NCBI RefSeq assembly: GCF_001426525.1
Contig: NZ_LMEW01000033.1
Coordinates: forward strand, 186,001-250,000
Length of the DNA: 64,000 bases
Direction of reading: 5' to 3'
Source: Massilia sp. Root133
GTDB lineage: Bacteria; Pseudomonadota; Gammaproteobacteria; Burkholderiales; Burkholderiaceae_D
The notes under the pieces are model-generated. The model had not been told where the DNA came from. It ran no database searches and was given only the letters and a program-made list of their open reading frames with translations. Shown one piece after another: positions 1-64,000 of this stretch. Position numbers and translations under genes: made by a program. The first letter of the stretch is position 1. Every line of letters begins with the position of its first letter.

Positions 1-1950
1 TCTCAGCGCGTTGAAATAGGGGTCGGTTTTCAGAGCGTGCTTGAACTCCGTGCTCTGCTTTTTTAGATGCTTGTTCCGGATGAGGAAATCGAGGTAAAGG
101 GCCTTGTTTTGGTCGGAGGAGAGGGAAGGTTCTTTCGAGTACAGCAGGTCCTCGATGATTTTGGCTTTGAAAAAATGCGCGGTGCCTTCGAGGTCCTTGA
201 AGCCGACAACGACGTCCTTGAAGAGCAGGGAGACCGGTATTTCCTCAAGCTCTCCCGTGTCGCAGGCTTTCCTTTTCAGAATAACGGTGCGTTGTTCGGA
301 GTCAGAGAGCACCTGCCGTATCAGGCCGAAGTCGCCATTGGATATGAACATCCCGTATGCATCGCTGTTGCTGACAGCCATCACCTTGTCTCCCGGCTCA
401 ACTGTCTGGCAACCGGGAAAAAAGTGCTCGCGGATTCGGCGGTTGTAATCTCCAACGTCAGAGTTCGAATGGGCGATAATTATCGATTCCCCATTGATTT
501 TACTCCCGCAGGATTCAAGGTAACGGTCAATCAGGTCCGCATGTTCGACCTTTCGAACGTCGGAGTGACCGAAGTCCATTGTGAGTCGGTTGAACACCTT
601 GTCCCGCAATGCTGTGCGGAGCGGAATTGCGTTGGCGATGACGCCGCTTTCTGATTTCTGACGCACAACCTCGGAAAGTTCGAACGCCGTAGAGCGGGCG
701 TTGTGCTTTTGGAACAGGTAGCCTGGGTCTAGGGCGGGCGAGAAATTCATGCCAACAGGCGGCAGCTGGGCGTCGTCACCAATAAAAATAACCTTCTTGC
801 TATGGTCGTTGTGGTCCAGGTTCACGAACTTCAGGAAGTCGGCAAGGAGGTATCCTGTCCCGAAGCGAAAAAACTCTGCCTCCTGATAGACGTCGGAAAT
901 CATAGAGGCCTCGTCCACGATGTAGACCGTGTCGGCCGAAAGGCCGTTCACCGCTAGCTTGGCGTAGAACTTGAAGGTCTCGGTTCCGTCGGTGTCATCA
1001 TCTCGATACTCAGCGATTTCGTCGAACGAGTAAATGGTCTTGTGGATGGTGTAAGCAGGCGACTTTGTCTTGCTTGCAATTACTTTCGAAGCCTTGCCCG
1101 TTGGCGCAGCCAAGACGTAGTTACGGCCGATGGCTTGGAAATATTCGGTCAGACCTTTTGTGATAAAGGTTTTTCCTGTACCGGCGTAACCTTTCAAGAG
1201 GAACACGTTGTCCGTTCTGCCGTTGAGGAACCGTTCAAGGCTATTGACGAGTTCCGTCTGACCATCCGTTAAGGAGTATCCAACGAAGGCGTCGTGGATG
1301 CTTACCAACTTGCGTGTGTTTTCGGACTTGAAGTCGATTATTTTCGCAACGTTCTCGGAAGCGTTCTTGAAGTTCCAGAGTCTAGCCTCGTCGAGAGCTT
1401 GCCCAAGTTCCGCTACGTGCGTTTGAGCGGCCTTCTCAGAAGCCTCCAGGCGACTCAACTCATCTTTTGCCGCCGCCAACTGCTCGGCGAGCACCGCAGC
1501 TATCCCGGCCGGGTCTGTGGGAAGGCCGGAAGGTTTGGCTGGCGGCACATAGGTGGGATAGGGTTCAGGAGAATCCCCGTTGTAGGTCTTGCATAGCCAT
1601 TGCCCTAGGAGGTATGCCTCCTCAAGTAGAGCCAGGGACGTCTCGGCGTCCATCGAACACCCGTGAGCGGCTTTGTTGCCGAGCATGCGCAATGCATGGA
1701 GCTTTTGCACAATGGCTTCCCCAACGGCGTTCTGAAAACACGGGGCTTTGAGCTTCTGAAAGAAGCCGTCGGACGACTCGCTAGGCAGCCTCAGGTCCCG
1801 GTAAAGAACGCCTACAAGGGCCTCTGCAAAACAACGTAGCTTAACCGCGGCTGTGTGAGGGTCAGCATGTGCGTAGCGCTCTGCGAATGCTGCGTGTTGG
1901 TATAGATGGGGCCAGCGGGCCCTCAGACGCTGAAAATTTGTCGAATCCAT
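1..1950 (-). CDS. DUF4145 / superfamily I helicase fusion (3' end outside window)
   Basis: Open on the minus strand from an ATG at 1950 to the window edge, 650 codons without a stop. Residues about 30-115 resemble DUF4145, a helical domain with a KLRCFAEAL stretch and a closing GNKAAH motif, often fused to nucleases and helicases. A coiled-coil-like stretch follows (about 165-205). The rest is a RecD/UvrD-like ATPase: Walker A GYAGTGKT, a VYIVDEASM Walker B, and FIGDDAQLPPVG as motif III. ATP-driven DNA unwinding or translocation is expected from the family. No Shine-Dalgarno is obvious at the chosen start, but the DUF4145 homology begins just after it. The family is confident; the cellular role, possibly defence, is inferred from its island setting. 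Confidence 0.75.
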   Translation of the reverse strand, partial: MDSTNFQRLRARWPHLYQHAAFAERYAHADPHTAAVKLRCFAEALVGVLYRDLRLPSESSDGFFQKLKAPCFQNAVGEAIVQKLHALRMLGNKAAHGCSMDAETSLALLEEAYLLGQWLCKTYNGDSPEPYPTYVPPAKPSGLPTDPAGIAAVLAEQLAAAKDELSRLEASEKAAQTHVAELGQALDEARLWNFKNASENVAKIIDFKSENTRKLVSIHDAFVGYSLTDGQTELVNSLERFLNGRTDNVFLLKGYAGTGKTFITKGLTEYFQAIGRNYVLAAPTGKASKVIASKTKSPAYTIHKTIYSFDEIAEYRDDDTDGTETFKFYAKLAVNGLSADTVYIVDEASMISDVYQEAEFFRFGTGYLLADFLKFVNLDHNDHSKKVIFIGDDAQLPPVGMNFSPALDPGYLFQKHNARSTAFELSEVVRQKSESGVIANAIPLRTALRDKVFNRLTMDFGHSDVRKVEHADLIDRYLESCGSKINGESIIIAHSNSDVGDYNRRIREHFFPGCQTVEPGDKVMAVSNSDAYGMFISNGDFGLIRQVLSDSEQRTVILKRKACDTGELEEIPVSLLFKDVVVGFKDLEGTAHFFKAKIIEDLLYSKEPSLSSDQNKALYLDFLIRNKHLKKQSTEFKHALKTDPYFNALR

Positions 1951-2199
1951 GTTGTAGAGCTAGCAGTGGTGCGATGCGCATGCATCTCGGCAGCATAACT
2001 CAGCAGTGCCTTTTTTATGCATGTTGTCGTAGGGCCATACCGCTTTTGAGCTTCGCAAACGTTGCTTTTCGTCTATCCAGAAAATTTCGATGCTAAATTT
2101 TCCTCATTTGCCAGCTAGTACAGATGATTGCTCCTTAAACTGTTTGCGTTCTGCAATTGTAGCCAGGTTGCCAGTTGTTGTATTCACTACAACTAACAC
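1951..2199. other. Divergent intergenic region
   Basis: This AT-richer stretch separates the minus-strand helicase from the plus-strand NYN gene. It holds scattered inverted ATGCAT words around 1975-2025 and no convincing reading frame. The helicase promoter must lie here, but I could not fix it. Confidence 0.4.
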
Positions 2200-2228
2200 T
2201 TGCGCTGATTTCTAATGCGGTCTATAAT
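2200..2228 (+). promoter_or_regulatory. Sigma-70 promoter of the NYN gene leader
   Basis: TTGCGC (2200-2205) and a perfect TATAAT (2223-2228) are separated by exactly 17 bases. Transcription would start near 2235, giving a leader of about 75 nt before the NYN start codon. Confidence 0.6.
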
Positions 2229-2266
2229 CCCTTCACTTATCCGCTAGCAGCGTGCTGTTAGCTCAG

Positions 2267-2288
2267 AAGCCACCGCAAGGTGGCTTTT
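2267..2288 (+). terminator. Intrinsic terminator in the NYN leader (attenuator candidate)
   Basis: An 8-bp GC-rich stem (AAGCCACC / GGTGGCTT) with a GCAA loop is followed by a short T run. It lies between the promoter at 2200-2228 and the ribosome site at 2301, so most transcripts would stop at about 55 nt unless the stem is melted or read through. Confidence 0.55.
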
Positions 2289-2309
2289 GCCTTTCTGGCC
2301 AAGGAAAAA

Positions 2310-3092
2310 ATGAGAACGTACGTGTATGTTGATGGCTTCAATCTGTACTACGCAATCAAAAACTCCGGCGCCAAGTGGCTCGATTTAAAAACTCTCGCTG
2401 AGCAAGTCGTTCCTGCGGCGTCGGTCGAAAAAGTACGCTACTTCACCGCACGAGTCTCTAGCCTTAGTGACCCAGGTGCCCCTGCTAGGCAGCAGCTCTA
2501 CTTCAAAGCTCTTGAGTCCATCCCAGAAGTGCAAATCCATTACGGGACCTTCCTTGCGAAGTCCAAGTGGTGCCCGGTGATGCTTCTGCCCGCAGCAGAC
2601 CGCTTAATCACGGACATGGCGGGCGCTGCAGCAACGCTCACTTCGGGGGATGCATCGATAGGACTCAACGCGGCTTTGCCTAAGAGTCACGCAGAGACCC
2701 TGACGCTAGGACACTACGGCACGAAAGACAACAAGAAAGCCGCAGCACTGCCCGACGCGATGAAGGCGAAGGTCTTTACCATGGAAGAAAAGGGCTCGGA
2801 TGTGAACCTGGCGGTTCATTTGCTCAATGACGCCTGGGCTGGACGATTTGATGCCGCTATCGTCATCTCAAACGACACCGACCTTGAGGAACCTATTCGC
2901 ATGGTGGCTCAAGAGCGTAAGCTTCCGGTCTACCTTCTGACGCCGTCTACGAATAGGGGCGCATCGGAGAAGCTGAAGAACGTAGCCACGTTTCAGCGGC
3001 ACATCCGTCAATCGCATCTCAATGGCTCACAGTTCCCAGACCCCGTAATTGACGTCAACGGCAACCCGATTGCCAAGCCAGCGACCTGGTAA
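2310..3092 (+). CDS. NYN domain-containing protein (putative ribonuclease)
   Basis: 260 aa. The NYN (PIN-like) domain starts at once with the acidic strand YVYVDGFNLYYAIK. The other acidic positions appear in EEKGSDVNLAVHLLNDA and AIVISNDTDLEEPI, the expected four-Asp metal site of NYN ribonucleases. I chose the ATG at 2310, not the GTG at 2280, because AAGGA at 2301-2305 is correctly spaced and the GTG lies inside the leader terminator hairpin. NYN proteins cut or process RNA; the target is unknown. The gene is alone, with its own promoter and attenuator-like leader, and a long inverted repeat ends the unit. Confidence 0.85.
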   Translation: MRTYVYVDGFNLYYAIKNSGAKWLDLKTLAEQVVPAASVEKVRYFTARVSSLSDPGAPARQQLYFKALESIPEVQIHYGTFLAKSKWCPVMLLPAADRLITDMAGAAATLTSGDASIGLNAALPKSHAETLTLGHYGTKDNKKAAALPDAMKAKVFTMEEKGSDVNLAVHLLNDAWAGRFDAAIVISNDTDLEEPIRMVAQERKLPVYLLTPSTNRGASEKLKNVATFQRHIRQSHLNGSQFPDPVIDVNGNPIAKPATW

Positions 3093-3277
3093 CGAAGCGC
3101 CTTACGGGGTAGTGCCGTTCAGTCAAGGTCTTTATTCAGGACCCGGTAAAACGCTGGAGTGAGGCCTTCACGGCCCGGTTGTTTTTCGACCGCGCCGTTC
3201 TTCGTTCAGGAGAATGACTAGGTATTGGCACAGGCGCTGCATCAAGGCGGGCAATTTGCCGTATGCCTGTGTCACGT

Positions 3278-3311
3278 CTAATGTCGTTCAGTCTTAACTG
3301 AACGGCATTAG
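3278..3311 (+). terminator. Long stem-loop between convergent genes
   Basis: Arms 3278-3292 and 3297-3311 pair over 15 positions, with one G-T, around a CTTA loop. A second shorter GC hairpin with CTTTC follows at about 3311-3330. It lies between the NYN gene and the minus-strand small genes and probably ends transcription of one or both. Confidence 0.5.
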
Positions 3312-3330
3312 CCTCAATGGAGGGGCTTTC

Positions 3331-3492
3331 TCATTTTGCTTCCCACAAAACCTCGAGGTCGCACTCTCGCTGTACAAACCGAAGCCGGAGGTTAACGTCG
3401 TACCCGGCGACATAGAGTTCCCGCTCGTCTTCGAACGCCGTGAGGTGGAATCCATACCTCACGCCCGGCGTATCGCATGACACGGGCATCAT
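3331..3492 (-). CDS. Small hypothetical protein, or shifted C-terminal part of the neighbour
   Basis: A 53-codon frame from an ATG at 3492. The product is mixed and amphipathic (for example YGFHLTAFEDERELYVAGYDV) and looks more protein-like than the overlapping tail of the 3392-3670 frame. It may be a separate small gene, or the true C-terminus of the upstream gene after a one-base shift near 3480. No Shine-Dalgarno is clear. I do not recognise it. Confidence 0.35.
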   Translation of the reverse strand: MMPVSCDTPGVRYGFHLTAFEDERELYVAGYDVNLRLRFVQRECDLEVLWEAK

Positions 3493-3670
3493 CTAGTCCG
3501 TGCAGATGTACCGCATCCGCGAATATTGCGGCCAGCGCGGCTTGCAGCGATTCCAGGCGGTCCTGCTCTGCGATGATGGCTTCGCCAGAGGTCGAGCCGA
3601 ACACTTCAGCGGCGGTCGCCGCCAAGGCGCTGACGATTTTGTATTGACTCAAAGCGGTGGATGTCGACAT
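3392..3670 (-). CDS. Small hypothetical protein
   Basis: 92 aa from an ATG at 3670. The first 60 residues are a plausible helical protein (AEQDRLESLQAALAAIFADA). The last 15 are Arg-rich and look out of frame, as if a shift occurred around 3440-3490; the better-looking continuation is the frame ending at 3331. Longer upstream extensions read antisense-like, Cys/Pro-rich sequence, so I rejected them. No family recognised. It follows the 3711-4043 gene by 40 bases and is probably cotranscribed. Confidence 0.4.
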   Translation of the reverse strand: MSTSTALSQYKIVSALAATAAEVFGSTSGEAIIAEQDRLESLQAALAAIFADAVHLHGLDDARVMRYAGREVWIPPHGVRRRAGTLCRRVRR

Positions 3671-3710
3671 GTCCACAATAATAAACCCCGGCAGGGCCGA
3701 GGTAGGTGGC

Positions 3711-4043
3711 TCAACAGTCTGATTTGTTGGTCTTGATGTTGGAAAGCGGCTTGTTTGGCAACTCCAGCATTTTTTGGGCTTCAAGCACGGCGAAGTGCTT
3801 GGGGCTACCGGTGCGCACGCGGTCGAGACCTTGGTCAGCGGGGCCCCACATTTGCGTACTACGACCGTACAGGACACGGGCTTTCAAATTGTCGTCGCGG
3901 TCATAGACCTTCAATACCCCTGCTCGGTTACGACCCTGCCATTTCCAAGTGATGAGCCAATGGAGGTTTTGGGCGTCGCAAAAGAATTTGAATTCGTCAG
4001 TGGTAACGCGAGCGGGCGCCAGATTATTGTGGTTTGATTTCAT
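3711..4043 (-). CDS. Hypothetical protein
   Basis: 110 aa with an AAGGAAA ribosome site before the ATG at 4043. The sequence is hydrophilic, with a central aromatic-rich segment (LHWLITWKWQG) followed by VLKVYDRDDNLKARVLYG, suggesting a small beta-rich fold. No family recognised. It heads a two-gene minus-strand unit, and a 17-bp palindrome sits 27 bp upstream of the start codon. Confidence 0.6.
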   Translation of the reverse strand: MKSNHNNLAPARVTTDEFKFFCDAQNLHWLITWKWQGRNRAGVLKVYDRDDNLKARVLYGRSTQMWGPADQGLDRVRTGSPKHFAVLEAQKMLELPNKPLSNIKTNKSDC

Positions 4044-4069
4044 AGGGATGTTTCCTTATTAGCCGAACA

Positions 4070-4086
4070 TGCAGCACCGTGCTGCA
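4070..4086. promoter_or_regulatory. Operator-like palindrome
   Basis: TGCAGCACCGTGCTGCA has 8-bp arms around one C. It lies just upstream of the 3711-4043 gene, where a repressor would act. The adjoining TATAGCAACC..CAA words recur upstream of the 12307-13101 gene at about 13172-13186. Confidence 0.45.
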
Positions 4087-4324
4087 CACTACCTATAGCA
4101 ACCACAACTACAGATAACCCCAGAAAAGGAGTTTTTTAGGGAATTATTTGGTAACAATTTGTAATATAATGTGCGCCATGTGGTACGTCCTTGATTGCCG
4201 AGCCGCTGGCTGAACTCCTACTTGAGCGCATAGGCTCGAGGGGCCGATTGACACTCGCAGATGTCGGCCTTAAGAAGGAGGGTCCTTGAAATCGTGGTCG
4301 GGCAAGCTGTTGCACCGTGCAACA

Positions 4325-4888
4325 CTACATTAGGTCAATCCGGGGACCGGTCGCGATAGCTGCAACGATGGGGTCTTTTGCGACCAACTGCGCCCACTCG
4401 ACCGGGTCGTAAACGTTGACGTGGACGTACCTGCCGAGACGCTGTTTTAGGTCGTCGGCCATGGCGTGCATTTTCATTACACAGACGTCGCCGATAATCA
4501 TGACGTCAATATCGCTGTCCGGACGCTCTTCGCCTCGAGCGACTGAACCGAAAATAAACGCTGTGGTCTTGTTGAACGGTTCAACAACATCTTGCAGTGC
4601 TTCGGCTATCACGTCGCGAATCCCAAAAGTCTTGCGACAGATGTTTGTTAGCTCAGCGTAGATAGGGTGTTTCGGATTCGCACGATAGCGTGGCCGGCGC
4701 CGGACTTCAAACGACTCAATGACGCCTGCCTCGACCAGCAGTTTCACGTAGTTCTGTGTACTACCATGTCCGCCAGCCCCGGCGGCGTCTATCAGCTCCG
4801 CTAAGGAGAAGTCTCTCTCGGGACGCAGCAGGACCGCGGCAAGGATGCGCTGCTGGCGTTCGGTTAGCAAGAATTTCAGAGTGCTCAT
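4325..4888 (-). CDS. Winged-helix / nucleotidyltransferase fusion protein
   Basis: 187 aa. Residues 1-75 form a winged helix-turn-helix ([36 protein letters not shown], basic wing RRRPRYRA). Residues 105-140 form a minimal nucleotidyltransferase (MNT) core: IFGSVARGE, then [11 protein letters not shown], with Asp126 and Asp128 as metal ligands. MNT domains transfer nucleotides and often act as antitoxins or toxins (MntA, AbiEii). No HEPN or AbiE partner is beside it. I chose the ATG at 4888 because the TTG at 4912 falls inside the operator. The DNA-binding domain and the palindromes at its start suggest autorepression. Confidence 0.75.
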
Positions 4889-4894
4889 CGACTG

Positions 4895-4968
4895 TGTTGA
4901 ACCGTTCAACAAATACCAAAAAATGGTATTAGTTTACCTAAAATTGGTATCTGTTGAACGGTTCAACA
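4895..4968 (-). promoter_or_regulatory. Paired operators around the wHTH-nucleotidyltransferase promoter
   Basis: Two copies of the 17-bp palindrome TGTTGAAC(C/G)GTTCAACA lie at 4895-4911 and 4952-4968. Between them are two ACC-N7-GGT elements (ACC at 4915 and 4936), 21 bp apart, or two helical turns. A third palindrome copy is inside the coding region at 4570-4586. The proximal copy ends 7 bases before the ATG, so a bound protein would block both promoter and translation start. Confidence 0.65.
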
Positions 4969-5008
4969 CGTGGTACCCCATTCACCACTCCAGCCCAGCC
5001 ATTGACGG

Positions 5009-5731
5009 TTAGGCTTCCCTTATAGCGTGGTTCCCTGCACGCTTGACCGAAGCGTTAAACCTTTTCCAGGCCTCTTTTAGGGCAATGATGGCTGCATCGG
5101 AGGCAGATACGTTCTCCATGTAGCTCAACATTTCGGCGTAAGTCGTGGCTGCGACTGGAAAATTTTTGTCGCTCATCACGTCTTTGGCGATATCACCGAC
5201 AATAGTGTCCCGGGCCTTCTGCCGTTCTAGCCAACGATGAAAGGGCGCCCTTGCGGCTTCTTGGTCAGCAGCACTGGCGCGCGCTTGTTGCTCGAGCATG
5301 TTGCGCGCACCAATGGGGCGCTGGGTAGCTGTCTCGGAGCGGGGGCGTCGTTCCCAGCGGTCCAGTGAATTGAGGCAGCGCTCAAGAGTTTCCTCCACAG
5401 GATGCTGCGAGAAGAAGTGATTCGCTTCCGTAAAGAGGTCGCATTGGGCGCAGTAGAACTTCTCGGCGTCGTCCTCGCACTGGTCACCATGAAGGTAGTA
5501 GCGCCTGGACCTCGACAGCTTTGCGGCCGCCACGGAAAGAGCGGGCACTGAGGGTACAGAGTGCGCCGAAGTTGAGCGGTTGCTGTGCTTTGTTAGCAGC
5601 GACCAATTCTTGAAGCCGTTCTCAACTGCGAGACGGTCCAAAGCTTCGGCATGCGTGAGAGACGAAGTGCGGGTCAGCTTCTTGGCTGCGCGCTTTAGTT
5701 GTTCGATTTGAGCAGGTGTACGAATAGACAT
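5009..5731 (-). CDS. Hypothetical protein with YozE-like C-terminus
   Basis: 240 aa. The N-terminal 50 residues are helical (EQLKRAAKKL..LTHAEALDRLAVENGFKNW), a pattern common at the start of plasmid and phage proteins labelled glyoxalase-superfamily. The middle has a CEDDAEKFYCAQCDLF stretch whose cysteines could bind metal. The C-terminal 60 residues (GDIAKDVMSDKNFPVAATTYAEMLSYME) match the YozE SAM-like helical fold. No enzymatic residues identified. It ends 41 bases before the distal operator of the next gene, which has its own control. Confidence 0.6.
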   Translation of the reverse strand: MSIRTPAQIEQLKRAAKKLTRTSSLTHAEALDRLAVENGFKNWSLLTKHSNRSTSAHSVPSVPALSVAAAKLSRSRRYYLHGDQCEDDAEKFYCAQCDLFTEANHFFSQHPVEETLERCLNSLDRWERRPRSETATQRPIGARNMLEQQARASAADQEAARAPFHRWLERQKARDTIVGDIAKDVMSDKNFPVAATTYAEMLSYMENVSASDAAIIALKEAWKRFNASVKRAGNHAIREA

Positions 5732-6036
5732 GGTTGACAGTTCCAGCGGTCACTTTGAATCGATGCGCCCACACATCGAGTCGCGGTGACCTGGAAAGGT
5801 CGAACCAAGACTCATTTTGAACTCGCTGCCGCGAACGGCTTCGCCTTGTAGGCGGGCGAGCCGGCGAAGCGGCTGCTGTTGAATATAGTGCCACACGTTA
5901 AGTGTTAGGTCCAGTTCGTAGTGGAGGCACTGCAAGGAGCCACTGCACCTTGACCACTCGCGAGGTGACGCTGGCGTCAGCAGTTCACTTGGGTTGCCCT
6001 TTTCAAGGCGATGAAAATCAAAAAAGGAAGGATGCG
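5732..6036. other. Intergenic region with one hairpin
   Basis: An 8-bp inverted repeat GCTTCGCC (5838-5845) / GGCGAAGC (5863-5870) is the only clear structure. The possible small frames on both strands have poor composition and no ribosome site. The stretch presumably carries divergent promoters for the YozE-like gene and the HNH gene. Confidence 0.35.
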
Positions 6037-6130
6037 ATGAAGAAGGTAATCAGCCAGTTTTTCTCGGATTTAGGGTTTCCCTTTCGGAACATTCGTTGTT
6101 CCTGGGGGGGCGCGAAGTGGGGATGCTATA
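6037..6130 (+). other. N-terminal coding segment of the HNH gene, out of frame
   Basis: An ATG at 6037 with a strong AGGAAGG ribosome site opens MKKVISQFFSDLGFPFRNIR. After a run of seven Gs (6104-6110) this frame diverges from the endonuclease. With one G fewer the reading would go SWGARSGDAILLRTWDDE straight into the downstream protein. This segment is therefore the natural start of the HNH gene, separated by a one-base shift. Confidence 0.6.
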
Positions 6131-7228
6131 TTGCTGCGCACGTGGGACGACGAACTGTTATTCAGGGAGCGGACGTTAAGGGTTCTGGATATGGCCGATG
6201 CCGACGAACGTGACTCGTACGGCCTAGACGAGCGCATCGTACAGCTCAAGGCGTTATGGAATGGTGGCATCGTCGGGTATACCGTCATTGCGACGGCAAA
6301 GGACAAACATGCCCGCCCGCGCGAAATCGGTGCATACCGAGACGATGCCGTGTTTGCGCTCTCCCGACTTGAACGAACGCGGAACGGGGACATCATCGGT
6401 ATCGTCGGTGATTTGGTGCCCATCCAAGCCCTAGCACAGCACGCGCAGTCTCACCGGACCTCGTCCGGCGAAGGTGTGTTCCCTGTGGGCGATGCACAGC
6501 GGTCAGGGCTGTCCACCGATTCTTACAAGGAGAAGATTCCTGCGATTCGCACCTGGCTAATTGACGTGTGCGTTGCAGGAGGGACTGTGACCTACTCGGA
6601 CGTCATGAACCGCTTTGCGCTGACGTTTTACCCTCTGCGAAACGCAATGAGTCGCCTTGGTCGCGACTGCAAGGATGCTGGTGAGCCCATCATCACAGCG
6701 CTCATTGTCGATAAGGATACGCACCGTTGCTCCCAGGGGTTCTTCGACGAGTTTCACATTGATGACGATGAATTGGAGCGCGAGCGCTGCTACGCCCGCT
6801 GGGCTTCAAGCGGCGACAGTGCACTGCCTTCACCGATGCCTGCACCGGCCGCGTCAGGCGCGGACCCTTCTGGGCCCACCGGAGACCTTGACCAGCGCGC
6901 GGCACGCTTTGCACAAGTGCAGATACGTCCGGACCAGGGGCCCTTTCGAGACGCAGTGTTCCGAGCTTATGATGGACGCTGTGCCATTAGCGGATGTGCT
7001 GTTCCCGAGGCCCTGGAAGCTGCGCACTTACTGGGCCGCAACTGGCGTCAAGGTCATAATAGCGCCGCCGACGGTATTCTGCTCCGACGGGACCTGCACA
7101 ACTTGTACGACCGCGGACTTCTGCTGATTAGCGATGCCTGTCGGGTAGAACTTTTGGGCGACGCGCTGGCGTACTATGGCGAGTTCAGCGGCGTTGTCGT
7201 GACTACCTCTGGCCGAGCTAGCACATGA
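6131..7228 (+). CDS. HNH endonuclease (frameshifted upstream)
   Basis: 365 aa from a TTG. Residues about 275-335 form an HNH_2-type nuclease: FRDAVFRAYDGRCAISGC, then EAAHLLGR, NSAADGILLRRDLHNLYDRGLL, giving the His-Asn-His metal and catalytic core with a Cys pair. Residues 1-250 are an unassigned N-terminal region with a putative winged segment (IRTWLIDVCVAGGTVTYSDVMNRF). Homologous proteins of this layout are commonly linked to restriction or phage defence. The natural start is probably 6037 (see separate entry); a one-base shift in a G run separates them. The sequence may be phase variable, damaged or misread. Confidence 0.75.
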   Translation: MLRTWDDELLFRERTLRVLDMADADERDSYGLDERIVQLKALWNGGIVGYTVIATAKDKHARPREIGAYRDDAVFALSRLERTRNGDIIGIVGDLVPIQALAQHAQSHRTSSGEGVFPVGDAQRSGLSTDSYKEKIPAIRTWLIDVCVAGGTVTYSDVMNRFALTFYPLRNAMSRLGRDCKDAGEPIITALIVDKDTHRCSQGFFDEFHIDDDELERERCYARWASSGDSALPSPMPAPAASGADPSGPTGDLDQRAARFAQVQIRPDQGPFRDAVFRAYDGRCAISGCAVPEALEAAHLLGRNWRQGHNSAADGILLRRDLHNLYDRGLLLISDACRVELLGDALAYYGEFSGVVVTTSGRAST

Positions 7229-7283
7229 CCGAGCGCCAGCTCGCCGCGCGGTAGCCCGACTGACTGTTTAATGTTTTTTGGTG

Positions 7284-7314
7284 GCCCGGGTAACATTGAG
7301 TGACAGACCCGGGC
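7284..7314. repeat. Inverted repeat between convergent genes
   Basis: GCCCGGGT (7284-7291) and ACCCGGGC (7307-7314) form an 8-bp stem with a 15-nt loop between the HNH and GTPase stop codons. No T run follows on the plus strand, so it is terminator-like at best. Confidence 0.35.
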
Positions 7315-7357
7315 TACTACGTACCTGTGAAAACTGCGCAATCTACTACCGCTGCCG

Positions 7358-9499
7358 TTACGCGTTCGGTTCAAGCAGCTCCGTCACGTTGGCGAGGGCG
7401 CGGGTCCACTCCCTCGCAACGAGGGCCTTTAGCTCGTCTTCGAGCTTCCTCCGAGCCTCGTTGTCGAACCAGTCCTTGTTATGCGCAGCAACACGGCTCT
7501 TGTAACCGGAACCTTGCCCCCATTCTTCCACGCAGATTTGCCAGAACGAAGTGTCGGCCTTGAGTGCATCCTTGAATACCGTCTGTCCCATAAGCTGAAC
7601 TTTGCGGAGGAGTTCCTCGTATGACGTGGTGAGCACCCTCACCGCCTGTGTCAGCAGGTCAGTAGCCTCCGCGTAGCGGGGCGTTGATGCCAAAATTTTG
7701 CAGTGGCCGGCGAAGTCATTCACCGCTTTTTCGAGAGCCATCACGGCCAGACGTCGCGCACCATAACCGATATGGTGCGAGTAGCTCAGTTGTGGCCACT
7801 CGCCTTCGCGGCGAACCGCGGCTCGAACGGTACTTGCATACGCCACCTGAATTTGAGCAACCAGGCTTTCTTGAACGTGTGCCTGCACTGCGGGAACGGC
7901 CGCGTTCATCGAGGCCCAAGTGCGCAATGTCTCGCTTGCATCTCGCAAGACGGCGAGTACCCTTTCTTCGCCGTGGTTTTGGAGGAGGGCGCGAGCTCCT
8001 GTTGTGGCTTCACTGAGGCGAGTTCGGAACGAAGCTCGGGCGCGGTTGAGACGCTCGAGCAGGAACTGTTGAGCGTCGGTCGCCGGGTCTTCATTCGCGT
8101 TGTAAAACGCTACTCCCAGGTCCTGCAATCCAAGCGGGTCCAAAGCCAGTGCAATTTGTTCGCCCTTCAGCTCGTAGCCCTCCTGGACGCTATCCACAGG
8201 AATGCTCGTAGCATCGTCCTTCATCGCTAGCGCTTCACTTGGTCGAGGCAGCACTAGAAGTGCCGTGTTAACGTCCAGAGCTCGAACGCCAGCATCCTTG
8301 GCCCGCTCGAGCAGCAACCGTGCCTCGGCAGCTGGCGCGTTGTTGAAAGGTGAACAAAGGACGGCAAGCGTGTGGGTATCGTCAAAGTGAGTTTCGATGT
8401 CTTCGCGCGCTGCGTTCCGGTCGATGCCCTTGGTATCGATGAACCGTACCGTGAGGTCGGCCACCTGAAGAAGCTTGTCTGGAATGACGACCTCGATACG
8501 GCGGGGTAACGTGAAGTCAGAACTCTTCCCGTTGTTGATAGCTGAGAACATGTCCCGTAACCATGCCTTGGGGGATTTCCCTGATGAGCTGTCGTACCAG
8601 ATGTCTCGTTTGTCGCGGCGGTGGAGGTCCATCCTACTCAGCACTTCCACAACGAATTCACGTTGGGTGGGGAACTCTGCTGCTAACTGCTTTGCCGGGT
8701 CAAAGGTAATGCGCTTGCCATCGGCGCCCTTCGTCCGTTGAATGGCCAAGCCGGACATGTTGCGCAGAGCTCGCGCAACTTCCTTCGATACGCCTTGCGC
8801 CTCCTGGCTGCTAGGCCCGTCGTTCTCGGGGGACGGTGTCGCCTTTAGGATGCTGTCCGCGAGGTCTAGGACATCTAATCGCAACTCGTCGTCGCTCTTC
8901 GGCTCGACAATGAGGCCGAACTCTGGGCCGGTGCGTAGATGTACCTCACATACGGTGATGCCTCCACCGCCGACCTCGAGAACTGGCGTCAGCGTTCCGT
9001 CGTCCTTGGGCACCTCCAGCCCCGTCATCTTGCAGATAGCTGTAGATTTTCCCACTCCAATGCTGCCAATAAAGGCAATCTGATGCTCGCGTTTAAGAAG
9101 CATCGCGGCACCCCGTCCCAGTTCATCAACGTACTCAGAAAGGCGGCGCTCGAAGGCGTGTGGAGTGTCTGGCTGGTCACGGAGTGCCACCAGTTCCCGA
9201 GCGACTTGCTCGGCTTCCCACAGCAGGTCTTGGTCTGCGTGGTCCAACGGTGGTCGAGGAAGTACTTGCCAATTCCGGCGCAGTGCCTTTGAGAGGTCCT
9301 CTGCTTCTGGCGTAGCCAGTTGGGCAAGGATGTCTTGAACTTCTTCGACCGCGACTGGGCGGTCGCCGCTTTCGATGCGGGAAAGAACGGCTGGACTAAG
9401 CGAGACCCGCTTCGCCAGGTCGGCCTGCTTTATGCCACTGCGTTCACGCACCTTCATAAGATGGCGGCCGAGTTCAGAAGGTGACCAATATTCATCCAT
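7358..9499 (-). CDS. XRE-HTH / dynamin-like GTPase fusion
   Basis: 713 aa. Residues 10-62 are a Cro/CI-type helix-turn-helix (GRHLMKVRERSGIKQADLAK..VSLSPAVLSRIESGDRPV). Residues 140-460 form a large P-loop GTPase: G1 GSIGVGKST (145-153), threonine-containing switch I near LTPVLEV (170-175), and G3 DTKG (355-358) after a roughly 180-residue insertion. The C-terminal 250 residues are long helices resembling a dynamin-like stalk, with no obvious membrane segment. Dynamin-like GTPases remodel membranes, and several act in phage defence; fusion to a DNA-binding domain is uncommon. The gene is alone, with an extended -10 promoter and a palindrome in its leader, so it probably represses itself. Confidence 0.75.
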   Translation of the reverse strand: MDEYWSPSELGRHLMKVRERSGIKQADLAKRVSLSPAVLSRIESGDRPVAVEEVQDILAQLATPEAEDLSKALRRNWQVLPRPPLDHADQDLLWEAEQVARELVALRDQPDTPHAFERRLSEYVDELGRGAAMLLKREHQIAFIGSIGVGKSTAICKMTGLEVPKDDGTLTPVLEVGGGGITVCEVHLRTGPEFGLIVEPKSDDELRLDVLDLADSILKATPSPENDGPSSQEAQGVSKEVARALRNMSGLAIQRTKGADGKRITFDPAKQLAAEFPTQREFVVEVLSRMDLHRRDKRDIWYDSSSGKSPKAWLRDMFSAINNGKSSDFTLPRRIEVVIPDKLLQVADLTVRFIDTKGIDRNAAREDIETHFDDTHTLAVLCSPFNNAPAAEARLLLERAKDAGVRALDVNTALLVLPRPSEALAMKDDATSIPVDSVQEGYELKGEQIALALDPLGLQDLGVAFYNANEDPATDAQQFLLERLNRARASFRTRLSEATTGARALLQNHGEERVLAVLRDASETLRTWASMNAAVPAVQAHVQESLVAQIQVAYASTVRAAVRREGEWPQLSYSHHIGYGARRLAVMALEKAVNDFAGHCKILASTPRYAEATDLLTQAVRVLTTSYEELLRKVQLMGQTVFKDALKADTSFWQICVEEWGQGSGYKSRVAAHNKDWFDNEARRKLEDELKALVAREWTRALANVTELLEPNA

Positions 9500-9538
9500 C
9501 GCAATTTCTCTTTAAGTGAATAGTTTTTGGGACCACCG

Positions 9539-9552
9539 GCACTTGCAAGTGC
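9539..9552. promoter_or_regulatory. Operator candidate of the XRE-GTPase gene
   Basis: GCACTTGCAAGTGC is a perfect 14-bp palindrome between the promoter and the start codon of the minus-strand GTPase gene. Its size fits an XRE dimer site, and the protein's own HTH is the simplest ligand. Confidence 0.5.
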
Positions 9553-9576
9553 AAGACCGTAGCTCTGCATGGCCGA

Positions 9577-9582
9577 ATTATA
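9577..9582 (-). promoter_or_regulatory. Extended -10 promoter of the XRE-GTPase gene
   Basis: On the minus strand the sequence reads TTGCTATAAT, a perfect -10 with the TGn extension; no good -35 is present. Transcription would start near 9570, placing the palindrome about 20-30 nt into the transcript. Confidence 0.5.
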
Positions 9583-9806
9583 GCAAGATTTCTCCTAAAA
9601 ATACACATAGAATGAAAACTTGCTTAAAAATAGTTCTGGCTTGAGAAAGAATTCTTGCGCGCTGCGTCGGCAGGGAGACGTCCTGTCATTCCAAGTTGCC
9701 GTGTCGCTGCCTATGCTTGCTCAGCAGGTTGGGTGGCATGAGGCTCGCCAAGCTTTATTGATTTTAAAGCAATGAAATTGCAAAGTAGAAAAATTTCTGA
9801 AAAGCA

Positions 9807-9835
9807 TTTACAGGCATGCTTGAGCCTGATATCCT
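9807..9835 (+). promoter_or_regulatory. Sigma-70 promoter of the structured RNA
   Basis: TTTACA (9807-9812), a 17-base spacer and TATCCT (9830-9835) form a good promoter pointing toward the hairpin region. Transcription would start near 9842. Confidence 0.5.
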
Positions 9836-9839
9836 TGGG

Positions 9840-10171
9840 TCATCTCATCAGCTTCTTGTAAAGCACAAACGTCGAACCAGTCCTCAAAACGCAGGCTGGT
9901 GGTACTAACTTTTGTGCTTTAACAATTCAAAAGAAGCAACGCGACAAGCTGAATCGCCAAGCTTCGGCGCCCATTCTCGGCGCTAGACAAATCCCAGAAC
10001 ACGAAACAGACCGCCAGGCACAGGCCCCGGTTCGGTTTGTTTTCAATACCAAAGAATCAACGCAGCTGGCTGCAGTTCAGCGCCAGTTAGACGCTCCGAA
10101 GCACAGCTATCGACTGTTCGCTTATGCCATACGGAGCAAACTATCTACAAACGCCCCAGCAGGGGCGTTTT
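9840..10171 (+). ncRNA. Candidate structured noncoding RNA
   Basis: About 330 nt without a credible reading frame, from a sigma-70 promoter to an intrinsic terminator. A composite stem has three layers: GCTTCTT (9851) with AAGAAGC (9931), AAAGCACAAA (9860) with TTTGTGCTTT (9911), and ACCAG-CCT (9876) with AGGCTGGT (9893). Further stems are GCGCC/GGCGC at 9967/9979, GAAACAGACCG (10003) with the segment at 10033-10044, CTGGC/GCCAG at 10066/10082, and GCTCCG/CGGAGC at 10093/10132. The terminator ends 64 bases before the ATG of the next gene. Many independent perfect stems argue for a functional RNA. Its class is unknown; no reverse transcriptase or repeat array is present. Confidence 0.5.
10149..10171 (+). 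terminator. Intrinsic terminator of the structured RNA
   Basis: The stem AAACGCCCC / GGGGCGTTT with an AGCA loop and a short T run ends the RNA region just before the ribosome site of the 10236 gene, so read-through would be needed to express that gene from the same promoter. Confidence 0.65.
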
Positions 10172-10235
10172 GCATTTCATACCGGCACGTCGAGCCAAGT
10201 TTCTCCGTGCCCATACCAAACAAAAGGAAAAAATC

Positions 10236-10889
10236 ATGATTGACAATCAAGCCATCGAAACTATGTCGGAAATGCTGTCCCTGATTAAAAAATACGCAAA
10301 AACAGCATATCCCGATGTTGAAACGGAATCATCGACTGAAAGCCGTCGCCGCGCGTGGGTCATCACAACCATGCTGGCGAAGCTTGCTGAACATGCTGCC
10401 GAGAGTGACCTGCAAGCAGTTCTTGCGGACAATGTTTATAGGACATATTCAGAGCGCGAGGGGTACGCCCATGCATCAAAATGCAAGGACAGGGAATTTA
10501 TGCTCCAACTGCATGAGTTCAAGAAGAGAGCAGAAGAATATAAAAACTCTCCAATAACGGGAAAGCAACGGACCGATGGAGACGTGATACGTGAACTCGA
10601 AAATCTCTATCCGCAGCGCGACGGGTTCCACGAACTGCGTGCAGAGTGTACGGGCCGACTGCAATTGAACCTGCCAAAGAAGGAGGAGAAGCGGGCAATG
10701 GCAGACCTAGCCGTTTTTCAGGAGAAGCTTGATAGTATCGAAGAAAAGCTCAACGCGACCGAGGCGCTCGCGTCAAGCCGGGGACTAGCCGTGTCGTTCA
10801 ACAGGTATCGTACTGTTATCGAGAAAGCCAAAAATCGAGGGGGACTGAGCCGCCGCGGCAAAGCCAGTGACGGACGCAAGATGGCTTGA
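10236..10889 (+). CDS. Hypothetical protein downstream of the structured RNA
   Basis: 217 aa. The ATG at 10236 has AAAGGAA (10223-10229) at good spacing; the frame extends upstream into the RNA terminator, which I excluded. The protein is soluble, charged and mostly helical (MIDNQAIETMSEMLSLIKKY..), with a coiled-coil-like region near residues 155-185 (DLAVFQEKLDSIEEKLNA) and a basic tail (GGLSRRGKASDGRKMA) that could bind nucleic acid. No family recognised. Its position directly after a terminated structured RNA resembles RNA-protein cassettes such as type III toxin-antitoxin loci, but the sequence is not ToxN-like. Confidence 0.65.
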   Translation: MIDNQAIETMSEMLSLIKKYAKTAYPDVETESSTESRRRAWVITTMLAKLAEHAAESDLQAVLADNVYRTYSEREGYAHASKCKDREFMLQLHEFKKRAEEYKNSPITGKQRTDGDVIRELENLYPQRDGFHELRAECTGRLQLNLPKKEEKRAMADLAVFQEKLDSIEEKLNATEALASSRGLAVSFNRYRTVIEKAKNRGGLSRRGKASDGRKMA

Positions 10890-10948
10890 GGAAAACTCAT
10901 TTGTACTAGTTCAGACTTGACCTGCCACACACTGACAGATGAGTTAGA

Positions 10949-10988
10949 GTGCTGCGAGACCGGTACCAGTGCTGCGAGACGGGTACCG
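10949..10988 (+). repeat. Two tandem 20-bp direct repeats
   Basis: GTGCTGCGAGACCGGTACCA is followed at once by a second copy with two changes (CGGG for CCGG, and a final G). The pair sits about 70 bases before the GIY-YIG start and could be an iterated regulator site. Confidence 0.5.
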
Positions 10989-11056
10989 GCTAGAGCGGAC
11001 ATTCATTGCAAGTCTATGTTTTTGGTACTCTCAACGTAAAAAGGACCAGGTGGGCT

Positions 11057-11506
11057 ATGAATATCGGAAGCGGACAATTTGTCTACATGGCAATGATGCA
11101 AGACAGCCCGTATTTAGTGAAAATTGGACACTCGCGCAATCCCATCGACAGGGAACGCTCTCTCTTTGACGCCGGGGTTCCAGAGCCGTATCACATGCTA
11201 CACGTCTGGGAGGTACACGACATGCTCCACGTTGAAGAGAGAGTTATACACCCGTGGTTAGAGCCTTTCCGAAATATTTATGGCAAGGAGATATTCCATC
11301 TGGATTACATCTACCCGGACCTAATTGACCCAGAGATATGGGATAGCATAAATGGCTTGAATCTCGCCAACAAGCTCTCCGAAGACATCGACGCTTACCT
11401 CAAACAACGCAATATTGCATACCAGCGGGTCTGGTATAACGACCTTGAGCGATATGACGCTGCCATTCAGGAGCAGAAGAAGTCGTCGAAAGCCCCGCGT
11501 TATTAG
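11057..11506 (+). CDS. GIY-YIG nuclease family protein (T5orf172/MUG113-like)
   Basis: 149 aa. The GIY-YIG core appears as FVYMAMMQDSPYLVKIGHSRNPIDRERSL, with a variant first tyrosine pair, then EERVIHPWLEPFRNIYGKEIFHL containing the conserved Glu and the end of the T5orf172 domain. I chose the ATG at 11057, which has AGGTGG nearby and the domain starting about 8 residues in. Such single-domain GIY-YIG proteins occur on phages and mobile islands as small DNA nucleases. The role here is unproven. Confidence 0.8.
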   Translation: MNIGSGQFVYMAMMQDSPYLVKIGHSRNPIDRERSLFDAGVPEPYHMLHVWEVHDMLHVEERVIHPWLEPFRNIYGKEIFHLDYIYPDLIDPEIWDSINGLNLANKLSEDIDAYLKQRNIAYQRVWYNDLERYDAAIQEQKKSSKAPRY

Positions 11507-11672
11507 TCCGCTGTTTTGAGTCCCGAAACATCAAGCGTCAGCTTCGGGCACATGTTGCCGGTCGCTGTCAGACACGCTGTGTCAGGTCAAGTATGAGCTA
11601 GTACACAGATGGGCGGCCTAGTTTGCCACGCTAACTCTCCCAACGGCGCCTGTCTAGTTTGCCCGCACTTAA

Positions 11673-11690
11673 ACTTTTCACGTGAAAAGT
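11673..11690. promoter_or_regulatory. 18-bp perfect palindrome
   Basis: ACTTTTCACGTGAAAAGT lies in the gap between the GIY-YIG gene and the AbrB-type gene. It is followed by AGGAGG (11692-11697), but no convincing plus-strand gene starts there. It may be an operator or a binding site for an unknown dimer. Confidence 0.4.
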
Positions 11691-11737
11691 CAGGAGGAAT
11701 ATCGACTTTGTGAGTCTTCGCGTTACCTGTTTGAGCG

Positions 11738-11767
11738 AAAAAACAGCAGCCGTTCCGGGGCTGCTGT
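11738..11767 (-). terminator. Terminator of the AbrB-type gene
   Basis: Read on the minus strand, a 9-bp stem (ACAGCAGCC / GGCTGCTGT, 11743-11767) is followed by TTTTTT, a canonical Rho-independent terminator 26 bases past the stop. Confidence 0.75.
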
Positions 11768-11793
11768 CTGTGCACACTAGCCGTCCGAAGAAG

Positions 11794-12151
11794 CTACGGC
11801 TCTTCGCTTTGTTGGCTGGCGTCGCCGGACATCTTGGCGCTGCGTTCGCGCGGCACTGGCTCCAGCAGTACTTTGCTATCTCCCAGCAGGGTAAATCTGA
11901 CCTCGTCACCAGGCCGAAGGTTCATCCTTGCGACGAATGTCGGCCGGAATGGTGACTTGGCCCTGGTTTGAAACGCTGACCGTTGTCTCGTTCTCGAGAA
12001 CCCGCTCAACGAATTCCGGCGGTAACAGCCGGAGCAAACTCCTATCCTTTTCGATGCTTGGGCGCATCGCTTCGTACAAGTAGTCGAGCCCAATTTCCTC
12101 CGCCCGTTCATGAGAAATCGGCTTCAACCGGGGTTTCTTTTTGTCGTCCAT
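11794..12151 (-). pseudogene. SpoVT/AbrB-type DNA-binding protein, frameshifted
   Basis: The first frame (12151 to 11906) gives DYLYEAMRPSIEKDRSLLRL, then the AbrB swapped-hairpin start VSNQGQVTIPADIRRK, and stops early. The second frame resumes with MNLRPGDEVRFTLLGDSKVL and ends at 11794. Joining them at AAGG|ATG (11926-11927) gives the normal AbrB strand order, so one extra G has split a MazE/AbrB-like regulator of about 118 aa. The second part could restart at its own ATG. It follows the 12168-12356 frame and may belong to the same minus-strand transcript. Confidence 0.65.
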
Positions 12152-12167
12152 GGCAGGGTTCTATTAG

Positions 12168-12356
12168 TCAGCTTGGTTCTATCGTAGCCGAACTCTCTCC
12201 TCGATGCCCCCAGTCCCCCAACGCAATCGAGAGCCCAGCGTTCTGCTTCTTGGTGACCCGAACCTCTTCAGTTGCCACCTTGAACCGTTTGACCGCTTCG
12301 TCAGCTTCAAGGTAAGGCTGACGTAGTGAGAACTGTGGGCTTGCGTTGAGCGTCAT
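12168..12356 (-). CDS. Small hypothetical protein
   Basis: 62 aa, starting inside the end of the 12307-13101 gene (50-bp overlap in another frame) and ending 16 bases before the AbrB-type gene. The composition is plausible (YLEADEAVKRFKVATEEVRV) and its place suggests translational coupling. It has no recognised family and only a weak ribosome site, so it may be spurious. Confidence 0.4.
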   Translation of the reverse strand: MTLNASPQFSLRQPYLEADEAVKRFKVATEEVRVTKKQNAGLSIALGDWGHRGESSATIEPS

Positions 12357-13101
12357 TCTTTTCTACCTCGGCCTTGCGCTTCTTCTCTTCCTTTGTAGCC
12401 TTAGACTTGGCCTCCGCTTGACGCGCGGCTTCGACATCAGCTGCTGTGATGTAATAGCGGCGGAGGGCCTCTGCGGCTTCGGCAACGAGCACGACCGGGG
12501 CGAAGTCGGTGGCAGTCACGCCCGCGCTACGCAACGCGTAGCGAAGAGCCCGCTCGCCGAAATTTAAGTGCAGTCGCAGGGCGAACAAATCCTCAGGGGC
12601 CAAGCCAGTGAGACTCTCTTTTGGAGCTGCGTGCGTTGTGACATGCTTGAGAAGGTCATCGGTTGCCGCGCATAGAGCACGGATTTTTTCGCCGACCGAA
12701 TATACTGCAGGGCCCTTTGCCGGTGTCGCCACCCGAGTAAGGGCCGGGGCTCCAAGCTCGGCACGGACCTTCTCTTCGACCTCGGCACGGACCCTCGCGA
12801 GTACGCGAGACGGTACCTTCGGGCGCCCGTAGGTCCCATTCTTCTTCAGCCACTTCTTGACCTCGGCGAGGTGTTCGGGGGATACCGTGTAACCCACTGC
12901 CGCTCCCTTTTCGGTAATGTTGATTTTAGGGGCGTCAGGGTTGGTCGCTAGGTTGAAGCTCGCGTAGCGGGGGGCGAGGGTCTTTTTTTGTGTGCGGTCA
13001 TAGTACTGGTAGCAAATAAAGGCGGTCGTCTTGTCTTTGGCCGGTGGCTTCAGACAGTACTCGCGCATTGTTTTTTTACGTGGGGCTTTTAGCAGGGACA
13101 T
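12307..13101 (-). CDS. Hypothetical Lys-rich protein
   Basis: 264 aa with GGAG before the ATG at 13101. The N-terminal 95 residues hold a possible small beta domain (TTAFICYQYYDRTQKKTLAPRYASF..). Residues 95-200 are helical. The C-terminal 45 residues are Lys/Glu-rich and likely disordered or DNA-binding (AKSKATKEEKKRKAEVEKN). No family recognised. Its upstream region carries repeated GTACTTCT half-sites, suggesting regulated expression. It heads the minus-strand unit 12307-12168-11794. Confidence 0.6.
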   Translation of the reverse strand: MSLLKAPRKKTMREYCLKPPAKDKTTAFICYQYYDRTQKKTLAPRYASFNLATNPDAPKINITEKGAAVGYTVSPEHLAEVKKWLKKNGTYGRPKVPSRVLARVRAEVEEKVRAELGAPALTRVATPAKGPAVYSVGEKIRALCAATDDLLKHVTTHAAPKESLTGLAPEDLFALRLHLNFGERALRYALRSAGVTATDFAPVVLVAEAAEALRRYYITAADVEAARQAEAKSKATKEEKKRKAEVEKNDAQRKPTVLTTSALP

Positions 13102-13130
13102 TCGAGAACTCCATTCAGTAGATTTCGGTT

Positions 13131-13317
13131 GTACTTCTCACAGCGCCGTTTGTTACTGCAAGCGGTACTTCTTATAGCAACCGCAAACAGCCCACTTGAA
13201 TGGCGCAGCACGCGACGTCGTTGAATGGTCCTGCAAGCCGCTCATAGTTACGGTGCTGCGCGCTTGCCTCTTACCCGGAACCGCATGCTGTAGGGGTAGA
13301 TACTTCTGCGAGAAGTA
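13131..13317. promoter_or_regulatory. GTACTTCT operator sites
   Basis: A full palindrome TACTTCT-GCG-AGAAGTA lies at 13301-13317, and half-sites GTACTTCT at 13131-13138 and 13165-13172. The half-sites flank the probable promoter of the minus-strand 12307-13101 gene (TATAAG at its -10 position). One dimeric repressor could bind all three. Confidence 0.45.
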
Positions 13318-13479
13318 CCAGGGCATGCGTCTGTGCGCAATCACAATGACGGGAGCAGTACGATGCGGCGCCTTCGGTCGAGAGAAAAGGGTTGCTGCCA
13401 TAGGGGAACGCTCGACGTTCGCGGTACCTTAAAACGCTCGGAAACGTCGACGCTAGACGAAGTGACTCATGCGGGTCGG

Positions 13480-14090
13480 GTGTCCAGCCCGACCCATAAA
13501 GAAGCCCCCGAAGGGGGGCGGCGCTCGCCGTAGGCGATGGCCGACAAAACGAGTGAGGCGACGCGTCGAACAAGCGAAGAACGGCCCAACAGGGCCGTTC
13601 GTAGTGCGCTGAGACCGAGCCGAATGACGGCCCCCAGGCCGGCGTTTTGCGCGGGGGGGCCGCCCGCGACGGAGAGCGCAGAGGAAGGGACGGGCGAATG
13701 CCCGCCCTGACTCGAAGCGAACCGCCGGGTGGGGGCAAAGCCCGCCGACTCCTCTTTCCCGTTTAGAAGAAGCGCCTGCGGGGACCCCGGGCACCGTCGA
13801 GCCCCAACCCGCGGGGCCACGACCGCTGCGCAGCGGCGGGTGGGGAAGGGGAGGGGCGAAGACCGTAGCGTCTATGCGCGTGCGCGTAGATGGCGGAGCC
13901 CCTGTTTTGGACGGGCGCGCAGCGACCGGTTAAAACAGGGGGGGGAGTGGGGTCCCCGCAGGCGCGCCAGCGCCGGAGTCGGCCCACTGTAGGGGAGCGG
14001 GCCCTAGCCCGCAACTACCCGTTCCGCCCTAGCGGGCGAGCGCAGCGAGAGGGTGGTGGCCCCTGATTCAATGTAAGAACCCACCCCAGT
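13480..14090. other. GC-rich hairpin-dense region
   Basis: Far richer in G+C than the rest of the island, with no credible gene. A perfect 17-bp inverted repeat (13772-13788 and 13949-13965) encloses nested structures: a 14-bp palindrome at 13823-13836, a stem at about 13872-13890, and a 10-bp repeat CCCCTGTTTT (13899) / AAAACAGGGG (13932). Short perfect hairpins also occur at about 13505, 13585 and 13700. It lies before a winged-helix gene that may act in replication or mobilization, so an origin (oriV or oriT) is possible. A large structured RNA is an alternative. Confidence 0.45.
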
Positions 14091-14120
14091 TTTTTCTGCA
14101 AATGCAAAGTGGGGTCCGGA

Positions 14121-14150
14121 GTGGGTTGCTATACGTATAAAACCACCCAC
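14121..14150 (+). promoter_or_regulatory. Nested operator before the 14162 gene
   Basis: GTGGGT (14121-14126) and ACCCAC (14145-14150) flank the perfect 10-bp palindrome TATACGTATA (14130-14139), ending 11 bases before the ATG. The location suggests autoregulation by the winged-helix product. Confidence 0.45.
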
Positions 14151-14161
14151 GAGCATTTCGG

Positions 14162-15265
14162 ATGACACAAAAACAACAACAAAACGCAGGGGCAAAAGTT
14201 CGCCCTCGATATGTCACGCCCGACAAAGTGCGCACCCTCAAGTGCGACGCCACGGTCGCCCAAGACGCCTACATTCTTGCGACCTTGGAGCTACTAGCCG
14301 ACTTCGGTACCCTTCGCGCGCAGACCATCGGCAAAGCACTGTTCTCGGGGCGGAGTACGGTCGCTGCACATGCCGCTGCAAAGCGTACACTCAAAGCATG
14401 CATCGAGCGCAAGCTCATCGAATCGCGGCGCAAGCCTGGCACTCAGCATGTTTACTACGTGCTGACCCGTGCAGGTGCAGTGCATATCAACGAGCGCGGC
14501 GCATTATTTTCGGCAGCCACGAGCGGGCGTGCTTTGCTAACCGGTGACATGCTTAAAGCGAACCACCGCGAGTGGGTCGCAAATATCGTAATTGCAGCAA
14601 GGAAGCGCGACGGCGTCAACAGCTTCGGTGAGCTCGCCATCCAGCGTGAGCCAGGCGCAGTTTCGACGACTTTGGTCGATGAACGTTTTAAGGGGCACCA
14701 TGTGCCGGACGCACTGACATTTGACCAATACCAAATGGTCGTCGTGTGGCACGAGGTCGAGCTGTCACGGCGCAACGCATGGAGCGACATGACACAGCAC
14801 CGAATGGAATCCAAAGAACGTGAACGCGCCAGAAAGGCCGGCGTGGACCCGCGCGAGATGCGTTCTGGCCGCGACCAGTTTGTACACCTGATGCGCACGC
14901 TCCGGGAAGCCTATGTGTTGTACCGCGCTGGTGGCGAGTACCGTTTGGTGTTTGTCGCGCATTGCGCAACCAAGCTCATCTGCCAGGAACTATCGCGCCT
15001 CGTCGAGCAAGCCTTCACTCCAAGTCACCGCGACGGTATGTATCGCCCTGCGCTCGAGGTGCTTGACCCGGGCATGCATTACCGGGTGAACTACAACAAC
15101 GGCAAAGAGCATCGTTTCGACGTCTACCTGCAAATGTTACCGTGCGAGGATGTCGTTGAGGCGCCAGTGTTTTCGCAGGAAATGCTGTGGCCGGATGCCC
15201 CTCATCACCTGCGTGAAGATACTCTATCGGACAAATTTATTGCACGCCGAAAGCGGAGAAGTTAA
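14162..15265 (+). CDS. Winged-helix protein, possibly replication-relaxation/MobC-like
   Basis: 367 aa. Residues about 35-115 form a winged helix (AYILATLELLADFGTLRAQTIGKAL..AAKRTLKACIERKLIESRR..HVYYVLTRAGA). The C-terminal part has a possible endonuclease-like or DNA-handling domain beginning HHVPDALTFDQYQMVVVWHEVELSRRN. This order resembles replication-relaxation family proteins of plasmids and integrative elements. The assignment is by pattern only. The hairpin-dense region and an operator lie directly upstream, and an intrinsic terminator follows, so it is a single-gene unit. A plasmid-like role would support the island having been mobile. Confidence 0.65.
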   Translation: MTQKQQQNAGAKVRPRYVTPDKVRTLKCDATVAQDAYILATLELLADFGTLRAQTIGKALFSGRSTVAAHAAAKRTLKACIERKLIESRRKPGTQHVYYVLTRAGAVHINERGALFSAATSGRALLTGDMLKANHREWVANIVIAARKRDGVNSFGELAIQREPGAVSTTLVDERFKGHHVPDALTFDQYQMVVVWHEVELSRRNAWSDMTQHRMESKERERARKAGVDPREMRSGRDQFVHLMRTLREAYVLYRAGGEYRLVFVAHCATKLICQELSRLVEQAFTPSHRDGMYRPALEVLDPGMHYRVNYNNGKEHRFDVYLQMLPCEDVVEAPVFSQEMLWPDAPHHLREDTLSDKFIARRKRRS

Positions 15266-15343
15266 AGCAGTAACCTGGTCCAGCCACAGTTCGGCACGTC
15301 CATCCATTACGCCGGATTATCCTCTGCACAGCGCCTGCCGTAC

Positions 15344-15366
15344 GCACGACTACACCGTGCTTTTTT
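15344..15366 (+). terminator. Intrinsic terminator after the winged-helix gene
   Basis: GCACG (15344-15348) and CGTGC (15356-15360) pair across a 7-nt loop and run into six Ts, 79 bases beyond the stop at 15265. Confidence 0.55.
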
Positions 15367-16365
15367 GTGTAACTCTCCAGGGAACGCATGCGCACCCCGT
15401 AAGGTAAAAGTAGGGGTGATAGCCACAGGCTGACGCTGCGAAAGTCGTTAGAACGCCGCAATGCGGCGGCGGTGGCGCTACCGATGTAAGCACGGCTGCA
15501 TGCGCCGGTACGGCGTCCTGGTTAGTACGTAAAGAGTTTTTGCGTGGAAGACGCGGGTGCGCCATTTCGAAGCGTATAAGAAAAAATTCGACTACTTGGA
15601 ATCTCGAAGTCAAGATGCGTTAAATCTTCTCGGTTCGAAAGTGTCGCTGCGTGCGAAGTCGCAGATTGGCTTGTCACAAGGCAATAGGTGGGGCATTCTT
15701 ATATAGAATATAAGATTTAAATACTATTATTTTTTATAAGAAGCTCTGGAGTAGGGCAAAACAACTCCCAGGCCGAACGCTTGTCTCGGCCTAGTGTTTT
15801 ACCCCTTCTCGTCAGATGGCTTCTGAGCCAATGCGGTAGGGCACGTATGTCGTGATGAGACGCACACGCACAGCCAGACTATCCAACGGACTCATCCCGT
15901 TCCAGTCGCCCTCTAGCTGACACCCAGGCTGCGCCCTTGACTTCCCGCTTGGCGCGTCGAACGGGCGCGGTGGTTTACCCCTCTCCTCCGTTCGGAGCGC
16001 CGATACGTAATTGTCGCGCTCATGAGTTATAGCACCTGTCTTTATACGGTTTGTCAGTGTATGTCGCTCTTCGCGGCGCTGTTACATCGCTCGGTGATAT
16101 CCAAGCATCTTTCGTCCTTGATTGCCTAGCTGTGCCTCCAGACACACCGGCCGAGCCTTTTTTTCACTGGCAATGCATACTATTAGTCACTTGCAGTTAT
16201 TTACCACCGCTTTCTGCATCGTAGTCTTCATGTATAGGTCACCGTCGTTAGTCCCGACTGGACGCTAGCTCTATCCGTCAGGCTACTCGGAAGACGACAT
16301 CAAGGCTAAAACCGCTGCTCATACTTTCAAGAACTCAACAACAGCCCGAGTGGCACCTCACCATC
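15367..16365. other. Long intergenic region
   Basis: About 1 kb without a supported gene. It contains a 17-bp AT palindrome (CTTATAT-AGA-ATATAAG, 15698-15714), an AT-rich promoter-like stretch, and a two-layer stem-loop at 15754-15804 (GGG..AAAAC / GTTTT.CCC outside, AGGCCGA / TCGGCCT inside). The remainder to 16365 shows no structure I can name and may be decayed sequence. Confidence 0.4.
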
Positions 16366-16872
16366 ATGAACGCAAACGACACCCTTCAAAAGTTTTTTGA
16401 CCTTTTTGGCAAGAGTGACCCAATCTCAATTTTGCTCACGAAAGCAGGACGTCGCTGGGAATCGGCAGCGCTGCCCGAAACCATCAAACCAGGACTGCTT
16501 GGGAGATGTTATCCACAATCACGTTTGCTAGCAAAGAGGCATCCAAAGAAATATTTCTACGTCGAGGGATACGCTTGCCATGAAGATTATTCGGTACCAA
16601 TCCATCATGCTTGGTGTTCCGACCGGTCCGGTCGAGTCGTCGATAACACGTGGCATAGTCCCGAACGAGCAGTATATGTCGGCGTCGCGTTCAAGCATTC
16701 AGTTTTCGATGAGAAGCTACCGCATTTTTGCGACTGGGGACTGTTGCGTTCCCCGGAATTTCTCAAGCGAGTGTTAGAAAACCCAGAGCGCTATATCGAT
16801 ATGGATTGGTACCGCGCAGATGAGCCGCTAGGCACAAAGTATACGAACGCCGATAAATTGAAGAGTTGTTAA
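16366..16872 (+). CDS. Hypothetical protein
   Basis: 168 aa. The middle part has the ordered residues YVEGYACHE..PIHHAWCSDRSGRVVDNTW..YVGVAF, a pattern of Cys, His and Trp that recurs in uncharacterised phage and island proteins and might form an active site. No family name can be given. The start codon has no clear Shine-Dalgarno; the N-terminus (MNANDTLQKFFDLFG) is plausible. A strong terminator follows at 16909-16939. Confidence 0.6.
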   Translation: MNANDTLQKFFDLFGKSDPISILLTKAGRRWESAALPETIKPGLLGRCYPQSRLLAKRHPKKYFYVEGYACHEDYSVPIHHAWCSDRSGRVVDNTWHSPERAVYVGVAFKHSVFDEKLPHFCDWGLLRSPEFLKRVLENPERYIDMDWYRADEPLGTKYTNADKLKSC

Positions 16873-16908
16873 ACTGTTCTCGACAAATAACCAGTTCGGT
16901 TTTCTAAG

Positions 16909-16939
16909 AAGGACGACTTCTCATCGGAGTCGTCCTTTT
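16909..16939 (+). terminator. Intrinsic terminator
   Basis: A 10-bp stem AAGGACGACT / AGTCGTCCTT with a 9-nt loop and a short T run lies 36 bases after the 16366-16872 stop, between two convergent genes. Confidence 0.7.
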
Positions 16940-16960
16940 GTCTGATGTTGTGAGGGAGAG

Positions 16961-17392
16961 TCACAAGCAGAAGACGGTTGCGCACAGTCGGGGCCAAGCC
17001 GCACGCAATTTCAACAGTGAAATGTAAGGCTCGAAGACCTCTGCGCCATCTTCGATTTCGCCGACCATCTGCTTCGGCTCCCGCCACAAGGAGCGGTCGA
17101 GGTTGACTCGTTCGTAGAGCAGCGCCCAGCGACCCTGAAGCGCGTGCGGCGCAGAGTTTGCGACCTGCACGAAGAGCTCGGCCGCGGCAAGAGACCAGGG
17201 AGCTACGGCGTCAAGACCGAATTCAACCATAACATCGTTGTCAGACATTGCATAGCTGACCCGGTGGTCGAGCCAATCCTGAAGGCTTAGCCCTGATTGC
17301 TGTGCAGTTTTAATTGCGGCCGCACAAACGGCTGGTGACATATGCAATAACGTACACACGCCTGGTTTCGTTGAAAGCTTTGATGAATGCAT
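16961..17392 (-). CDS. Hypothetical protein
   Basis: 143 aa; AAGGA lies 9 bases before the ATG at 17392. Mixed helical sequence with several Trp residues (LQDWLDHRVSYAM, GRWALLYERVNLDRSLW) and a hydrophobic C-terminus (PYISLLKLRAAWPRLCATVFCL) too irregular to be a clear membrane segment. No family recognised. It stands alone, divergent from the KfrA_N-like gene. Confidence 0.55.
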   Translation of the reverse strand: MHSSKLSTKPGVCTLLHMSPAVCAAAIKTAQQSGLSLQDWLDHRVSYAMSDNDVMVEFGLDAVAPWSLAAAELFVQVANSAPHALQGRWALLYERVNLDRSLWREPKQMVGEIEDGAEVFEPYISLLKLRAAWPRLCATVFCL

Positions 17393-17459
17393 TCGGACTA
17401 TCCTTGTGTATGAGACAACACGAGGGTGCCTGAAATGAGTGGTCGGCGCAGCAACTTTT

Positions 17460-17515
17460 GATTACGTAATCTCATTTTTGCCACGTACCTACACGTCTTG
17501 CCCCTCAAATTGAGG
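17460..17515 (+). promoter_or_regulatory. Palindromes before the KfrA_N-like gene
   Basis: GATTACGTAATC (17460-17471) is a perfect 12-bp palindrome. CCTCAA-A-TTGAGG (17503-17515) forms a hairpin just before the ribosome site. The first could be the operator of the small DNA-binding protein. Confidence 0.4.
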
Positions 17516-17536
17516 AGCTTTCAAAAGGAGACAAAA

Positions 17537-17743
17537 GTGGCAGGAAGGCCAGGTATCACTATAGTTGACGTTGCGCGCGCTTGCGTCGCATTAAGCCGGC
17601 AGAAACGGCGAATTGGTCCTAGCAATGTTCGGCTGGAGCTCGGGCGAGGTAGCATGACAACTATCAGTCGTCATCTACATCGTCTTGCTATCCGAGATTT
17701 CAACGAGAAGAAGCCGATAAAGAAGGCAGCGTACGGAATTTAG
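17537..17743 (+). CDS. KfrA N-terminal domain-like mini DNA-binding protein
   Basis: 68 aa from GTG 17537, chosen because AAAAGGAG (17523-17530) is ideally spaced. The sequence AGRPGITIVDVARACVALSRQ..IGPSNVRLELGRGSMTTISRHLHRL matches the KfrA_N helix-turn-helix of plasmid proteins. The long coiled coil normally following in KfrA is absent, so this is a free-standing DNA-binding domain or a truncated relic. The clean terminator 33 bases later supports a complete small gene. It probably regulates itself or a neighbouring plasmid-like function. Confidence 0.7.
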   Translation: MAGRPGITIVDVARACVALSRQKRRIGPSNVRLELGRGSMTTISRHLHRLAIRDFNEKKPIKKAAYGI

Positions 17744-17775
17744 GACAGGCTCCTTCGATTCAAACATTCCACTCA

Positions 17776-17809
17776 TGTCTATGAAGTGAAAGCTTCATAG
17801 ACATTTTTT
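17776..17809 (+). terminator. Intrinsic terminator of the KfrA_N-like gene
   Basis: TGTCTATGAAG (17776-17786) and CTTCATAGACA (17793-17803) form an 11-bp perfect stem followed by six Ts. Confidence 0.85.
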
Positions 17810-17860
17810 AAACAATGCGGAATATCCGGATGAGGTTGCTGCGCAAGCCTAAAGATGAGT

Positions 17861-19135
17861 CTAATTCATTAAAACTTGGTCCAAGAGTTTGCTTGCTGCA
17901 CCCAAGCTTGTACCAAGCATTGGTACTCGCACAATTGCGATTTCATATACATCATTGGCTAAGGTTGCGGAGAACTTTTCGCAATGTCCCCCAGCGCCGG
18001 TTTTTACGCTAACGTCGGGGTATATTAAATACAATTTTTTACACTCGTATTTCGACCCATAAGTAAGAAGTTGATAGATGTCTTCACGTTTTACGCCACG
18101 ATTTTTGGTACTATGGTCGAGCTCTTTCCACTTGGCGTCCAAAATCATTTTCGTCCGGCCTAACGAATCCACTACACGCATATCTGGAATAAGCTCAAAG
18201 ATACCTGTGTTGGCGTTGTCCTGACACAAGAAAGTACCTCGCGATTGTGCATTGGTTACTAAACCTTTAGCTGAAACTACCGCTGCTACCTCTTTAGAAA
18301 TGAATTTCTCAAAAAGTCTAGATGTAAATATAATTTCGCCTACAGCCAAAGTATCTCCGGATAAGGTTCCGGAACCGCGCTCGTCGATAAGTGCTTCGCT
18401 AAGTTTCAGTAACGATAAATAGTAATCTGGCAAGCGGTCTCTTCTAACCCGTGTCCACTCGTTTGCAATATCACTCGATAGAACAACACTATCTAACTCT
18501 GCCGCACATGCGTCAATTTTTGCTCGTATCCCAGCAGAGCAACGAGGCCTATAGAGGTTCAGAACAGCTTTGAAAATTCGGTTCTCAGCAATGTCTTCAG
18601 TAAGGGCAACCCATTCTGAGGCTATCATCCCTGGACGTCGAATACTTTCATAGCACTGTCTTGGAAAGGCAATACGACCTCTAGGTGCATTTAATGACTC
18701 TTGTTTGGTCACGTATCTACGCAATACTAATTTGCGTCGAGCCAACTGAAGTTCCAGACAAAAAGCAGATATCAAAGCCTCATGACGATTCCCGTGGTAA
18801 CTGAGAAGAGTCGCACCTGAACTAACAGAATTAGACGAGCTTGCATATGCAAGCATCGCCGTCAAATTACTGTCCAGTTTTGTAAACTGCTCCTCGGAGA
18901 GAGCATCAGCTCCCATAGGAGCAACCTCTAAACGAAACTTGGAAGTCTCGAGTGTTCCTGACCAAAATTTAGGCGTTATGGAACTTGGCGCAACATCAAA
19001 GTAAGGCCCCGGGTCACTCCTAGTCTCTCGTTTCCATGCCTGAAGAATACATGCAATGTCGTCAAGTCCACGTAATCTTCCTGTTGGACCATACGAAAGC
19101 TTTGTCCATTCTTTACATCGAATTAACGGTTTCAT
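17861..19135 (-). CDS. mcrC: McrC-family nuclease subunit
   Basis: 424 aa. The N-terminal 300 residues are the McrC coupling region that binds the McrB ring. The C-terminal PD-(D/E)xK nuclease shows FELIPDMRVVDSLGRTKMILDAKWK, with Asp318, Asp333 and Lys335 as the catalytic set. McrC cleaves DNA when driven by McrB GTPase translocation. Its start overlaps the mcrB end by 23 bases, so the two are translationally coupled. It is the last gene of the RHH-methyltransferase-mcrB-mcrC operon. Base composition is AT-rich relative to the exopolysaccharide locus, consistent with transfer. Confidence 0.9.
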   Translation of the reverse strand: MKPLIRCKEWTKLSYGPTGRLRGLDDIACILQAWKRETRSDPGPYFDVAPSSITPKFWSGTLETSKFRLEVAPMGADALSEEQFTKLDSNLTAMLAYASSSNSVSSGATLLSYHGNRHEALISAFCLELQLARRKLVLRRYVTKQESLNAPRGRIAFPRQCYESIRRPGMIASEWVALTEDIAENRIFKAVLNLYRPRCSAGIRAKIDACAAELDSVVLSSDIANEWTRVRRDRLPDYYLSLLKLSEALIDERGSGTLSGDTLAVGEIIFTSRLFEKFISKEVAAVVSAKGLVTNAQSRGTFLCQDNANTGIFELIPDMRVVDSLGRTKMILDAKWKELDHSTKNRGVKREDIYQLLTYGSKYECKKLYLIYPDVSVKTGAGGHCEKFSATLANDVYEIAIVRVPMLGTSLGAASKLLDQVLMN

Positions 19136-21140
19136 TGGAGGTCGACGCTAATGTACTGCTCGGTTGAGATTCCTCAGCCATATTTGTCTCGAAAATCTGG
19201 CGAATACAAGCTACCGCATATTGTTCGTCATCGGGGCCAGGTATCAGCTTCGCCCCATTCCAAAATCGAGAGTCAATTCGTAAGTTTCTTGGGGTGGTAT
19301 GTGCACGGTAACCCATCGTTGCAGCCACATCCATATCGACTGAGAACAGCTTGGCAAAATTGTCTTCTTGTGTAGGGAGGACGAAAATCTTCTGCTTTTG
19401 CTCCGGATTTACGCCGAGCACTAGAAGCATAAGCCCTTCGTTGCCATAAAAATACTCTCGAAGAAGCGGAATAATTTTTTTCACCAAACGTTCGATAATC
19501 TGAAGATTGGTCTTGCAGCCGACAAGGTAGCCATGACCAATGCAATGGTCAGCATCAATTAAGTGTTCGATGCGTTCATTTATGCATGTGAGCAACTTCC
19601 CGCAGTCTATTGAAGGTGTATCGTTGGTGGCATTCAGGATTTTTGGTTCCGGGGGCACTTCAACGAAATCAAAACGACGACGTAACGCGTGGTCGACCAA
19701 AGCAATGTTTCGGTCAGACGAGTTCATTGTGCCAATCAGATGGAGATTGGAAGGCATGAATAATCGCGACTCAAGCTCTGATGCATGAGGATACTGTAAC
19801 TCAAAACCTATCGGAAATTCTGCACCAACGCGCTTGTCAGTCTCCATTGCCGAGATAAGCGGCCCCAAAATACGGCTTAAATCTCCGCGGTTAATTTCAT
19901 CAATGACAACTACAAATTCTTTATTGGGGTTTTGAAGCGCTCGACGAATCATGCGCAACAGTACGCCTTCATGAATGCGATAGCTGAGATTTCCATTCGT
20001 AGGGCTTTTTTTATTTTCAGAGGTATCTGATTCTTCACCCACGTCTGTACTATTCGTTTCTTCAGCTACATCATTACTTTCGACAGCGCCCACAACCGGC
20101 CGAATCGATTCTATTAAGTCTTCATATTGGAGTGAAGGGTGGAACGTCACAAACGCACATTGGTCACGATGTTCGTTGAATCTGCCGAATGAAGCAGTAA
20201 AGTCGCCCTTATCATGAAAACTAGGCTCGACAAGCTTAACAGCCTCTCGAACAGCACTCAAAGTTTTCCCAGTTCCTGGTGGCCCATAATATACGCGGAC
20301 TACGGACCGAGTTGAGCTTTTTTTCCGTAGCTGAATCCGTGCGCTCGCGGACGCTAGGTCTTGATAGGCCAAAGCGCGGAACGCTTCAAAATCTTCTAGA
20401 TTCGAAAATGGGAACACATTTTCGGCGAGGTGTTGTGAACACTCAGCGAGTTTACTGAGTTCTTCAAAAAAATCTTCTTTCGATATACTGGTTGGAACTA
20501 CTCGAACACAAATAAAGGACGCAAGAGTCTTTTTAAGAGTGGTGGTGCGTATGTCTTTTAAATTGATGCCTTCAGGGGAGACATCACTAATCGAGCTTTC
20601 ATTTAGAGACGTTATTGGATTAAGTATTAACCCATTTTGGTCCCAATCTAAACTGGAAATTTTTCGTCCAAACATCGATAGGCCTGAGTTCTCTAGGCCG
20701 TCTTTTGCGATGTCGAATAGAAGATTTGAAACTTCGCCAAGTCTATTATTGTTTTGAGCGTTTTGATAATGTGATGCAATACCTAAGACAATGGTTTCTG
20801 CGCGAGGAATGGACATAATGACTGCTCGCCACCCAACATTGCTACGGTATCCATCAAACAAACTCTTCCAATACGGATTGATAGTTGTGAAATGAATTTC
20901 TCCGAGCCACTCTTTATATTTATCTTTGTCCCAACCCTCGTCTTCAAGCTTACGTCTTACAGGCTTTCGAAGCTCGTTCTTCCAAATGTTTTTTGCGTTT
21001 TCTTCGGTATAAAAATTGAAATTGGGCTCAACTCCCCAGCAACTGTCTGAAAAAACTTCTTTCAATTCTTTGATTGCCGAGGAACGTCCGGTTTCACATT
21101 CCGACTTTAATTTTGTTTTGAGAAGCTCGAGTATGGACAT
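19113..21140 (-). CDS. mcrB: McrB-family AAA+ GTPase subunit
   Basis: 675 aa. The AAA+ core has Walker A GPPGTGKT (286-293), Walker B VVVIDEINRGD (410-420) and the McrB signature TMNSSDRNIALVDHALRRRF (471-490), which replaces the NKxD guanine motif. An acidic Ser-rich insertion (355-385) separates the two. The first 270 residues should hold the target-recognition domain; it is not a DUF3578 or EVE domain I recognise, so the recognised DNA is unknown. The gene follows the C5 methyltransferase by 18 bases. This layout recalls LlaJI, where McrB/McrC-like subunits act with methyltransferases as a restriction-modification system. Confidence 0.9.
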   Translation of the reverse strand: MSILELLKTKLKSECETGRSSAIKELKEVFSDSCWGVEPNFNFYTEENAKNIWKNELRKPVRRKLEDEGWDKDKYKEWLGEIHFTTINPYWKSLFDGYRSNVGWRAVIMSIPRAETIVLGIASHYQNAQNNNRLGEVSNLLFDIAKDGLENSGLSMFGRKISSLDWDQNGLILNPITSLNESSISDVSPEGINLKDIRTTTLKKTLASFICVRVVPTSISKEDFFEELSKLAECSQHLAENVFPFSNLEDFEAFRALAYQDLASASARIQLRKKSSTRSVVRVYYGPPGTGKTLSAVREAVKLVEPSFHDKGDFTASFGRFNEHRDQCAFVTFHPSLQYEDLIESIRPVVGAVESNDVAEETNSTDVGEESDTSENKKSPTNGNLSYRIHEGVLLRMIRRALQNPNKEFVVVIDEINRGDLSRILGPLISAMETDKRVGAEFPIGFELQYPHASELESRLFMPSNLHLIGTMNSSDRNIALVDHALRRRFDFVEVPPEPKILNATNDTPSIDCGKLLTCINERIEHLIDADHCIGHGYLVGCKTNLQIIERLVKKIIPLLREYFYGNEGLMLLVLGVNPEQKQKIFVLPTQEDNFAKLFSVDMDVAATMGYRAHTTPRNLRIDSRFWNGAKLIPGPDDEQYAVACIRQIFETNMAEESQPSSTLASTSNETVNSM

Positions 21141-21158
21141 ATAAAGTTGCCAGTATTC

Positions 21159-22529
21159 TTATGCTGTCAATGCGAAATTTTCGATAGATGAGCTATCGAC
21201 TGAAGAAACCTTTTTAACTGCAATCATAGAATCTAGAATGGACAGAAGTTCTCGGATAGTATGGCCTAGCCCTTCTGCCAATAATGGAGGTACTGCATTG
21301 CCTACCTGCGAGCATCGAGCGACATCAAGCTTTCGTCGTGGACCATTGATAGTATAGCGCCCATAAAAGTAGAAATCATCTGGAAAAGACTGAAGGCGGG
21401 CCATTTCTCGAACAGTTATGTTACGAGGCTCCACGTAATGAATAAACTCATCTGGGTGTGTTGTAATCGTCGAAACCACTTTGTCTTTGTCGATTAGGAC
21501 CTTTTTATCTTTTTTGGTCTCATTTGCAAGCAGAAATGCTTTCGACAATCGGCCTGGAGGTTGAGTCTCATGCGCATGTTGGTAAAGCTCTGTAATTCGG
21601 GAGCCATGTTTGGAAAAACGGTGCGAGTTTGGCACGCTGCCTGTAAGGTGTCCTCGTCGCATTGCCTTAGCATAAGAAGATACCGCGTCGGAGTAGGTGG
21701 CCGAATCGAATTTTTCGGAGTCGGGGCAAGGCAGTCGCGACCCTCCATGCAGGTCGTGTATTGCCTCCTCTGCCGTAACACTCTTGGTAGGGTGAAGACC
21801 CCAGTGTGTTCTAACACTTTTGGCTGCATTGTTTATTGCATTAACAAATAATTTTCTAAGCTCTTCTCTGCCAAGCGGGCAATCCTGGACTCCAACGATT
21901 GCTACACGCTTCCTGGCCTGTGGAACGCCAAACATACTTGCATCTAGAACTTCAAAGGTTCCCGTATAGCCCATTTCTTCGAGACGCTCAATGACTGCGT
22001 CTGCAACAGAAGTCTTATCTTCACCAGGTCGAGCCACAAACCGTTTTGCGATTCCTTCTACGTTCTCAATGAGTACAACGCGTGGACGTACCAGTCCAAC
22101 CATGTCTAGCATTTGGAATACAAGGGTATTACGTTCGTCTGCACCGTCGCGTTTTCCACCAACGCTAAATCCCTGACATGGAGGACCTCCTGCCATGAGC
22201 GTAACCTTGCCGCGTAATTCGCTGACATTTTTTCTAAATTCTGAGTCTTTTAGAAGGGCAACAATGTCATGATTTTTCTTGGGAAGCCAGTCGGGCCAAT
22301 TTTTATATGTACTATAATTCGCCCCTTCCTGAATCAGATTGTTGCTTAATGTTTCAAATGCCATCGGGTCTCGCTCAATAGCAAAAATGCCGTCCCATCC
22401 TGCCTCATGCAAACCAAGCGAAAGGCCGCCGCATCCGGCGAATAGGTCTATGCATGAAAAACTAACTTTCTTTTTTTGTTTCATTTTGAATAATCTAGGA
22501 ATTTGATTTTCGTTTGTCACAGTCAGCAT
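21159..22529 (-). CDS. DNA (cytosine-5) methyltransferase
   Basis: 456 aa. Motif I is DLFAGCGGLSLGL (28-40), motif IV GGPPCQGF with the catalytic Cys (118), motif VI ENV (155), motif VIII QARKR (204-208) and motif X QVGNAVPPLLAEGLG near residue 410. It transfers a methyl group from SAM to cytosine C5; the target sequence cannot be read from here. The ATG at 22529 overlaps the RHH gene by 35 bases; an ATG at 22484 is an alternative. It probably protects host DNA from the adjacent McrBC, or its methylation sets the McrBC target. Confidence 0.9.
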   Translation of the reverse strand: MLTVTNENQIPRLFKMKQKKKVSFSCIDLFAGCGGLSLGLHEAGWDGIFAIERDPMAFETLSNNLIQEGANYSTYKNWPDWLPKKNHDIVALLKDSEFRKNVSELRGKVTLMAGGPPCQGFSVGGKRDGADERNTLVFQMLDMVGLVRPRVVLIENVEGIAKRFVARPGEDKTSVADAVIERLEEMGYTGTFEVLDASMFGVPQARKRVAIVGVQDCPLGREELRKLFVNAINNAAKSVRTHWGLHPTKSVTAEEAIHDLHGGSRLPCPDSEKFDSATYSDAVSSYAKAMRRGHLTGSVPNSHRFSKHGSRITELYQHAHETQPPGRLSKAFLLANETKKDKKVLIDKDKVVSTITTHPDEFIHYVEPRNITVREMARLQSFPDDFYFYGRYTINGPRRKLDVARCSQVGNAVPPLLAEGLGHTIRELLSILDSMIAVKKVSSVDSSSIENFALTA

Positions 22530-22701
22530 TAGCGCCGCTTGCGCTTAGTAAGGAGCCCTGAAAGGGAAAACCTTCCCTGTCGAGATGCTCCTTTATGAGC
22601 CGGACAATAAGTGTTGATTTTTTGTAACCCTGATTTGCACAGTACGCGTCAAAGCGCGCGGACTCATCATCATCAAGGAGTACAGAAATTTTGGAGGCCA
22701 T
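22495..22701 (-). CDS. Ribbon-helix-helix regulator of the restriction operon
   Basis: 68 aa. KISVLLDDDESARFDAYCANQGYKKSTLIVRLIKEHLDREGF has the strand-helix-helix spacing of CopG/Arc-type RHH proteins, which bind palindromic operators as dimers. I chose the ATG at 22701, where the domain begins; an upstream ATG at 22737 would add 12 residues. It overlaps the methyltransferase gene and lies directly behind an operator-promoter region, so it is a probable controller playing the part C-proteins have in other restriction-modification systems. Confidence 0.7.
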   Translation of the reverse strand: MASKISVLLDDDESARFDAYCANQGYKKSTLIVRLIKEHLDREGFPFQGSLLSASGANADCDKRKSNS

Positions 22702-22729
22702 AGGATGCTCATACTTTTCAATTTCGCAC

Positions 22730-22773
22730 ATTGTCGCACAACCATGCGTGTAGCGCAAAAGTGCGCACTTTTG
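22730..22773 (-). promoter_or_regulatory. Promoter and operator of the restriction operon
   Basis: On the minus strand TTGCGC (22753-22758) and GACAAT (22730-22735) are 17 bases apart. The 18-bp perfect palindrome CAAAAGTGCGCACTTTTG (22756-22773) overlaps the -35 box, so a dimer bound there would block RNA polymerase. Confidence 0.6.
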
Positions 22774-22805
22774 AGTATTTGTGAGTAGTTGTGGTAACCC
22801 ATGGG

Positions 22806-22828
22806 CTGTACATAAACACAGTGTACAG
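22806..22828. promoter_or_regulatory. Inverted repeat CTGTACA / TGTACAG
   Basis: Seven-base arms (22806-22812, 22822-22828) separated by 9 bases, upstream of the restriction operon. The half-site GCTGTACA recurs as a contiguous palindrome at 26033-26050. Confidence 0.4.
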
Positions 22829-22829
22829 T

Positions 22830-23247
22830 AGGTGGCGGCGTTGATGAAGAAGTACCTTTGACATGTCGTATGGGTAGGGCTAGACCAAAGTCATTACTTC
22901 TCGCCGGCTGCTTGAACACGCACGGCATGAAATGTCATGGCTGACGTACTGCTCTGCAGCGCAAGAGGTGCTAGAGCGTTGCTGGCTGACGGAGCGGAGT
23001 CGCGCGACGCCTACTTGTCTAAAGTAGTGTTATAAGCTGGTGCGACAAGTCAAGGTGGCGATATGCTAACGTTGTTGCACTTGTGCCTGTACTCCGCTTG
23101 TAAAGCAGGGAGGGGAAGATGCCAAATGGTAACATTCCAGGAAAACACTCTGTTGAGCCGTTGAGCCATTTTTTGGTAAGATACAACGTTACTCAAGGCC
23201 GATTTGTAGTACCGCCCGCCATCCTGCAGGAAGACCGAGGTTTACCT
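22830..23247. promoter_or_regulatory. Divergent region with ACAACGTT sites before panA
   Basis: AACGTTGT (23068-23075) and ACAACGTT (23183-23190) are inverted copies of one word, and a third related site lies just inside the gene (23263-23278). No gene is supported in this stretch. The frame upstream of panA could start at 23119 but reads like leader sequence. Confidence 0.4.
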
Positions 23248-23718
23248 ATGACCCCACAACTAGACGTTGTACAACGTCTTATCATCACACGACACCGTGA
23301 GCTGTTCGAGGAAAGCCCATCGCCGATGAAGCTGCAGAAGCTATGCTACTACGCGCAGGGGTATTTGCTTGCTCAGAATAAAGAACTCTTCAAAGAGGAT
23401 TTCCAAGCATGGCAGCACGGGCCCGTTGTCCCTTCCCTTTACCGACGCTACAAAGATTACGGGTGGCGTAGCATCGCAGAGGACATTCCATTCGACATCG
23501 CGGACATTGATGCGGGCGTAGCTCAAGAGATTTCTGACATTGTTGCAGCCTATGGTCGTTATGATGGCGCAGCTTTGAGTACGATGACGCATAGGGAGGC
23601 TCCATGGCTGGATGCGCGAGGTGACCTACCAGAAACTCAAGGAAGCACGGAAATTATTACTAAGGACGCTTTGCGCGCATACTTCACTGTTAAGCTTGCA
23701 GCAGATGGCGGGCAGTAA
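23248..23718 (+). CDS. Panacea (DUF4065/SocA-like) antitoxin
   Basis: 156 aa. The Panacea signature MKLQKLCYYAQGYLLAQN, then FQAWQHGPVVPSLYRRY and a late TMTHREAPW, marks the PanA antitoxin domain, which neutralises many unrelated toxins by direct binding. I chose the ATG at 23248 (GAGG upstream, domain spacing right); the frame also opens at 23119. Its last codons overlap the next gene by 14 bases, the usual PanA-PanT arrangement. A 16-bp palindrome at codons 6-11 could allow autoregulation. Confidence 0.85.
   Translation: MTPQLDVVQRLIITRHRELFEESPSPMKLQKLCYYAQGYLLAQNKELFKEDFQAWQHGPVVPSLYRRYKDYGWRSIAEDIPFDIADIDAGVAQEISDIVAAYGRYDGAALSTMTHREAPWLDARGDLPETQGSTEIITKDALRAYFTVKLAADGGQ
23263..23278. 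promoter_or_regulatory. Palindrome inside the panA start
   Basis: GACGTTGTACAACGTC is a perfect 16-bp palindrome within the first codons of panA. It shares ACGTTGT / ACAACGT half-sites with the upstream repeats at 23068 and 23183. Confidence 0.4.
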
Positions 23719-24427
23719 GTACTCGCGCACAGCGGAAAAGGACCATGCGAAGGTCTCGACCGAAAAGCTTCGCGTTTCCTTTGAATATTTAGACTTGAGT
23801 CTTCCGCACTTCTTCATTCATGGGCTTGAGGCTGAACACTATCGTAAGATTTTTGACTGTATCCATGAGATTACAGACTCGACTGAGGACCAAATCGTTC
23901 AACAAAAACATCCTTCCCTTGAGGCTAAGTCGATTTTTAACAAGGGTGGTGAGTACAAGCGATTTCCCGAAGATATAGAGCAGCGCATTTTCCAGAAGAT
24001 TTCCGGAATTCAAAAGCGGGCGGCAGAGTCGGAGAACGATGGTGCTAAAGTCGAAGAGGACGCATACGTCATGGCTCGCGCACAAGCAGAAAGCCAAGCG
24101 AAATCAATTGTCTCGCGGGCCTTTGAAGTGCGCGTTGGGAAGGCTTATGGACGTATTCACGGCATCGTTTGGGACAAAGTTTTCTATGTAGTTTGGTTTG
24201 ACCCGGCACATAATCTATATCCTGATGACCGCTTTGGCGGCGTCAGATTCCATAAGGATTTCGCTAGGGTAAAAGGATTTAGTCCAGAAGACGTGACAAA
24301 TCTCCGCGAAGTTCATCTAGAGCATTGTAACCAAATCCAAGCGGAGCTTGAAAAATTGCAAGCAGATAACGACGAACTGATGGAAACGTTCGCCTCGATG
24401 CCTTCGCAAGAAGTAAAACAAGTGTAG
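23705..24427 (+). CDS. Probable PanT toxin partner, family unassigned
   Basis: 240 aa from the ATG at 23705 that overlaps the panA stop; longer starts exist but would read through most of the antitoxin end. Residues 15-130 are a helical unknown domain (VSFEYLDLSLPHFFIHGLE..). Residues 150-215 contain SRAFEVRVGKAYGRIHGIVWDKVFYVVWFDPAHNLYPDD, a compact beta-rich domain found at the end of small-RNase-like island proteins. The last 40 residues are a coiled coil. As the gene after a Panacea antitoxin it is probably the toxin, but no active site can be pointed out. Confidence 0.65.
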   Translation: MAGSKYSRTAEKDHAKVSTEKLRVSFEYLDLSLPHFFIHGLEAEHYRKIFDCIHEITDSTEDQIVQQKHPSLEAKSIFNKGGEYKRFPEDIEQRIFQKISGIQKRAAESENDGAKVEEDAYVMARAQAESQAKSIVSRAFEVRVGKAYGRIHGIVWDKVFYVVWFDPAHNLYPDDRFGGVRFHKDFARVKGFSPEDVTNLREVHLEHCNQIQAELEKLQADNDELMETFASMPSQEVKQV

Positions 24428-24804
24428 CCCTGAAAACTGTCGGGAGACTCTCTTGAGTGAGCCTTTGGCGTGACGCCGGTACAATATTATCTCAAACCCA
24501 TCTAGTAAGACCTAGTGGACTGGGTAGCGCTATGCGTTTTCCCTACTCTACATAGTTTCAACGGCCTCAACATTCCTATATTTGGCTCGTGCTATGCTTC
24601 GTTCTCTCGATTGGGCATCTTGCCTATGACGACGTTAATCCAAATTCTGACCGTTTCTACAGCGCGGCGACGGGCGATGCGCCTGCTGGGCACGGCTGGA
24701 GTCGTTGTGGGCACTACGGCATTGGTCATTGTAGGGTGGGTGGCTGCTGTGTCATGATGCCTAGACAACAGTACCGCATCCTCGGCCGACCCGCGAGTCA
24801 CGTG
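24428..24804. other. Intergenic region
   Basis: No supported RNA or regulatory element apart from a possible 43-codon frame (24626-24757), listed separately. Confidence 0.3.
24626..24757 (+). CDS. Possible small membrane protein
   Basis: 43 aa with one membrane segment at the C-terminus (LLGTAGVVVGTTALVIVGWVAAV) after a basic TARRRAMR patch. This is the layout of small hydrophobic toxins or stress peptides, but there is no clear ribosome site and no homology I recognise. Confidence 0.25.
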   Translation: MTTLIQILTVSTARRRAMRLLGTAGVVVGTTALVIVGWVAAVS

Positions 24805-25032
24805 CTATCTGAGTAGAAGACATTTGACTTTCGTCCCAAGCTTGTCTTCATCCAGCGTCCAAGCACAACCACCGTTTCCTAAGTCATAAATCACAGCTGT
24901 CGTCGCCGTAACGTCATCGATGCGCACAATGCCCACATCGTCGCTGCCATCATCGGGCTGTACCACCTCAGTATCGCCACCCAAGATTTCTCTGGCCGCA
25001 GCCAAGACTGCCATCAATTCGTCGATACTCAT
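24805..25032 (-). CDS. Small hypothetical protein
   Basis: 75 aa from the ATG at 25032 (a GTG at 25059 is possible). Acidic, probably a small alpha/beta domain: SIDELMAVLAAAREILGGDTEVVQ, then GIVRIDDVTATTAVIYDLG and a basic end. It resembles phage and plasmid accessory proteins in style but no family is recognised. Confidence 0.5.
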   Translation of the reverse strand: MSIDELMAVLAAAREILGGDTEVVQPDDGSDDVGIVRIDDVTATTAVIYDLGNGGCAWTLDEDKLGTKVKCLLLR

Positions 25033-25163
25033 GTTTACGTTTTGTTTGGTGTTAAACACTGCAGCAAGATTAAGGAGGCGGGCCAGTCATTGGACAGCTG
25101 CGTGCCCATCCTGGCCATCGCAAAGGCGGGTAGTACACTCGATTGCACGTGCTGCGCTTGAGG

Positions 25164-25712
25164 TCATTTAAGAGCCTCACTATAGCCTGCCACTCCTTGC
25201 TGTCGAAGCCGTTGACGCGCCTCCTTGTACTGCTTTCGTGTAAGTCCGTAGCCGCTTTTACACAGCACTACGTGCCCGTCGTACGCCAGTGGCGAGTGCA
25301 TGAGCGTGTAGCCGCTGTTGGTGTCATCGATGACCAGGAACGGCTGTTCAGCCTGGCGGTGCGCATCAAGCCACCATTCAATTTCATCACGTCGGCTCGA
25401 CGATAGCGCCCGTGGCGTTTGCCACTCTGTATGCAGATTTGCGACTACGAACTGCAGCTCTGTGCGCGTGAGCGCCTCGCACATCTGTTCCCGGCTAAGA
25501 TACGTGGCCCAGCTCGAGCTGATGACAAACCACGGGTTGAACTCGTCGTTCAGTAGACGCAAATTCGCTGCAGCTTCAGCATCGACTAGGTTCTTCCACA
25601 ACTCGGGATAGTCTGGAATCTTCCCTTGGACAATCTTCAGAACCTGACCGCTGTGGTGCACGTCGCTCAGGCACAACACATCGTCTAAGTCCAGGAATAG
25701 GAGCGGCCTCAC
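25164..25712 (-). CDS. HAD-fold protein (HAD_SAK-like)
   Basis: 182 aa from GTG 25712, which overlaps the preceding stop as GTGA. Motif I is LLFLDLDDVLCLSD with the two Asp residues of HAD phosphatases; FVISSSWATYL gives motif II, and FLVIDDTNSG the acidic motif IV. This matches the small HAD domains found in RNA-repair and island proteins. It may act on nucleotide or RNA phosphates. Translation is coupled to the 25709-26017 gene, so the two work together or share control by the palindrome at 26033. Confidence 0.7.
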   Translation of the reverse strand: MRPLLFLDLDDVLCLSDVHHSGQVLKIVQGKIPDYPELWKNLVDAEAAANLRLLNDEFNPWFVISSSWATYLSREQMCEALTRTELQFVVANLHTEWQTPRALSSSRRDEIEWWLDAHRQAEQPFLVIDDTNSGYTLMHSPLAYDGHVVLCKSGYGLTRKQYKEARQRLRQQGVAGYSEALK

Positions 25713-26017
25713 GCATTGGCCTCTAGCTTTGCCGGCTCGATGCGCAGGCGTCCGCCGAGGTAGTGTTCCACGCCCAGGCACCACCGCCGAACGCTTGGCT
25801 GAGCACGAAGCGGTTCTACTGCCGCTGTTAGCCTGCCATCGTCACCAATGTAGATAGCACGAAACGCGGCCAAGGGTGGACCATTTACACTGCTGCTCTC
25901 AAGTGAGAATACTGCGTTTAAGCCCTGTCGAAACAGCTCACATGCGTCATCGTTGTCAATCGGTCCCAGTCGTTCAATCAAGTAGTCGACCTGCTGCAGC
26001 ACAATTTCCCGGCTCAT
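25709..26017 (-). CDS. Hypothetical protein, partner of the HAD gene
   Basis: 102 aa. I chose the ATG at 26017 because GGAGAGC sits 6-7 bases before it; ATGs at 26029 and 26041 fall next to or inside an operator palindrome. The sequence (DYLIERLGPIDNDDACELFRQGLNAVF..VRRWCLGVEHYLGGRLRIEP) suggests a small mixed alpha/beta protein. No family recognised. Confidence 0.6.
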   Translation of the reverse strand: MSREIVLQQVDYLIERLGPIDNDDACELFRQGLNAVFSLESSSVNGPPLAAFRAIYIGDDGRLTAAVEPLRAQPSVRRWCLGVEHYLGGRLRIEPAKLEANA

Positions 26018-26032
26018 TCTGCTCTCCATGAT

Positions 26033-26050
26033 GCTGTACATATGTACAGC
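26033..26050 (-). promoter_or_regulatory. 18-bp perfect palindrome before the HAD operon
   Basis: GCTGTACATATGTACAGC lies 15 bases upstream of the chosen start codon. Its half-site GCTGTACA also occurs upstream of the restriction operon. Confidence 0.5.
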
Positions 26051-26089
26051 ATTATCGTATCACCAATTGAGCTCGAGCATAACAATAAA

Positions 26090-26107
26090 CCGTTTGAAAT
26101 CAAACGG
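26090..26107. promoter_or_regulatory. Second palindrome upstream of the HAD operon
   Basis: CCGTTTGA-AA-TCAAACGG, with 8-bp perfect arms, is 40 bases further upstream and may be a second operator or activator site. Confidence 0.45.
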
Positions 26108-26134
26108 ATACTGGTGCTACGTTCATCGACACTG

Positions 26135-26308
26135 CTAGTCTCCGGCTAGTCCTGGCGTCATCTCCGCAAGGCGACCGTCACGGATGTCTCGCCGGATGTC
26201 TTCAGGTGTGCGTGGTGGCGTGACACGAAGCTGGCCGGCTGAGAACACGGGTTTGTTGCGGTCGCCTTCGGGCACGACTTCTTTGTCGAAATGTAGCGGG
26301 TGGTTCAT
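26135..26308 (-). CDS. Small hypothetical protein
   Basis: 57 aa: MNHPLHFDKEVVPEGDRNKP, then SAGQLRVTPPRTPEDIRRDIRDGRL. Well-formed hydrophilic composition and Arg/Asp-rich C-terminal helix suggest a real small protein. No family recognised. It is divergent from the secreted protein gene at 26408. Confidence 0.45.
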   Translation of the reverse strand: MNHPLHFDKEVVPEGDRNKPVFSAGQLRVTPPRTPEDIRRDIRDGRLAEMTPGLAGD

Positions 26309-26407
26309 AGCAACCTCTTGGGAAAGGATGACGTCAATGTAGCATGGTCTGTCGCAGGGGAAGATGGCGTGGCATACTGTCAGAAATTTCTTTTTGCTAA
26401 CATAACT

Positions 26408-26752
26408 ATGAAGAACATCGCGGCTTTAGTTCTTGCTCTCTCGACCACCTTTGCCACCGCTCAGGAGGCAGCGCCGACCGCGGCGGATACGTTCGCCAAG
26501 ACATCGTCGCCGCTGGCTGGCTTCGTTGAGCAAGGCGTGGAATATCAGGCGGTGGCTATGGCAGGAAAGCAGTGCGGGCTGTTCTCGGATGCTGAGGTCT
26601 CGTATGGGTACAAGTACTGCAATGTGGCGTTGGCGGTTATGTTGAGTGAGCGCGAGGACGCTCAAGCATCCGAGGAATTAGCGCTAAAGCAACTAAACCA
26701 GGCATACGACAAAGCGCAGCTAGACCTCTTTAAGTACGACGGCCGCAAGTAA
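26408..26752 (+). CDS. Small secreted hypothetical protein
   Basis: 114 aa. MKNIAALVLALSTTFATA is a typical Sec signal peptide with likely cleavage before Gln19. The mature part has two Cys residues (KQCGLFSDAEVSYGYKYCNVAL) that may form a disulfide in the periplasm, followed by a charged helix. The in-frame upstream GTG at 26300 would put residues in front of the signal peptide, so I chose the ATG at 26408. Function unknown. It is the last gene before the tRNA-fragment boundary. Confidence 0.6.
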   Translation: MKNIAALVLALSTTFATAQEAAPTAADTFAKTSSPLAGFVEQGVEYQAVAMAGKQCGLFSDAEVSYGYKYCNVALAVMLSEREDAQASEELALKQLNQAYDKAQLDLFKYDGRK

Positions 26753-26899
26753 GCTTGGGGAGAATTTTGGGGAAAAAAGGGGAAAAAAGAGACTGAATTT
26801 CTTCCTAATACTGCTTCCTCTTGCGCACTGCTGCCGATTACAATAGTCAGTAATTTCAAAGAGTTACAGTTTTCATGCGGGTTTCCGGCTGGAAAATCA

Positions 26900-26949
26900 T
26901 TGGCCTCCGAAGCCAAGGGTCGTGGGTTCGATCCCCGCCAGCCGCGCCA
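26900..26949 (+). mobile_element. att site: 3' half of tRNA-Arg(CCG), right end of island
   Basis: The sequence contains an anticodon arm TTGGC-CTCCGAA-GCCAA (CCG anticodon, 26900-26916), a variable region, a T arm with TTCGATC loop (26922-26938), the 3' acceptor strand and CCA (26949). The 5' acceptor strand and D arm are missing. Tyrosine integrases that enter tRNA genes rebuild the gene at one end and leave such a 3' copy at the other. The orientation places the intact gene left of the window. Confidence 0.75.
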
Positions 26950-27059
26950 TGCCTTCCTGTCCCCGCACACCGTAGTGCCCGTTTCCTTCCGGATTTGCTG
27001 CAAATGTGTCAACATTCGACACTGCAGCCGATTTTCCAGCCATTTCAAAGAGGACGACG
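26950..27059. other. Junction between island and exopolysaccharide locus
   Basis: The 110 bases after the tRNA fragment show no gene; AGAGGA near 27050 is the ribosome site of the GT2 gene. Confidence 0.4.
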
Positions 27060-28043
27060 ATGAGCGCCAAGGTTTTTGTGGTGATAGTGACCTACAACGG
27101 ATCCAAGTGGGTGACCCCGTGCTTTTCCAGCCTGCGCAAGTCGACCGTGCCGCTGCACACGATCGTCATCGACAACGGATCGAAGGACGACACGCTGGCG
27201 CGCATCGCGGCCGAGTATCCGGAAGTGGAGGTCGTCGCTACCGGAACGAACCACGGGTTCGGCAAGGCCAACAACATCGGCATGGAAATGGCGTACCAGC
27301 GCGGCGCGGACTATGTCTTCCTGCTCAACCAGGATGCCTGGATCGATCCGGACGCGGTGCAACAACTCGTCGAGGCGCACCAGCGGCATCCCGCCTATGG
27401 CGTCATCAGCCCGATGCACCTGAATGGCGCCGGCGACGGCCTCGATTACGGCTTTTCGAACTACATCGCGCCGAACAAATGCCGGGGCTTGTACTCGGAT
27501 CTCTTCCTCGGCCGCCTGAAGGACGTGTACGACGTCGGCTTCGTGAATGCCGCCGCCTGGCTGGTGACGCGCGCCTGCATGGAAAAGGTGGGCGGCTTCA
27601 GCCCGTCGTTCTTCCACTACGGCGAGGATGACAATTACACGCAGCGCCTGCAGTTCCACAAACTGAAACTGGGCGTCCTGCCCGCGTCGCGCATCTATCA
27701 CGACCGCGAACAGCGCCCGCCCAGCAAATTCTTCGAATCGGGCGAAACCTTCCGGCGCGAAGTCATCGCGCGCAGCTCGAATCCGAACACGCATTTCTCC
27801 TTCGGCCGCGAGTGGGTGTCCGTGTTCGCCCACCTCGGCTTTGCGCTCGCGCGCGTGAACATGCAGGACGTCAAACTGCAACTGGCCAAGATCCGCCTGC
27901 TGGCCGGCATCGACAAGGCAGCCATCGCCGCCAACCGCGAGCGCAGCAAGACCGGCCGCGCCGCTTTCCTCGCTCTCGACGCCGGCAACGCCACTGCCTA
28001 CCCGGAAGACATAACATTACGACAAGTTACGAGCGCTCAATAA
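27060..28043 (+). CDS. Glycosyltransferase family 2
   Basis: 327 aa from an ATG at 27060 (AGAGGA upstream); upstream starts read into non-protein-like sequence. GT-A fold: VFVVIVTYNGSKWV at the N-terminus, TIVIDNGSKDDT, and the metal-binding region in YVFLLNQDAWIDPD. The HYGEDDNYTQRL segment resembles rhamnosyltransferase-type GT2 enzymes. It would add a sugar to the lipid-linked repeat unit in the cytoplasm. First gene of the locus after the island boundary. Confidence 0.85.
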   Translation: MSAKVFVVIVTYNGSKWVTPCFSSLRKSTVPLHTIVIDNGSKDDTLARIAAEYPEVEVVATGTNHGFGKANNIGMEMAYQRGADYVFLLNQDAWIDPDAVQQLVEAHQRHPAYGVISPMHLNGAGDGLDYGFSNYIAPNKCRGLYSDLFLGRLKDVYDVGFVNAAAWLVTRACMEKVGGFSPSFFHYGEDDNYTQRLQFHKLKLGVLPASRIYHDREQRPPSKFFESGETFRREVIARSSNPNTHFSFGREWVSVFAHLGFALARVNMQDVKLQLAKIRLLAGIDKAAIAANRERSKTGRAAFLALDAGNATAYPEDITLRQVTSAQ

Positions 28044-28374
28044 CCATGCTTACAACACTCCGGGACGTAAGGACAAGGTATTGCTTGCCTGTTTAGACCG
28101 CAGCCACTTATTCTGCTGTTCTCGGCGTGTTTCGATTCATGCGCACGGTATGTCTTGTTGCTAACTTGTAATCGATAAAATGTTATTATCTCATCAGCAC
28201 GGCGGTGAGGATTCGTGAAAATTCGATGGGCTCCCACGATGTGAACGTTGGTCTGCAAACGACGATGGCACAAGGCGCCGTTGTCGGCAAGGCGAGTTGA
28301 CTCGTCGAACGGGCAGGCGTTTTCCGTGCTGACTCAAAGTTATCGTAATAGCAACCAAGCGGAACGGAATCAAT
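28044..28374. other. Intergenic region before tviB-like gene
   Basis: AT-rich relative to its surroundings, with one promoter candidate (28158-28186) and no gene. No terminator with a T run follows the GT2 gene. Confidence 0.35.
28158..28186 (+). promoter_or_regulatory. Promoter candidate for the tviB-like gene
   Basis: TTGCTA (28158-28163), 17 bases, TGTTAT (28181-28186). The start codon is about 180 bases downstream, leaving a long leader. Confidence 0.35.
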
Positions 28375-29664
<1,290 letters not shown>

Positions 29665-29672
29665 TGTATCGC

Positions 29673-29696
29673 CGGCATCCGCAGCTGCGGATGCCG
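29673..29696. terminator. Perfect 24-bp palindrome after the dehydrogenase gene
   Basis: Uninterrupted 12-bp arms meeting at AG|CT; no T run follows. It may act as a transcript-stabilising or Rho-independent-like end. Confidence 0.45.
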
Positions 29697-29901
29697 TGAC
29701 TATTCGATGGGTCGTGCCGAGGGCAGGCCGCTTGGACCCCGAGCCTTGCCGTTTTGCATGTGATGATGACAATGACAGTTCCAGGCTATTTCCGGCCTTG
29801 TTTTATTTCCTTGAGTCAAGAACTTTTGGGAGCGCGCACGCGTATCCCGGCTCAACTATTGGTTGTGCAAATCAGCAATAACAGCTACACCGGAGGCAAT
29901 T

Positions 29902-31308
29902 GTGCTTAGGATTTCTAATCACTATGTGTCGAAGATCGTATTCGTCCTGCTGTTCGTCGAAGTGTTGGTGCTGCTTGGCGCAGCCTACATCGGCGCGACG
30001 GTGCGGTTCATGGAACTGGGACAGAACGCGTCCCTGCCCAACCTCGACCATCACTTCTTTACATCCGCCATCGCATTCACCGCCGCGATCATCTTCAGCA
30101 TGAGCGCCATGGGCATGTACCAGCTCGACTTCAACGAAGGCCTGCGCCATCCGTTCTTCATGAAGCTGATGCCCTCGTTCCTGATGGGCTTCCTGATCCT
30201 GACGCTGGTGTTCTACGTGGCGCCCGACCTGTATTTCGGCCGCGGCATCATGGCGCTCGTGTTCGGCATCGCCGCGGGCGGCATCTTCCTGGCGCGCATG
30301 GTGTTCTTCAAGTCGTCCGAGCTGCGCTTCCTGGAAACCCGCATCCTGTTCCTGGGCAGCGGCCCGCTCGCCAAGGAATGCAGCGACCTGGCGATGCAGA
30401 GCACCAGCTACCACCGCTACAACATCGCCGGCTTCGTGCCGACGCCGACCGAGGAATTGTGCGTGCCGGGGACCAGCCTGCTGAAGTCGCGCGAGGGCGA
30501 ATCGCTCGTCGCGCTGGCGCGCCAGTACAACGTCGAGGAAATCGTCGTCTCCGTGCAGAACCGCCGCGGCGGCTTCCCCATCAAGGATTTGCTCGAGTGC
30601 AAGCTGCAGGGCTTCAAGGTCACCGACGCCGCCACCTTCTTCGAACGCGAGACCTGCCAGATCCGCGTCGATTCGCTGCAGCCGTCGTGGCTCGTGTTCG
30701 GCGGCGGCTTCGACCAGAGCTTCGTACGCACGTTCATGAAGCGCAGCTTCGACATCATCTGCAGCCTGATCATCATGATGCTGACGCTTCCGCTGATGCT
30801 GCTGGCGGCGCTGGCCGTCAAGCTGGAAGACGGCGGTCCCGTGTTCTATTCGCAGGAACGGATCGGCAAGGATGGCGCCGCGTTCTTCGTCCACAAATTC
30901 CGCAGCATGCGCACCGACGCGGAAAAGGGCGGCAAGCCGCAATGGGCGCAGCAGAACGATCCGCGCATCACGCGCGTCGGCAATTTCATGCGCAAGACGC
31001 GTATCGACGAGCTGCCGCAGGTGCTCAACGTGCTCAAGGGCGACATGTCGTTCGTGGGCCCGCGCCCGGAGCGCCAGTACTTCGTCGACCAGCTGATCGA
31101 GGTGGTCCCGTATTACAACGTGCGTCACAGCGTCAAGCCGGGCATCACCGGCTGGGCCCAGGTGCGCTACGGCTACGGCTCCTCGGCCGAGGACGCGCTG
31201 CAGAAGCTGCAGTACGATCTGTACTACGTGAAGAACAACAGCCTGTTCCTGGACGTCCTGATCCTGATCGACACCCTGAAGGTCGTCCTGTTCCGCAGCG
31301 GACGCTGA
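29902..31308 (+). CDS. Initiating sugar transferase, TIGR03013/EpsB-type
   Basis: 468 aa. GTG 29902 is preceded by GGAGG (29892-29896), so I prefer it to upstream codons. Four or five membrane segments (residues 10-135) and a Rossmann-like soluble region are followed by the bacterial sugar transferase domain: KRSFDIICSLIIMMLTLPLML, FRSMRTDAEKGG, IDELPQVLNVLKGDMSFVGPRPER and PGITGWAQV. It moves a sugar-1-phosphate onto undecaprenyl phosphate, starting the repeat unit at the inner membrane. It belongs to the XrtA-linked type and is followed by the PrsK/PrsR regulators. Confidence 0.9.
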   Translation: MLRISNHYVSKIVFVLLFVEVLVLLGAAYIGATVRFMELGQNASLPNLDHHFFTSAIAFTAAIIFSMSAMGMYQLDFNEGLRHPFFMKLMPSFLMGFLILTLVFYVAPDLYFGRGIMALVFGIAAGGIFLARMVFFKSSELRFLETRILFLGSGPLAKECSDLAMQSTSYHRYNIAGFVPTPTEELCVPGTSLLKSREGESLVALARQYNVEEIVVSVQNRRGGFPIKDLLECKLQGFKVTDAATFFERETCQIRVDSLQPSWLVFGGGFDQSFVRTFMKRSFDIICSLIIMMLTLPLMLLAALAVKLEDGGPVFYSQERIGKDGAAFFVHKFRSMRTDAEKGGKPQWAQQNDPRITRVGNFMRKTRIDELPQVLNVLKGDMSFVGPRPERQYFVDQLIEVVPYYNVRHSVKPGITGWAQVRYGYGSSAEDALQKLQYDLYYVKNNSLFLDVLILIDTLKVVLFRSGR

Positions 31309-31327
31309 TGTTCCCTGCGGCCGCATC

Positions 31328-33442
31328 GTGCCCAGTAACGTGATCAATATCGCTGCTTCCAGCTACGCACTGGCCGCCACCGGCTTCCTCGCACTGGGCC
31401 TGTCGGTCCTGTCGGGCTGGCACGGCCGCGTCCAGCGCGGCACGCTGAGCGCCGCCTGCCTGGCGACGGCGGCATGGGCCGCGGCGCTGGGCCTGGATGC
31501 GGTCCAGGAGATCCTGTGGAACACGGGCACGGCCGCGCTCGAGGTGCTGCGCGACGGCGCCTGGTCGCTGTTCCTCGTGGCCCTGCTCGGCGACTGGCGC
31601 AGCGACGCGGACGGTCAGCCGGGCCGCCTGATCCTCGGCCGCTTCCCCGCGCCGCGCGCGGGACTGCTGGCGGCGGGATGCGTCTATCTGCTGCTGCTGA
31701 CCGGCGTCGGCATCGGCCACTGGAACAACGACCTCCTGCCCGTGCTCGGGCTGCCGCTGCTGATCGGCTATGTCGGCCTGTCCGTGTACGGCATGCTGCT
31801 CGTCGAGCAGGTCTACCGCAACAAGACCATCGAAGAGCGCTGGGCGATCAAGTTCGCCTGCCTGGGCATCGGCGGCATGTTCGCCTACGACTTCTACATG
31901 TACAGCAATGCGCTGCTGTTCCGCAAACTGAGCGCGGACCTGTGGACGGCGCGCGGCTTCGTCAACGCACTGACGGTGCCGCTGATCGCGCTGTCGATCA
32001 CGCGCCGCAAGTCGTGGACGACGTCGTTCGCCGTGTCGCGCCGCGTCGTCTTCCATTCGGCCGCGCTGTTCGGTTCCGCGATCTACCTGCTGGCCATGGG
32101 CTCGGTCGGCTACTACCTGCGCTACGTGGGCGGCAGCTGGGGCACGGTGATGCAGACGGGCTTCCTGTTCGGCGCCATTTCCCTGCTGGGCGTGATCCTG
32201 TTCTCCGGCACGGCGCGCTCCTGGCTGAAGGTCTCGATCAGCAAGCACTTCTACCGCTACAACTACGATTACCGCGAAGAGTGGATGCGCTTTACGCGCA
32301 CGCTGTCCGAGCGCGGCCCGAACCTGGGCGAGCGCGCGATCCAGGCGCTGGCCGTGCTCGTCGAAAGCCCCGGCGGCACCTTGTGGCAGCGCGATGCCGG
32401 CGGCCGCTTCACGGTCATGGCGGGCTGGCCGACGGTCGACACCCACGTGAGCGAGCCGGCCAACGCGCCGTTCTGCCGCTTCCTGGAAAGCACGCAGTGG
32501 GTCGTCGACGTCGACGAATACGTCGAGCGCCCCGACAAATACGAAGGTCTCGCCTTGCCCGACTGGCTGCTGGACGCCCCGCGCCGCTGGCTCGTCGTGC
32601 CGCTGATGCTGCAGGAAAAACTGTTCGGCTTCGTCGTGCTGCAGCGCGCGCGCAGTCCGGTGAAACTGAACTGGGAAATCATCGACCTGCTGGAGATCGC
32701 CGGCAGCCAGGCCGCCAGCTACCTCGCGCAGGAAGACGCCGCCAACGCGCTGATGGTGGCGCGCCAGTTCGAGTCGTTCAACCGCATGTCGACGTTCGTC
32801 GTGCACGACCTGAAGAACCTCGTCGCCCAGCTGTCGCTGATGAACGCGAACGCGGAGAAGCACAAGGACAACCCCGAATTCCAGCGCGACATGCTGGAGA
32901 CGCTGAACCACTCCGTGCAGAAAATGAAGCTGCTGCTGCAGAAGCTGTCGCGCAGCGAGAATGCCGACAAGCCGCAGCCGCTGGCCGTCGACGACGTCGT
33001 GCGCCAGGCGCTGGCCCTCAAGAGCGCGTTCGAGCCGCATCCGCAACTGCTCGTCGAGCAGGCGGGCCTCTCGGTGCTGGCCGACCGCGAGCGCCTGGAG
33101 CGCGTGCTGGGCCACCTGATCCAGAACGCGATCGAGGCGACGCCGCGCGACGGCAACGTGATGGTCCGCGTGGCCCTGCCGGCCGACGGGCGCGAGGACG
33201 CCGTCGAGGTCGAGATCACGGACACCGGCGAAGGCATGACGGAAGAATTCATCCGCGAGCGCCTGTTCAAGCCATTCGACTCCACCAAGTCGGCCGGCAT
33301 GGGCATCGGCGTGTTCGAAAGCCGCGAATACATCACCGAGCTGGGCGGGACGCTGGACGTGTCCAGCCAACCCCGACTCGGTACCACGTTCAAGGTCGTC
33401 CTGCCGCTGCACCGCGTCGCGGCCGCCGCGACGATCGCCTGA
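31328..33442 (+). CDS. prsK: XrtA/PEP-CTERM system histidine kinase PrsK
   Basis: 704 aa, typical PrsK length. The N-terminus has about eight membrane segments (MASE-like, residues 1-300), then a GAF-like region (320-450), then kinase core: FVVHDLKNLVAQLSLM with the phospho-accepting His, LIQNAIEATP (N box), DTGEGM (G1), and a GIGVFESREYI G2 box. It senses an unknown envelope signal and phosphorylates PrsR. It starts with GTG 20 bases after the sugar transferase and is 11 bases before prsR, so the three are probably cotranscribed. Confidence 0.95.
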   Translation: MPSNVINIAASSYALAATGFLALGLSVLSGWHGRVQRGTLSAACLATAAWAAALGLDAVQEILWNTGTAALEVLRDGAWSLFLVALLGDWRSDADGQPGRLILGRFPAPRAGLLAAGCVYLLLLTGVGIGHWNNDLLPVLGLPLLIGYVGLSVYGMLLVEQVYRNKTIEERWAIKFACLGIGGMFAYDFYMYSNALLFRKLSADLWTARGFVNALTVPLIALSITRRKSWTTSFAVSRRVVFHSAALFGSAIYLLAMGSVGYYLRYVGGSWGTVMQTGFLFGAISLLGVILFSGTARSWLKVSISKHFYRYNYDYREEWMRFTRTLSERGPNLGERAIQALAVLVESPGGTLWQRDAGGRFTVMAGWPTVDTHVSEPANAPFCRFLESTQWVVDVDEYVERPDKYEGLALPDWLLDAPRRWLVVPLMLQEKLFGFVVLQRARSPVKLNWEIIDLLEIAGSQAASYLAQEDAANALMVARQFESFNRMSTFVVHDLKNLVAQLSLMNANAEKHKDNPEFQRDMLETLNHSVQKMKLLLQKLSRSENADKPQPLAVDDVVRQALALKSAFEPHPQLLVEQAGLSVLADRERLERVLGHLIQNAIEATPRDGNVMVRVALPADGREDAVEVEITDTGEGMTEEFIRERLFKPFDSTKSAGMGIGVFESREYITELGGTLDVSSQPRLGTTFKVVLPLHRVAAAATIA

Positions 33443-33453
33443 AAGAAGACACC

Positions 33454-34815
33454 ATGACCCAACAAAAACCCAAGCTGTTGATCATCGAAGACGATCCGGG
33501 CCTGCAGAAGCAGCTGCGCTGGAGCCTGGACGCGTACGACGTGGTGGTGGCCGGCGACCGCGAGGCGGCGCTGGCACAGATCCGCCGCCACGAGCCGGCT
33601 GTCTGCACGATGGACCTCGGCCTGCCGCCCGATCCGGACGGCTCCACCGAAGGCCTGGCCACCTTGCAGCAGATCCTGGCGCTGGCGCCGGACACGCGCG
33701 TGATCGTCCTGACCGGCAACCAGGACCATGCCAATGCCGTCAAGGCGATCGGCATGGGCGCCTACGATTTCCACCAGAAGCCGGTGGATCCGGAAGTGCT
33801 GAACCTCGTGATCCAGCGCGCCTTCTTCCTGCACAACCTGCAGCAGGAGAACCGCCGCATGCAGCAGTCGCAGGCCGATTCGCCCATGGCCGGCGTGATC
33901 TCGCGCGACCCGGGCATGCTGAAGGTCTGCCGCACCATCGAGAAGGTGGCGCCGACGTCCGCGTCCGTCATGCTGTTGGGCGAATCCGGTACCGGTAAAG
34001 AAGTGCTGGCGCGTGCCATCCACGCGCTGTCGCCACGCGCGAAGGAGCGCTTCATGGCGATCAACTGCGCGGCGATTCCGGAAAACCTGCTCGAGAGCGA
34101 GTTGTTCGGCTACGAGAAGGGCGCCTTCACGGGCGCCGCCAAGCAGACCAAGGGCAAGGTGGAGCTGGCCCACGGCGGCACGTTCTTCCTCGACGAAGTC
34201 GGCGACCTGCCGATGGCGCTGCAGGCCAAGCTGCTGCGCTTCCTGCAGGAGCGCGTGATCGAGCGCATCGGCGGCCACGACGAGATTCCCGTCGACGTGC
34301 GCATCGTCTGCGCGACGCACCAGAAGCTGAAGGACTTGTGCGCGCAGGGCCGCTTCCGCGAAGACCTGTATTACCGCCTGTCCGAAATCGTCGTGACGAT
34401 CCCGCCGCTGCGCCAGCGCGAGGGCGATGCGGCGCTGCTGGCCCATCACTTCAAGAACAAGTTCTGCGCGCAGGAATCGCGCGCGTCGCTGCACTTCGCG
34501 CCGGACGCGCTGGCCGCGATCGAAACCTACCAGTGGCCCGGCAACGTGCGCGAGATGGAAAACTGCATCAAGCGCGCCGTCATCATGGCCGACGCGAACA
34601 CCATCGTCGCCGACGATCTCGGCCTGCCCGACACGGGTGTCGAGGAAGAGCCGCTGAACCTGCGCCAGGTGCGCGACGAAGCCGAGTACAAGGCCATCGC
34701 CCGCGCGCTCGCGCGCACGGACGGGAACATCGTCAAGGCGTCCGAGATGCTGGGCGTCAGCCGGCCCACCTTGTATGACCTGATGGGACGCCACGGCATC
34801 AAGGCCAGCGCGTGA
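33454..34815 (+). CDS. prsR: PEP-CTERM-box response regulator PrsR
   Basis: 453 aa. Receiver domain with Asp54 in [13 protein letters not shown] and the Lys of YDFHQKPVD. Sigma-54 activator AAA+ domain: GESGTGKE Walker [10 protein letters not shown] loop that contacts sigma-54, [13 protein letters not shown] Walker B. C-terminal Fis-type HTH ([21 protein letters not shown]). It activates sigma-54 promoters of PEP-CTERM protein and exopolysaccharide genes. I saw no confident -24/-12 site inside this window. The last codons overlap the next gene by 4 bases. Confidence 0.95.
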
Positions 34816-36257
34816 CGCCGGCAAAGCTGGCGCGCCGCGGCCTGCTGGCGGCGGGCGTACTTGCCGTCGTGGCGGGCGGCGTGCTGCTGGCCGCCATCGA
34901 CCACGTCGGGCGCGCGCCGCGCACGCTCGCGCCGTATATCGAAAAACGCAGCAGCGGCCACAATCCGCTCATCGAGAACACGGGCCGCCGCGTCGCCGCC
35001 ATCCTGACGTCGCTCGACCGCGGCAGCGCCGGCACGCCGCCCGCGCGGCTGGCGCTCGCGGCCGGCGCCCAGCCGCGGCCCGTCGGGCAGGATGGCGCCG
35101 GCATCCAGGTCGCCACGCCCGAGGCTTTGCGCGCGGCGCTCCTGCAGGCGTCGCCGGGCGACGTCATCACGCTGGCGCCGGGCACCTACCGGTTCCAGGG
35201 CAAGAGCATCGACGTACCGCGCCCCGGCCGGGCCGATGCGCCCATCGTCGTGCGCGCGGCGCAGCCCGGCACCGTGCACATCGAACTCGAAACGCTCGAG
35301 GGCTTCGTCGTCGGCGCGCCGTACTGGCGCTTCGAAAACCTGAACATCGACGGCGTGTGCCGGGCCGACGACGACTGCGAACACGCCTTCCACGTCATCG
35401 GCAACGGCCACCACTTCGCGAGCGTCAACAACACGATCCGCGACTTCAACGCGCACATCAAGATCAACGGCGCCGGCGGCCGCTTTCCGGACGACGGCCT
35501 GATCGAACACACGACCCTCACCGCCACGCGCGCGCGCGCGACCGCCAATCCGGTCACGCCCGTCGACCTCGTGGCGGCCAGCGGCTGGACGCTGCGCGCG
35601 AACCTGATCACCGACTTCGCCAAGCGCGACGGAAACCAGGTCAGCTACGGCGCGTTCGCCAAGGGCGGCGGCAGGAACAACGTCTTCGAGCGTAACGTCG
35701 TGTGGTGCGAACAGATGCTGCGCGGCCTGCCGGGACAGCGCGTGGGCCTGTCGCTGGGCGGCGGCGGCACGGGGCACGAATTCTGCCGCGACGGCCGCTG
35801 CATCACGGAACAGGAGGGCAGCACCCTGCGCGCCAACCTGATCGTCGGCTGTTCCGATGCAGGCATCTACCTGAACAAAGCGGCGGGGAGCAAGGTCTTC
35901 GACAACACGCTCGTCGACACGTCCGGCATCGACGTGCGCTATCCGGCCAGCAGTGCGCAGGTGGACGGGAACCTCGTCGACGGCCCGATCCGCGCGCGCG
36001 ACGGCGGCATCGTGCACCTGGGCGACAATCGCGCGACGCCGCTGTGGCGCGCCTACCTGGGCAGCCATCCCGTGCGTGGACTGTTCCGCGCGCCGGACGC
36101 CGGCGATTTCATGTGGCGCGACGACGCGCCGCTGCGCGCCGAGGCGGATGAGGGAGAACGGCCGGCGGACGCGCTCGACCTGTGCGGCACGCGCCGCGCT
36201 TCTCCCGTCGTGTATGGCGCCTTCGCCCGCTTTACGGGGTGCCTGGCAACGCCGTGA
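34812..36257 (+). CDS. Parallel beta-helix polysaccharide-binding/lyase-like protein
   Basis: 481 aa. An N-terminal membrane anchor or signal (RRGLLAAGVLAVVAGGVLLAAI) is followed by a right-handed beta-helix: PEALRAALLQASPGDVITLAPGTY, then repeating RFENLNIDG, NNTIRDFN and NNVFERNVVW coils, like chondroitinase-B family (PL6) proteins. It could cut or bind the exported polymer in the periplasm. Its GTG start overlaps the prsR stop (GTGA), so it is translationally coupled to the regulator. It converges with the hydrolase gene, overlapping 26 bases. Confidence 0.75.
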   Translation: MTPAKLARRGLLAAGVLAVVAGGVLLAAIDHVGRAPRTLAPYIEKRSSGHNPLIENTGRRVAAILTSLDRGSAGTPPARLALAAGAQPRPVGQDGAGIQVATPEALRAALLQASPGDVITLAPGTYRFQGKSIDVPRPGRADAPIVVRAAQPGTVHIELETLEGFVVGAPYWRFENLNIDGVCRADDDCEHAFHVIGNGHHFASVNNTIRDFNAHIKINGAGGRFPDDGLIEHTTLTATRARATANPVTPVDLVAASGWTLRANLITDFAKRDGNQVSYGAFAKGGGRNNVFERNVVWCEQMLRGLPGQRVGLSLGGGGTGHEFCRDGRCITEQEGSTLRANLIVGCSDAGIYLNKAAGSKVFDNTLVDTSGIDVRYPASSAQVDGNLVDGPIRARDGGIVHLGDNRATPLWRAYLGSHPVRGLFRAPDAGDFMWRDDAPLRAEADEGERPADALDLCGTRRASPVVYGAFARFTGCLATP

Positions 36258-37086
36258 CCCACTCGCGGGTCCACTCGGCGACCTGGTCGCGCCACGCGCG
36301 GCGCGAGAACGTGTGGTCGGCCTCCTCGAGGCGGCGCCACGTCACGCGCGGCGTGGCCAGGAGGCGTTTCCAGGCCGGCGTCGAGCCGGTCACGTCGCAG
36401 AACTCGCGGCCCGTCAGGTCGGCGCCGCCGATCACGAGCAGGGTCTCGCCCTTGAACCCGTGCAGGCCCTGGCGCATGCGCTCGGGCAGCGATGCCGTCG
36501 CACCCTGGTCGGGCGGGCGTCCCGCGAGCGCGGTGCGCACGAGTTTCAGCATCGACGACAGCGAGCCCGCGTAATCGAATTGTCCGCGCGCCAGCTTGCG
36601 CCAGAATTCCGGGCTGCGCAGGCGGTCGCGGTAATGGTGTTTCAATGTCGTGCGGGCGACGCCGTCGTCCGTGCGCACCCAGGGGTTCAGCAGCACGAGG
36701 CCGCGCACGCGCGCATCGCCCGGCGCATACATCGCGGCCGCCGACGCGCCGTCGCACAAGCCCCACAGCACGACGTCGGTGAGGCTCGGTACGGCTTCGA
36801 CGAAGGCGTCGAGTGCGGCGCGGATGTCGTCCTGGATCGCTTCGAAATCGCGTTCTTCTCCATCGCTGTCGCCCATGCCGCGGTAATCGAAGCGCATCGC
36901 GGCGATGCCGTGGGCGGCGAGATGGCGCGCCAGCAGGGCGAACTGGCGGTGGCTGCCGATGCGGTATTGCGGACCGCCGACGACGATCAACACGCCGCGC
37001 GTACACGCCTGCGCGGGGACGGACGCGATCCCGACCAGCGCCGCGTCGCCGCAGCGAAACGACAGGGCGCGTTCGTCATACGACAT
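36232..37086 (-). CDS. Exosortase A system-associated hydrolase 1
   Basis: 284 aa alpha/beta hydrolase. VLIVVGGPQYRIGSHRQFALLARHLAAHGIAAMRFDYRGMGDSDG is the N-terminal core. The nucleophile elbow reads WGLCDGASA, with Cys where Ser is usual, and EADHTF supplies the His. It is the second gene of an ACP-hydrolase pair and overlaps hydrolase 2 by 11 bases. The role is unknown; acyl transfer from the adjacent acyl carrier protein to the polymer or a lipid is a reasonable inference. Confidence 0.9.
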   Translation of the reverse strand: MSYDERALSFRCGDAALVGIASVPAQACTRGVLIVVGGPQYRIGSHRQFALLARHLAAHGIAAMRFDYRGMGDSDGEERDFEAIQDDIRAALDAFVEAVPSLTDVVLWGLCDGASAAAMYAPGDARVRGLVLLNPWVRTDDGVARTTLKHHYRDRLRSPEFWRKLARGQFDYAGSLSSMLKLVRTALAGRPPDQGATASLPERMRQGLHGFKGETLLVIGGADLTGREFCDVTGSTPAWKRLLATPRVTWRRLEEADHTFSRRAWRDQVAEWTREWVTALPGTP

Positions 37087-37939
37087 GGGCGCGCTCCAGG
37101 GTGGCGTCGACGGTCGCGTCGAGCAGGGCCGGACAGGTCGAGATGGCGGTCGTGGCCCAGAACGGCGCGCCTGTCACCGTGTGCACGTGCAGTTGCGTGC
37201 CGCGCGCTTCCCAGGCCGCCTTGACGCGGGCCGCGGCCGGTCCCGGCGCCTGCCCCGGCGCGCCGAGCACCTCGAACCAGTGCGCGGGCACGGGTGGGAT
37301 CATCGCATCGGGCGCGGGCAGGGCGTCGATGGCGAGCGCCAGTGCGGGCGTGAGATCGTAGCCCGCGATTTCCAGCGTTTCCCCGGCCTGCAGCGCGGCA
37401 CGCAGCGCCTTCGTGCCGCTCTGCGCGGCCGCATCTTCTCCCAGCATCGCGTTCGCGGTGCGCAGGCGCAGGAACTGGGTCAGGTACGTGGATCCCGCGG
37501 CCACCGGCTGCCACAGCAGCATGGGTGCAAGCGGGACGTCCGATGTGCGCGCATGGTCGAGCGCAAAGTCGAGCGCAAGCAAGGCGCCGAGGCGCAGGCC
37601 CCACAGCGTGAGCGGGGCGTCGACGCGCGCGCGCAGCCAGGCGGCGCCCGTGTCCAGGTCCTGCTTCCACAGGTCCCAGCGGGCGTCCGCGAAGTCGCCG
37701 GCGCTGTCGCCGGTGCCGAGCAAATCGATCTGCAGTACGCCAACCCCGTGCGCGGCCAGGCGGCGCGCACCGAGGGCGGCCATGCGGCGGGTGCGGTTGA
37801 GTTCTTCGGCGAACGGCGGCACGTACAGGACGGCGCCGCGGCACGTGCCGGCGGGCTGGTGGAACAGGCAGAAGCGCCGGTCCGCGCCGCTGCCGAGGAA
37901 GAACGGTTCCGTGTCCACCTCGGCCCGATCCGGTGTCAT
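37076..37939 (-). CDS. Exosortase A system-associated hydrolase 2
   Basis: 287 aa. The ATG at 37939 overlaps the ACP stop (ATGA). VLYVPPFAEELNRTRRMAALGARRLAAHG and IDLLGTGDSAGDF belong to the alpha/beta hydrolase family. The elbow WGLRLGALLALD has Arg at the nucleophile position, so normal serine catalysis is not expected. It is part of the tightly coupled ACP-hydrolase 2-hydrolase 1 operon typical of XrtA loci. Confidence 0.9.
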   Translation of the reverse strand: MTPDRAEVDTEPFFLGSGADRRFCLFHQPAGTCRGAVLYVPPFAEELNRTRRMAALGARRLAAHGVGVLQIDLLGTGDSAGDFADARWDLWKQDLDTGAAWLRARVDAPLTLWGLRLGALLALDFALDHARTSDVPLAPMLLWQPVAAGSTYLTQFLRLRTANAMLGEDAAAQSGTKALRAALQAGETLEIAGYDLTPALALAIDALPAPDAMIPPVPAHWFEVLGAPGQAPGPAAARVKAAWEARGTQLHVHTVTGAPFWATTAISTCPALLDATVDATLERAHVV

Positions 37940-38196
37940 TCGGCGCGTTTCGCGGCCACGAAGTCGGCCAAGCTGCCCAGGGTTTCGAAGGTGCTGGCGC
38001 TCAGGTCGTCGTCGTCGATGGCGATGCCGAAGCGTTCTTCGAGGGCGCCGATCAGGCTGACGACGGCCATTGAGTCGAGTTCGGGCAGGCTGCCCAGCAG
38101 GGGGGAGTCGGCGTTCAGGCGCTGGCCGGCATCGCCCAGGCTCAGCACGTCGATCAGGGTCGCTTTGACTTCGTCGAGATACGTCATGATGGTCAT
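37936..38196 (-). CDS. Acyl carrier protein
   Basis: 86 aa from the ATG at 38196 (38187 also possible; neither has a strong ribosome site). ELDSMAVVSLIGALEERFGI carries the phosphopantetheine Ser. The rest is an acidic four-helix ACP. It probably holds an acyl or aminoacyl group loaded by the exosortase-associated AMP ligase encoded at 54703, for delivery by the neighbouring hydrolases. Confidence 0.85.
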   Translation of the reverse strand: MTIMTYLDEVKATLIDVLSLGDAGQRLNADSPLLGSLPELDSMAVVSLIGALEERFGIAIDDDDLSASTFETLGSLADFVAAKRAE

Positions 38197-38238
38197 TCGG
38201 TTCAGTAAGCGCCACGCCACGAGAGGGCGAGCAGTCGA

Positions 38239-39699
38239 TTATACATTCGGGCGCAACAGGGCCAGCCGGGCTTTCAACGGTGCGGCCAGGCGATGCACTT
38301 CGCCCACCAGTTCGTGGCGCGTGGCGCGCAGCAGGAGATACCAGGCCAGGGCCAGCGGCAGCAGCATCACGAGCAGCCGCGCCATGGCCGGGATGGACGC
38401 CGGCAGCAGCGCCGCCAGCAGCCAGGCGACCGCGCCGGTGCCCAACGCCACGACGGCGCTGGGCAGCAGGGCGCGGAACATCATCGCGGTCGTGAGGCCG
38501 AAATACCGGCTCTGCTGGATCGCGGTGACGGGGGCGCTGGCGACCGTTGCGAAGAACAGCGCCCAGGCGAATCCGTTCAGGCTGCCGTCGAACAGCAGAA
38601 CGCCGAACAGGATACGGGTCGCCAGGGTGACGACGACCGGGAAGGCGCTCAGGTAGGGACGGCCGATCGCCGTCACCGCCATCGGGATGTAGTTGAAGGC
38701 GAGCGTCACGACGGCGGCCAGCACGAGCGGCAGGATCGCCGGCACGCACTCGATCCATTTGGCGCCGTACAGCGCGACGACGACGTCCTGGCCCAGCACG
38801 GCCGTCAGCGCCAGCGCGGTCCAGCCGACGCCCGTCAGCAGCAAGGTGGAACGGGCGAGGATCGGCGCCAGCGATTCGCCCTTGTGATACGTCTGGGCCA
38901 GATACGGGACCGCGCCGTAGTTCATCGTCGAACCGGCCACGTAGCTGAAGATCGACACGGTGGAATTCGCCCGGCTCAACAGGCCCACGTGGCGCGCCGA
39001 GCCCAGTTTGCCGAGCAGGATATCGGGAATCGAGTTGTTCAGCGTCGTCGCGCAGTTCGTCACGAGCGAGCCGACGCCGAAGTGCGCCACGCTCTTCCAG
39101 TGGCGGAAGCCCGGCAGCCACGGCATGCCTTTCGGGCGCAGCGGCACGTAGGCGATACCGCAGGCGACGATGTTGATCAGGTTACCCCAGGCCATCGACA
39201 TGGCGCCGTGGCCCATCTCGCCGAGGATCAGCGTGCTGGCGCAGAAGCACACGGTGCCGACGACGTGGACGACGGCCTGTTTCTCGGCCTCGTAGTGACG
39301 GGCGAGCAGGGCGCCCGTGACGGTGCCGAACGGGATGAATACGAAGCCGATGGCCAGCACGCGCATCACCGGCACGATGCCCGGTTCCTTGAACCACATG
39401 CCGAGCCAGCCGCTGGCCGCGAACAGGGCGGCCGCGATGACCCACGAGGTCGTGAACACGACGCCGGTCGCCGAGCGGATCTTGTCGTTGTCGAGATCCG
39501 GTTCGCGCTGCAGGTAATAGCTGACGCCGAAGTCGCGGAACACCTGGGCGAAATTCACGAACACGACCGTCATCGAATAGATGCCGATCTCGCTCGGGCT
39601 CAGGATCCGCGCCAGCAGGATGCTGACGATGAACTGCAGGACCTTGGTGCCCGACGTCGCGAAGAAATTAATGACCAGCGAACGACGCAAATCTGCCAT
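38239..39699 (-). CDS. Oligosaccharide flippase (Wzx-like MOP family)
   Basis: 486 aa with about 12-14 membrane segments. The N-terminus NFFATSGTKVLQFIVSILLARILSPSEIGIYSM is characteristic of polysaccharide_synt/MatE flippases (the LSP.E.G motif). It would turn the undecaprenyl-linked unit to the periplasmic side. It sits upstream of the ACP operon on the same strand. Confidence 0.9.
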   Translation of the reverse strand: MADLRRSLVINFFATSGTKVLQFIVSILLARILSPSEIGIYSMTVVFVNFAQVFRDFGVSYYLQREPDLDNDKIRSATGVVFTTSWVIAAALFAASGWLGMWFKEPGIVPVMRVLAIGFVFIPFGTVTGALLARHYEAEKQAVVHVVGTVCFCASTLILGEMGHGAMSMAWGNLINIVACGIAYVPLRPKGMPWLPGFRHWKSVAHFGVGSLVTNCATTLNNSIPDILLGKLGSARHVGLLSRANSTVSIFSYVAGSTMNYGAVPYLAQTYHKGESLAPILARSTLLLTGVGWTALALTAVLGQDVVVALYGAKWIECVPAILPLVLAAVVTLAFNYIPMAVTAIGRPYLSAFPVVVTLATRILFGVLLFDGSLNGFAWALFFATVASAPVTAIQQSRYFGLTTAMMFRALLPSAVVALGTGAVAWLLAALLPASIPAMARLLVMLLPLALAWYLLLRATRHELVGEVHRLAAPLKARLALLRPNV

Positions 39700-39735
39700 G
39701 ACAACGCAACCGGGGAGAGAAAAACGCGCCGGGTA

Positions 39736-40659
39736 TCAGGCCGGCGCGTTGGAGATCAGGTGGATGGCCTGGCGCGACGTCGTCTTGTACTTGTTATTGA
39801 TGAAGCGCATCGGCCCGATGAAGTGGAAGAACGCCGTCTCCGCCGTGGCGCAGTCGGGCGTGCCGTATTTCGGGAACGGCAGCGATTTCGCGGCGAACGC
39901 GTTCGCCACCAGGTAGTTCGAGGTCACCTGTTCGGTACCCCAGCGTTTCCAGTCCTCGCCCAGCTTGCCCGTCATGCGGCGCGAGAAGTCGAGCAGGTTG
40001 TCGCGCATCGTCGTCGATGGCGGGAACCCCGTGAAGCCGGAGCAGCCGCGCACGTAGCGCGCATCGCCCGGCAGGCCGACGTTGGCCATCTCGGCTTCCG
40101 ACAGGGTCTGGATGTGCGCGCCCGGCTTCACCTTCGGCAGCGCGTGGGCGCGGACCGCGTCCAGCGGGCGGATCGGCGTGTCCGGGATTTCGCCCAGCAC
40201 GAAGCCGGCGCCGGTCTGGATGGCCTGCAGCACTTCCGGGATCGGCTGCATGGTCAGCGTATCGGCATCGAGCTGGATGACGTAGCTGTCCAGCGCATAG
40301 CCGGAAATCGCGAACAGGCGCTCCCAGGTGCCGCCGCGCGGGATGTCCGGATGGGTGAATTCGCCCGCCTCGCGCAGGATCAAGTGCGGCAGGTGGTGCT
40401 TCAGCACGGCGCGGTCGTTCTCGTCGATCGACGGATCGCACACGACCACGATGCGCGACGGATTCAGGAAATGGGTAAACGACTTGACCGCGACCAGGTA
40501 GGAATGGACGTCGCGCTGGTGCACCATCGACAGCAGCGTGAAGGGCAGGTCGCCGCGCTTGACGGGGCGGGTATCCAGGATCTGGCGTGCGACTTTCTGG
40601 TACTGCCATCGGAAATAGTCTCGCCTGACGCGCTGGACCACCCTCTCGACTAAAGACAT
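39736..40659 (-). CDS. Glycosyltransferase-like protein (GT-A fold)
   Basis: 307 aa from the ATG at 40659, with GAGGA directly upstream; the 40716 start would add a basic leader. VHQRDVHSYLVAVKSFTHFL and RIVVVCDPSIDENDR are a nucleotide-sugar binding start, and YVIQLDADTLTM is the DxD metal motif. ERLFAI and GCSGFTGFPPS follow in the acceptor part. It transfers a sugar of unknown identity. It lies between the flippase and a GT4 gene. Confidence 0.75.
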   Translation of the reverse strand: MSLVERVVQRVRRDYFRWQYQKVARQILDTRPVKRGDLPFTLLSMVHQRDVHSYLVAVKSFTHFLNPSRIVVVCDPSIDENDRAVLKHHLPHLILREAGEFTHPDIPRGGTWERLFAISGYALDSYVIQLDADTLTMQPIPEVLQAIQTGAGFVLGEIPDTPIRPLDAVRAHALPKVKPGAHIQTLSEAEMANVGLPGDARYVRGCSGFTGFPPSTTMRDNLLDFSRRMTGKLGEDWKRWGTEQVTSNYLVANAFAAKSLPFPKYGTPDCATAETAFFHFIGPMRFINNKYKTTSRQAIHLISNAPA

Positions 40660-40716
40660 TCCTCGGGACTCCCTTTTCTGCTGATCAAATTCAAAGCGGT
40701 TGCGTTTGCTGGGCAA

Positions 40717-41874
40717 TCATAGGAACCGCGCAATGTGTGCAGCGAACTCCTTGCTTTGACGCACAACATTATATGCGGTATCGACGTGCGCACGCGCGTA
40801 GTTACCATGCATTTTTGTCATTTCCGGATCGTCGACATAGCGCAGCACGGCCTGCGTGAAACCCGCGAAATCGTCCAGGCCGATCACGGCGCCGGTCTTG
40901 CCGTCGAGGATCGTTTCCTTTGGGCCCAGTGCGGCGCTGGCGACGACGGGGATGCCGCATGCCATGGCCTCGACGATCGCATTGCCGAAGCTTTCGCGCT
41001 CGGCCGCGTGCACGAGCAGGTCGGCGGCGCGGTAGTACGGCACGAGGTCGTTCTGGCGCCCGGCGAACACGCATACGTCGGCGAGGCCGAGTTCTTGCGC
41101 CTGCTGTTTCCACTGCGCGGCCGGCGGGCCGTCGCCCACGTAGACGAAGCCGATGCGCTTGGCCGGGCGCGCGTCGATGACGTCGCGCACCACTTGCAAC
41201 AGCCGGTCCACGCGCTTTTCCGGGCGCGCCTGCGAGACGGCCAGGATCCAGAAGCGGTCGGGGTCCAGGCCCAGCTGCGCGCGCGCTTCGTTGCGGTCGC
41301 CAGGGTGGAACTTGACCGAATCGACCGAATTGCGCATCAGGACCACTTTGTCGCGCGGAAGCTTCTGGTAATTCAGCAGGAAGTTTTCCTGGGCGACGGA
41401 ATTGGCGAGGTGCAGGTCGTGCTGCTGCATGCGCAGTACGCGCCGCAGCAGGAATTTCGCCACTTTCTTGATGGCACCGTCCCGCTGGCGCGGGTCGAAA
41501 CTGTCGTTTTCCGTGTTGATGGTGCGCACGCCCAGGCGGCGCAGCAGGTCCAGGCACACGGTGTTCGACAGCGCGCTCATGAAGACCATGACTTTCACGT
41601 CATGGGTGCGCACGAATTGTTCGATCGCGGCCCGTCCGGCCGGCGACGTGTCGTAGCAATCCAGTTCGACGGGTTGCAAATTCTTCGGCTGGTAGCTGGG
41701 ATTGCCGGTCAGCTTGGGAAACGCCATGTACACGTTCGCCCGCTCGCGCAGGTCGGCACTCGCGCGGTCGCGCACGGCGGCGGTGAAATTCCATACATAC
41801 CCCGTATCGTCGGGATAACGCATGGTGAATACGACTCCTGGCTTGTCCGCTGCGGCCACCCTGTTCTCCGGCAA
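40717..41874 (-). CDS. Glycosyltransferase family 4 (GT-B)
   Basis: 385 aa. WILAVSQARPEKRVDRLLQVV begins the second Rossmann domain, IGFVYVGDGP follows, and HAAERESFGNAIVEAMACGIPVVAS is the EX7E donor-binding motif of GT4 enzymes. It adds a sugar to the growing unit in the cytoplasm. An ATG at 41822 is also possible, but the longer form looks intact. Confidence 0.9.
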   Translation of the reverse strand: MPENRVAAADKPGVVFTMRYPDDTGYVWNFTAAVRDRASADLRERANVYMAFPKLTGNPSYQPKNLQPVELDCYDTSPAGRAAIEQFVRTHDVKVMVFMSALSNTVCLDLLRRLGVRTINTENDSFDPRQRDGAIKKVAKFLLRRVLRMQQHDLHLANSVAQENFLLNYQKLPRDKVVLMRNSVDSVKFHPGDRNEARAQLGLDPDRFWILAVSQARPEKRVDRLLQVVRDVIDARPAKRIGFVYVGDGPPAAQWKQQAQELGLADVCVFAGRQNDLVPYYRAADLLVHAAERESFGNAIVEAMACGIPVVASAALGPKETILDGKTGAVIGLDDFAGFTQAVLRYVDDPEMTKMHGNYARAHVDTAYNVVRQSKEFAAHIARFL

Positions 41875-41940
41875 TTTTGTTCGGCCGGCTTTAGTTTCAC
41901 TTTGACAACAACCGGCGCGAAATTATAGCCTATTGATAAG

Positions 41941-43101
41941 CTATCTAAAATGCAACACTTGTAACGTGCGCGCCTCGCCGTGCTTCTTTGGCCCCAAGAA
42001 GTTCCTCAGCGGCAATTCAAAGAACCGGTAGCTCATGTGCGCCAGCAACAAAATGGCGGCTTCGAACAGCACCAGCGCGGCCACGAAGAACAGGATCGGG
42101 TGGTTGTGGAAGAACGGCAGTGCCCGGGCGGCCGCACCCAGGGCTTTTGCAAACACGTGCAGCAGCAGGCTGTGCCACAGATAGATCGAATACGAGATGT
42201 CGCCGATCCAGACCAGGACCGGATGATGCAGCCAGTGGCCGCCGCCGGTTCCCATGCTGGCCGCATACACGAGCGCGCAAAAGCCCACGAAGGCGAGCAT
42301 GTCGGCATACGGCGACGGTACGAACAGCAGGACCAGGAAGACCGCGGCCAGCGCGCCGTTGGCGGCAGCGTCGGCGAACGATGCCATGCGCCGGTGCTGG
42401 ACGATCGCATACAGGCACGCGCCGGCGCAAAATCCGATCAGGCAGCGGAAGAATGCGAAACCGACCGTCAGATTTGCGCTGCCGAAATGCATGGCCAGGA
42501 ACGCGAACAGTCCGAGGATGACGGGCAGGGCGAGCACCGCCGCGGTGTTCGAGAAATAACGGCGGGCCAGCGGAATCGCAAACGGGAACACGATATACGT
42601 CCACCACTCGACGCTGATCGACCACGAAGGCTGATTCCACGTCGTGTGGTTGAAGAATCCCATCGCGTGCAGGAGCAGCAGGTGGGCGGTAATCGACCAG
42701 TCAGGATTTTCCTGGGCCTGCTTGATTCCGATGGCGGCCAGGCCGACATACACGAGCAGCAACAGCAGGTGCAGCGGATAGACGCGCGCGAACCGCGCGC
42801 GCAGGAACCGCATGTAGCTGCCGGCCCTGACGGCATCCGCGAAATGCCTGCCGTACGCATGGCTCATCACGAAACCGCTCAGGACGAAAAAGAAATCCAC
42901 GAAGAGGTAGGTGTGCAGGGCAAAATCGCGGAACAGGGATCCCTGCTGTAAATCGGGGAACACGTCGCCCCAGATGACGATCAGGTGCGCCAGCACCGTG
43001 CACAGGGCAGCGATACCCCGGAGGGACGTCAGCGCATCGAATTTGAAATCGGATACCGGATTTTCGTGTTTGGCAGGCACCATGGTTTCCGATTCTTTCA
43101 T
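41941..43101 (-). CDS. Acyltransferase family 3 protein
   Basis: 386 aa from 43101 (43083 or 43131 possible). KFDALTSLRGIAALCTVLAHL contains the catalytic-site R and H of acyltransferase-3 proteins; YLFVDFFFVLSGFVMSHAYG and QPSWSISVEWWTY follow. About ten membrane segments. It would O-acetylate (or succinylate) the polymer or its lipid carrier at the inner membrane. The first of two such enzymes in the locus. Confidence 0.9.
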   Translation of the reverse strand: MKESETMVPAKHENPVSDFKFDALTSLRGIAALCTVLAHLIVIWGDVFPDLQQGSLFRDFALHTYLFVDFFFVLSGFVMSHAYGRHFADAVRAGSYMRFLRARFARVYPLHLLLLLVYVGLAAIGIKQAQENPDWSITAHLLLLHAMGFFNHTTWNQPSWSISVEWWTYIVFPFAIPLARRYFSNTAAVLALPVILGLFAFLAMHFGSANLTVGFAFFRCLIGFCAGACLYAIVQHRRMASFADAAANGALAAVFLVLLFVPSPYADMLAFVGFCALVYAASMGTGGGHWLHHPVLVWIGDISYSIYLWHSLLLHVFAKALGAAARALPFFHNHPILFFVAALVLFEAAILLLAHMSYRFFELPLRNFLGPKKHGEARTLQVLHFR

Positions 43102-43345
43102 TGATTGTCTGCGCAGCGGGCACGACCGCAAGTGTAGCAGCGTGAACCGCCTGATCTGCCATATTCTTACGCAGGTGTTGTAATGAAATCATCTTGTTCA
43201 GCCAGATCCCGATTGCCGCACGGTTGATACTTAACAATAAGCTGTTGTGCTAGGATTGCAACATTTTTAGCGGCATCAACAAGAACGCCCGACGGCCATA
43301 TTTATCGTGGCAACGTCGGGGGCATGGGACGCAAGAACGCAAGTA

Positions 43346-44356
43346 ATGTTAACAAAAGCTCAGCATGTGCCGGCACAACTGGCACCCGGACAGCGTCCAG
43401 TCCTGCTCGTGATCGTCGACACCGAGGGCGAATTCGCCTGGGACCAGCCGTTCAATCGCAGTGCGATCGGGACGACGTCGATCGCCAGCCAGCCGCTGAT
43501 GCATGCGCGCGTGTTCGACGAGTTCGGCATCCTGCCCACTTACATGGTCGACTGGCCGGTCGCCACGACGCCCGGCGCGGTCGCGACGCTGCGCCGCCTG
43601 CTCGATGCGAAGCGTTGCGAGATCGGCGCCCACCTGCACCCGTGGGTCTCGCCCCCGTACGAAGAAGCGCTGTCGGATTTCAATTCGTATGGCGGCAACC
43701 TGCCGCGCCAGCTCGAATACGACAAGCTGCGCCTCCTGACCGAAACCATCGCCGACGCGTTCGGCCGCCAGCCGCTCGCATTCAAGGCCGGCCGCTACGG
43801 CCTCGGTCCGCACACGGCCGAGTCGATCGCCTCGCTCGGCTACGAGATCGATGCGAGCGTCGTCCCCTACAGCGCGTTCACGGAAGACGGCGGGCCGGAT
43901 TTCCGCACGTTCGACGAGCACCCGTTCTGGTTCCAGGCGGGGCGGCGCGAACTGCTCGAATTGCCCGTCACGACCGGCTACTGCGGCTGGCTGCGCCACG
44001 TCGGGCCGCGCCTGTACGACCTCGCCCAGCGCCGCTGGGCACGGCGCCTGCGCCTGGGCGGCGTGCTGGCGCGCTCGCGCGCGCTGGAGCGCGTGCGCCT
44101 GAGCCCCGAAGTGGCGTCCGGCGCCGAGATGCGCCGCCTGACCGAGGCGTTGCTGGCCGGCGGCTGCCAGGTCTTTTCGCTGACCTACCACAGCCCGTCG
44201 ATGATGCCGGGCCACACGCCGTACGTGCGCTGCGAGGCGGACCTCGAGCGCCTGATCACGACGGTGCACGATTACTGCGCGTGGTTCCGCGACCGCGTCG
44301 GCGGCGAGTTCATGAGCCTGTCGCAGCTGCGGCAGGCGCTGGCGGCGCAGCGCTGA
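43346..44356 (+). CDS. Polysaccharide deacetylase-like protein (WalW-type)
   Basis: 336 aa from the ATG at 43346 (GTG 43307 is the longer alternative). VLLVIVDTEGEFAWDQPF has the catalytic Asp pattern, CEIGAHLHPWVSP the metal His pair, and FSLTYHSPSMMPGHTPYV the C-terminal motif of NodB-like deacetylases of the WalW kind. It may remove N-acetyl groups from HexNAc residues. The 3' end overlaps the convergent GNAT gene by 47 bases. Confidence 0.8.
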   Translation: MLTKAQHVPAQLAPGQRPVLLVIVDTEGEFAWDQPFNRSAIGTTSIASQPLMHARVFDEFGILPTYMVDWPVATTPGAVATLRRLLDAKRCEIGAHLHPWVSPPYEEALSDFNSYGGNLPRQLEYDKLRLLTETIADAFGRQPLAFKAGRYGLGPHTAESIASLGYEIDASVVPYSAFTEDGGPDFRTFDEHPFWFQAGRRELLELPVTTGYCGWLRHVGPRLYDLAQRRWARRLRLGGVLARSRALERVRLSPEVASGAEMRRLTEALLAGGCQVFSLTYHSPSMMPGHTPYVRCEADLERLITTVHDYCAWFRDRVGGEFMSLSQLRQALAAQR

Positions 44357-45380
44357 CGTCACCCGCGCGGCGTGCCGCCAGCGCATGCAGGCGGCCCAGC
44401 CACGGCCAGCGGTAGCCGTTCAAGTGGTACATCGTGCGGATCTCGTCGGTCCAGCGGGTGTGCCATTCCATCACCCGTCCATAGAATTCGATGCGCTCGA
44501 ACGGGCCTTCGTCGAACAGGCCGCGCGTCGCTTCCTCGCGCATCAGCAGGGCCGGCGACAGCTGCGGACCGAGCGCTTCGTCATAGGCCGTCTTGAGGAT
44601 CACGATGCAGCCGCCGCCTTCGACGCACAGGTCCATTGCGGCCAGGCGCGTGCCGTTCGCGTCGTCGAACCAGTAGCGGTAGACGCTGGCCGCACCGCGC
44701 CGCGCGAACGCTTCCAGCATCGCGCGGTAGAAGCGGCCCTGGTCGTTGTCGGCGGCGACGGCGGTGCCTTCGGAGGCCTTCCAGCCGCTCGTCTCCAGCC
44801 GGCCGTAGTCGGCGACGGCAGCGGCCATCAACGCGGGATCGCGCACGATTTCCAGGCGCGTCGCGATGCCGTCCTGGCGCAGGCGGTTGCGCTGCTTTTT
44901 CAGGTTGTTGCGCAGGTTCTTGCCGCGCGCGTTCCAGTAGTCGTCGAAGGATCCCTGCAGCGTGATGCGCGCCGTCTCGATGTAGTCGAAGCTGTGCGGC
45001 CCGGCCGGGCGTGCCGTCAGCATCGGGTCGCACTGCGTGAGGCCCAGCATCAGCGCGGGACCGGGCAGCGCGCGCAGCAGATCCGCGAGCAGGCCGTCGG
45101 CGGGACGGGTCTCGCGCTGCAGCCACAGGCCGACGGGCGCCTGCGCGGGCTGGAACGTGTTCCACACGCCGGGGCGGCCCGGGGCCACGATCGTCATCGC
45201 GTCCGTATCATCGCCCCGGCCGTGCCAGGCGAGCAGCTCGCGGCCCGTGCCGAACACGTCGAGCAGCGGCTGCACGAAATCGGCAGCGAGCAGCGGCGAT
45301 GCGGCGCCGGCCGCGTGCAGGCGCTGCCAGCGGCCTGCGTGCTGCGCGAAGTCGCGCGCAGGGACGACAGTCCAGTTCAT
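44310..45380 (-). CDS. GNAT acyltransferase (FemAB/CelD-like)
   Basis: 356 aa from the ATG at 45380, which overlaps the aminotransferase stop (ATGA). The two-lobe GNAT/FemAB pattern shows ARGKNLRNNLKKQRNRLRQDG in the middle and YRYWFDDANGTRLAAMDLCVEGGGCIVILKTAYDE before LSPALLMREEATRGLFDEG. Proteins of this type in exopolysaccharide loci acylate an amino sugar. With the preceding aminotransferase it makes an acylamino-sugar module. Confidence 0.8.
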   Translation of the reverse strand: MNWTVVPARDFAQHAGRWQRLHAAGAASPLLAADFVQPLLDVFGTGRELLAWHGRGDDTDAMTIVAPGRPGVWNTFQPAQAPVGLWLQRETRPADGLLADLLRALPGPALMLGLTQCDPMLTARPAGPHSFDYIETARITLQGSFDDYWNARGKNLRNNLKKQRNRLRQDGIATRLEIVRDPALMAAAVADYGRLETSGWKASEGTAVAADNDQGRFYRAMLEAFARRGAASVYRYWFDDANGTRLAAMDLCVEGGGCIVILKTAYDEALGPQLSPALLMREEATRGLFDEGPFERIEFYGRVMEWHTRWTDEIRTMYHLNGYRWPWLGRLHALAARRAGDVSAAPPAPAAAATGS

Positions 45381-46603
45381 GCCGGCACCGCCGCGCACGT
45401 TTCCAGGGCCTGGCGCACCTGCGCGTGCAGCCATGCGCGTTCGCCGTCGTCGAGCGCCTGGTGGCACGGGAAGGCGATCAGGCGCCGGCCCAGGTCCGCG
45501 CTGTTGGCGCACACGCTCGCATCGACGCCCGCCCACAGGGTCGCGCCGAAGCGCGTCATCGGCACGCCGGCGCGCAGCAAGGCGTCGAACACGGCCTGCG
45601 GCCGGTCGACGAGCAGCGGGAACATCCATGGACAGGCACCGTCGGGCAGGGTCGAATAAAGCGGGCGGCAGCCGGGCACGCCGTCCAGCGCGCGCTGCAG
45701 GTCGAGGTAGTTGCGCCGCCGCCGCGCGACGATGCGCGCGGGCGACACCGCGCGCAGCACCGTGCGCGAAAACCAGGACGAACGCTTGTCGGCCCAGCGC
45801 GCATCGAACTCGAAGCTGCTGTCCGACGATGACGGCGCCAGCGCGGGCGCCGTCGTGCCGCCGCTCTTGTTGCCGCTCTTGCCGCCGCGTGATTTCAATG
45901 CGCCCCACAGCGCGCTTTTCGCGCGCAGCGGCAGCGCGAGCAGCATCCGCAGCACGGGCAGGCGGCCGTAGGCGAACGCCGCTTCGAGCGCGTTCAGCGC
46001 GGCTTTCATTTCGAAGCCGGCGCCGGCGCCGTGCAGGGCCACGTCCAGCCGGTGCCGGCGCGAGATCAGGCAGCCGCCTTCGTAGATCGGGAAGAATTTC
46101 ATCGTGCTGCCGATCGCGTAGTCGCCCACGCTCCCCACCGCGACACCGTCGCGCGCACCGAAGAAGCAATGGGCGCAATCCTCGACGAGGCCGATGCCGT
46201 GCCGGTCGCACAGCGCGCGCAGCAGCGTGAGGTCGTGCGGGATGCCGAAGAAGTGCGTGGCGAGGATCGCCTTGACCCGTCCCCTGGCGACGTGCGCTTC
46301 GATATCGGCCAGGTCGGGCGCCGTGTCCGGCCGCACACGGTAGAACGCGACCTCTGCGCCGCACCAGTGCGCGGGCGGGACCATCGACGGGCTGTGATAG
46401 GCGGGTACCAGCACGACGTCGCCGTCACCCACGCCGAGCGCGCGCAAGGCGAGACCGATGGCGACGCGGCCGCTCGTGACGAGGCGCGCGTCGGCCCCGT
46501 CCAGCAGCGACGGCAGCGCGGCACGGCGCCCGCCCGAGAATGCGGCAAGCGACAGCACGGGAACGGGTGGAATGGCGCGGCGGACGGGAGCTGTTGACGT
46601 CAT
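45377..46603 (-). CDS. DegT/DnrJ/EryC1-type sugar aminotransferase
   Basis: 408 aa. TSGRVAIGLALRALGVGDGD gives the phosphate-binding start, ATHFFGIPHDLTLLRALCDRHGIGLVEDCAHCFFG the cofactor region, and IGSTMKFFPIYEGGCL the PLP Lys. It converts a keto-sugar to an amino-sugar. The region KSRGGKSGNKSGGTTAPALAPSSS is a low-complexity insertion with unusual Ser/Gly content. Coupled to the GNAT gene. Confidence 0.85.
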   Translation of the reverse strand: MTSTAPVRRAIPPVPVLSLAAFSGGRRAALPSLLDGADARLVTSGRVAIGLALRALGVGDGDVVLVPAYHSPSMVPPAHWCGAEVAFYRVRPDTAPDLADIEAHVARGRVKAILATHFFGIPHDLTLLRALCDRHGIGLVEDCAHCFFGARDGVAVGSVGDYAIGSTMKFFPIYEGGCLISRRHRLDVALHGAGAGFEMKAALNALEAAFAYGRLPVLRMLLALPLRAKSALWGALKSRGGKSGNKSGGTTAPALAPSSSDSSFEFDARWADKRSSWFSRTVLRAVSPARIVARRRRNYLDLQRALDGVPGCRPLYSTLPDGACPWMFPLLVDRPQAVFDALLRAGVPMTRFGATLWAGVDASVCANSADLGRRLIAFPCHQALDDGERAWLHAQVRQALETCAAVPA

Positions 46604-46658
46604 GCATTTAATATAACATGCGTCCCCGCTTCCGTGCCCCCGGCACGGCCCTGGAATC

Positions 46659-47720
46659 TCAGGCGCAGGCCTCGACGTCGACCGCGGTGCCGGCCTCCTG
46701 GTGCTTCAGGCGCCACATGGCGTAGTTGTCGTAGACGGCCTGCTCGACCATGCGCGGCACGGCCTTCAGCAGGCTTCCCTTGAGCAGGACGTTGCGCGAC
46801 GATTCGGCGCGCATCGGCATGGCGGCGGCGGCGGACAGGCCATCCGTCGCGAACCGGTCGGTGTTCTCGCTCAGGAATTCGCAAAGCCGGGCCAGGCGGC
46901 GCTGGTTGACGCAGTGCCGGCGCGTCCTGGACATCTGCTGGTCCGAGGTGTGCACGTACTCGAACGGATGGGTGAGGATCACGACCTGCTCGACGCCTTC
47001 GCGGTACGCCTGCTCCAGCAGCATGCGCGTCTCGGCAAAATTGCTGCCCGTGATGGTCAGGCTTTTGAGGTGGGTCTTTCCGGGCACCTTCCAGTCGCGG
47101 AAGGTCAGGATCGGGCATTCGATCACGCCATGGCGTTCGTGGCGGCCGCTGTACAGGCGATAGTTCTCGTCGCCGCTGTCGAACACGGCCACGCCGACAT
47201 GGGAACTGTAAGGAATCCCCGCGCGGGCCTGGGCGCGATACAGCGCGTCGTCATGGTGCAGGCTCCCGCTGCGGAACACCGTCGGCGCCGGCAATCCCCA
47301 CGTGTGGAACGTCTCGAGCCCGTACTCCATCAGTTTGAGCGATGCGTCTTCGGCGCGGCCATAAAAGGCGTCGATGCCGGGCTTCGTGCGCACGCGCGCG
47401 CGTTCGCGCCAGTCCTCGTGCTGGAAGATGGTCCAGCATGGGTGCAGATGCAACTGCACGTCGTGCCCTGCCATATGCAGTCTTTCGGCGATGTCGCGCA
47501 TGGGGTCGCGATGGAAGTAATGCCGGTTCAGGACCTCGACGAAAAAGGTCGCCGTGATCCCGTACTGCGCGAAGCAGTCGAGCATATAGCCCAGGCCCTG
47601 CGATTTGTAACCGCTCACGCACCAGACCCGCTGCTCGGCGACCGGGCACACCGTTTGATCGCGAAACGCGCCCGCGATGCTGAACTCGGTGTCAACGGTG
47701 ATGGACACTTGGGTACGCAT
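46659..47720 (-). CDS. Polysaccharide deacetylase family protein
   Basis: 353 aa. SITVDTEFSIAG holds the catalytic Asp, DVQLHLHPCWT the metal-binding His pair, FRSGSLHHDD a conserved Arg region and VVILTHPFEYVHTS the late His. It belongs to the carbohydrate esterase 4-like superfamily but is distinct from the 43346 protein. The polymer is probably its target. It is the last gene of the GC-rich block before the lower-GC module. Confidence 0.8.
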   Translation of the reverse strand: MRTQVSITVDTEFSIAGAFRDQTVCPVAEQRVWCVSGYKSQGLGYMLDCFAQYGITATFFVEVLNRHYFHRDPMRDIAERLHMAGHDVQLHLHPCWTIFQHEDWRERARVRTKPGIDAFYGRAEDASLKLMEYGLETFHTWGLPAPTVFRSGSLHHDDALYRAQARAGIPYSSHVGVAVFDSGDENYRLYSGRHERHGVIECPILTFRDWKVPGKTHLKSLTITGSNFAETRMLLEQAYREGVEQVVILTHPFEYVHTSDQQMSRTRRHCVNQRRLARLCEFLSENTDRFATDGLSAAAAMPMRAESSRNVLLKGSLLKAVPRMVEQAVYDNYAMWRLKHQEAGTAVDVEACA

Positions 47721-47924
47721 ATTGACACCAGGAAAATTTGCTTAAATTCAGCATATATACACTGGCGTAAATACACAAGTTACGGTTATGAAATGAAGAG
47801 ATTGCGGTATGAAAACAACAAATTTGCTGAAATGTATTTAAAAGCGAAATATCGACACATGCGGGGTGCATGCAGATGCATGCCCGATACAGGTCGATGA
47901 AGTGGGTGAAAGAAGGCCGACCTG

Positions 47925-49145
47925 TCAGATGTCGAGGCGTCGCTCGTGGTCGTTGGTCGCCAGCGGTGCGGCCATGGGATAGTCCGGGACGATGGGGACG
48001 TCCTTGCCGTGTGCCGACTGTGCCTTATCCCTTTTGAATAACGTTTTCAGGATCCTGGACAAGACAAACTTCAGGGGTTCGCATTTCAGGGACAACCATG
48101 TCGCCGCAACGAATGGAGCGATATAGATGGCCAGAACGTAGAACGTGCCTTGGGGGACCTGGGCGACGGCCAGGATGGCCTTGCAGAAGTACATCAAAGG
48201 ATAATGGAAGAGGTACAGGCCGAAGCTCGTTTCTGCCATCGTACGAACGAGGCGTACCGTTGGTTCGGAAGGGCTCCTGAAAACCCGTTGCATGCGGGCG
48301 AAGCCGTAGATGTTCAGTGCAATGAGGAAGCCCACGACATAGCTCTGCGGCCAGAAATTGATTCCCCATGACTTCAGATTGACCAGCGGGTAAGCGATCG
48401 GGAGAGCGGTAAAGATCTTCGATCCACCCATCATGACATAAAGGGTGAGGCATACGATGGAGACAAGCAGAGCACCAAGGCCCAGCCGTGTCCTGTCCGC
48501 TGAAACGTGTTTGCGCAGTAAATGGAACAGACCTACGCCGAGGAGCCATACCGGGAAGGCGATGATGATGCCGGGCCCGGCAATACACATCACGAGACCT
48601 GCCATGGCAACGCGCTGCCATCCACGAAAATAGATCAACGTCGCAAAAATTGCGTAGTACCAGAATTCATACGACAAAGACCAAAACGGCCCGTTCGTTC
48701 CCAGCCAGATATCCAGGAACCATATCTCGTTGAGGAACAGCGCCGTGATGCCGGAAGCCGCAATCCATTTGTAGGCCGGATACGGCTGCATCGGCGCATA
48801 TGCCGACAACGCAAGCCATTGACCCACCGTATCGAGGACGAGCGTCAGGAGAATTGCCGGCAGAGCGACCGACCACAGGCGGGCGAAGCGTGCAATGAAA
48901 TAATCGACGATGTCCCGGCGCTTGCCCGTCGACGAAAACGCGATCACGAAACCGGACAGTACGAAAAACACGGCAACGCCCAGGCCGCCATAGGTGCCGA
49001 AGAACGGGAGCCTGTAGTGCGAAAAGTGGCCAGCGTGGAAGAGATAGACCATCAACGCGGCGAAATACCTGAGCAGGTCCAGATACACCGACAGATTCGG
49101 CTGCAACACGTTCGATGAGTGAGAAAAAGTTGCTTTGTTTTCCAT
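47925..49145 (-). CDS. Acyltransferase family 3 protein
   Basis: 406 aa. LSVYLDLLRYFAALMVYLFHAGHF carries the R-x10-H pair, GGLGVAVFFVLSGFVIAF and NGPFWSLSYEFWYYAIF follow, with about ten membrane segments. A second O-acyltransferase of the locus, less GC-rich than the one at 41941, so the two probably came from different sources. Confidence 0.9.
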   Translation of the reverse strand: MENKATFSHSSNVLQPNLSVYLDLLRYFAALMVYLFHAGHFSHYRLPFFGTYGGLGVAVFFVLSGFVIAFSSTGKRRDIVDYFIARFARLWSVALPAILLTLVLDTVGQWLALSAYAPMQPYPAYKWIAASGITALFLNEIWFLDIWLGTNGPFWSLSYEFWYYAIFATLIYFRGWQRVAMAGLVMCIAGPGIIIAFPVWLLGVGLFHLLRKHVSADRTRLGLGALLVSIVCLTLYVMMGGSKIFTALPIAYPLVNLKSWGINFWPQSYVVGFLIALNIYGFARMQRVFRSPSEPTVRLVRTMAETSFGLYLFHYPLMYFCKAILAVAQVPQGTFYVLAIYIAPFVAATWLSLKCEPLKFVLSRILKTLFKRDKAQSAHGKDVPIVPDYPMAAPLATNDHERRLDI

Positions 49146-49301
49146 TATTCTGCCGTAGCGGGGTCAATGTGACCGGCACCGCCGGCTGGTCAAGACCGCT
49201 TACGATAACCGGTTTTGCCAGAGGAATGTCATTGTTTGTTAAATTTGCAACATAAACGTTCTTGTTGTGTCAATTTGCGACATCATGCCTTCCTGATGCC
49301 T

Positions 49302-49574
49302 TTATGGGGTTTTTCCGTATCGTTCGAGATAATCGGACTCCATTCTCTCGCATGTTCGCAATGTGTTGTCGCCAGGCCTGAATGATGGCTTGAGTTGCTC
49401 CACCCAGCAGTGTTCGATGGCCTGTCGGTCTGCTTGCATGGCCTCTTCCGGTCGTGAAGCGCTCGTCGTAAGCCACGCGGCGGCGATGAGCATGCAAAAC
49501 GATGCCGCGCCGCCAAGCCAGCACGCTGGTTTGATCACCGCGGGTTTTAGCGCCGGAAATACATCCGTGCTCAT
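49302..49574 (-). CDS. Small membrane-anchored hypothetical protein
   Basis: 90 aa from the ATG at 49574, overlapping the stop of the GT39 gene (ATGA). One membrane segment (ACWLGGAASFCMLIAAAWLTT) and a charged periplasmic or cytoplasmic tail with two Cys (HCWVEQL, RTCERMESDYLERYG). It probably accompanies the glycosyltransferase. Confidence 0.55.
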   Translation of the reverse strand: MSTDVFPALKPAVIKPACWLGGAASFCMLIAAAWLTTSASRPEEAMQADRQAIEHCWVEQLKPSFRPGDNTLRTCERMESDYLERYGKTP

Positions 49575-50839
49575 GAGACGTGGGCGCGCTGTCGGGCGAA
49601 TCGCGCCACGGCAACCGACGCTTGCTCGAGCATCACCGCGGCCAGCACGCACACCACCGGCATGATGGGCTCGCGATAGCGGAAAATCACATAGAACAGC
49701 ATGTGCACGGCGCTATACAACGCTACCGCAGTCCACAGGACTGCCAGCGAAGGCCGACTACGTACATATGGCAAGGTTGCTACCGCTGCACAAACAAGGA
49801 CGGCGTATTCGATCAGCCAAACCAAACGAACTAATTTCTCTGCTCCCACAGGGGCATCGCGTCCGTTATGAATAGGTGGCATCCAGAAGAGTCCGAGCTT
49901 TTTAACCGAGAGCGCGAAAAACTCGCCTGGGTGGGACTTGATCCACGCCAGGGCTTCATGTTTGAGTGTTTCCGAGGCCTGGACCTCGCCTACTTCCTCC
50001 CGCAAAGCATGCCAGGTCGGTCCGCGGGGGGTTTTGGCGATGGAAACGAACATGCCGTCAGCGGCTGGGTTATTCCCAAGATATAAATTGAATCCGCCGT
50101 TCGTATTCAACACTGGGGCACCCAGCAACGTGGCGTTTCTTACCAGCCAGGGTGACGCGACCAAAATAGCGACCACGAGCATGACTGGAACGCTCAGGAT
50201 GCGGATACGGAGCGCGGACTTCGACACCAAGAGCGCGACGCCGACTGCTCCCGCCAGTGACAGCGCTGCATTGCCGGTCAGTGCCAGCAATCCGAACAGA
50301 CCGCCGCACAGTACGGCAATACGAAGTTGAAACGTCCGCATCATCCGTAATGCGCACCACAAGATCCCCAGCATTAACGGGATCATGAAATTTTCTTTTG
50401 CAAGATAAACACCATACACGCCGCACGGCAGGTAAAGTGCCCACATAGCGCCGCTGAGCAGGCGCGCGTTGCGATTTGCTCCCGCTTCGCGAGCGACCAT
50501 GTATACCAAAGCAATGGAAACCGCACCGCAAATCAGGTTAGCAAGACGCAATCCCAAAAGGCTGTGGTCGGACAACCAAAGTGCTGGCGCAAGGACGAAG
50601 AAGGAATAGCCCATGTTGAAGAATGCGTAACCACCCGCGTTCATCGTTTTTCCCGCAACAAGATCTTCGGCCATTTTCAAATATGCCAGCTCATCGCTCT
50701 CCGGCGCGTGCGGATACACCAGGATGGCCGCGAGCCTCAGCAAGATACCGGCGACGATAATGGCGGACAACCAGCGCCATTCCTGGGAACTGGAATGTTT
50801 TTGGTTTGGAGTTGAAGCTTCACGGTTCAATGTTTTCAT
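49571..50839 (-). CDS. GT39/ArnT-like membrane glycosyltransferase
   Basis: 422 aa with about ten membrane segments. The first periplasmic loop has PHAPESDELAYLKMAEDLVAG, the acidic catalytic region of GT-C enzymes (DE). LGNNPAADGMF and FRYREPIMPV are typical further motifs. Such enzymes use a polyprenyl-phosphate sugar donor on the periplasmic side. It is downstream of a GT87 gene, an SMR transporter and a UbiA prenyltransferase. Confidence 0.8.
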   Translation of the reverse strand: MKTLNREASTPNQKHSSSQEWRWLSAIIVAGILLRLAAILVYPHAPESDELAYLKMAEDLVAGKTMNAGGYAFFNMGYSFFVLAPALWLSDHSLLGLRLANLICGAVSIALVYMVAREAGANRNARLLSGAMWALYLPCGVYGVYLAKENFMIPLMLGILWCALRMMRTFQLRIAVLCGGLFGLLALTGNAALSLAGAVGVALLVSKSALRIRILSVPVMLVVAILVASPWLVRNATLLGAPVLNTNGGFNLYLGNNPAADGMFVSIAKTPRGPTWHALREEVGEVQASETLKHEALAWIKSHPGEFFALSVKKLGLFWMPPIHNGRDAPVGAEKLVRLVWLIEYAVLVCAAVATLPYVRSRPSLAVLWTAVALYSAVHMLFYVIFRYREPIMPVVCVLAAVMLEQASVAVARFARQRAHVS

Positions 50840-50851
50840 TGGAAAATGAAT

Positions 50852-52099
50852 TTAAGACGTTGTGTAATTGGCGTGGCGCATATCGCGCCAGCTGATGAAG
50901 ATTAACATGACTGATATCAGCAGGATCACGATGGTCGAAAAAAGATAGCGAGAATAAATAATCTGGTACACCAGATCCGGGATATGGGAACTGAGTGGAA
51001 ATACTCGATAAGCCGGGACGAGCAGGATCAGGTATGTCACGCCGATAAGGATAAGCGTCAGCCTTGACTGAATTTCGCGCCCCATCAGCCATGCGGAACA
51101 AGCCAGCGGGAGCACGTATACATAGGTATGCCCCCACCCTAACGGCGCAACGACGGCAAGTATCGAAAAAATCATGGCGAGGAGCGGAATTGTGAAGCCT
51201 TTGATGAGTCTGGTTGCGATCGATATGCCTGTCGCAACTGCAACGGCGCCAGCAGTAATCAGTAATCGAATCGAAGCTGGTACCGCAAAGACCTGAAATG
51301 AACTAATACTTGTGCTAAGAGGCAAGTTGAGTCGGGCATAGAATGCTGCCAGGGACTGGTTGTATATGTTGACGATCGTATTCCCCGAAAATTTCGGTAG
51401 CAGATCGAGGAAATAGACCCGGTAAAGCCAAAAAGGCAGGGCTGGTGCCAGGGCAAGCGGCACAATGATCAGGCCGAAAGCAAATCCGGCCAGAATGCGG
51501 AGGGCATCCCGGCGAGAAAGTGCATAGGCAAGCAAAACGATCGGGTAGATTTTGATCCAGAACCCGGCAGCGAGAACCAGTCCACCCAATACAGGGCGTC
51601 CGCGCATGATTAAAACAATGTGCGCGACGCATAGAAGCAGGACCAGTATATCCACCTGCCCGGAAGCAACCGCGGCAAAGAATGGACCGGAAACACCCGA
51701 CAGCAACACCAGGTTAATTTTTCCTGATTTCGAGACGGTGACGGCTTTATCGTTCGCCTCGCTGAGATTGATCCAGACTGCCATGGTTGCAAATCCGGAC
51801 AGATACAGGAGTATCACGAAAACTCTGTAACTCCAGTCCAGGGGCAACAGGGAAAACGGTACGAACAATATCACCGCAGGCGGCGGATACAGGAAGCCTT
51901 GAAGCGTCCTTACAGAATTGGACTGGTAAAGCTCATTGACGTTGCTGCCGAATCGAAGCGCCGCGTTGTAAAAAATGCGGTAATCGGACCCAATGCGACC
52001 GGAAATGCTGTGTAATTCAAGGGCCAGCAAAAGAAGGCCAAGCGCGAAGCAGATGTATGTCCAGAAATAACGTGTATTGAAGCTCATGTTGGGGGCCAT
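50852..52099 (-). CDS. GT87/DUF2029-type membrane glycosyltransferase
   Basis: 415 aa, about eleven membrane segments. SGRIGSDYRIFYNAALRF with the catalytic Asp region, LYPPPAVILFVPFSLLP, GQVDILVLLLCVAHI and GFWIKIYPIVLLAYAL match GT87 mannosyl/arabinosyl-type enzymes acting from lipid-phosphate sugars. It is 12 bases upstream of the GT39 gene on the same strand. Confidence 0.85.
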   Translation of the reverse strand: MAPNMSFNTRYFWTYICFALGLLLLALELHSISGRIGSDYRIFYNAALRFGSNVNELYQSNSVRTLQGFLYPPPAVILFVPFSLLPLDWSYRVFVILLYLSGFATMAVWINLSEANDKAVTVSKSGKINLVLLSGVSGPFFAAVASGQVDILVLLLCVAHIVLIMRGRPVLGGLVLAAGFWIKIYPIVLLAYALSRRDALRILAGFAFGLIIVPLALAPALPFWLYRVYFLDLLPKFSGNTIVNIYNQSLAAFYARLNLPLSTSISSFQVFAVPASIRLLITAGAVAVATGISIATRLIKGFTIPLLAMIFSILAVVAPLGWGHTYVYVLPLACSAWLMGREIQSRLTLILIGVTYLILLVPAYRVFPLSSHIPDLVYQIIYSRYLFSTIVILLISVMLIFISWRDMRHANYTTS

Positions 52100-52151
52100 G
52101 ATTCAATGTCTCAATTCCTGATTTGGGCGCAAGAGAATTTGAGGCGGTAAC

Positions 52152-52517
52152 TCAGCTTCGGCTCACCACAAAAACGCCAGTACAGATCAGCAGCGCGCCG
52201 AATACGCGCGGGACGCTGACTTGTTCTCCAAGAAAGACGCCGATGATCAGCGAGAGCGCGAACCCAAGTCCAACGAGGGGATACGCTTTGCTGACTTCCC
52301 AGCTGGAGAGAACCGCCAGCCATACGACCGCACCGACGCCATACAAAAGGAACCCCAACAGGACGAATTTATTGGTCGAGATGGCAATGGCGGACTGGGC
52401 ATAGTCGTCAGTCGATAAGGCTGCACGAACAGCTGCGCTCGACATCCCCGCCTTCAGCGAAAACTGCGCCATTACCGACAAGGCGATGCTGCCAATGGCG
52501 ATCAGAAGGATATTCAT
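52152..52517 (-). CDS. SMR/EamA-type small transporter (ArnE/F-like)
   Basis: 121 aa with four membrane segments. SIALSVMAQFSLKAGM and AVLSSWEVSKAYPLVGLGFALSLIIGVFLGEQVS are the SMR/EmrE-like hallmarks. By context it is likely to flip a polyprenyl-phosphate sugar made by the UbiA-type enzyme just upstream, as ArnE/ArnF do for aminoarabinose. Confidence 0.75.
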   Translation of the reverse strand: MNILLIAIGSIALSVMAQFSLKAGMSSAAVRAALSTDDYAQSAIAISTNKFVLLGFLLYGVGAVVWLAVLSSWEVSKAYPLVGLGFALSLIIGVFLGEQVSVPRVFGALLICTGVFVVSRS

Positions 52518-52538
52518 GACAATTCCGACATCGTTCTA

Positions 52539-54029
52539 TTAATCCGGCAAAATCTCGACAAAATGTCCGAACACCATTGCGCCGACGCAGATCGCGATGG
52601 TCAGACAACTGCCGCGGTTCTTGAGCGCGTAGACGATGGGATCGTCATGCATTTCGCCGCGCGCCGTCTTTATCCACAGGCGTGTCAGCCAGTAAATCAG
52701 ACCCAGCGCGACAACCCACAACACTTCCGGCGTGGCGTAGCGTTCCCGCGTTACCGACGCCGAAACGAACAGGCAGAAAATGACGACGGACGACATTGCT
52801 GCGGCAACGCCCAGCGGCCACAGTACGACGAGATCGGTGGTCCGGTAATCGCGCCCCTTGGCAGCTTCGATGTCCGCTGAGAGAAGCGAAACGAGTTCCG
52901 AACAGCGTTTGACCAACGCCAGGCTGAAGAATATGAATACGGAAAAGGCGAGCAGCCATGGGCTCATCGGGGCCCCGATGGCCAACGCACCGGCAACGAT
53001 GCGTACGGTATATAAAACGGCCAATGTCAGGACATCGAGCAAAACGTACTCTTTCAGGCGCCATGTATAGGCCGTCGTAATGACCACATACGTCAGCAGG
53101 ACGAGCGAAAAACTTGGCGATACGAATGCCGAGAGCAAGAATGCGCCGCTCATCAGCGCAATGGCGGCTCCGATGCCGTCGACGATTTTGATCGCGCAGG
53201 AGGCAAACGGGCGTGCGCGCTTGCGGACGTGAGCGCGGTCGCTGCTCAGGTCCGAAAGATCGTTGACGATGTAGGTTGCGGACGCAGCGAACGAAAACGA
53301 CAGAAACGCCAACAGAACCGTCAGCACGGCCGCAGTGCTTGAAAACGAAAATGCGGTCAACAGCGGCACGAAGATGAGCAGATTTTTCAGCCATTGATGC
53401 ACGCGCAAAGCCTTGGCCCACGTTTTCAGTAGCGATTTCGCCGTGCGGAATTCCCGTTCCGTCGGAACGGATTGTCTGACTGCGCGCGACACGCTGTCGC
53501 CGACGTCGACCAGTATGGCGGCATGGGCGCTACGCCAGATCGGCAAATCGACCTTGCTATCGCCGGCGTACACAAAGGCGTGACCCACCTGTTCGCGTAT
53601 CGCCGCCAGTTTACGCTCGCCCTTGAGATTGCAATTGGCGTCCGAAGCGATCACCAGATCGAACAGCCCGATATGGGTAGCGACCGCGTCGGCAATCGAT
53701 TGATGGGCTGCCGTGGCCAGCACAAGCCGGCGCCCATCAGCCTTTTGCTCGGTAAGAAAGCGCAAAAGGTCTTCACGATATGGCAGACTTCGCGCAGAAA
53801 AAGTGGTCGCACCAGCGACTTTTGCCTTGAAATAGGCTATTCCTCGCAACAACCAGAAGGGCAGCAGGAAGAGGTTCAACGGAGCCTGTTTGATCAGCTG
53901 AAGGACACTCTCGACAAGTGTGTCCGTCGGCGTCAACGTGCCGTCCAGATCGACCACCAACGGTGCAGCCTGTGCAATCATTGCATCGGTGTCGGGTGTA
54001 GCGAGCTCGGAGTTTCTTTGCATTTTCAT
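52539..54029 (-). CDS. HAD-UbiA prenyltransferase fusion
   Basis: About 496 aa from the ATG at 54029; 54083 is possible, but the extra residues look non-homologous. The N-terminal HAD phosphatase (PLVVDLDGTLTPTDTL, LVLATAAHQS, YAGDSKVDLPIW) is joined to a UbiA-type prenyltransferase (HQWLKNLLIFVPLL, YIVNDLSDLSSDRAHVRKRARPFA with the DDxxD-like metal site, SPWLLAFSVFIFFSLALVKRCSEL). Known members make decaprenyl-phosphoribose, with the HAD part removing the 5-phosphate. A lipid-linked pentose here is an inference. Confidence 0.85.
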   Translation of the reverse strand: MKMQRNSELATPDTDAMIAQAAPLVVDLDGTLTPTDTLVESVLQLIKQAPLNLFLLPFWLLRGIAYFKAKVAGATTFSARSLPYREDLLRFLTEQKADGRRLVLATAAHQSIADAVATHIGLFDLVIASDANCNLKGERKLAAIREQVGHAFVYAGDSKVDLPIWRSAHAAILVDVGDSVSRAVRQSVPTEREFRTAKSLLKTWAKALRVHQWLKNLLIFVPLLTAFSFSSTAAVLTVLLAFLSFSFAASATYIVNDLSDLSSDRAHVRKRARPFASCAIKIVDGIGAAIALMSGAFLLSAFVSPSFSLVLLTYVVITTAYTWRLKEYVLLDVLTLAVLYTVRIVAGALAIGAPMSPWLLAFSVFIFFSLALVKRCSELVSLLSADIEAAKGRDYRTTDLVVLWPLGVAAAMSSVVIFCLFVSASVTRERYATPEVLWVVALGLIYWLTRLWIKTARGEMHDDPIVYALKNRGSCLTIAICVGAMVFGHFVEILPD

Positions 54030-54702
54030 ATGCAGTTCGTCTTGAGTTATCGACGTCAAAGTTTTTCGAAATTTTCCACACAACCGATTGCGTGATGATG
54101 ACTTGCTGATTCAGCGATATTCAGTTCGTGTTTGGAATCGCAGGGTCTTGGGCACTGCTTGTCTACTGCACTGCGGACGAAGACAGCAGACATCGCCGAT
54201 TTTTTACGGTACGTCGATCAATCCGGTCAGCCCGTGCAGGCAAAGTGATCGGATTCCCGGTACCAACCAGGCGCAGAACACCTCGCCGGAACGTAGCAGG
54301 CGTTTTTCGACGGTCAGGAAGTTCGTCAGGACAGGAGACGCTGCGACGTGGGCATATCGGTCCGAGCTCGTTCTTTGCAATCTGTCAATGACGAATATAA
54401 ATATGCTAACAGCAGAAAAAATGTAAGTCTAGTCCTATAGGATAATGGCGCATATTCCTAACAACATATCAGGCGCGTGCGGTAGACAAGGCGTGCAGGA
54501 TGAGGCTCTGCAACAACACACCTGGATCTGCAGGGCGGTGCTGGTGCGGGTTCAAACGACGATCGGGTACTAGACTGCACGGCTGTTCCCGCTGACGCTG
54601 CCTCACCGTGACGCGCCGGTTCGTGCGAGCGCTTCCTCTACGGTTCGATGGGTTGAACTGGTAAGATTGGCGTTTGCCCGATCACGCCTGCTGGCAGACC
54701 CT
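54030..54702. other. Intergenic region between divergent units
   Basis: About 670 bases without a supported gene. A promoter candidate for the rightward XrtA block is TTGCAA (54375-54380) with TAAATA 17 bases on. The rest is unremarkable; no terminator was found. Confidence 0.35.
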
Positions 54703-56280
54703 ATGGCATTGATGAACCATTTGATCCACGACTCCCTGTTCGAGACCGCGGCGCGCGCACCCGCCGCCGAAGCGCTCGCGTACGGCGACAGGCGCTGCAG
54801 CTATGCGCAGTTGGCCGACGACGTGCGCGCCGTCGCCGCGCTGCTGCTGGACGCACGCCTGGAAGCGGGCGCGCGCGTGGCCGTGTACATGGAAAAGCGC
54901 ATCGAGAACGTGGCCGCCATGTTCGGCGCCGCAGCCGCCGGCTGCGTCTTCGTACCCGTCAATCCGCTGCTCAAGCCCGAGCAGGTTGCGTACATCCTCG
55001 CCGACTGCAACGTGCGCCTGCTGGCCACGACGGCCGAACGCCTCGCGCAGCTGGCGCCCGTGCTGGAACGCTGCCCGGACCTGCGTGCCGTGCTGCTGGC
55101 CGACGGCGACGCCGCGTCCGTACCCGCCGCCGTGCCGGTGCTGGCGTGGCCCGAACCGCAAACCGGCGACCCGGCGCCGCACCGCCGTATCGACACCGAC
55201 GTCGCCGCGATCCTGTACACGTCCGGCAGCACGGGCCAGCCGAAGGGCGTCGTGCTGTCGCACCGGAACATGGTCGCGGGCGCGCACAGCGTGGCCAGCT
55301 ACCTGGACCTGCGCAGCGACGACCGCCTGCTCGCCGTGCTGCCGCTCAGTTTCGACTACGGCCTGTCGCAACTGACGACGGCCTTCCTGCGCGGCGCCTG
55401 TGTCGTGCTGATGAACTACCTGTTCCCGAAGGACATCGTGACGATGGTCGCGCGCGAACGCATCACGGGCCTCGCCGCCGTGCCGCCGCTGTGGATCGCG
55501 CTGGCGCGCCTCGCATGGCCCGCCGCTTGCACGCTGCGCTTCATCACGAATTCCGGCGGCGCCATGCCGGTGCCGACGGTGCAGGCATTGCGCGAGATCC
55601 TGCCGGACACGCGGATCTTCCTGATGTACGGCCTGACGGAAGCGTTCCGTTCCACGTACCTGCCGCCGGAGGAAGTCGCGCGCCGGCCCGATTCGATCGG
55701 CCGCGCGATCCCGAACGCCGAGATCCTCGTCGTGCGCCCGGACGGCACGCCGTGCGATGCCGACGAGCCGGGTGAACTCGTGCACCGCGGCGCGCTCGTC
55801 GCGCTGGGCTACTGGAACGACCCGGCGCGCACGGCGCAGCGGTTCCGCCCCGCGCCCGGCCAGGACCCCGGCCTGCCCGTGCCGGAACTCGCGGTGTGGT
55901 CGGGCGACACGGTGCGCCGCGACGCCGACGGTTACCTGTATTTCATCGGCCGCAGCGACGACATGATCAAGGTGTCCGGCTACCGCATCAGCCCAACCGA
56001 GATCGAATCCGTGCTGCACGCGACCGGCCTCGTCGCCGAGGTGGCGGCCTTCGGCATCGAGCATCCGCAACTGGGCCAGGCGATCGCCGTGATCGTCGTG
56101 CCGGTGGAGGAGGGGGCCATCGACGGCACCGCCCTGCTGGCCGAATGCAAGCGCCGCCTGCCGGCCTACATGGTCCCGGCCCGCATCGACCTGCGCGCCG
56201 GTCCGCTGCCGCGCAACCCGAACGGCAAGATCGACCGCAATTTGCTGCGCCAAACCCTGCACACGAACGAAGCACAATGA
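54703..56280 (+). CDS. Acyl-CoA ligase (AMP-forming), exosortase A-associated
   Basis: 525 aa from the ATG at 54703 (54712 also possible). ILYTSGSTGQPKGVVLSHRNM is the AMP-binding P-loop, YGLTEAF the adenine motif, GRSDDMIKVSGYRISPTEIE the A8 hinge, and NPNGKIDR the A10 Lys. It activates a carboxylic acid with ATP and transfers it to CoA or to the ACP encoded at 37936. The following decarboxylase overlaps its stop by four bases, a conserved pair in XrtA loci. Confidence 0.9.
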   Translation: MALMNHLIHDSLFETAARAPAAEALAYGDRRCSYAQLADDVRAVAALLLDARLEAGARVAVYMEKRIENVAAMFGAAAAGCVFVPVNPLLKPEQVAYILADCNVRLLATTAERLAQLAPVLERCPDLRAVLLADGDAASVPAAVPVLAWPEPQTGDPAPHRRIDTDVAAILYTSGSTGQPKGVVLSHRNMVAGAHSVASYLDLRSDDRLLAVLPLSFDYGLSQLTTAFLRGACVVLMNYLFPKDIVTMVARERITGLAAVPPLWIALARLAWPAACTLRFITNSGGAMPVPTVQALREILPDTRIFLMYGLTEAFRSTYLPPEEVARRPDSIGRAIPNAEILVVRPDGTPCDADEPGELVHRGALVALGYWNDPARTAQRFRPAPGQDPGLPVPELAVWSGDTVRRDADGYLYFIGRSDDMIKVSGYRISPTEIESVLHATGLVAEVAAFGIEHPQLGQAIAVIVVPVEEGAIDGTALLAECKRRLPAYMVPARIDLRAGPLPRNPNGKIDRNLLRQTLHTNEAQ

Positions 56281-57506
56281 ACAAGCCGCGCCACGCACCG
56301 CAGATCCACTTTCCCGTCGTCGACGACGTCCTGCAGGTCGGCGGCATCCCGCTGAACCGGCTCGCGCAGCGCGTGGGCCGCACGCCCTTCTTCGCCTACG
56401 ACCGCGCCCTGTGCACGCAGCGCGTGCGCGACCTGCGCGCCCAGCTGCCGCAAGGCGTCCTGCTGCACTACTCGATCAAGGCCAATCCGATGCCGGCGCT
56501 CGTGCAGCACATGGCAGGCCTCGTCGACGGTCTCGACGTTGCGTCCGGCGGCGAGCTGAAAACGGCGCTGGATGCCGGCATGGCGCCGGCGCGCATCAGC
56601 TTCGCGGGTCCGGCCAAGCAGGAGGACGAGCTGGCGCAAGCCGTCGCGGCCGGCGTCTGCGTGAACGTGGAATCGGAGCGCGAACTGATCGCCCTCGCGC
56701 GCATCGGCGACGCGTTCGGCATCGCGCCGCGCATCGCCCTGCGCGTGAACCCGGACTTCGAACTGAAATCCTCCGGCATGAAGATGGGCGGCGGCGCCAA
56801 GCCGTTCGGCATCGACGCCGAAGAGGTGCCGCGCGTGCTGCGCCTGGCGGGGACGCTGAACGTCGACTTCCAGGGCTTTCACATCTTCGCCGGTTCGCAG
56901 AGCCTGCGTGCCGACGCCATCATCGACGCGCAGGCGCGCAGCATCGCGCTCGCGCTGCGCCTGGCCGAGGCGGCGCCCGTGCCCGTGCGCCAGGTGAACA
57001 TCGGCGGCGGTTTCGGCATTCCGTATTTTCCGGGCGAGGAAAGACTCGATGTGGCGCCGATCGCCGCGCGGCTGGCGCCCGAGGTGGAGAGCCTGACGGC
57101 GGCGCTGCCGCAGGCGCGGCTGGCGCTCGAATTGGGACGCTACCTTGTCGGCGAATGCGGCGTGTACCTGGCACGCGTTGTCGACCGCAAGGTCTCGCGC
57201 GGCGAAGTCTTCCTCGTGACGGACGGCGGCATGCACCACCACCTGGCCGCATCCGGCAACCTGGGGCAGGTCATCCGCAAGAATTATCCGGTCGCCGTGG
57301 GCAACCGCATGGCGGCCGTGGACAGCGGCCCGGCCAGCGTGACGGGGCCGCTGTGCACCCCGCTCGACATCCTGGCCGACCGCATGGAGCTGGCGCATGC
57401 GCAGGTCGGCGACCTGGTCGTCGTGTTCCAGTCCGGCGCCTACGGCCCCACGGCCAGTCCGGGCGCCTTCCTGGGACACCCGGCGCCGCTGGAAGTGCTG
57501 GTCTAG
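56277..57506 (+). CDS. PLP-dependent decarboxylase, exosortase A-associated
   Basis: 409 aa from the ATG at 56277 inside the ligase stop (ATGA). Ornithine/diaminopimelate decarboxylase fold: LHYSIKANPMPALVQHMA with the PLP Lys, GGGFGIPYFPGEE phosphate-binding glycine run, and VVFQSGAYGPTASP near the C-terminus. It decarboxylates an amino acid, perhaps the one handled by the ligase and ACP. The 3' end overlaps the convergent ligase gene at 57503 by 4 bases. Confidence 0.9.
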   Translation: MNKPRHAPQIHFPVVDDVLQVGGIPLNRLAQRVGRTPFFAYDRALCTQRVRDLRAQLPQGVLLHYSIKANPMPALVQHMAGLVDGLDVASGGELKTALDAGMAPARISFAGPAKQEDELAQAVAAGVCVNVESERELIALARIGDAFGIAPRIALRVNPDFELKSSGMKMGGGAKPFGIDAEEVPRVLRLAGTLNVDFQGFHIFAGSQSLRADAIIDAQARSIALALRLAEAAPVPVRQVNIGGGFGIPYFPGEERLDVAPIAARLAPEVESLTAALPQARLALELGRYLVGECGVYLARVVDRKVSRGEVFLVTDGGMHHHLAASGNLGQVIRKNYPVAVGNRMAAVDSGPASVTGPLCTPLDILADRMELAHAQVGDLVVVFQSGAYGPTASPGAFLGHPAPLEVLV

Positions 57507-58840
57507 CGCTTGCGGGGCGTCGCCACTGGCGCCGCCTGCTTCCAGGCGTCCGTCCGTGCCTTGCGGCGCGACAGGAAGGGCAGGCGCAGCGGCGGCGTGT
57601 TGTCCGGCTGCGGTGTGATGAACAACACCTTCTCGAGGCACACGAGGATCGCCAGGACATAGTACGGCAAGTCGTAATAGGCCATCGCCAGGAACGCGCC
57701 CGCCGTCATGTAGCCGATGATGCTGACCTGGCACATGCGGGCCGTCGTCGCGGCCCAGGCGAGCTCCGGATCCTTGCCGCACTTCTTCACGATGCGCGAA
57801 CCGGTGCGCCATGCGAAGAAGAACATCAGCAGGTACAGGATCAGGCCGAAGTAGCCGTGCTCCCCCAGTACCTGGAAGTAGATACTGTGGGCGACAAAGA
57901 ACACAGTGGGATCGGGTGCGTACAGCTGGAAGATCTGCGGCGTGAACGTCGCAAAGCCGCCGCCGAGCGGCAGGTGGTTGGCGACGTTGATCGCGAAGCC
58001 CCAGGAGTTGATGCGGCCCAGCGCCGAGGGATCTTCCTTGTAGTTGTCGATGGAATGCATCCGGTCCATCCAGGCGGACGGCATCGCGACGAGGAGCAGC
58101 GGAATCGCCAGCGCGAACAGCATGCCGGTCTTGACCTTCGAACTCGATTTCAGCCACAGGAACAAGGCCATGCACGTGCCGCCCAGCAGGGCGCCGCGCG
58201 AATAGGAGCCGATGACCGATACGCCGGTGAGCAGTGCCACGACGATGGCCGCGCGCTTCGTCCATTTGGTGGGCGCGAACGATGATACGGCCATAATCAG
58301 CGGGACGCTCATCACCATGGCCAGTGCCAGGGTGTTGTTGTCGCCGATATAGGTGCCTTGCGGGCCGATCACACCGTTATGGCCGCCTGTCATGATGGTC
58401 CAGAGACCGCCCTTGAAGCCCCAGAATCCCAGCGAGGCAGCGACGGTCAGCACCAAGGCCTTCACGTCGTTGACGGTGCGCGTGACCGCGATCGTCAGGA
58501 CGACGATCAGCATCGTCTTCATGACGGTGCTCCACTGCTCCCAGGCGCCGGCCTGGTTGAGCGCGAACACCGCCGTCAGCGTGACCCAGAAGATCACGAT
58601 CATCAGCTGGATGACGACCGGCGTGAACGGGAGCTTTTTCTGTTCTTTCGAAAACAGGGCGGACAGCAGTGTGACCGCCGCCATGATCATCGCGAACGGG
58701 AAGAAACTGGCGAAGCCATAGGTCAGCCTGTGCGGATTCATCAGGCTGAAGACTGCATACACCAGCACGCCCACGATGGGGCGCTTGAGCGCGAACGGGA
58801 TGCTGGCCAGCATCGCCATGAGAAGGATGATGTCACGCAT
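57503..58840 (-). CDS. O-glycosylation ligase, exosortase A-associated (Wzy/WaaL-like)
   Basis: 445 aa with about eleven membrane segments. The Wzy_C-type periplasmic loop is present (VIGSYSRGALLGGTCMALFL, GRINSWGFAINVANHLPLGGGFATF, FVAHSIYFQVLGEHG). It would link lipid-borne polymer to target protein or core. Its end overlaps the decarboxylase gene by four bases. Confidence 0.9.
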   Translation of the reverse strand: MRDIILLMAMLASIPFALKRPIVGVLVYAVFSLMNPHRLTYGFASFFPFAMIMAAVTLLSALFSKEQKKLPFTPVVIQLMIVIFWVTLTAVFALNQAGAWEQWSTVMKTMLIVVLTIAVTRTVNDVKALVLTVAASLGFWGFKGGLWTIMTGGHNGVIGPQGTYIGDNNTLALAMVMSVPLIMAVSSFAPTKWTKRAAIVVALLTGVSVIGSYSRGALLGGTCMALFLWLKSSSKVKTGMLFALAIPLLLVAMPSAWMDRMHSIDNYKEDPSALGRINSWGFAINVANHLPLGGGFATFTPQIFQLYAPDPTVFFVAHSIYFQVLGEHGYFGLILYLLMFFFAWRTGSRIVKKCGKDPELAWAATTARMCQVSIIGYMTAGAFLAMAYYDLPYYVLAILVCLEKVLFITPQPDNTPPLRLPFLSRRKARTDAWKQAAPVATPRKR

Positions 58841-58849
58841 GTTGCGTCC

Positions 58850-60757
58850 TCATGCCCCGGCGCTGACCCGCAGGAACGCGTCGAACATCATCAGCGACCA
58901 CAACGCCACGCTGTGATCGGCCGTGCCGGCGTGGTGCTCGGCCACCAGCTTTTCCAGGTAGCGCCGGTTGAAGATACCGGTATCGACCAGGCGCGCGCCC
59001 AGCACGGCCTCGCGCACGGCGTCGCGCAGCGGGCCGCGCAGCCAGGCCGCCAGCGGGATCGAGAAGCCCTTCTTGGCGCGGTACATGATGTCGTGCGGCA
59101 GGTGCGGTTCCAGCGATTTCTTCAGGATGTACTTGCCCTCGCCGCCGCGCAGTTTCAGGCTCGGGGGCAGCGTCGCCGCGTATTCGCAGAATTCGTGGTC
59201 GAGCAGCGGCACGCGCACTTCCAGCGAGTGGGCCATGCTGGCGCGGTCGACCTTCGTCAGGATGTCGCCCGGCAGCCAGGTCTTGAAGTCGAGGTACTGG
59301 ATCAACGACAGCGGATCGTCGGTCGGCGCCTCCTTGGCGTGCGCGCGCATCACGTCGATCGCGCGGTAGCCTTGCAGGTCGCTCCGGAACGTATCCGAGA
59401 ACAGCAGGTCGCGCTGGCGGTCCGGCAGGCGCGACACGCCGTGGAAGTAGCCCTCCACCAGGTCGCGCGCGATGGACTCGAACGTCGTCTTGGCGCGGAA
59501 TACGCGCGGTGCCCAGTCGGCCTTCGGGTATAGGCTGCCCAGGGTGCCGAACAGCGGCTTCCTGATCGCTTCCGGCACCTTCGAGCGCACGCTGTGCTCG
59601 GCCATCGCGAAGCGGTAGCGGCGGTAGCCGGCGAAGTTCTCGTCGCCGCCGTCGCCCGACAGCGCCACCGTCACGTGGCGGCGCGCCAGCTGGCACACGC
59701 GGTAGGTCGGGATCGCGGAACTGTCGGCGAACGGCTCGTCGTACAAATGCGCCAGCGTGTCGATCAGGCCGTAGTCGTCCTTGTCGACGATCTGCGCGTG
59801 GTGGTGTGTGCGGTAGCGCTGCGCCACCTGCATCGCGTACTGGGTCTCGTCGAATTCCGGATCGTCGAAGCCGATCGAGCATGTCGTCACGCCCTCGCTG
59901 ACGGTGCCGTCACGCTCGCCCGCCATCATCGCGACGACGGCGCTGGAATCGACGCCGCCGGACAGGAAGGCGCCCAGCGGCACCTCCGCTTCCATCTGGC
60001 TCTTCACCGCTTCGCGCACGCGCTCGATCAGCTCCGCCTCGACGTCCGCTTCCGGCCGCGCCGGCGCGACGTTGAACGACAGATCCCACCAGCGCTTCGG
60101 CTGCACGGCACGGTCGCCGACCTTCAGCAGGATCGAGTGGCCGGGGCTGAGTTTATAGGCGTTGTGGAAGATCGTGTTCGGCTCCGGCACGTAGCCGTAG
60201 GCGAAGTAATCCTCGACGGCGCACGGGTTCAGCTTGCGCGACAGTTCGGGGAAGGTCATGATCGACTTCAGTTCCGAGCCGAACACGAACAGGCCGCTGG
60301 GCAGCAGCGAATAGAACATCGGCTTCACGCCCACGTGGTCGCGCGCGAGGAACAGCGTCTGCTTCCGGCGGTCCCATACGCCGAACGCGAACATGCCGCG
60401 CAGCCGGCGCACGCAGTCCTCGCCCCACGCGATCCAGGCGTTCATGACGACTTCCGTGTCGGACTTCGTGCGGAACACGTGGCCCAGCGCGACCAGTTCG
60501 TCGCGGAGCAGCCGGTAGTTGTAGATTTCGCCGTTGAACACGAGGGCCACGTCGCGCGCGGCGTTCAGGAACGGCTGCTGGCCCGTGGCCACGTCGATCA
60601 CGGACAGGCGGCGGTGGCCCATGCCCAGGGCTTTTTCCAGATACAGCTCGCCTTCGTCGGGACCGCGATGGTGCTGGCTTTCGTTCATGCGCCGCAGCGC
60701 TTCGCGGTCGATCTCCCGGTTGCCCTGGGTGTCAAAGATTCCGACTATTCCGCACAT
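58850..60757 (-). CDS. XrtA/PEP-CTERM system amidotransferase (asparagine synthase-like)
   Basis: 635 aa. The N-terminal Ntn glutaminase begins MCGIVGIFD with nucleophile Cys2 and has HHRGPDEGELY and FNGEIYNYR. The C-terminal synthase domain has GAFLSGGVDSSAVVA with the PP-loop. It should transfer amide nitrogen from glutamine to a carboxyl group, probably uronic acid residues made through the TviB-like enzyme. It starts 43 bases after the glycosyltransferase stop. Confidence 0.95.
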   Translation of the reverse strand: MCGIVGIFDTQGNREIDREALRRMNESQHHRGPDEGELYLEKALGMGHRRLSVIDVATGQQPFLNAARDVALVFNGEIYNYRLLRDELVALGHVFRTKSDTEVVMNAWIAWGEDCVRRLRGMFAFGVWDRRKQTLFLARDHVGVKPMFYSLLPSGLFVFGSELKSIMTFPELSRKLNPCAVEDYFAYGYVPEPNTIFHNAYKLSPGHSILLKVGDRAVQPKRWWDLSFNVAPARPEADVEAELIERVREAVKSQMEAEVPLGAFLSGGVDSSAVVAMMAGERDGTVSEGVTTCSIGFDDPEFDETQYAMQVAQRYRTHHHAQIVDKDDYGLIDTLAHLYDEPFADSSAIPTYRVCQLARRHVTVALSGDGGDENFAGYRRYRFAMAEHSVRSKVPEAIRKPLFGTLGSLYPKADWAPRVFRAKTTFESIARDLVEGYFHGVSRLPDRQRDLLFSDTFRSDLQGYRAIDVMRAHAKEAPTDDPLSLIQYLDFKTWLPGDILTKVDRASMAHSLEVRVPLLDHEFCEYAATLPPSLKLRGGEGKYILKKSLEPHLPHDIMYRAKKGFSIPLAAWLRGPLRDAVREAVLGARLVDTGIFNRRYLEKLVAEHHAGTADHSVALWSLMMFDAFLRVSAGA

Positions 60758-60799
60758 GGTGTTGGCTTTCTTGCTTGTGTTGGGTGAAACGGTAACGCG

Positions 60800-61966
60800 T
60801 CAGTGTGCCTTGTTTCGGCAAAGTCCGTCGTACAGCGCGCCGTACGCGGCCACCATGGCGCGCAGGCTGAAACGGTCTTCCACGCGCGCGCGGGCAGCAA
60901 CGCCGTGGGTGGTACGCAGGCCGGCATCCTGCGCGTAGCGCGCCAGCGCGGCCGCCAATGCGTCGCCGTCGCCGACCGGCACCAGCAGGCCCTGCACCCC
61001 TTCGTCGACGACTTCCGGAATGCCGCCGACGCGCGAGGCGACGACGGGCAGGCCGCATGCCATCGCTTCCAGCATCGAGACGGGCGTGCCTTCCGCCAGC
61101 GAGGGCAGGGCGAAGATCGAGAACGTGTGCAGCACCGCGGCGATGTCGGCGCGTGCGCCGGGCAGCCACACGGCGCCGTCGAGACCGAGCTGCGCGACCT
61201 GTTCGCGCACGGCCGGCAGCAGCGGGCCGTCGCCGACGATCGCCAGCTTCAGGCGCGGCGCGAGTCGAGGCAGCTGATTGCGCAGCCGCGCGAACGCGTC
61301 GACGAGGGCGCGGTGGTTCTTGACATCCTGCACGCGGGCCACGGTGCCGATCACGATGTCGTCCGCATCGAAAGGCGCGTCCGCCGCGGGCGTGCCGCCG
61401 GGCGCATATTTGTCCGTGTCGACGCCGTTCTTGATGAACAGCGTCTTCGCGGTGGGGATGCGCACGACGTCGCCGAGCCAGCGGTTCAGGTCTTCCGAGA
61501 CGGGAATGAAGCGGTCGACGAACGGCACCAGGCGGCGGCGCAGGAAGTTGTGCTTCGGGTTCAGGCCGTGCGGATCGCTCGCGTCGCGGCCGTGTTCCGC
61601 GTGGATGCGCACGGGGACGCCGGCCAGCGTCGCCGTGAACGCGTATTCCAGCGCAGCCAGGTTGTACGTGTGCAGCACGGTGGGGCGCAGGCGCCGCATC
61701 AGGCGCCAGAACGTCAGGTGCGTGCCGAGGCCGAGGCCCGGCGGCTTGCCGAGCGCGTGCAGTTCGACGTCGCGGCGGGCGATGCGGTCGGCGAACGACG
61801 TGTAGGTCGTCAGGCAGACGACGGCGTGGCGCCATGCCGGCATGCGGTTGATGCAGTCGACGAGCAGCGTCTCCAGGCCGCCCACGCCGAGCGAATACAC
61901 GAGGTGCACGACCAGCGGCCGGGTGTCGACGCCGGCCGGGGTGAGTGCAGGAGCAGGTGCATTCAT
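60800..61966 (-). CDS. GT4 sugar transferase, PEP-CTERM/EpsH1-associated (TIGR03088-like)
   Basis: 388 aa. HLVYSLGVGGLETLLVDCIN at the N-terminus and RIHAEHGRDASDPHGLNPKHN are group hallmarks; FALPSLAEGTPVSMLEAMACGLPVVASRVGG is the donor-binding EX7E region. It is a cytoplasmic enzyme of the repeat-unit assembly, next to a second GT4 gene. Confidence 0.95.
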   Translation of the reverse strand: MNAPAPALTPAGVDTRPLVVHLVYSLGVGGLETLLVDCINRMPAWRHAVVCLTTYTSFADRIARRDVELHALGKPPGLGLGTHLTFWRLMRRLRPTVLHTYNLAALEYAFTATLAGVPVRIHAEHGRDASDPHGLNPKHNFLRRRLVPFVDRFIPVSEDLNRWLGDVVRIPTAKTLFIKNGVDTDKYAPGGTPAADAPFDADDIVIGTVARVQDVKNHRALVDAFARLRNQLPRLAPRLKLAIVGDGPLLPAVREQVAQLGLDGAVWLPGARADIAAVLHTFSIFALPSLAEGTPVSMLEAMACGLPVVASRVGGIPEVVDEGVQGLLVPVGDGDALAAALARYAQDAGLRTTHGVAARARVEDRFSLRAMVAAYGALYDGLCRNKAH

Positions 61967-61982
61967 CGTCGCGCCTTCATGA

Positions 61983-63200
61983 TCATGCCGCCAGCGCCTT
62001 CTTCGTCAATCGGCCGTAGATGGCCGGGTAGCGGCCCACGCTGACCTTCCAGTTGCGTTCCGTCTCGACGTAGTGGCGGCCGGCCTGGCGCAGCTGCGGC
62101 CAGGTCTCCTGCGCGGCGAGCAGCGCGCCGACCTTGTCGGCCAGCGAGTCCGGATCGTCGGCGCGGAACAGCACGCCGGTCTTGCCGTCGGCGATCAGTT
62201 CCAGGTGGCCGCCGACGTCGGACGCGGCCAGGATGCGGCCCTGCGCCATCGCTTCCAGCGGCTTGAGCGGGGTGACGAGGTCCGTCAGGCGCATCGACAG
62301 GCGCGGGTACACGAGCACGTCGAGCAGGTCGTAGTACTTGTTGACCTGGTCGTGCGGCACGCGGCCCGTGAACACGATTTTGTCGGCGATGTTCAGGTCT
62401 TTCGCCATCTGGCGCAATTGCGCGTCCTGCGGGCCGCCGCCGACGAGCAGCACGCGCAGGTCCGGCATGCGCGCGACGAGCGTCGGCACGGCGCGCAGCA
62501 GCACGTCCAGGCCTTCGTACGCGTAGAACGAGCCGATGAAGCCGATCAGGCGCGAGCCGGCGAGGCCCAGTTGTTCCTTCAGTCCGAAGTCGGGCGTGCC
62601 GCCCATCGAGAATTTTTCGATGTCGACCGCGTTCGGGATCACCGTGACCTTGTCGGCCGGGACGCCGCGCGCGACGATATCCTTGCGCAGGCCTTCGCAG
62701 ATCGTGGTGACGGCGTCGGCCTGCTTCAGCGCATAGGTCTCGAGCGCGCGCGTGAGGCGGTAGCGCAGGCCGTTCTCCGTGCTGGTGCCGTGGTCGACGG
62801 CGGCGTCTTCCCAGAACGCGCGCACTTCGTACACGACGGGGATGTTGAAGCGCTTGCCGGCGCGCAGCGCGGCGATCGCGTTGAGCGACGGCGAGTGCGC
62901 GTGCAGGACGTCTGGTTTCACGAGCGGGATGATCTCGGCCAGGCGCTTGGCCAGGCCGTCGATCACGTTCACCTGGTTCAGCACGGGCATCTTCGCCAGC
63001 GCGCCCTTCGATTCCGGCGTGCGGTAGAAGTGCAGGCCGTCGACGGTTTCTTCCAGCATGTCGCCGGAATTCTGCTTGGCGCCGGTGACGTGGAAGGTTT
63101 CCCAGCCGAGCGCGCGTTGTTCGCGCAGGATCGAACGGGTGCGGAAGGTATAGCCGCTGTGCAGCGGGATCGAGTGGTCGAGGACGTGCAGTACACGCAT
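61983..63200 (-). CDS. GT4 glycosyltransferase, exosortase A-associated (Daro_2409 type)
   Basis: 405 aa. MRVLHVLDHSIPLHSGYTFR is diagnostic of this XrtA-linked group; VLHAHSPSLNAIAALRAG and YPRLSMRLTDLVTPLKPLEAMAQGRILAASDVGG follow. It probably adds one of the later sugars of the unit. Confidence 0.95.
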   Translation of the reverse strand: MRVLHVLDHSIPLHSGYTFRTRSILREQRALGWETFHVTGAKQNSGDMLEETVDGLHFYRTPESKGALAKMPVLNQVNVIDGLAKRLAEIIPLVKPDVLHAHSPSLNAIAALRAGKRFNIPVVYEVRAFWEDAAVDHGTSTENGLRYRLTRALETYALKQADAVTTICEGLRKDIVARGVPADKVTVIPNAVDIEKFSMGGTPDFGLKEQLGLAGSRLIGFIGSFYAYEGLDVLLRAVPTLVARMPDLRVLLVGGGPQDAQLRQMAKDLNIADKIVFTGRVPHDQVNKYYDLLDVLVYPRLSMRLTDLVTPLKPLEAMAQGRILAASDVGGHLELIADGKTGVLFRADDPDSLADKVGALLAAQETWPQLRQAGRHYVETERNWKVSVGRYPAIYGRLTKKALAA

Positions 63201-63231
63201 GGTCGTTTTCCGTTCTGGTTGTCGCGTTGTG

Positions 63232-64000
63232 TTATTGGCGGGTGCGGGTCGCGTTCAGCGCCTGGTCCAGTGCCGGGCCCTGTTCGGCCAGGAAGCGGTG
63301 CAACGCGGCGCGCGCCCGTTCCTTGTCGTTGTCGTACGGGACGGCGAGCATCACGGCGGCGCCGTCGTCGCCGCGCAGCAGCGCCTTGTTCGCGGCCTGC
63401 CACAGCTTGCCGACGGCGTCGTTGCCGGTGTAATGACCGCCGACCCATTTGAAGGACCAGACCATGATCGCGCTCTGCGGCGTGCGCAGGATGCCTTCGT
63501 GCAGCGTGACCGGCGTGCCGGCGACGGTCTCGGCACGCGACGTGCCTTCGACCTCGTGCCAGGCATCCTCGTAGCCGTTCAGGCGGTTCATGGAGCTGAT
63601 CAGGTTCTTGTCCGGGTTCTGGTTGCGGTAGTACAGGACGGTCAGGCTGACGGGCACGCCGCCGGCCTGGTAGGCGCGGTGGAAGCGCGCATCCGGTTGC
63701 ATGTAGAAGGGCTTCCAGTCCGCGAAGTCGGCCGCGGCCGGCGCCGTCACGGCGACGTCGGCCAGGCGTACGGGGGCCGGATTATGGTTGGCGCGCTCGC
63801 CCACCAGCGCCAGCGCGGGCCAGAACGCGCACACGAGCAGCACGCCGATCACCATCGCCGGCAGGCGGCGTGGCGTGCCGGCGGCGCGCGGCGCGGATGC
63901 GGACGTGGCCGCAGTCGCGGAGGCGGAAGCCGGCGCGGCGACGGTGTCTTCGCGCCAGAAGCTGCCGATCCAGAACATGACGAACATGACGAGACCGAAG
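63232..64000 (-). CDS. xrtA: Exosortase A C-terminus fused to EpsI domain (5' end outside window)
   Basis: The frame is open to the window edge. The visible part starts MFVMFWIGSFWRED, the usual end of the EpsH/exosortase A membrane core; a linker rich in Ala/Ser follows. Then a membrane segment (AMVIGVLLVCAFWPALALVG) and an EpsI-like periplasmic domain with WKPFYMQPDARFHRAYQAG, VLYYRNQNPDKNLISSMNRL and IMVWSFKWVGGHYTGND. Exosortase A processes PEP-CTERM proteins; fusion to EpsI is a common variant. The catalytic Cys, Arg and His lie outside the window. Confidence 0.9.
   Translation of the reverse strand, partial: FGLVMFVMFWIGSFWREDTVAAPASASATAATSASAPRAAGTPRRLPAMVIGVLLVCAFWPALALVGERANHNPAPVRLADVAVTAPAAADFADWKPFYMQPDARFHRAYQAGGVPVSLTVLYYRNQNPDKNLISSMNRLNGYEDAWHEVEGTSRAETVAGTPVTLHEGILRTPQSAIMVWSFKWVGGHYTGNDAVGKLWQAANKALLRGDDGAAVMLAVPYDNDKERARAALHRFLAEQGPALDQALNATRTRQ

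What the first reader, a model, noticed from the sequence alone, without database searches (positions are those of the whole stretch)
9807..10889. Structured 330-nt RNA paired with an unknown 217-aa protein
A promoter with 17-bp spacing, a three-layer long stem (9851-9937), at least four further perfect stems and a terminator fill a gene-free stretch directly before an unrecognised basic-tailed protein. It fits no class I can name: no reverse transcriptase (retron), no tandem repeats (ToxIN), no riboswitch core. This could be a new RNA-protein system.
Basis: partly seen in the sequence, partly recalled or inferred. Interest (0 to 1): 0.75.

Follow-up and report, generated by a model that had tools for sequence, protein, structure and literature searches.

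The report
Island-borne structured RNA with partner protein
A mobile DNA island in a bacterium carries a folded RNA gene followed directly by a gene for an unknown protein; the same pair sits in a related bacterium, with the RNA's first fold kept by paired base changes, so it looks like a real RNA-protein unit whose job is still untested.

Summary
Window 9842-10178 is a promoter-to-terminator stretch that folds far better than shuffles (z -4.3 to -4.95). Relatives found are very few: one intact pair (Massilia soli, protein 47% identical) and one decayed copy in a congener (gene cut after about 25 codons). All three share promoter spacing, RNA, terminator, a bulged hairpin before the start codon, then the gene or its stump. 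The two other RNAs keep one fold (61 consensus pairs, 3 double changes). The middle of the RNA does not align. Three distant protein relatives lack the RNA. No significant Rfam, Pfam, PHROG, PADLOC, NCBIfam or PDB match names either part. The pair lies in a ~31-kb tRNA-Arg island with McrBC and other defence-type genes. Best reading: an RNA-controlled protein operon laid out like ToxIN or AbiF, most likely with the RNA in excess and holding the protein in check, but with unrelated parts. Structure and co-occurrence are shown; binding, toxicity and defence are inference.

The parts
9807..9835 (+). promoter-like -35/-10 (TTTACA, 17 nt, TATCCT, TG before -10)
   Evidence: M. soli has TTGCCA-17-CATAGT with TG, the third copy the same hexamers
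9842..10178 (+). structured RNA (5' end estimated from the -10, not mapped; 3' end at terminator)
9851..9935 (+). 5' domain: outer stem, long stem, apical hairpin; conserved fold
   Evidence: best place of model R2 in the 64-kb window, 15.8 bits, E 0.041, next place 15.5 bits; E 2.9e-4 in 461 nt; 14 of 27 pairs with double changes on the three-row alignment
9876..9900 (+). apical hairpin with loop CAAAACGC; loop is CACAACGC in the other two copies
9966..9984 (+). hairpin GGCGCC/GGCGCU in the middle part (not aligned to relatives)
10003..10043 (+). long hairpin of the middle part (not aligned to relatives)
10065..10087 (+). hairpin GCUGGCUGC/GCGCCAGU of the middle part (not aligned to relatives)
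10093..10137 (+). stem GCUCCG/CGGAGC with inner hairpin, middle part (not aligned to relatives)
10149..10177 (+). intrinsic terminator, two compensatory pairs versus M. soli, tail TTTGCATTTC conserved
10184..10211 (+). bulged hairpin GGCACG[UC]GAG-loop-CUC-CGUGCC between terminator and ribosome site; its 8 modelled pairs are identical in M. soli, the loop is not
   Evidence: exact pattern in 2 of 385 family genomes
10224..10228 (+). ribosome-binding site AAGGA
   Evidence: read
10236..10889 (+). 217-aa protein P0001, predicted all-helical, basic end (net +9 from residue 181)

Best explanation
It is a two-part mobile module. One promoter at 9807 makes a ~335-nt structured RNA that mostly ends at the terminator at 10149-10177; occasional read-through makes the mRNA for the 217-aa helical protein, so RNA is always in excess. 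I propose that the RNA, through its conserved 5' domain, binds the protein (perhaps its long helical C-terminal part, which among the copies found only the two RNA-bearing intact ones have; basic ends are on all five) and keeps it inactive, and that loss of the RNA, for example when a phage shuts down host transcription, frees the protein, which harms or arrests the cell: an RNA-checked toxin or abortive-infection protein, working like ToxIN or AbiF with unrelated parts. SHOWN: conserved fold, conserved order of parts, linkage in both intact copies found, island location. INFERRED: transcription itself, read-through expression, RNA-protein binding, toxicity, defence role.
For: Same order promoter-RNA-terminator-bulged hairpin-gene in M. 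soli and, with the gene cut after about 25 codons, in G222. No second promoter listed between terminator and gene in window or M. soli. RNA fold kept. Changes avoid paired columns in the two close RNAs (12 of 122 paired vs 50 of 118 unpaired columns; the structure is their own consensus). Island with integrase and tRNA att repeat carrying McrBC, a cytosine methylase and other defence-type genes; the decayed copy lies beside an AbiEi/AbiEii pair, the M. soli copy beside an integrase. Sporadic: 5 of 392 family genomes, own included, have a protein match at E 0.001. Precedent for the layout: AbiF with RCd22 (PMC12373285, passages) and type III systems (PMC5086642, passages).
Against: Three of the four relatives lack the RNA: no special upstream fold, no R1 match up to E 5, no R2 match better than E 0.97. 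The middle of the RNA is unlike between window and the others (119 of 150 and 107 of 120 random sequences of equal stability score as well or better); over the whole body 8 of 60 of these and 4 of 100 plain shuffles do. R2's hit in the window is only 0.3 bits above the next place. No toxin fold or catalytic motif is recognised; the model is modest (pLDDT 75, pTM 0.46). The separate hairpin at the ribosome site suggests ordinary feedback control instead. Only three copies were found.
Confidence: 0.33

Rival explanations
1. Cis-acting leader: the RNA is the 5' leader of the protein's mRNA, an attenuator, and the protein binds its own leader (the bulged hairpin at 10184-10211 or the 5' domain) to set its own level. 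No RNA works in trans.
For: Terminator directly before the gene; the hairpin next to the ribosome site keeps all 8 modelled pairs and a 2-nt bulge while its loop changes length and sequence between window and M. soli; in the third copy one A-U becomes G-U. This is how a protein-binding site would look.
Against: A 335-nt leader with a separate multi-stem 5' domain is large for simple feedback; the RNA of the decayed copy folds as well as the others (z -4.95) although its gene is cut, but the cut may be recent.
Confidence: 0.3
2. Independent island sRNA: the RNA is a trans-acting regulator of the island (integrase, transfer) or a structural RNA, and the protein, perhaps a nucleoid-type DNA binder, is only its neighbour.
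For: Two of five family members hit histone H1-like models through their K/A-rich ends, best E 2.5e-6 in Pfam for one member; the RNA outlives the gene in G222; an sRNA needed for mobilisation is known for SGI1 (PMC9299015, title and abstract start seen).
Against: RNA and gene stay together in both intact copies, in regions that otherwise share only an HAD gene and one weak 53-residue match of the HTH protein (E 1.3e-4) among the ORFs compared (20 kb of the M. soli region).
Confidence: 0.22
3. Ribonucleoprotein effector: the RNA is not an inhibitor but the working or guide part of a complex with the protein, used against phage or rival elements; the unaligned middle part would be its variable, target-facing region.
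For: Conserved ends around a middle that does not align between window and the other copies; defence-rich island.
Against: The middle is conserved between M. soli and its congener G222; no nuclease or other effector domain seen.
Confidence: 0.1
4. DNA element (origin, transfer or recombination site) or chance structure, not an RNA.
For: Palindromes work on both strands of DNA, and the 5' domain's antisense also folds well in the window (z -4.22); R2 also gives 9.5 bits on the minus strand there; other stretches nearby fold as well.
Against: The sense strand folds better than antisense in window and M. soli (-4.31 vs -2.98 and -3.94 vs -1.16); G-U-keeping and compensatory changes follow RNA rules; promoter and terminator frame it.
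Confidence: 0.05

Closest known systems
AbiF/RCd22 (Abi_2 family protein with abiF RNA, Rfam RF03085; PMC12373285, passages seen)
   Same: promoter, structured RNA, intrinsic terminator, no promoter seen before the gene, then the protein gene; mobile or defence setting
   Different: protein has no Abi_2 match; RNA reaches no Rfam family; RNA about 335 nt instead of 132; extra hairpin at the ribosome site
Type III toxin-antitoxin ToxIN/CptIN/TenpIN (PMC5086642, passages seen)
   Same: RNA gene, terminator, protein gene under one promoter
   Different: no tandem repeats in the RNA; protein has no Pfam match and is predicted all-helical
AvcID (RNA antitoxin of about 280 nt with a deoxycytidylate deaminase; PMC10511110, passages seen)
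   Same: a long RNA before an otherwise unrelated protein
   Different: deaminase vs helical protein without a known domain; that paper predicts no terminator between avcI and avcD, here there is one
Protein-bound mRNA leaders (e.g. ribosomal leaders; PMC7247131, abstract start seen)
   Same: structured RNA upstream of a gene in the same transcript
   Different: no binding known; separate terminator-ended RNA with its own conserved 5' domain

Membership tests
Type III toxin-antitoxin (ToxIN, CptIN, TenpIN) | one promoter, RNA, Rho-independent terminator, downstream protein gene | tested here: met
   (sequence evidence only; transcripts not mapped)
Type III toxin-antitoxin (ToxIN, CptIN, TenpIN) | antitoxin made of tandem repeats | tested here: not met
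   the one array in 9700-11100 lies after the gene (10948-10987); one search finds one 11-nt pair 167 nt apart in 9800-10240 and none in the other two regions
Type III toxin-antitoxin (ToxIN, CptIN, TenpIN) | toxin of the ToxN-type endoribonuclease families by sequence | tested here: not met
   no Pfam or PADLOC family for P0001; in NCBIfam only a sub-threshold SicP match, E 0.098, 12.4 of 99 bits
Type III toxin-antitoxin (ToxIN, CptIN, TenpIN) | ToxN fold | tested here: inconclusive
   model all-helical, modest confidence, no Foldseek match at E 0.001
AbiF system | Abi_2/AbiD/F protein | tested here: not met
   no Pfam family up to E 5 for P0001
AbiF system | abiF RNA motif | tested here: not met
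   no such match at gathering or at E up to 5 in 9780-10260
AbiF system | RNA binds and restrains the protein | not testable with these tools
   needs co-purification and toxicity tests
Retron | reverse transcriptase beside the RNA | tested here: not met
   the gene before (HTH/GTPase-like), P0001 and the gene after (T5orf172) show no RT domain
Known riboswitch or RNA family | Rfam match at the curated threshold | tested here: not met
   (only a chance-level Atu_C8 match on the minus strand, E 4.7)
Autoregulated leader | protein binds its own leader | not testable with these tools
   conserved hairpin at the ribosome site is only suggestive

The most novel reading that the evidence does not exclude
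A new class of RNA-protein module of mobile islands: a non-repetitive structured RNA with a conserved 5' multi-stem domain (loop CAMAACGC) that binds and controls, or works together with, a so far unnamed helical protein with a basic end, giving island maintenance or phage defence.
Probability: 0.4. Interest if true: 0.8.

Novelty: new variant of a known kind. Interest (0 to 1): 0.55.

Why it matters
RNA genes placed before and acting on a protein gene include ToxIN, AvcID and AbiF; Abi_2/AbiF proteins have structural links to ancestral Cas13 (PMC12373285, abstract passage). A further one with unrelated RNA and protein would show that RNA-checked proteins arose more often than the known families suggest, and two small cloned parts make it directly testable.

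Tried and rejected
Searches without a relative: DNA 9800-10900 in plasmids, P0001 in plasmids and phages, alignment A1 in viral contigs, P0001 alone in genome contigs.

Weak protein matches not believed: NCBIfam SicP at E 0.098, PDB a designed protein at E 1.5.

HEPN idea (motif R-x4-6-H recalled): P0001 has REGYAH at 74-79 but the position is not kept in the other four rows; rejected.

Coding alternative for 9842-10236: one frame is open for 125 codons in the window, but the M. soli frames are broken by stops and unlike it by eye; rejected. A TTG ORF from 10170 only extends P0001 upstream through the hairpin.

Whole-RNA structural alignment of window with M. soli by a small LocARNA-like program of mine: 8 of 60 equal-stability random sequences and 4 of 100 plain shuffles score as well. 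5' domain: 2 of 150, its core 3 of 150; against the third copy 8 of 120. Middle: 119 of 150 and 107 of 120. Only the 5' domain claim is kept. Sequence alone: the RNA body's best local alignment is no better than shuffles (232 of 500). Shuffles on two sequences alone were not decisive (147/500; 53/500). Alignment A9 held an antisense row of L061; its count is not used, A10 without that row is. A10 is fitted to the model, so its counts lean towards the structure.

R2's top place in the window (15.8 bits) is just above the second (15.5 bits, 20999-21086), which has five broken pairs against one.

The hairpin pattern gave 41 viral stretches against 9 and 17 for two control patterns; 11 of the 41 are one phage group and several others are duplicates; none shows the terminator in the 45 bases before it. 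R1 gives L043 E 0.0078 and L016 E 0.055. I treat them as unrelated, but the excess over the controls is not fully explained. Pattern CAGGGGCNNTTTGCATTTC in viral contigs: two stretches, not followed. Weak R1 places in G339, G179 (two) and a second in G222, E 0.016-0.083, had nothing better than E 0.14 from R2 in their loci.

Fold comparisons: Foldseek PDB 0 matches at E 0.001, BFVD 0; VIA-align rows shown have Z 8.9-10.7, mostly helix pairs, which the tool says is common for helical models; no fold named.

Papers: four searches, 10 of 15, 84, 11 and 77 papers listed; titles and abstract starts seen; passages read in three papers. None of the listed titles or abstract starts names this RNA or protein; that is all I can say about print.

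Full report
WHAT IS THERE. Between a divergent gene for an HTH protein with weak GTPase/dynamin-type matches (7358-9499 minus) and P0001 (10236-10889) lies a stretch with a promoter-like site, a strongly folding RNA, a terminator, a second small hairpin and a ribosome site. The RNA folds at z -4.95 and -4.61, better on the sense strand.

RELATIVES. P0001 has a match in 5 of 392 family genomes, own included; alignment A1 matches 2 of 399 order genomes; P0001 matches 1 of 62 of its genus and 1 of 17 of the M. soli genus. Only M. soli is close (47% over residues 1-197). The other three share the N-terminal region with the motif E-x-RRRAW but lack most of the long C-terminal part; all five have basic ends (net +7 to +14 in the last 40 residues). 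Their upstream regions show no special fold (z -0.64, -1.04, -1.76), no R1 match up to E 5 and no R2 match better than E 0.97.

THE SECOND AND THIRD RNA. In M. soli the same order is found: TTGCCA-17-CATAGT with TG, an RNA with z -3.73, terminator GAGCCCC/GGGGCTC followed by TTTGCATTTC, the bulged hairpin, then the gene. A covariance model of terminator plus hairpin (R1) matched 5 of 378 family genomes at E 0.1, of which three are strong: own, M. soli and G222 (84.7 bits); in 359 order genomes it matched own and M. soli only, at E 0.01. G222 is of the M. soli genus, where the protein search had not matched it. There the RNA (z -4.95) is followed by a gene start of about 25 codons, 12 identical and 7 synonymous to M. 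soli, which then runs into the remnant of an HAD-type gene (44-45% to the HAD proteins of window and M. soli): a decayed copy.

CONSERVED FOLD. Between M. soli and G222 the RNA body has 61 consensus pairs, none broken, three with changes on both sides and six on one side. Because a consensus favours itself, I also took the structure predicted from one sequence and tested it on the other: 10 of 68 and 19 of 81 pairs break, against 13.2 and 24.6 expected if the same substitutions fell at random within paired columns (P 0.031 and 0.0046). Model R2, built from only the first 96 columns of these two, has as its best place in all 64,000 bases of the window, both strands, 9851-9935 plus (15.8 bits, E 0.041; the next place has 15.5 bits); in the 461 bases around the RNA E is 2.9e-4. 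On the three-row alignment 78 of 79 cells pair and 14 of 27 pairs have changes on both sides, against at most 2 when the partners are slid (alignment fitted to the model). The apical loop is CAAAACGC in the window and CACAACGC in the others. An independent structural alignment agrees for the 5' domain (2 of 150 and 8 of 120 random sequences of equal stability do as well) and finds nothing for the middle.

THE SMALL HAIRPIN. Between terminator and ribosome site both intact copies have GCACG-UY-GAG-loop-CUC-CGUGC: eight pairs identical, loop of different length. In the third copy one A of the 5' arm is G, facing U. The exact pattern occurs in 2 of 385 family genomes. It looks like a recognised site; whether the protein reads it is untested.

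THE PROTEIN. Predicted as six helices, mean pLDDT 75, pTM 0.46, residues 202-217 of low confidence; basic end (net +9 and +15 from residue 181 in the two close proteins). No Pfam, PHROG or PADLOC family for P0001, only sub-threshold or chance-level NCBIfam and PDB matches, and no significant fold match.

SETTING. A tRNA-Arg(ccg) at contig C33 181413-181488 is followed by an integrase gene (181614-182840; Pfam Phage_integrase); 51 bases of the tRNA end recur at 90% at window 26899-26949. So the pair is cargo of an island of about 31 kb with McrBC, a cytosine methylase, HNH, NYN and T5orf172/PDC-S57 genes. The M. soli copy lies next to an integrase, with murI-like and ParA-like genes near (these two named by my reading of the translations), and the decayed copy beside AbiEi/AbiEii. 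Among the ORFs compared, window island and 20 kb of the M. soli region share besides the pair an HAD_SAK_2 gene (44%) and one weak 53-residue match.

READING. The layout, rarity, island home and rapid sequence change of an RNA whose 5' fold is kept point to a selfish or defensive module. I commit to an RNA in excess over a read-through mRNA that restrains the protein (0.33), close rivals being a cis leader with feedback (0.30) and an unrelated island sRNA (0.22). It works like ToxIN or AbiF at most in layout; by the tests above it is not a member of either.

Noticed in passing
C33:181413-181488 to window 26899-26949: tRNA-Arg(ccg), integrase and a 90% copy of 51 tRNA bases mark a genomic island of about 31 kb; the Rfam tRNA match at 26885-26946 is its far end.
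   Followed up: yes
window 17861-22529: McrC-like (PF10117), AAA (McrB-like by position) and C5 cytosine methylase genes side by side.
   Followed up: partly
window 25164-25784; L057:823-1347; L066:7975-8373: HAD_SAK_2 gene (Pfam in the first two) recurs near all three RNA copies; in G222 a remnant (44-45% identical) follows the cut P0001 relative.
   Followed up: partly
window 10948-10987: two head-to-tail copies of a 20-bp unit AGTGCTGCGAGACCGGTACC between P0001 and the T5orf172 gene.
   Followed up: no
window 11057-11506: T5orf172 domain protein, also PADLOC PDC-S57 (E 2.5e-9), right after P0001; no match to it among the M. soli ORFs compared.
   Followed up: no
L016:4201-4227 and relatives: a group of 11 viral contigs has a look-alike bulged hairpin GCACGTTGAG..CTCCGTGC directly before an ATG; in L016 it lies between large genes that I read as phage genes. 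Pattern hits exceed two controls (41 vs 9 and 17).
   Followed up: partly
window 7601-7800 minus, 13401-13700 plus: stretches with fold z lower than the RNA's own 200-nt windows in a rough scan.
   Followed up: no
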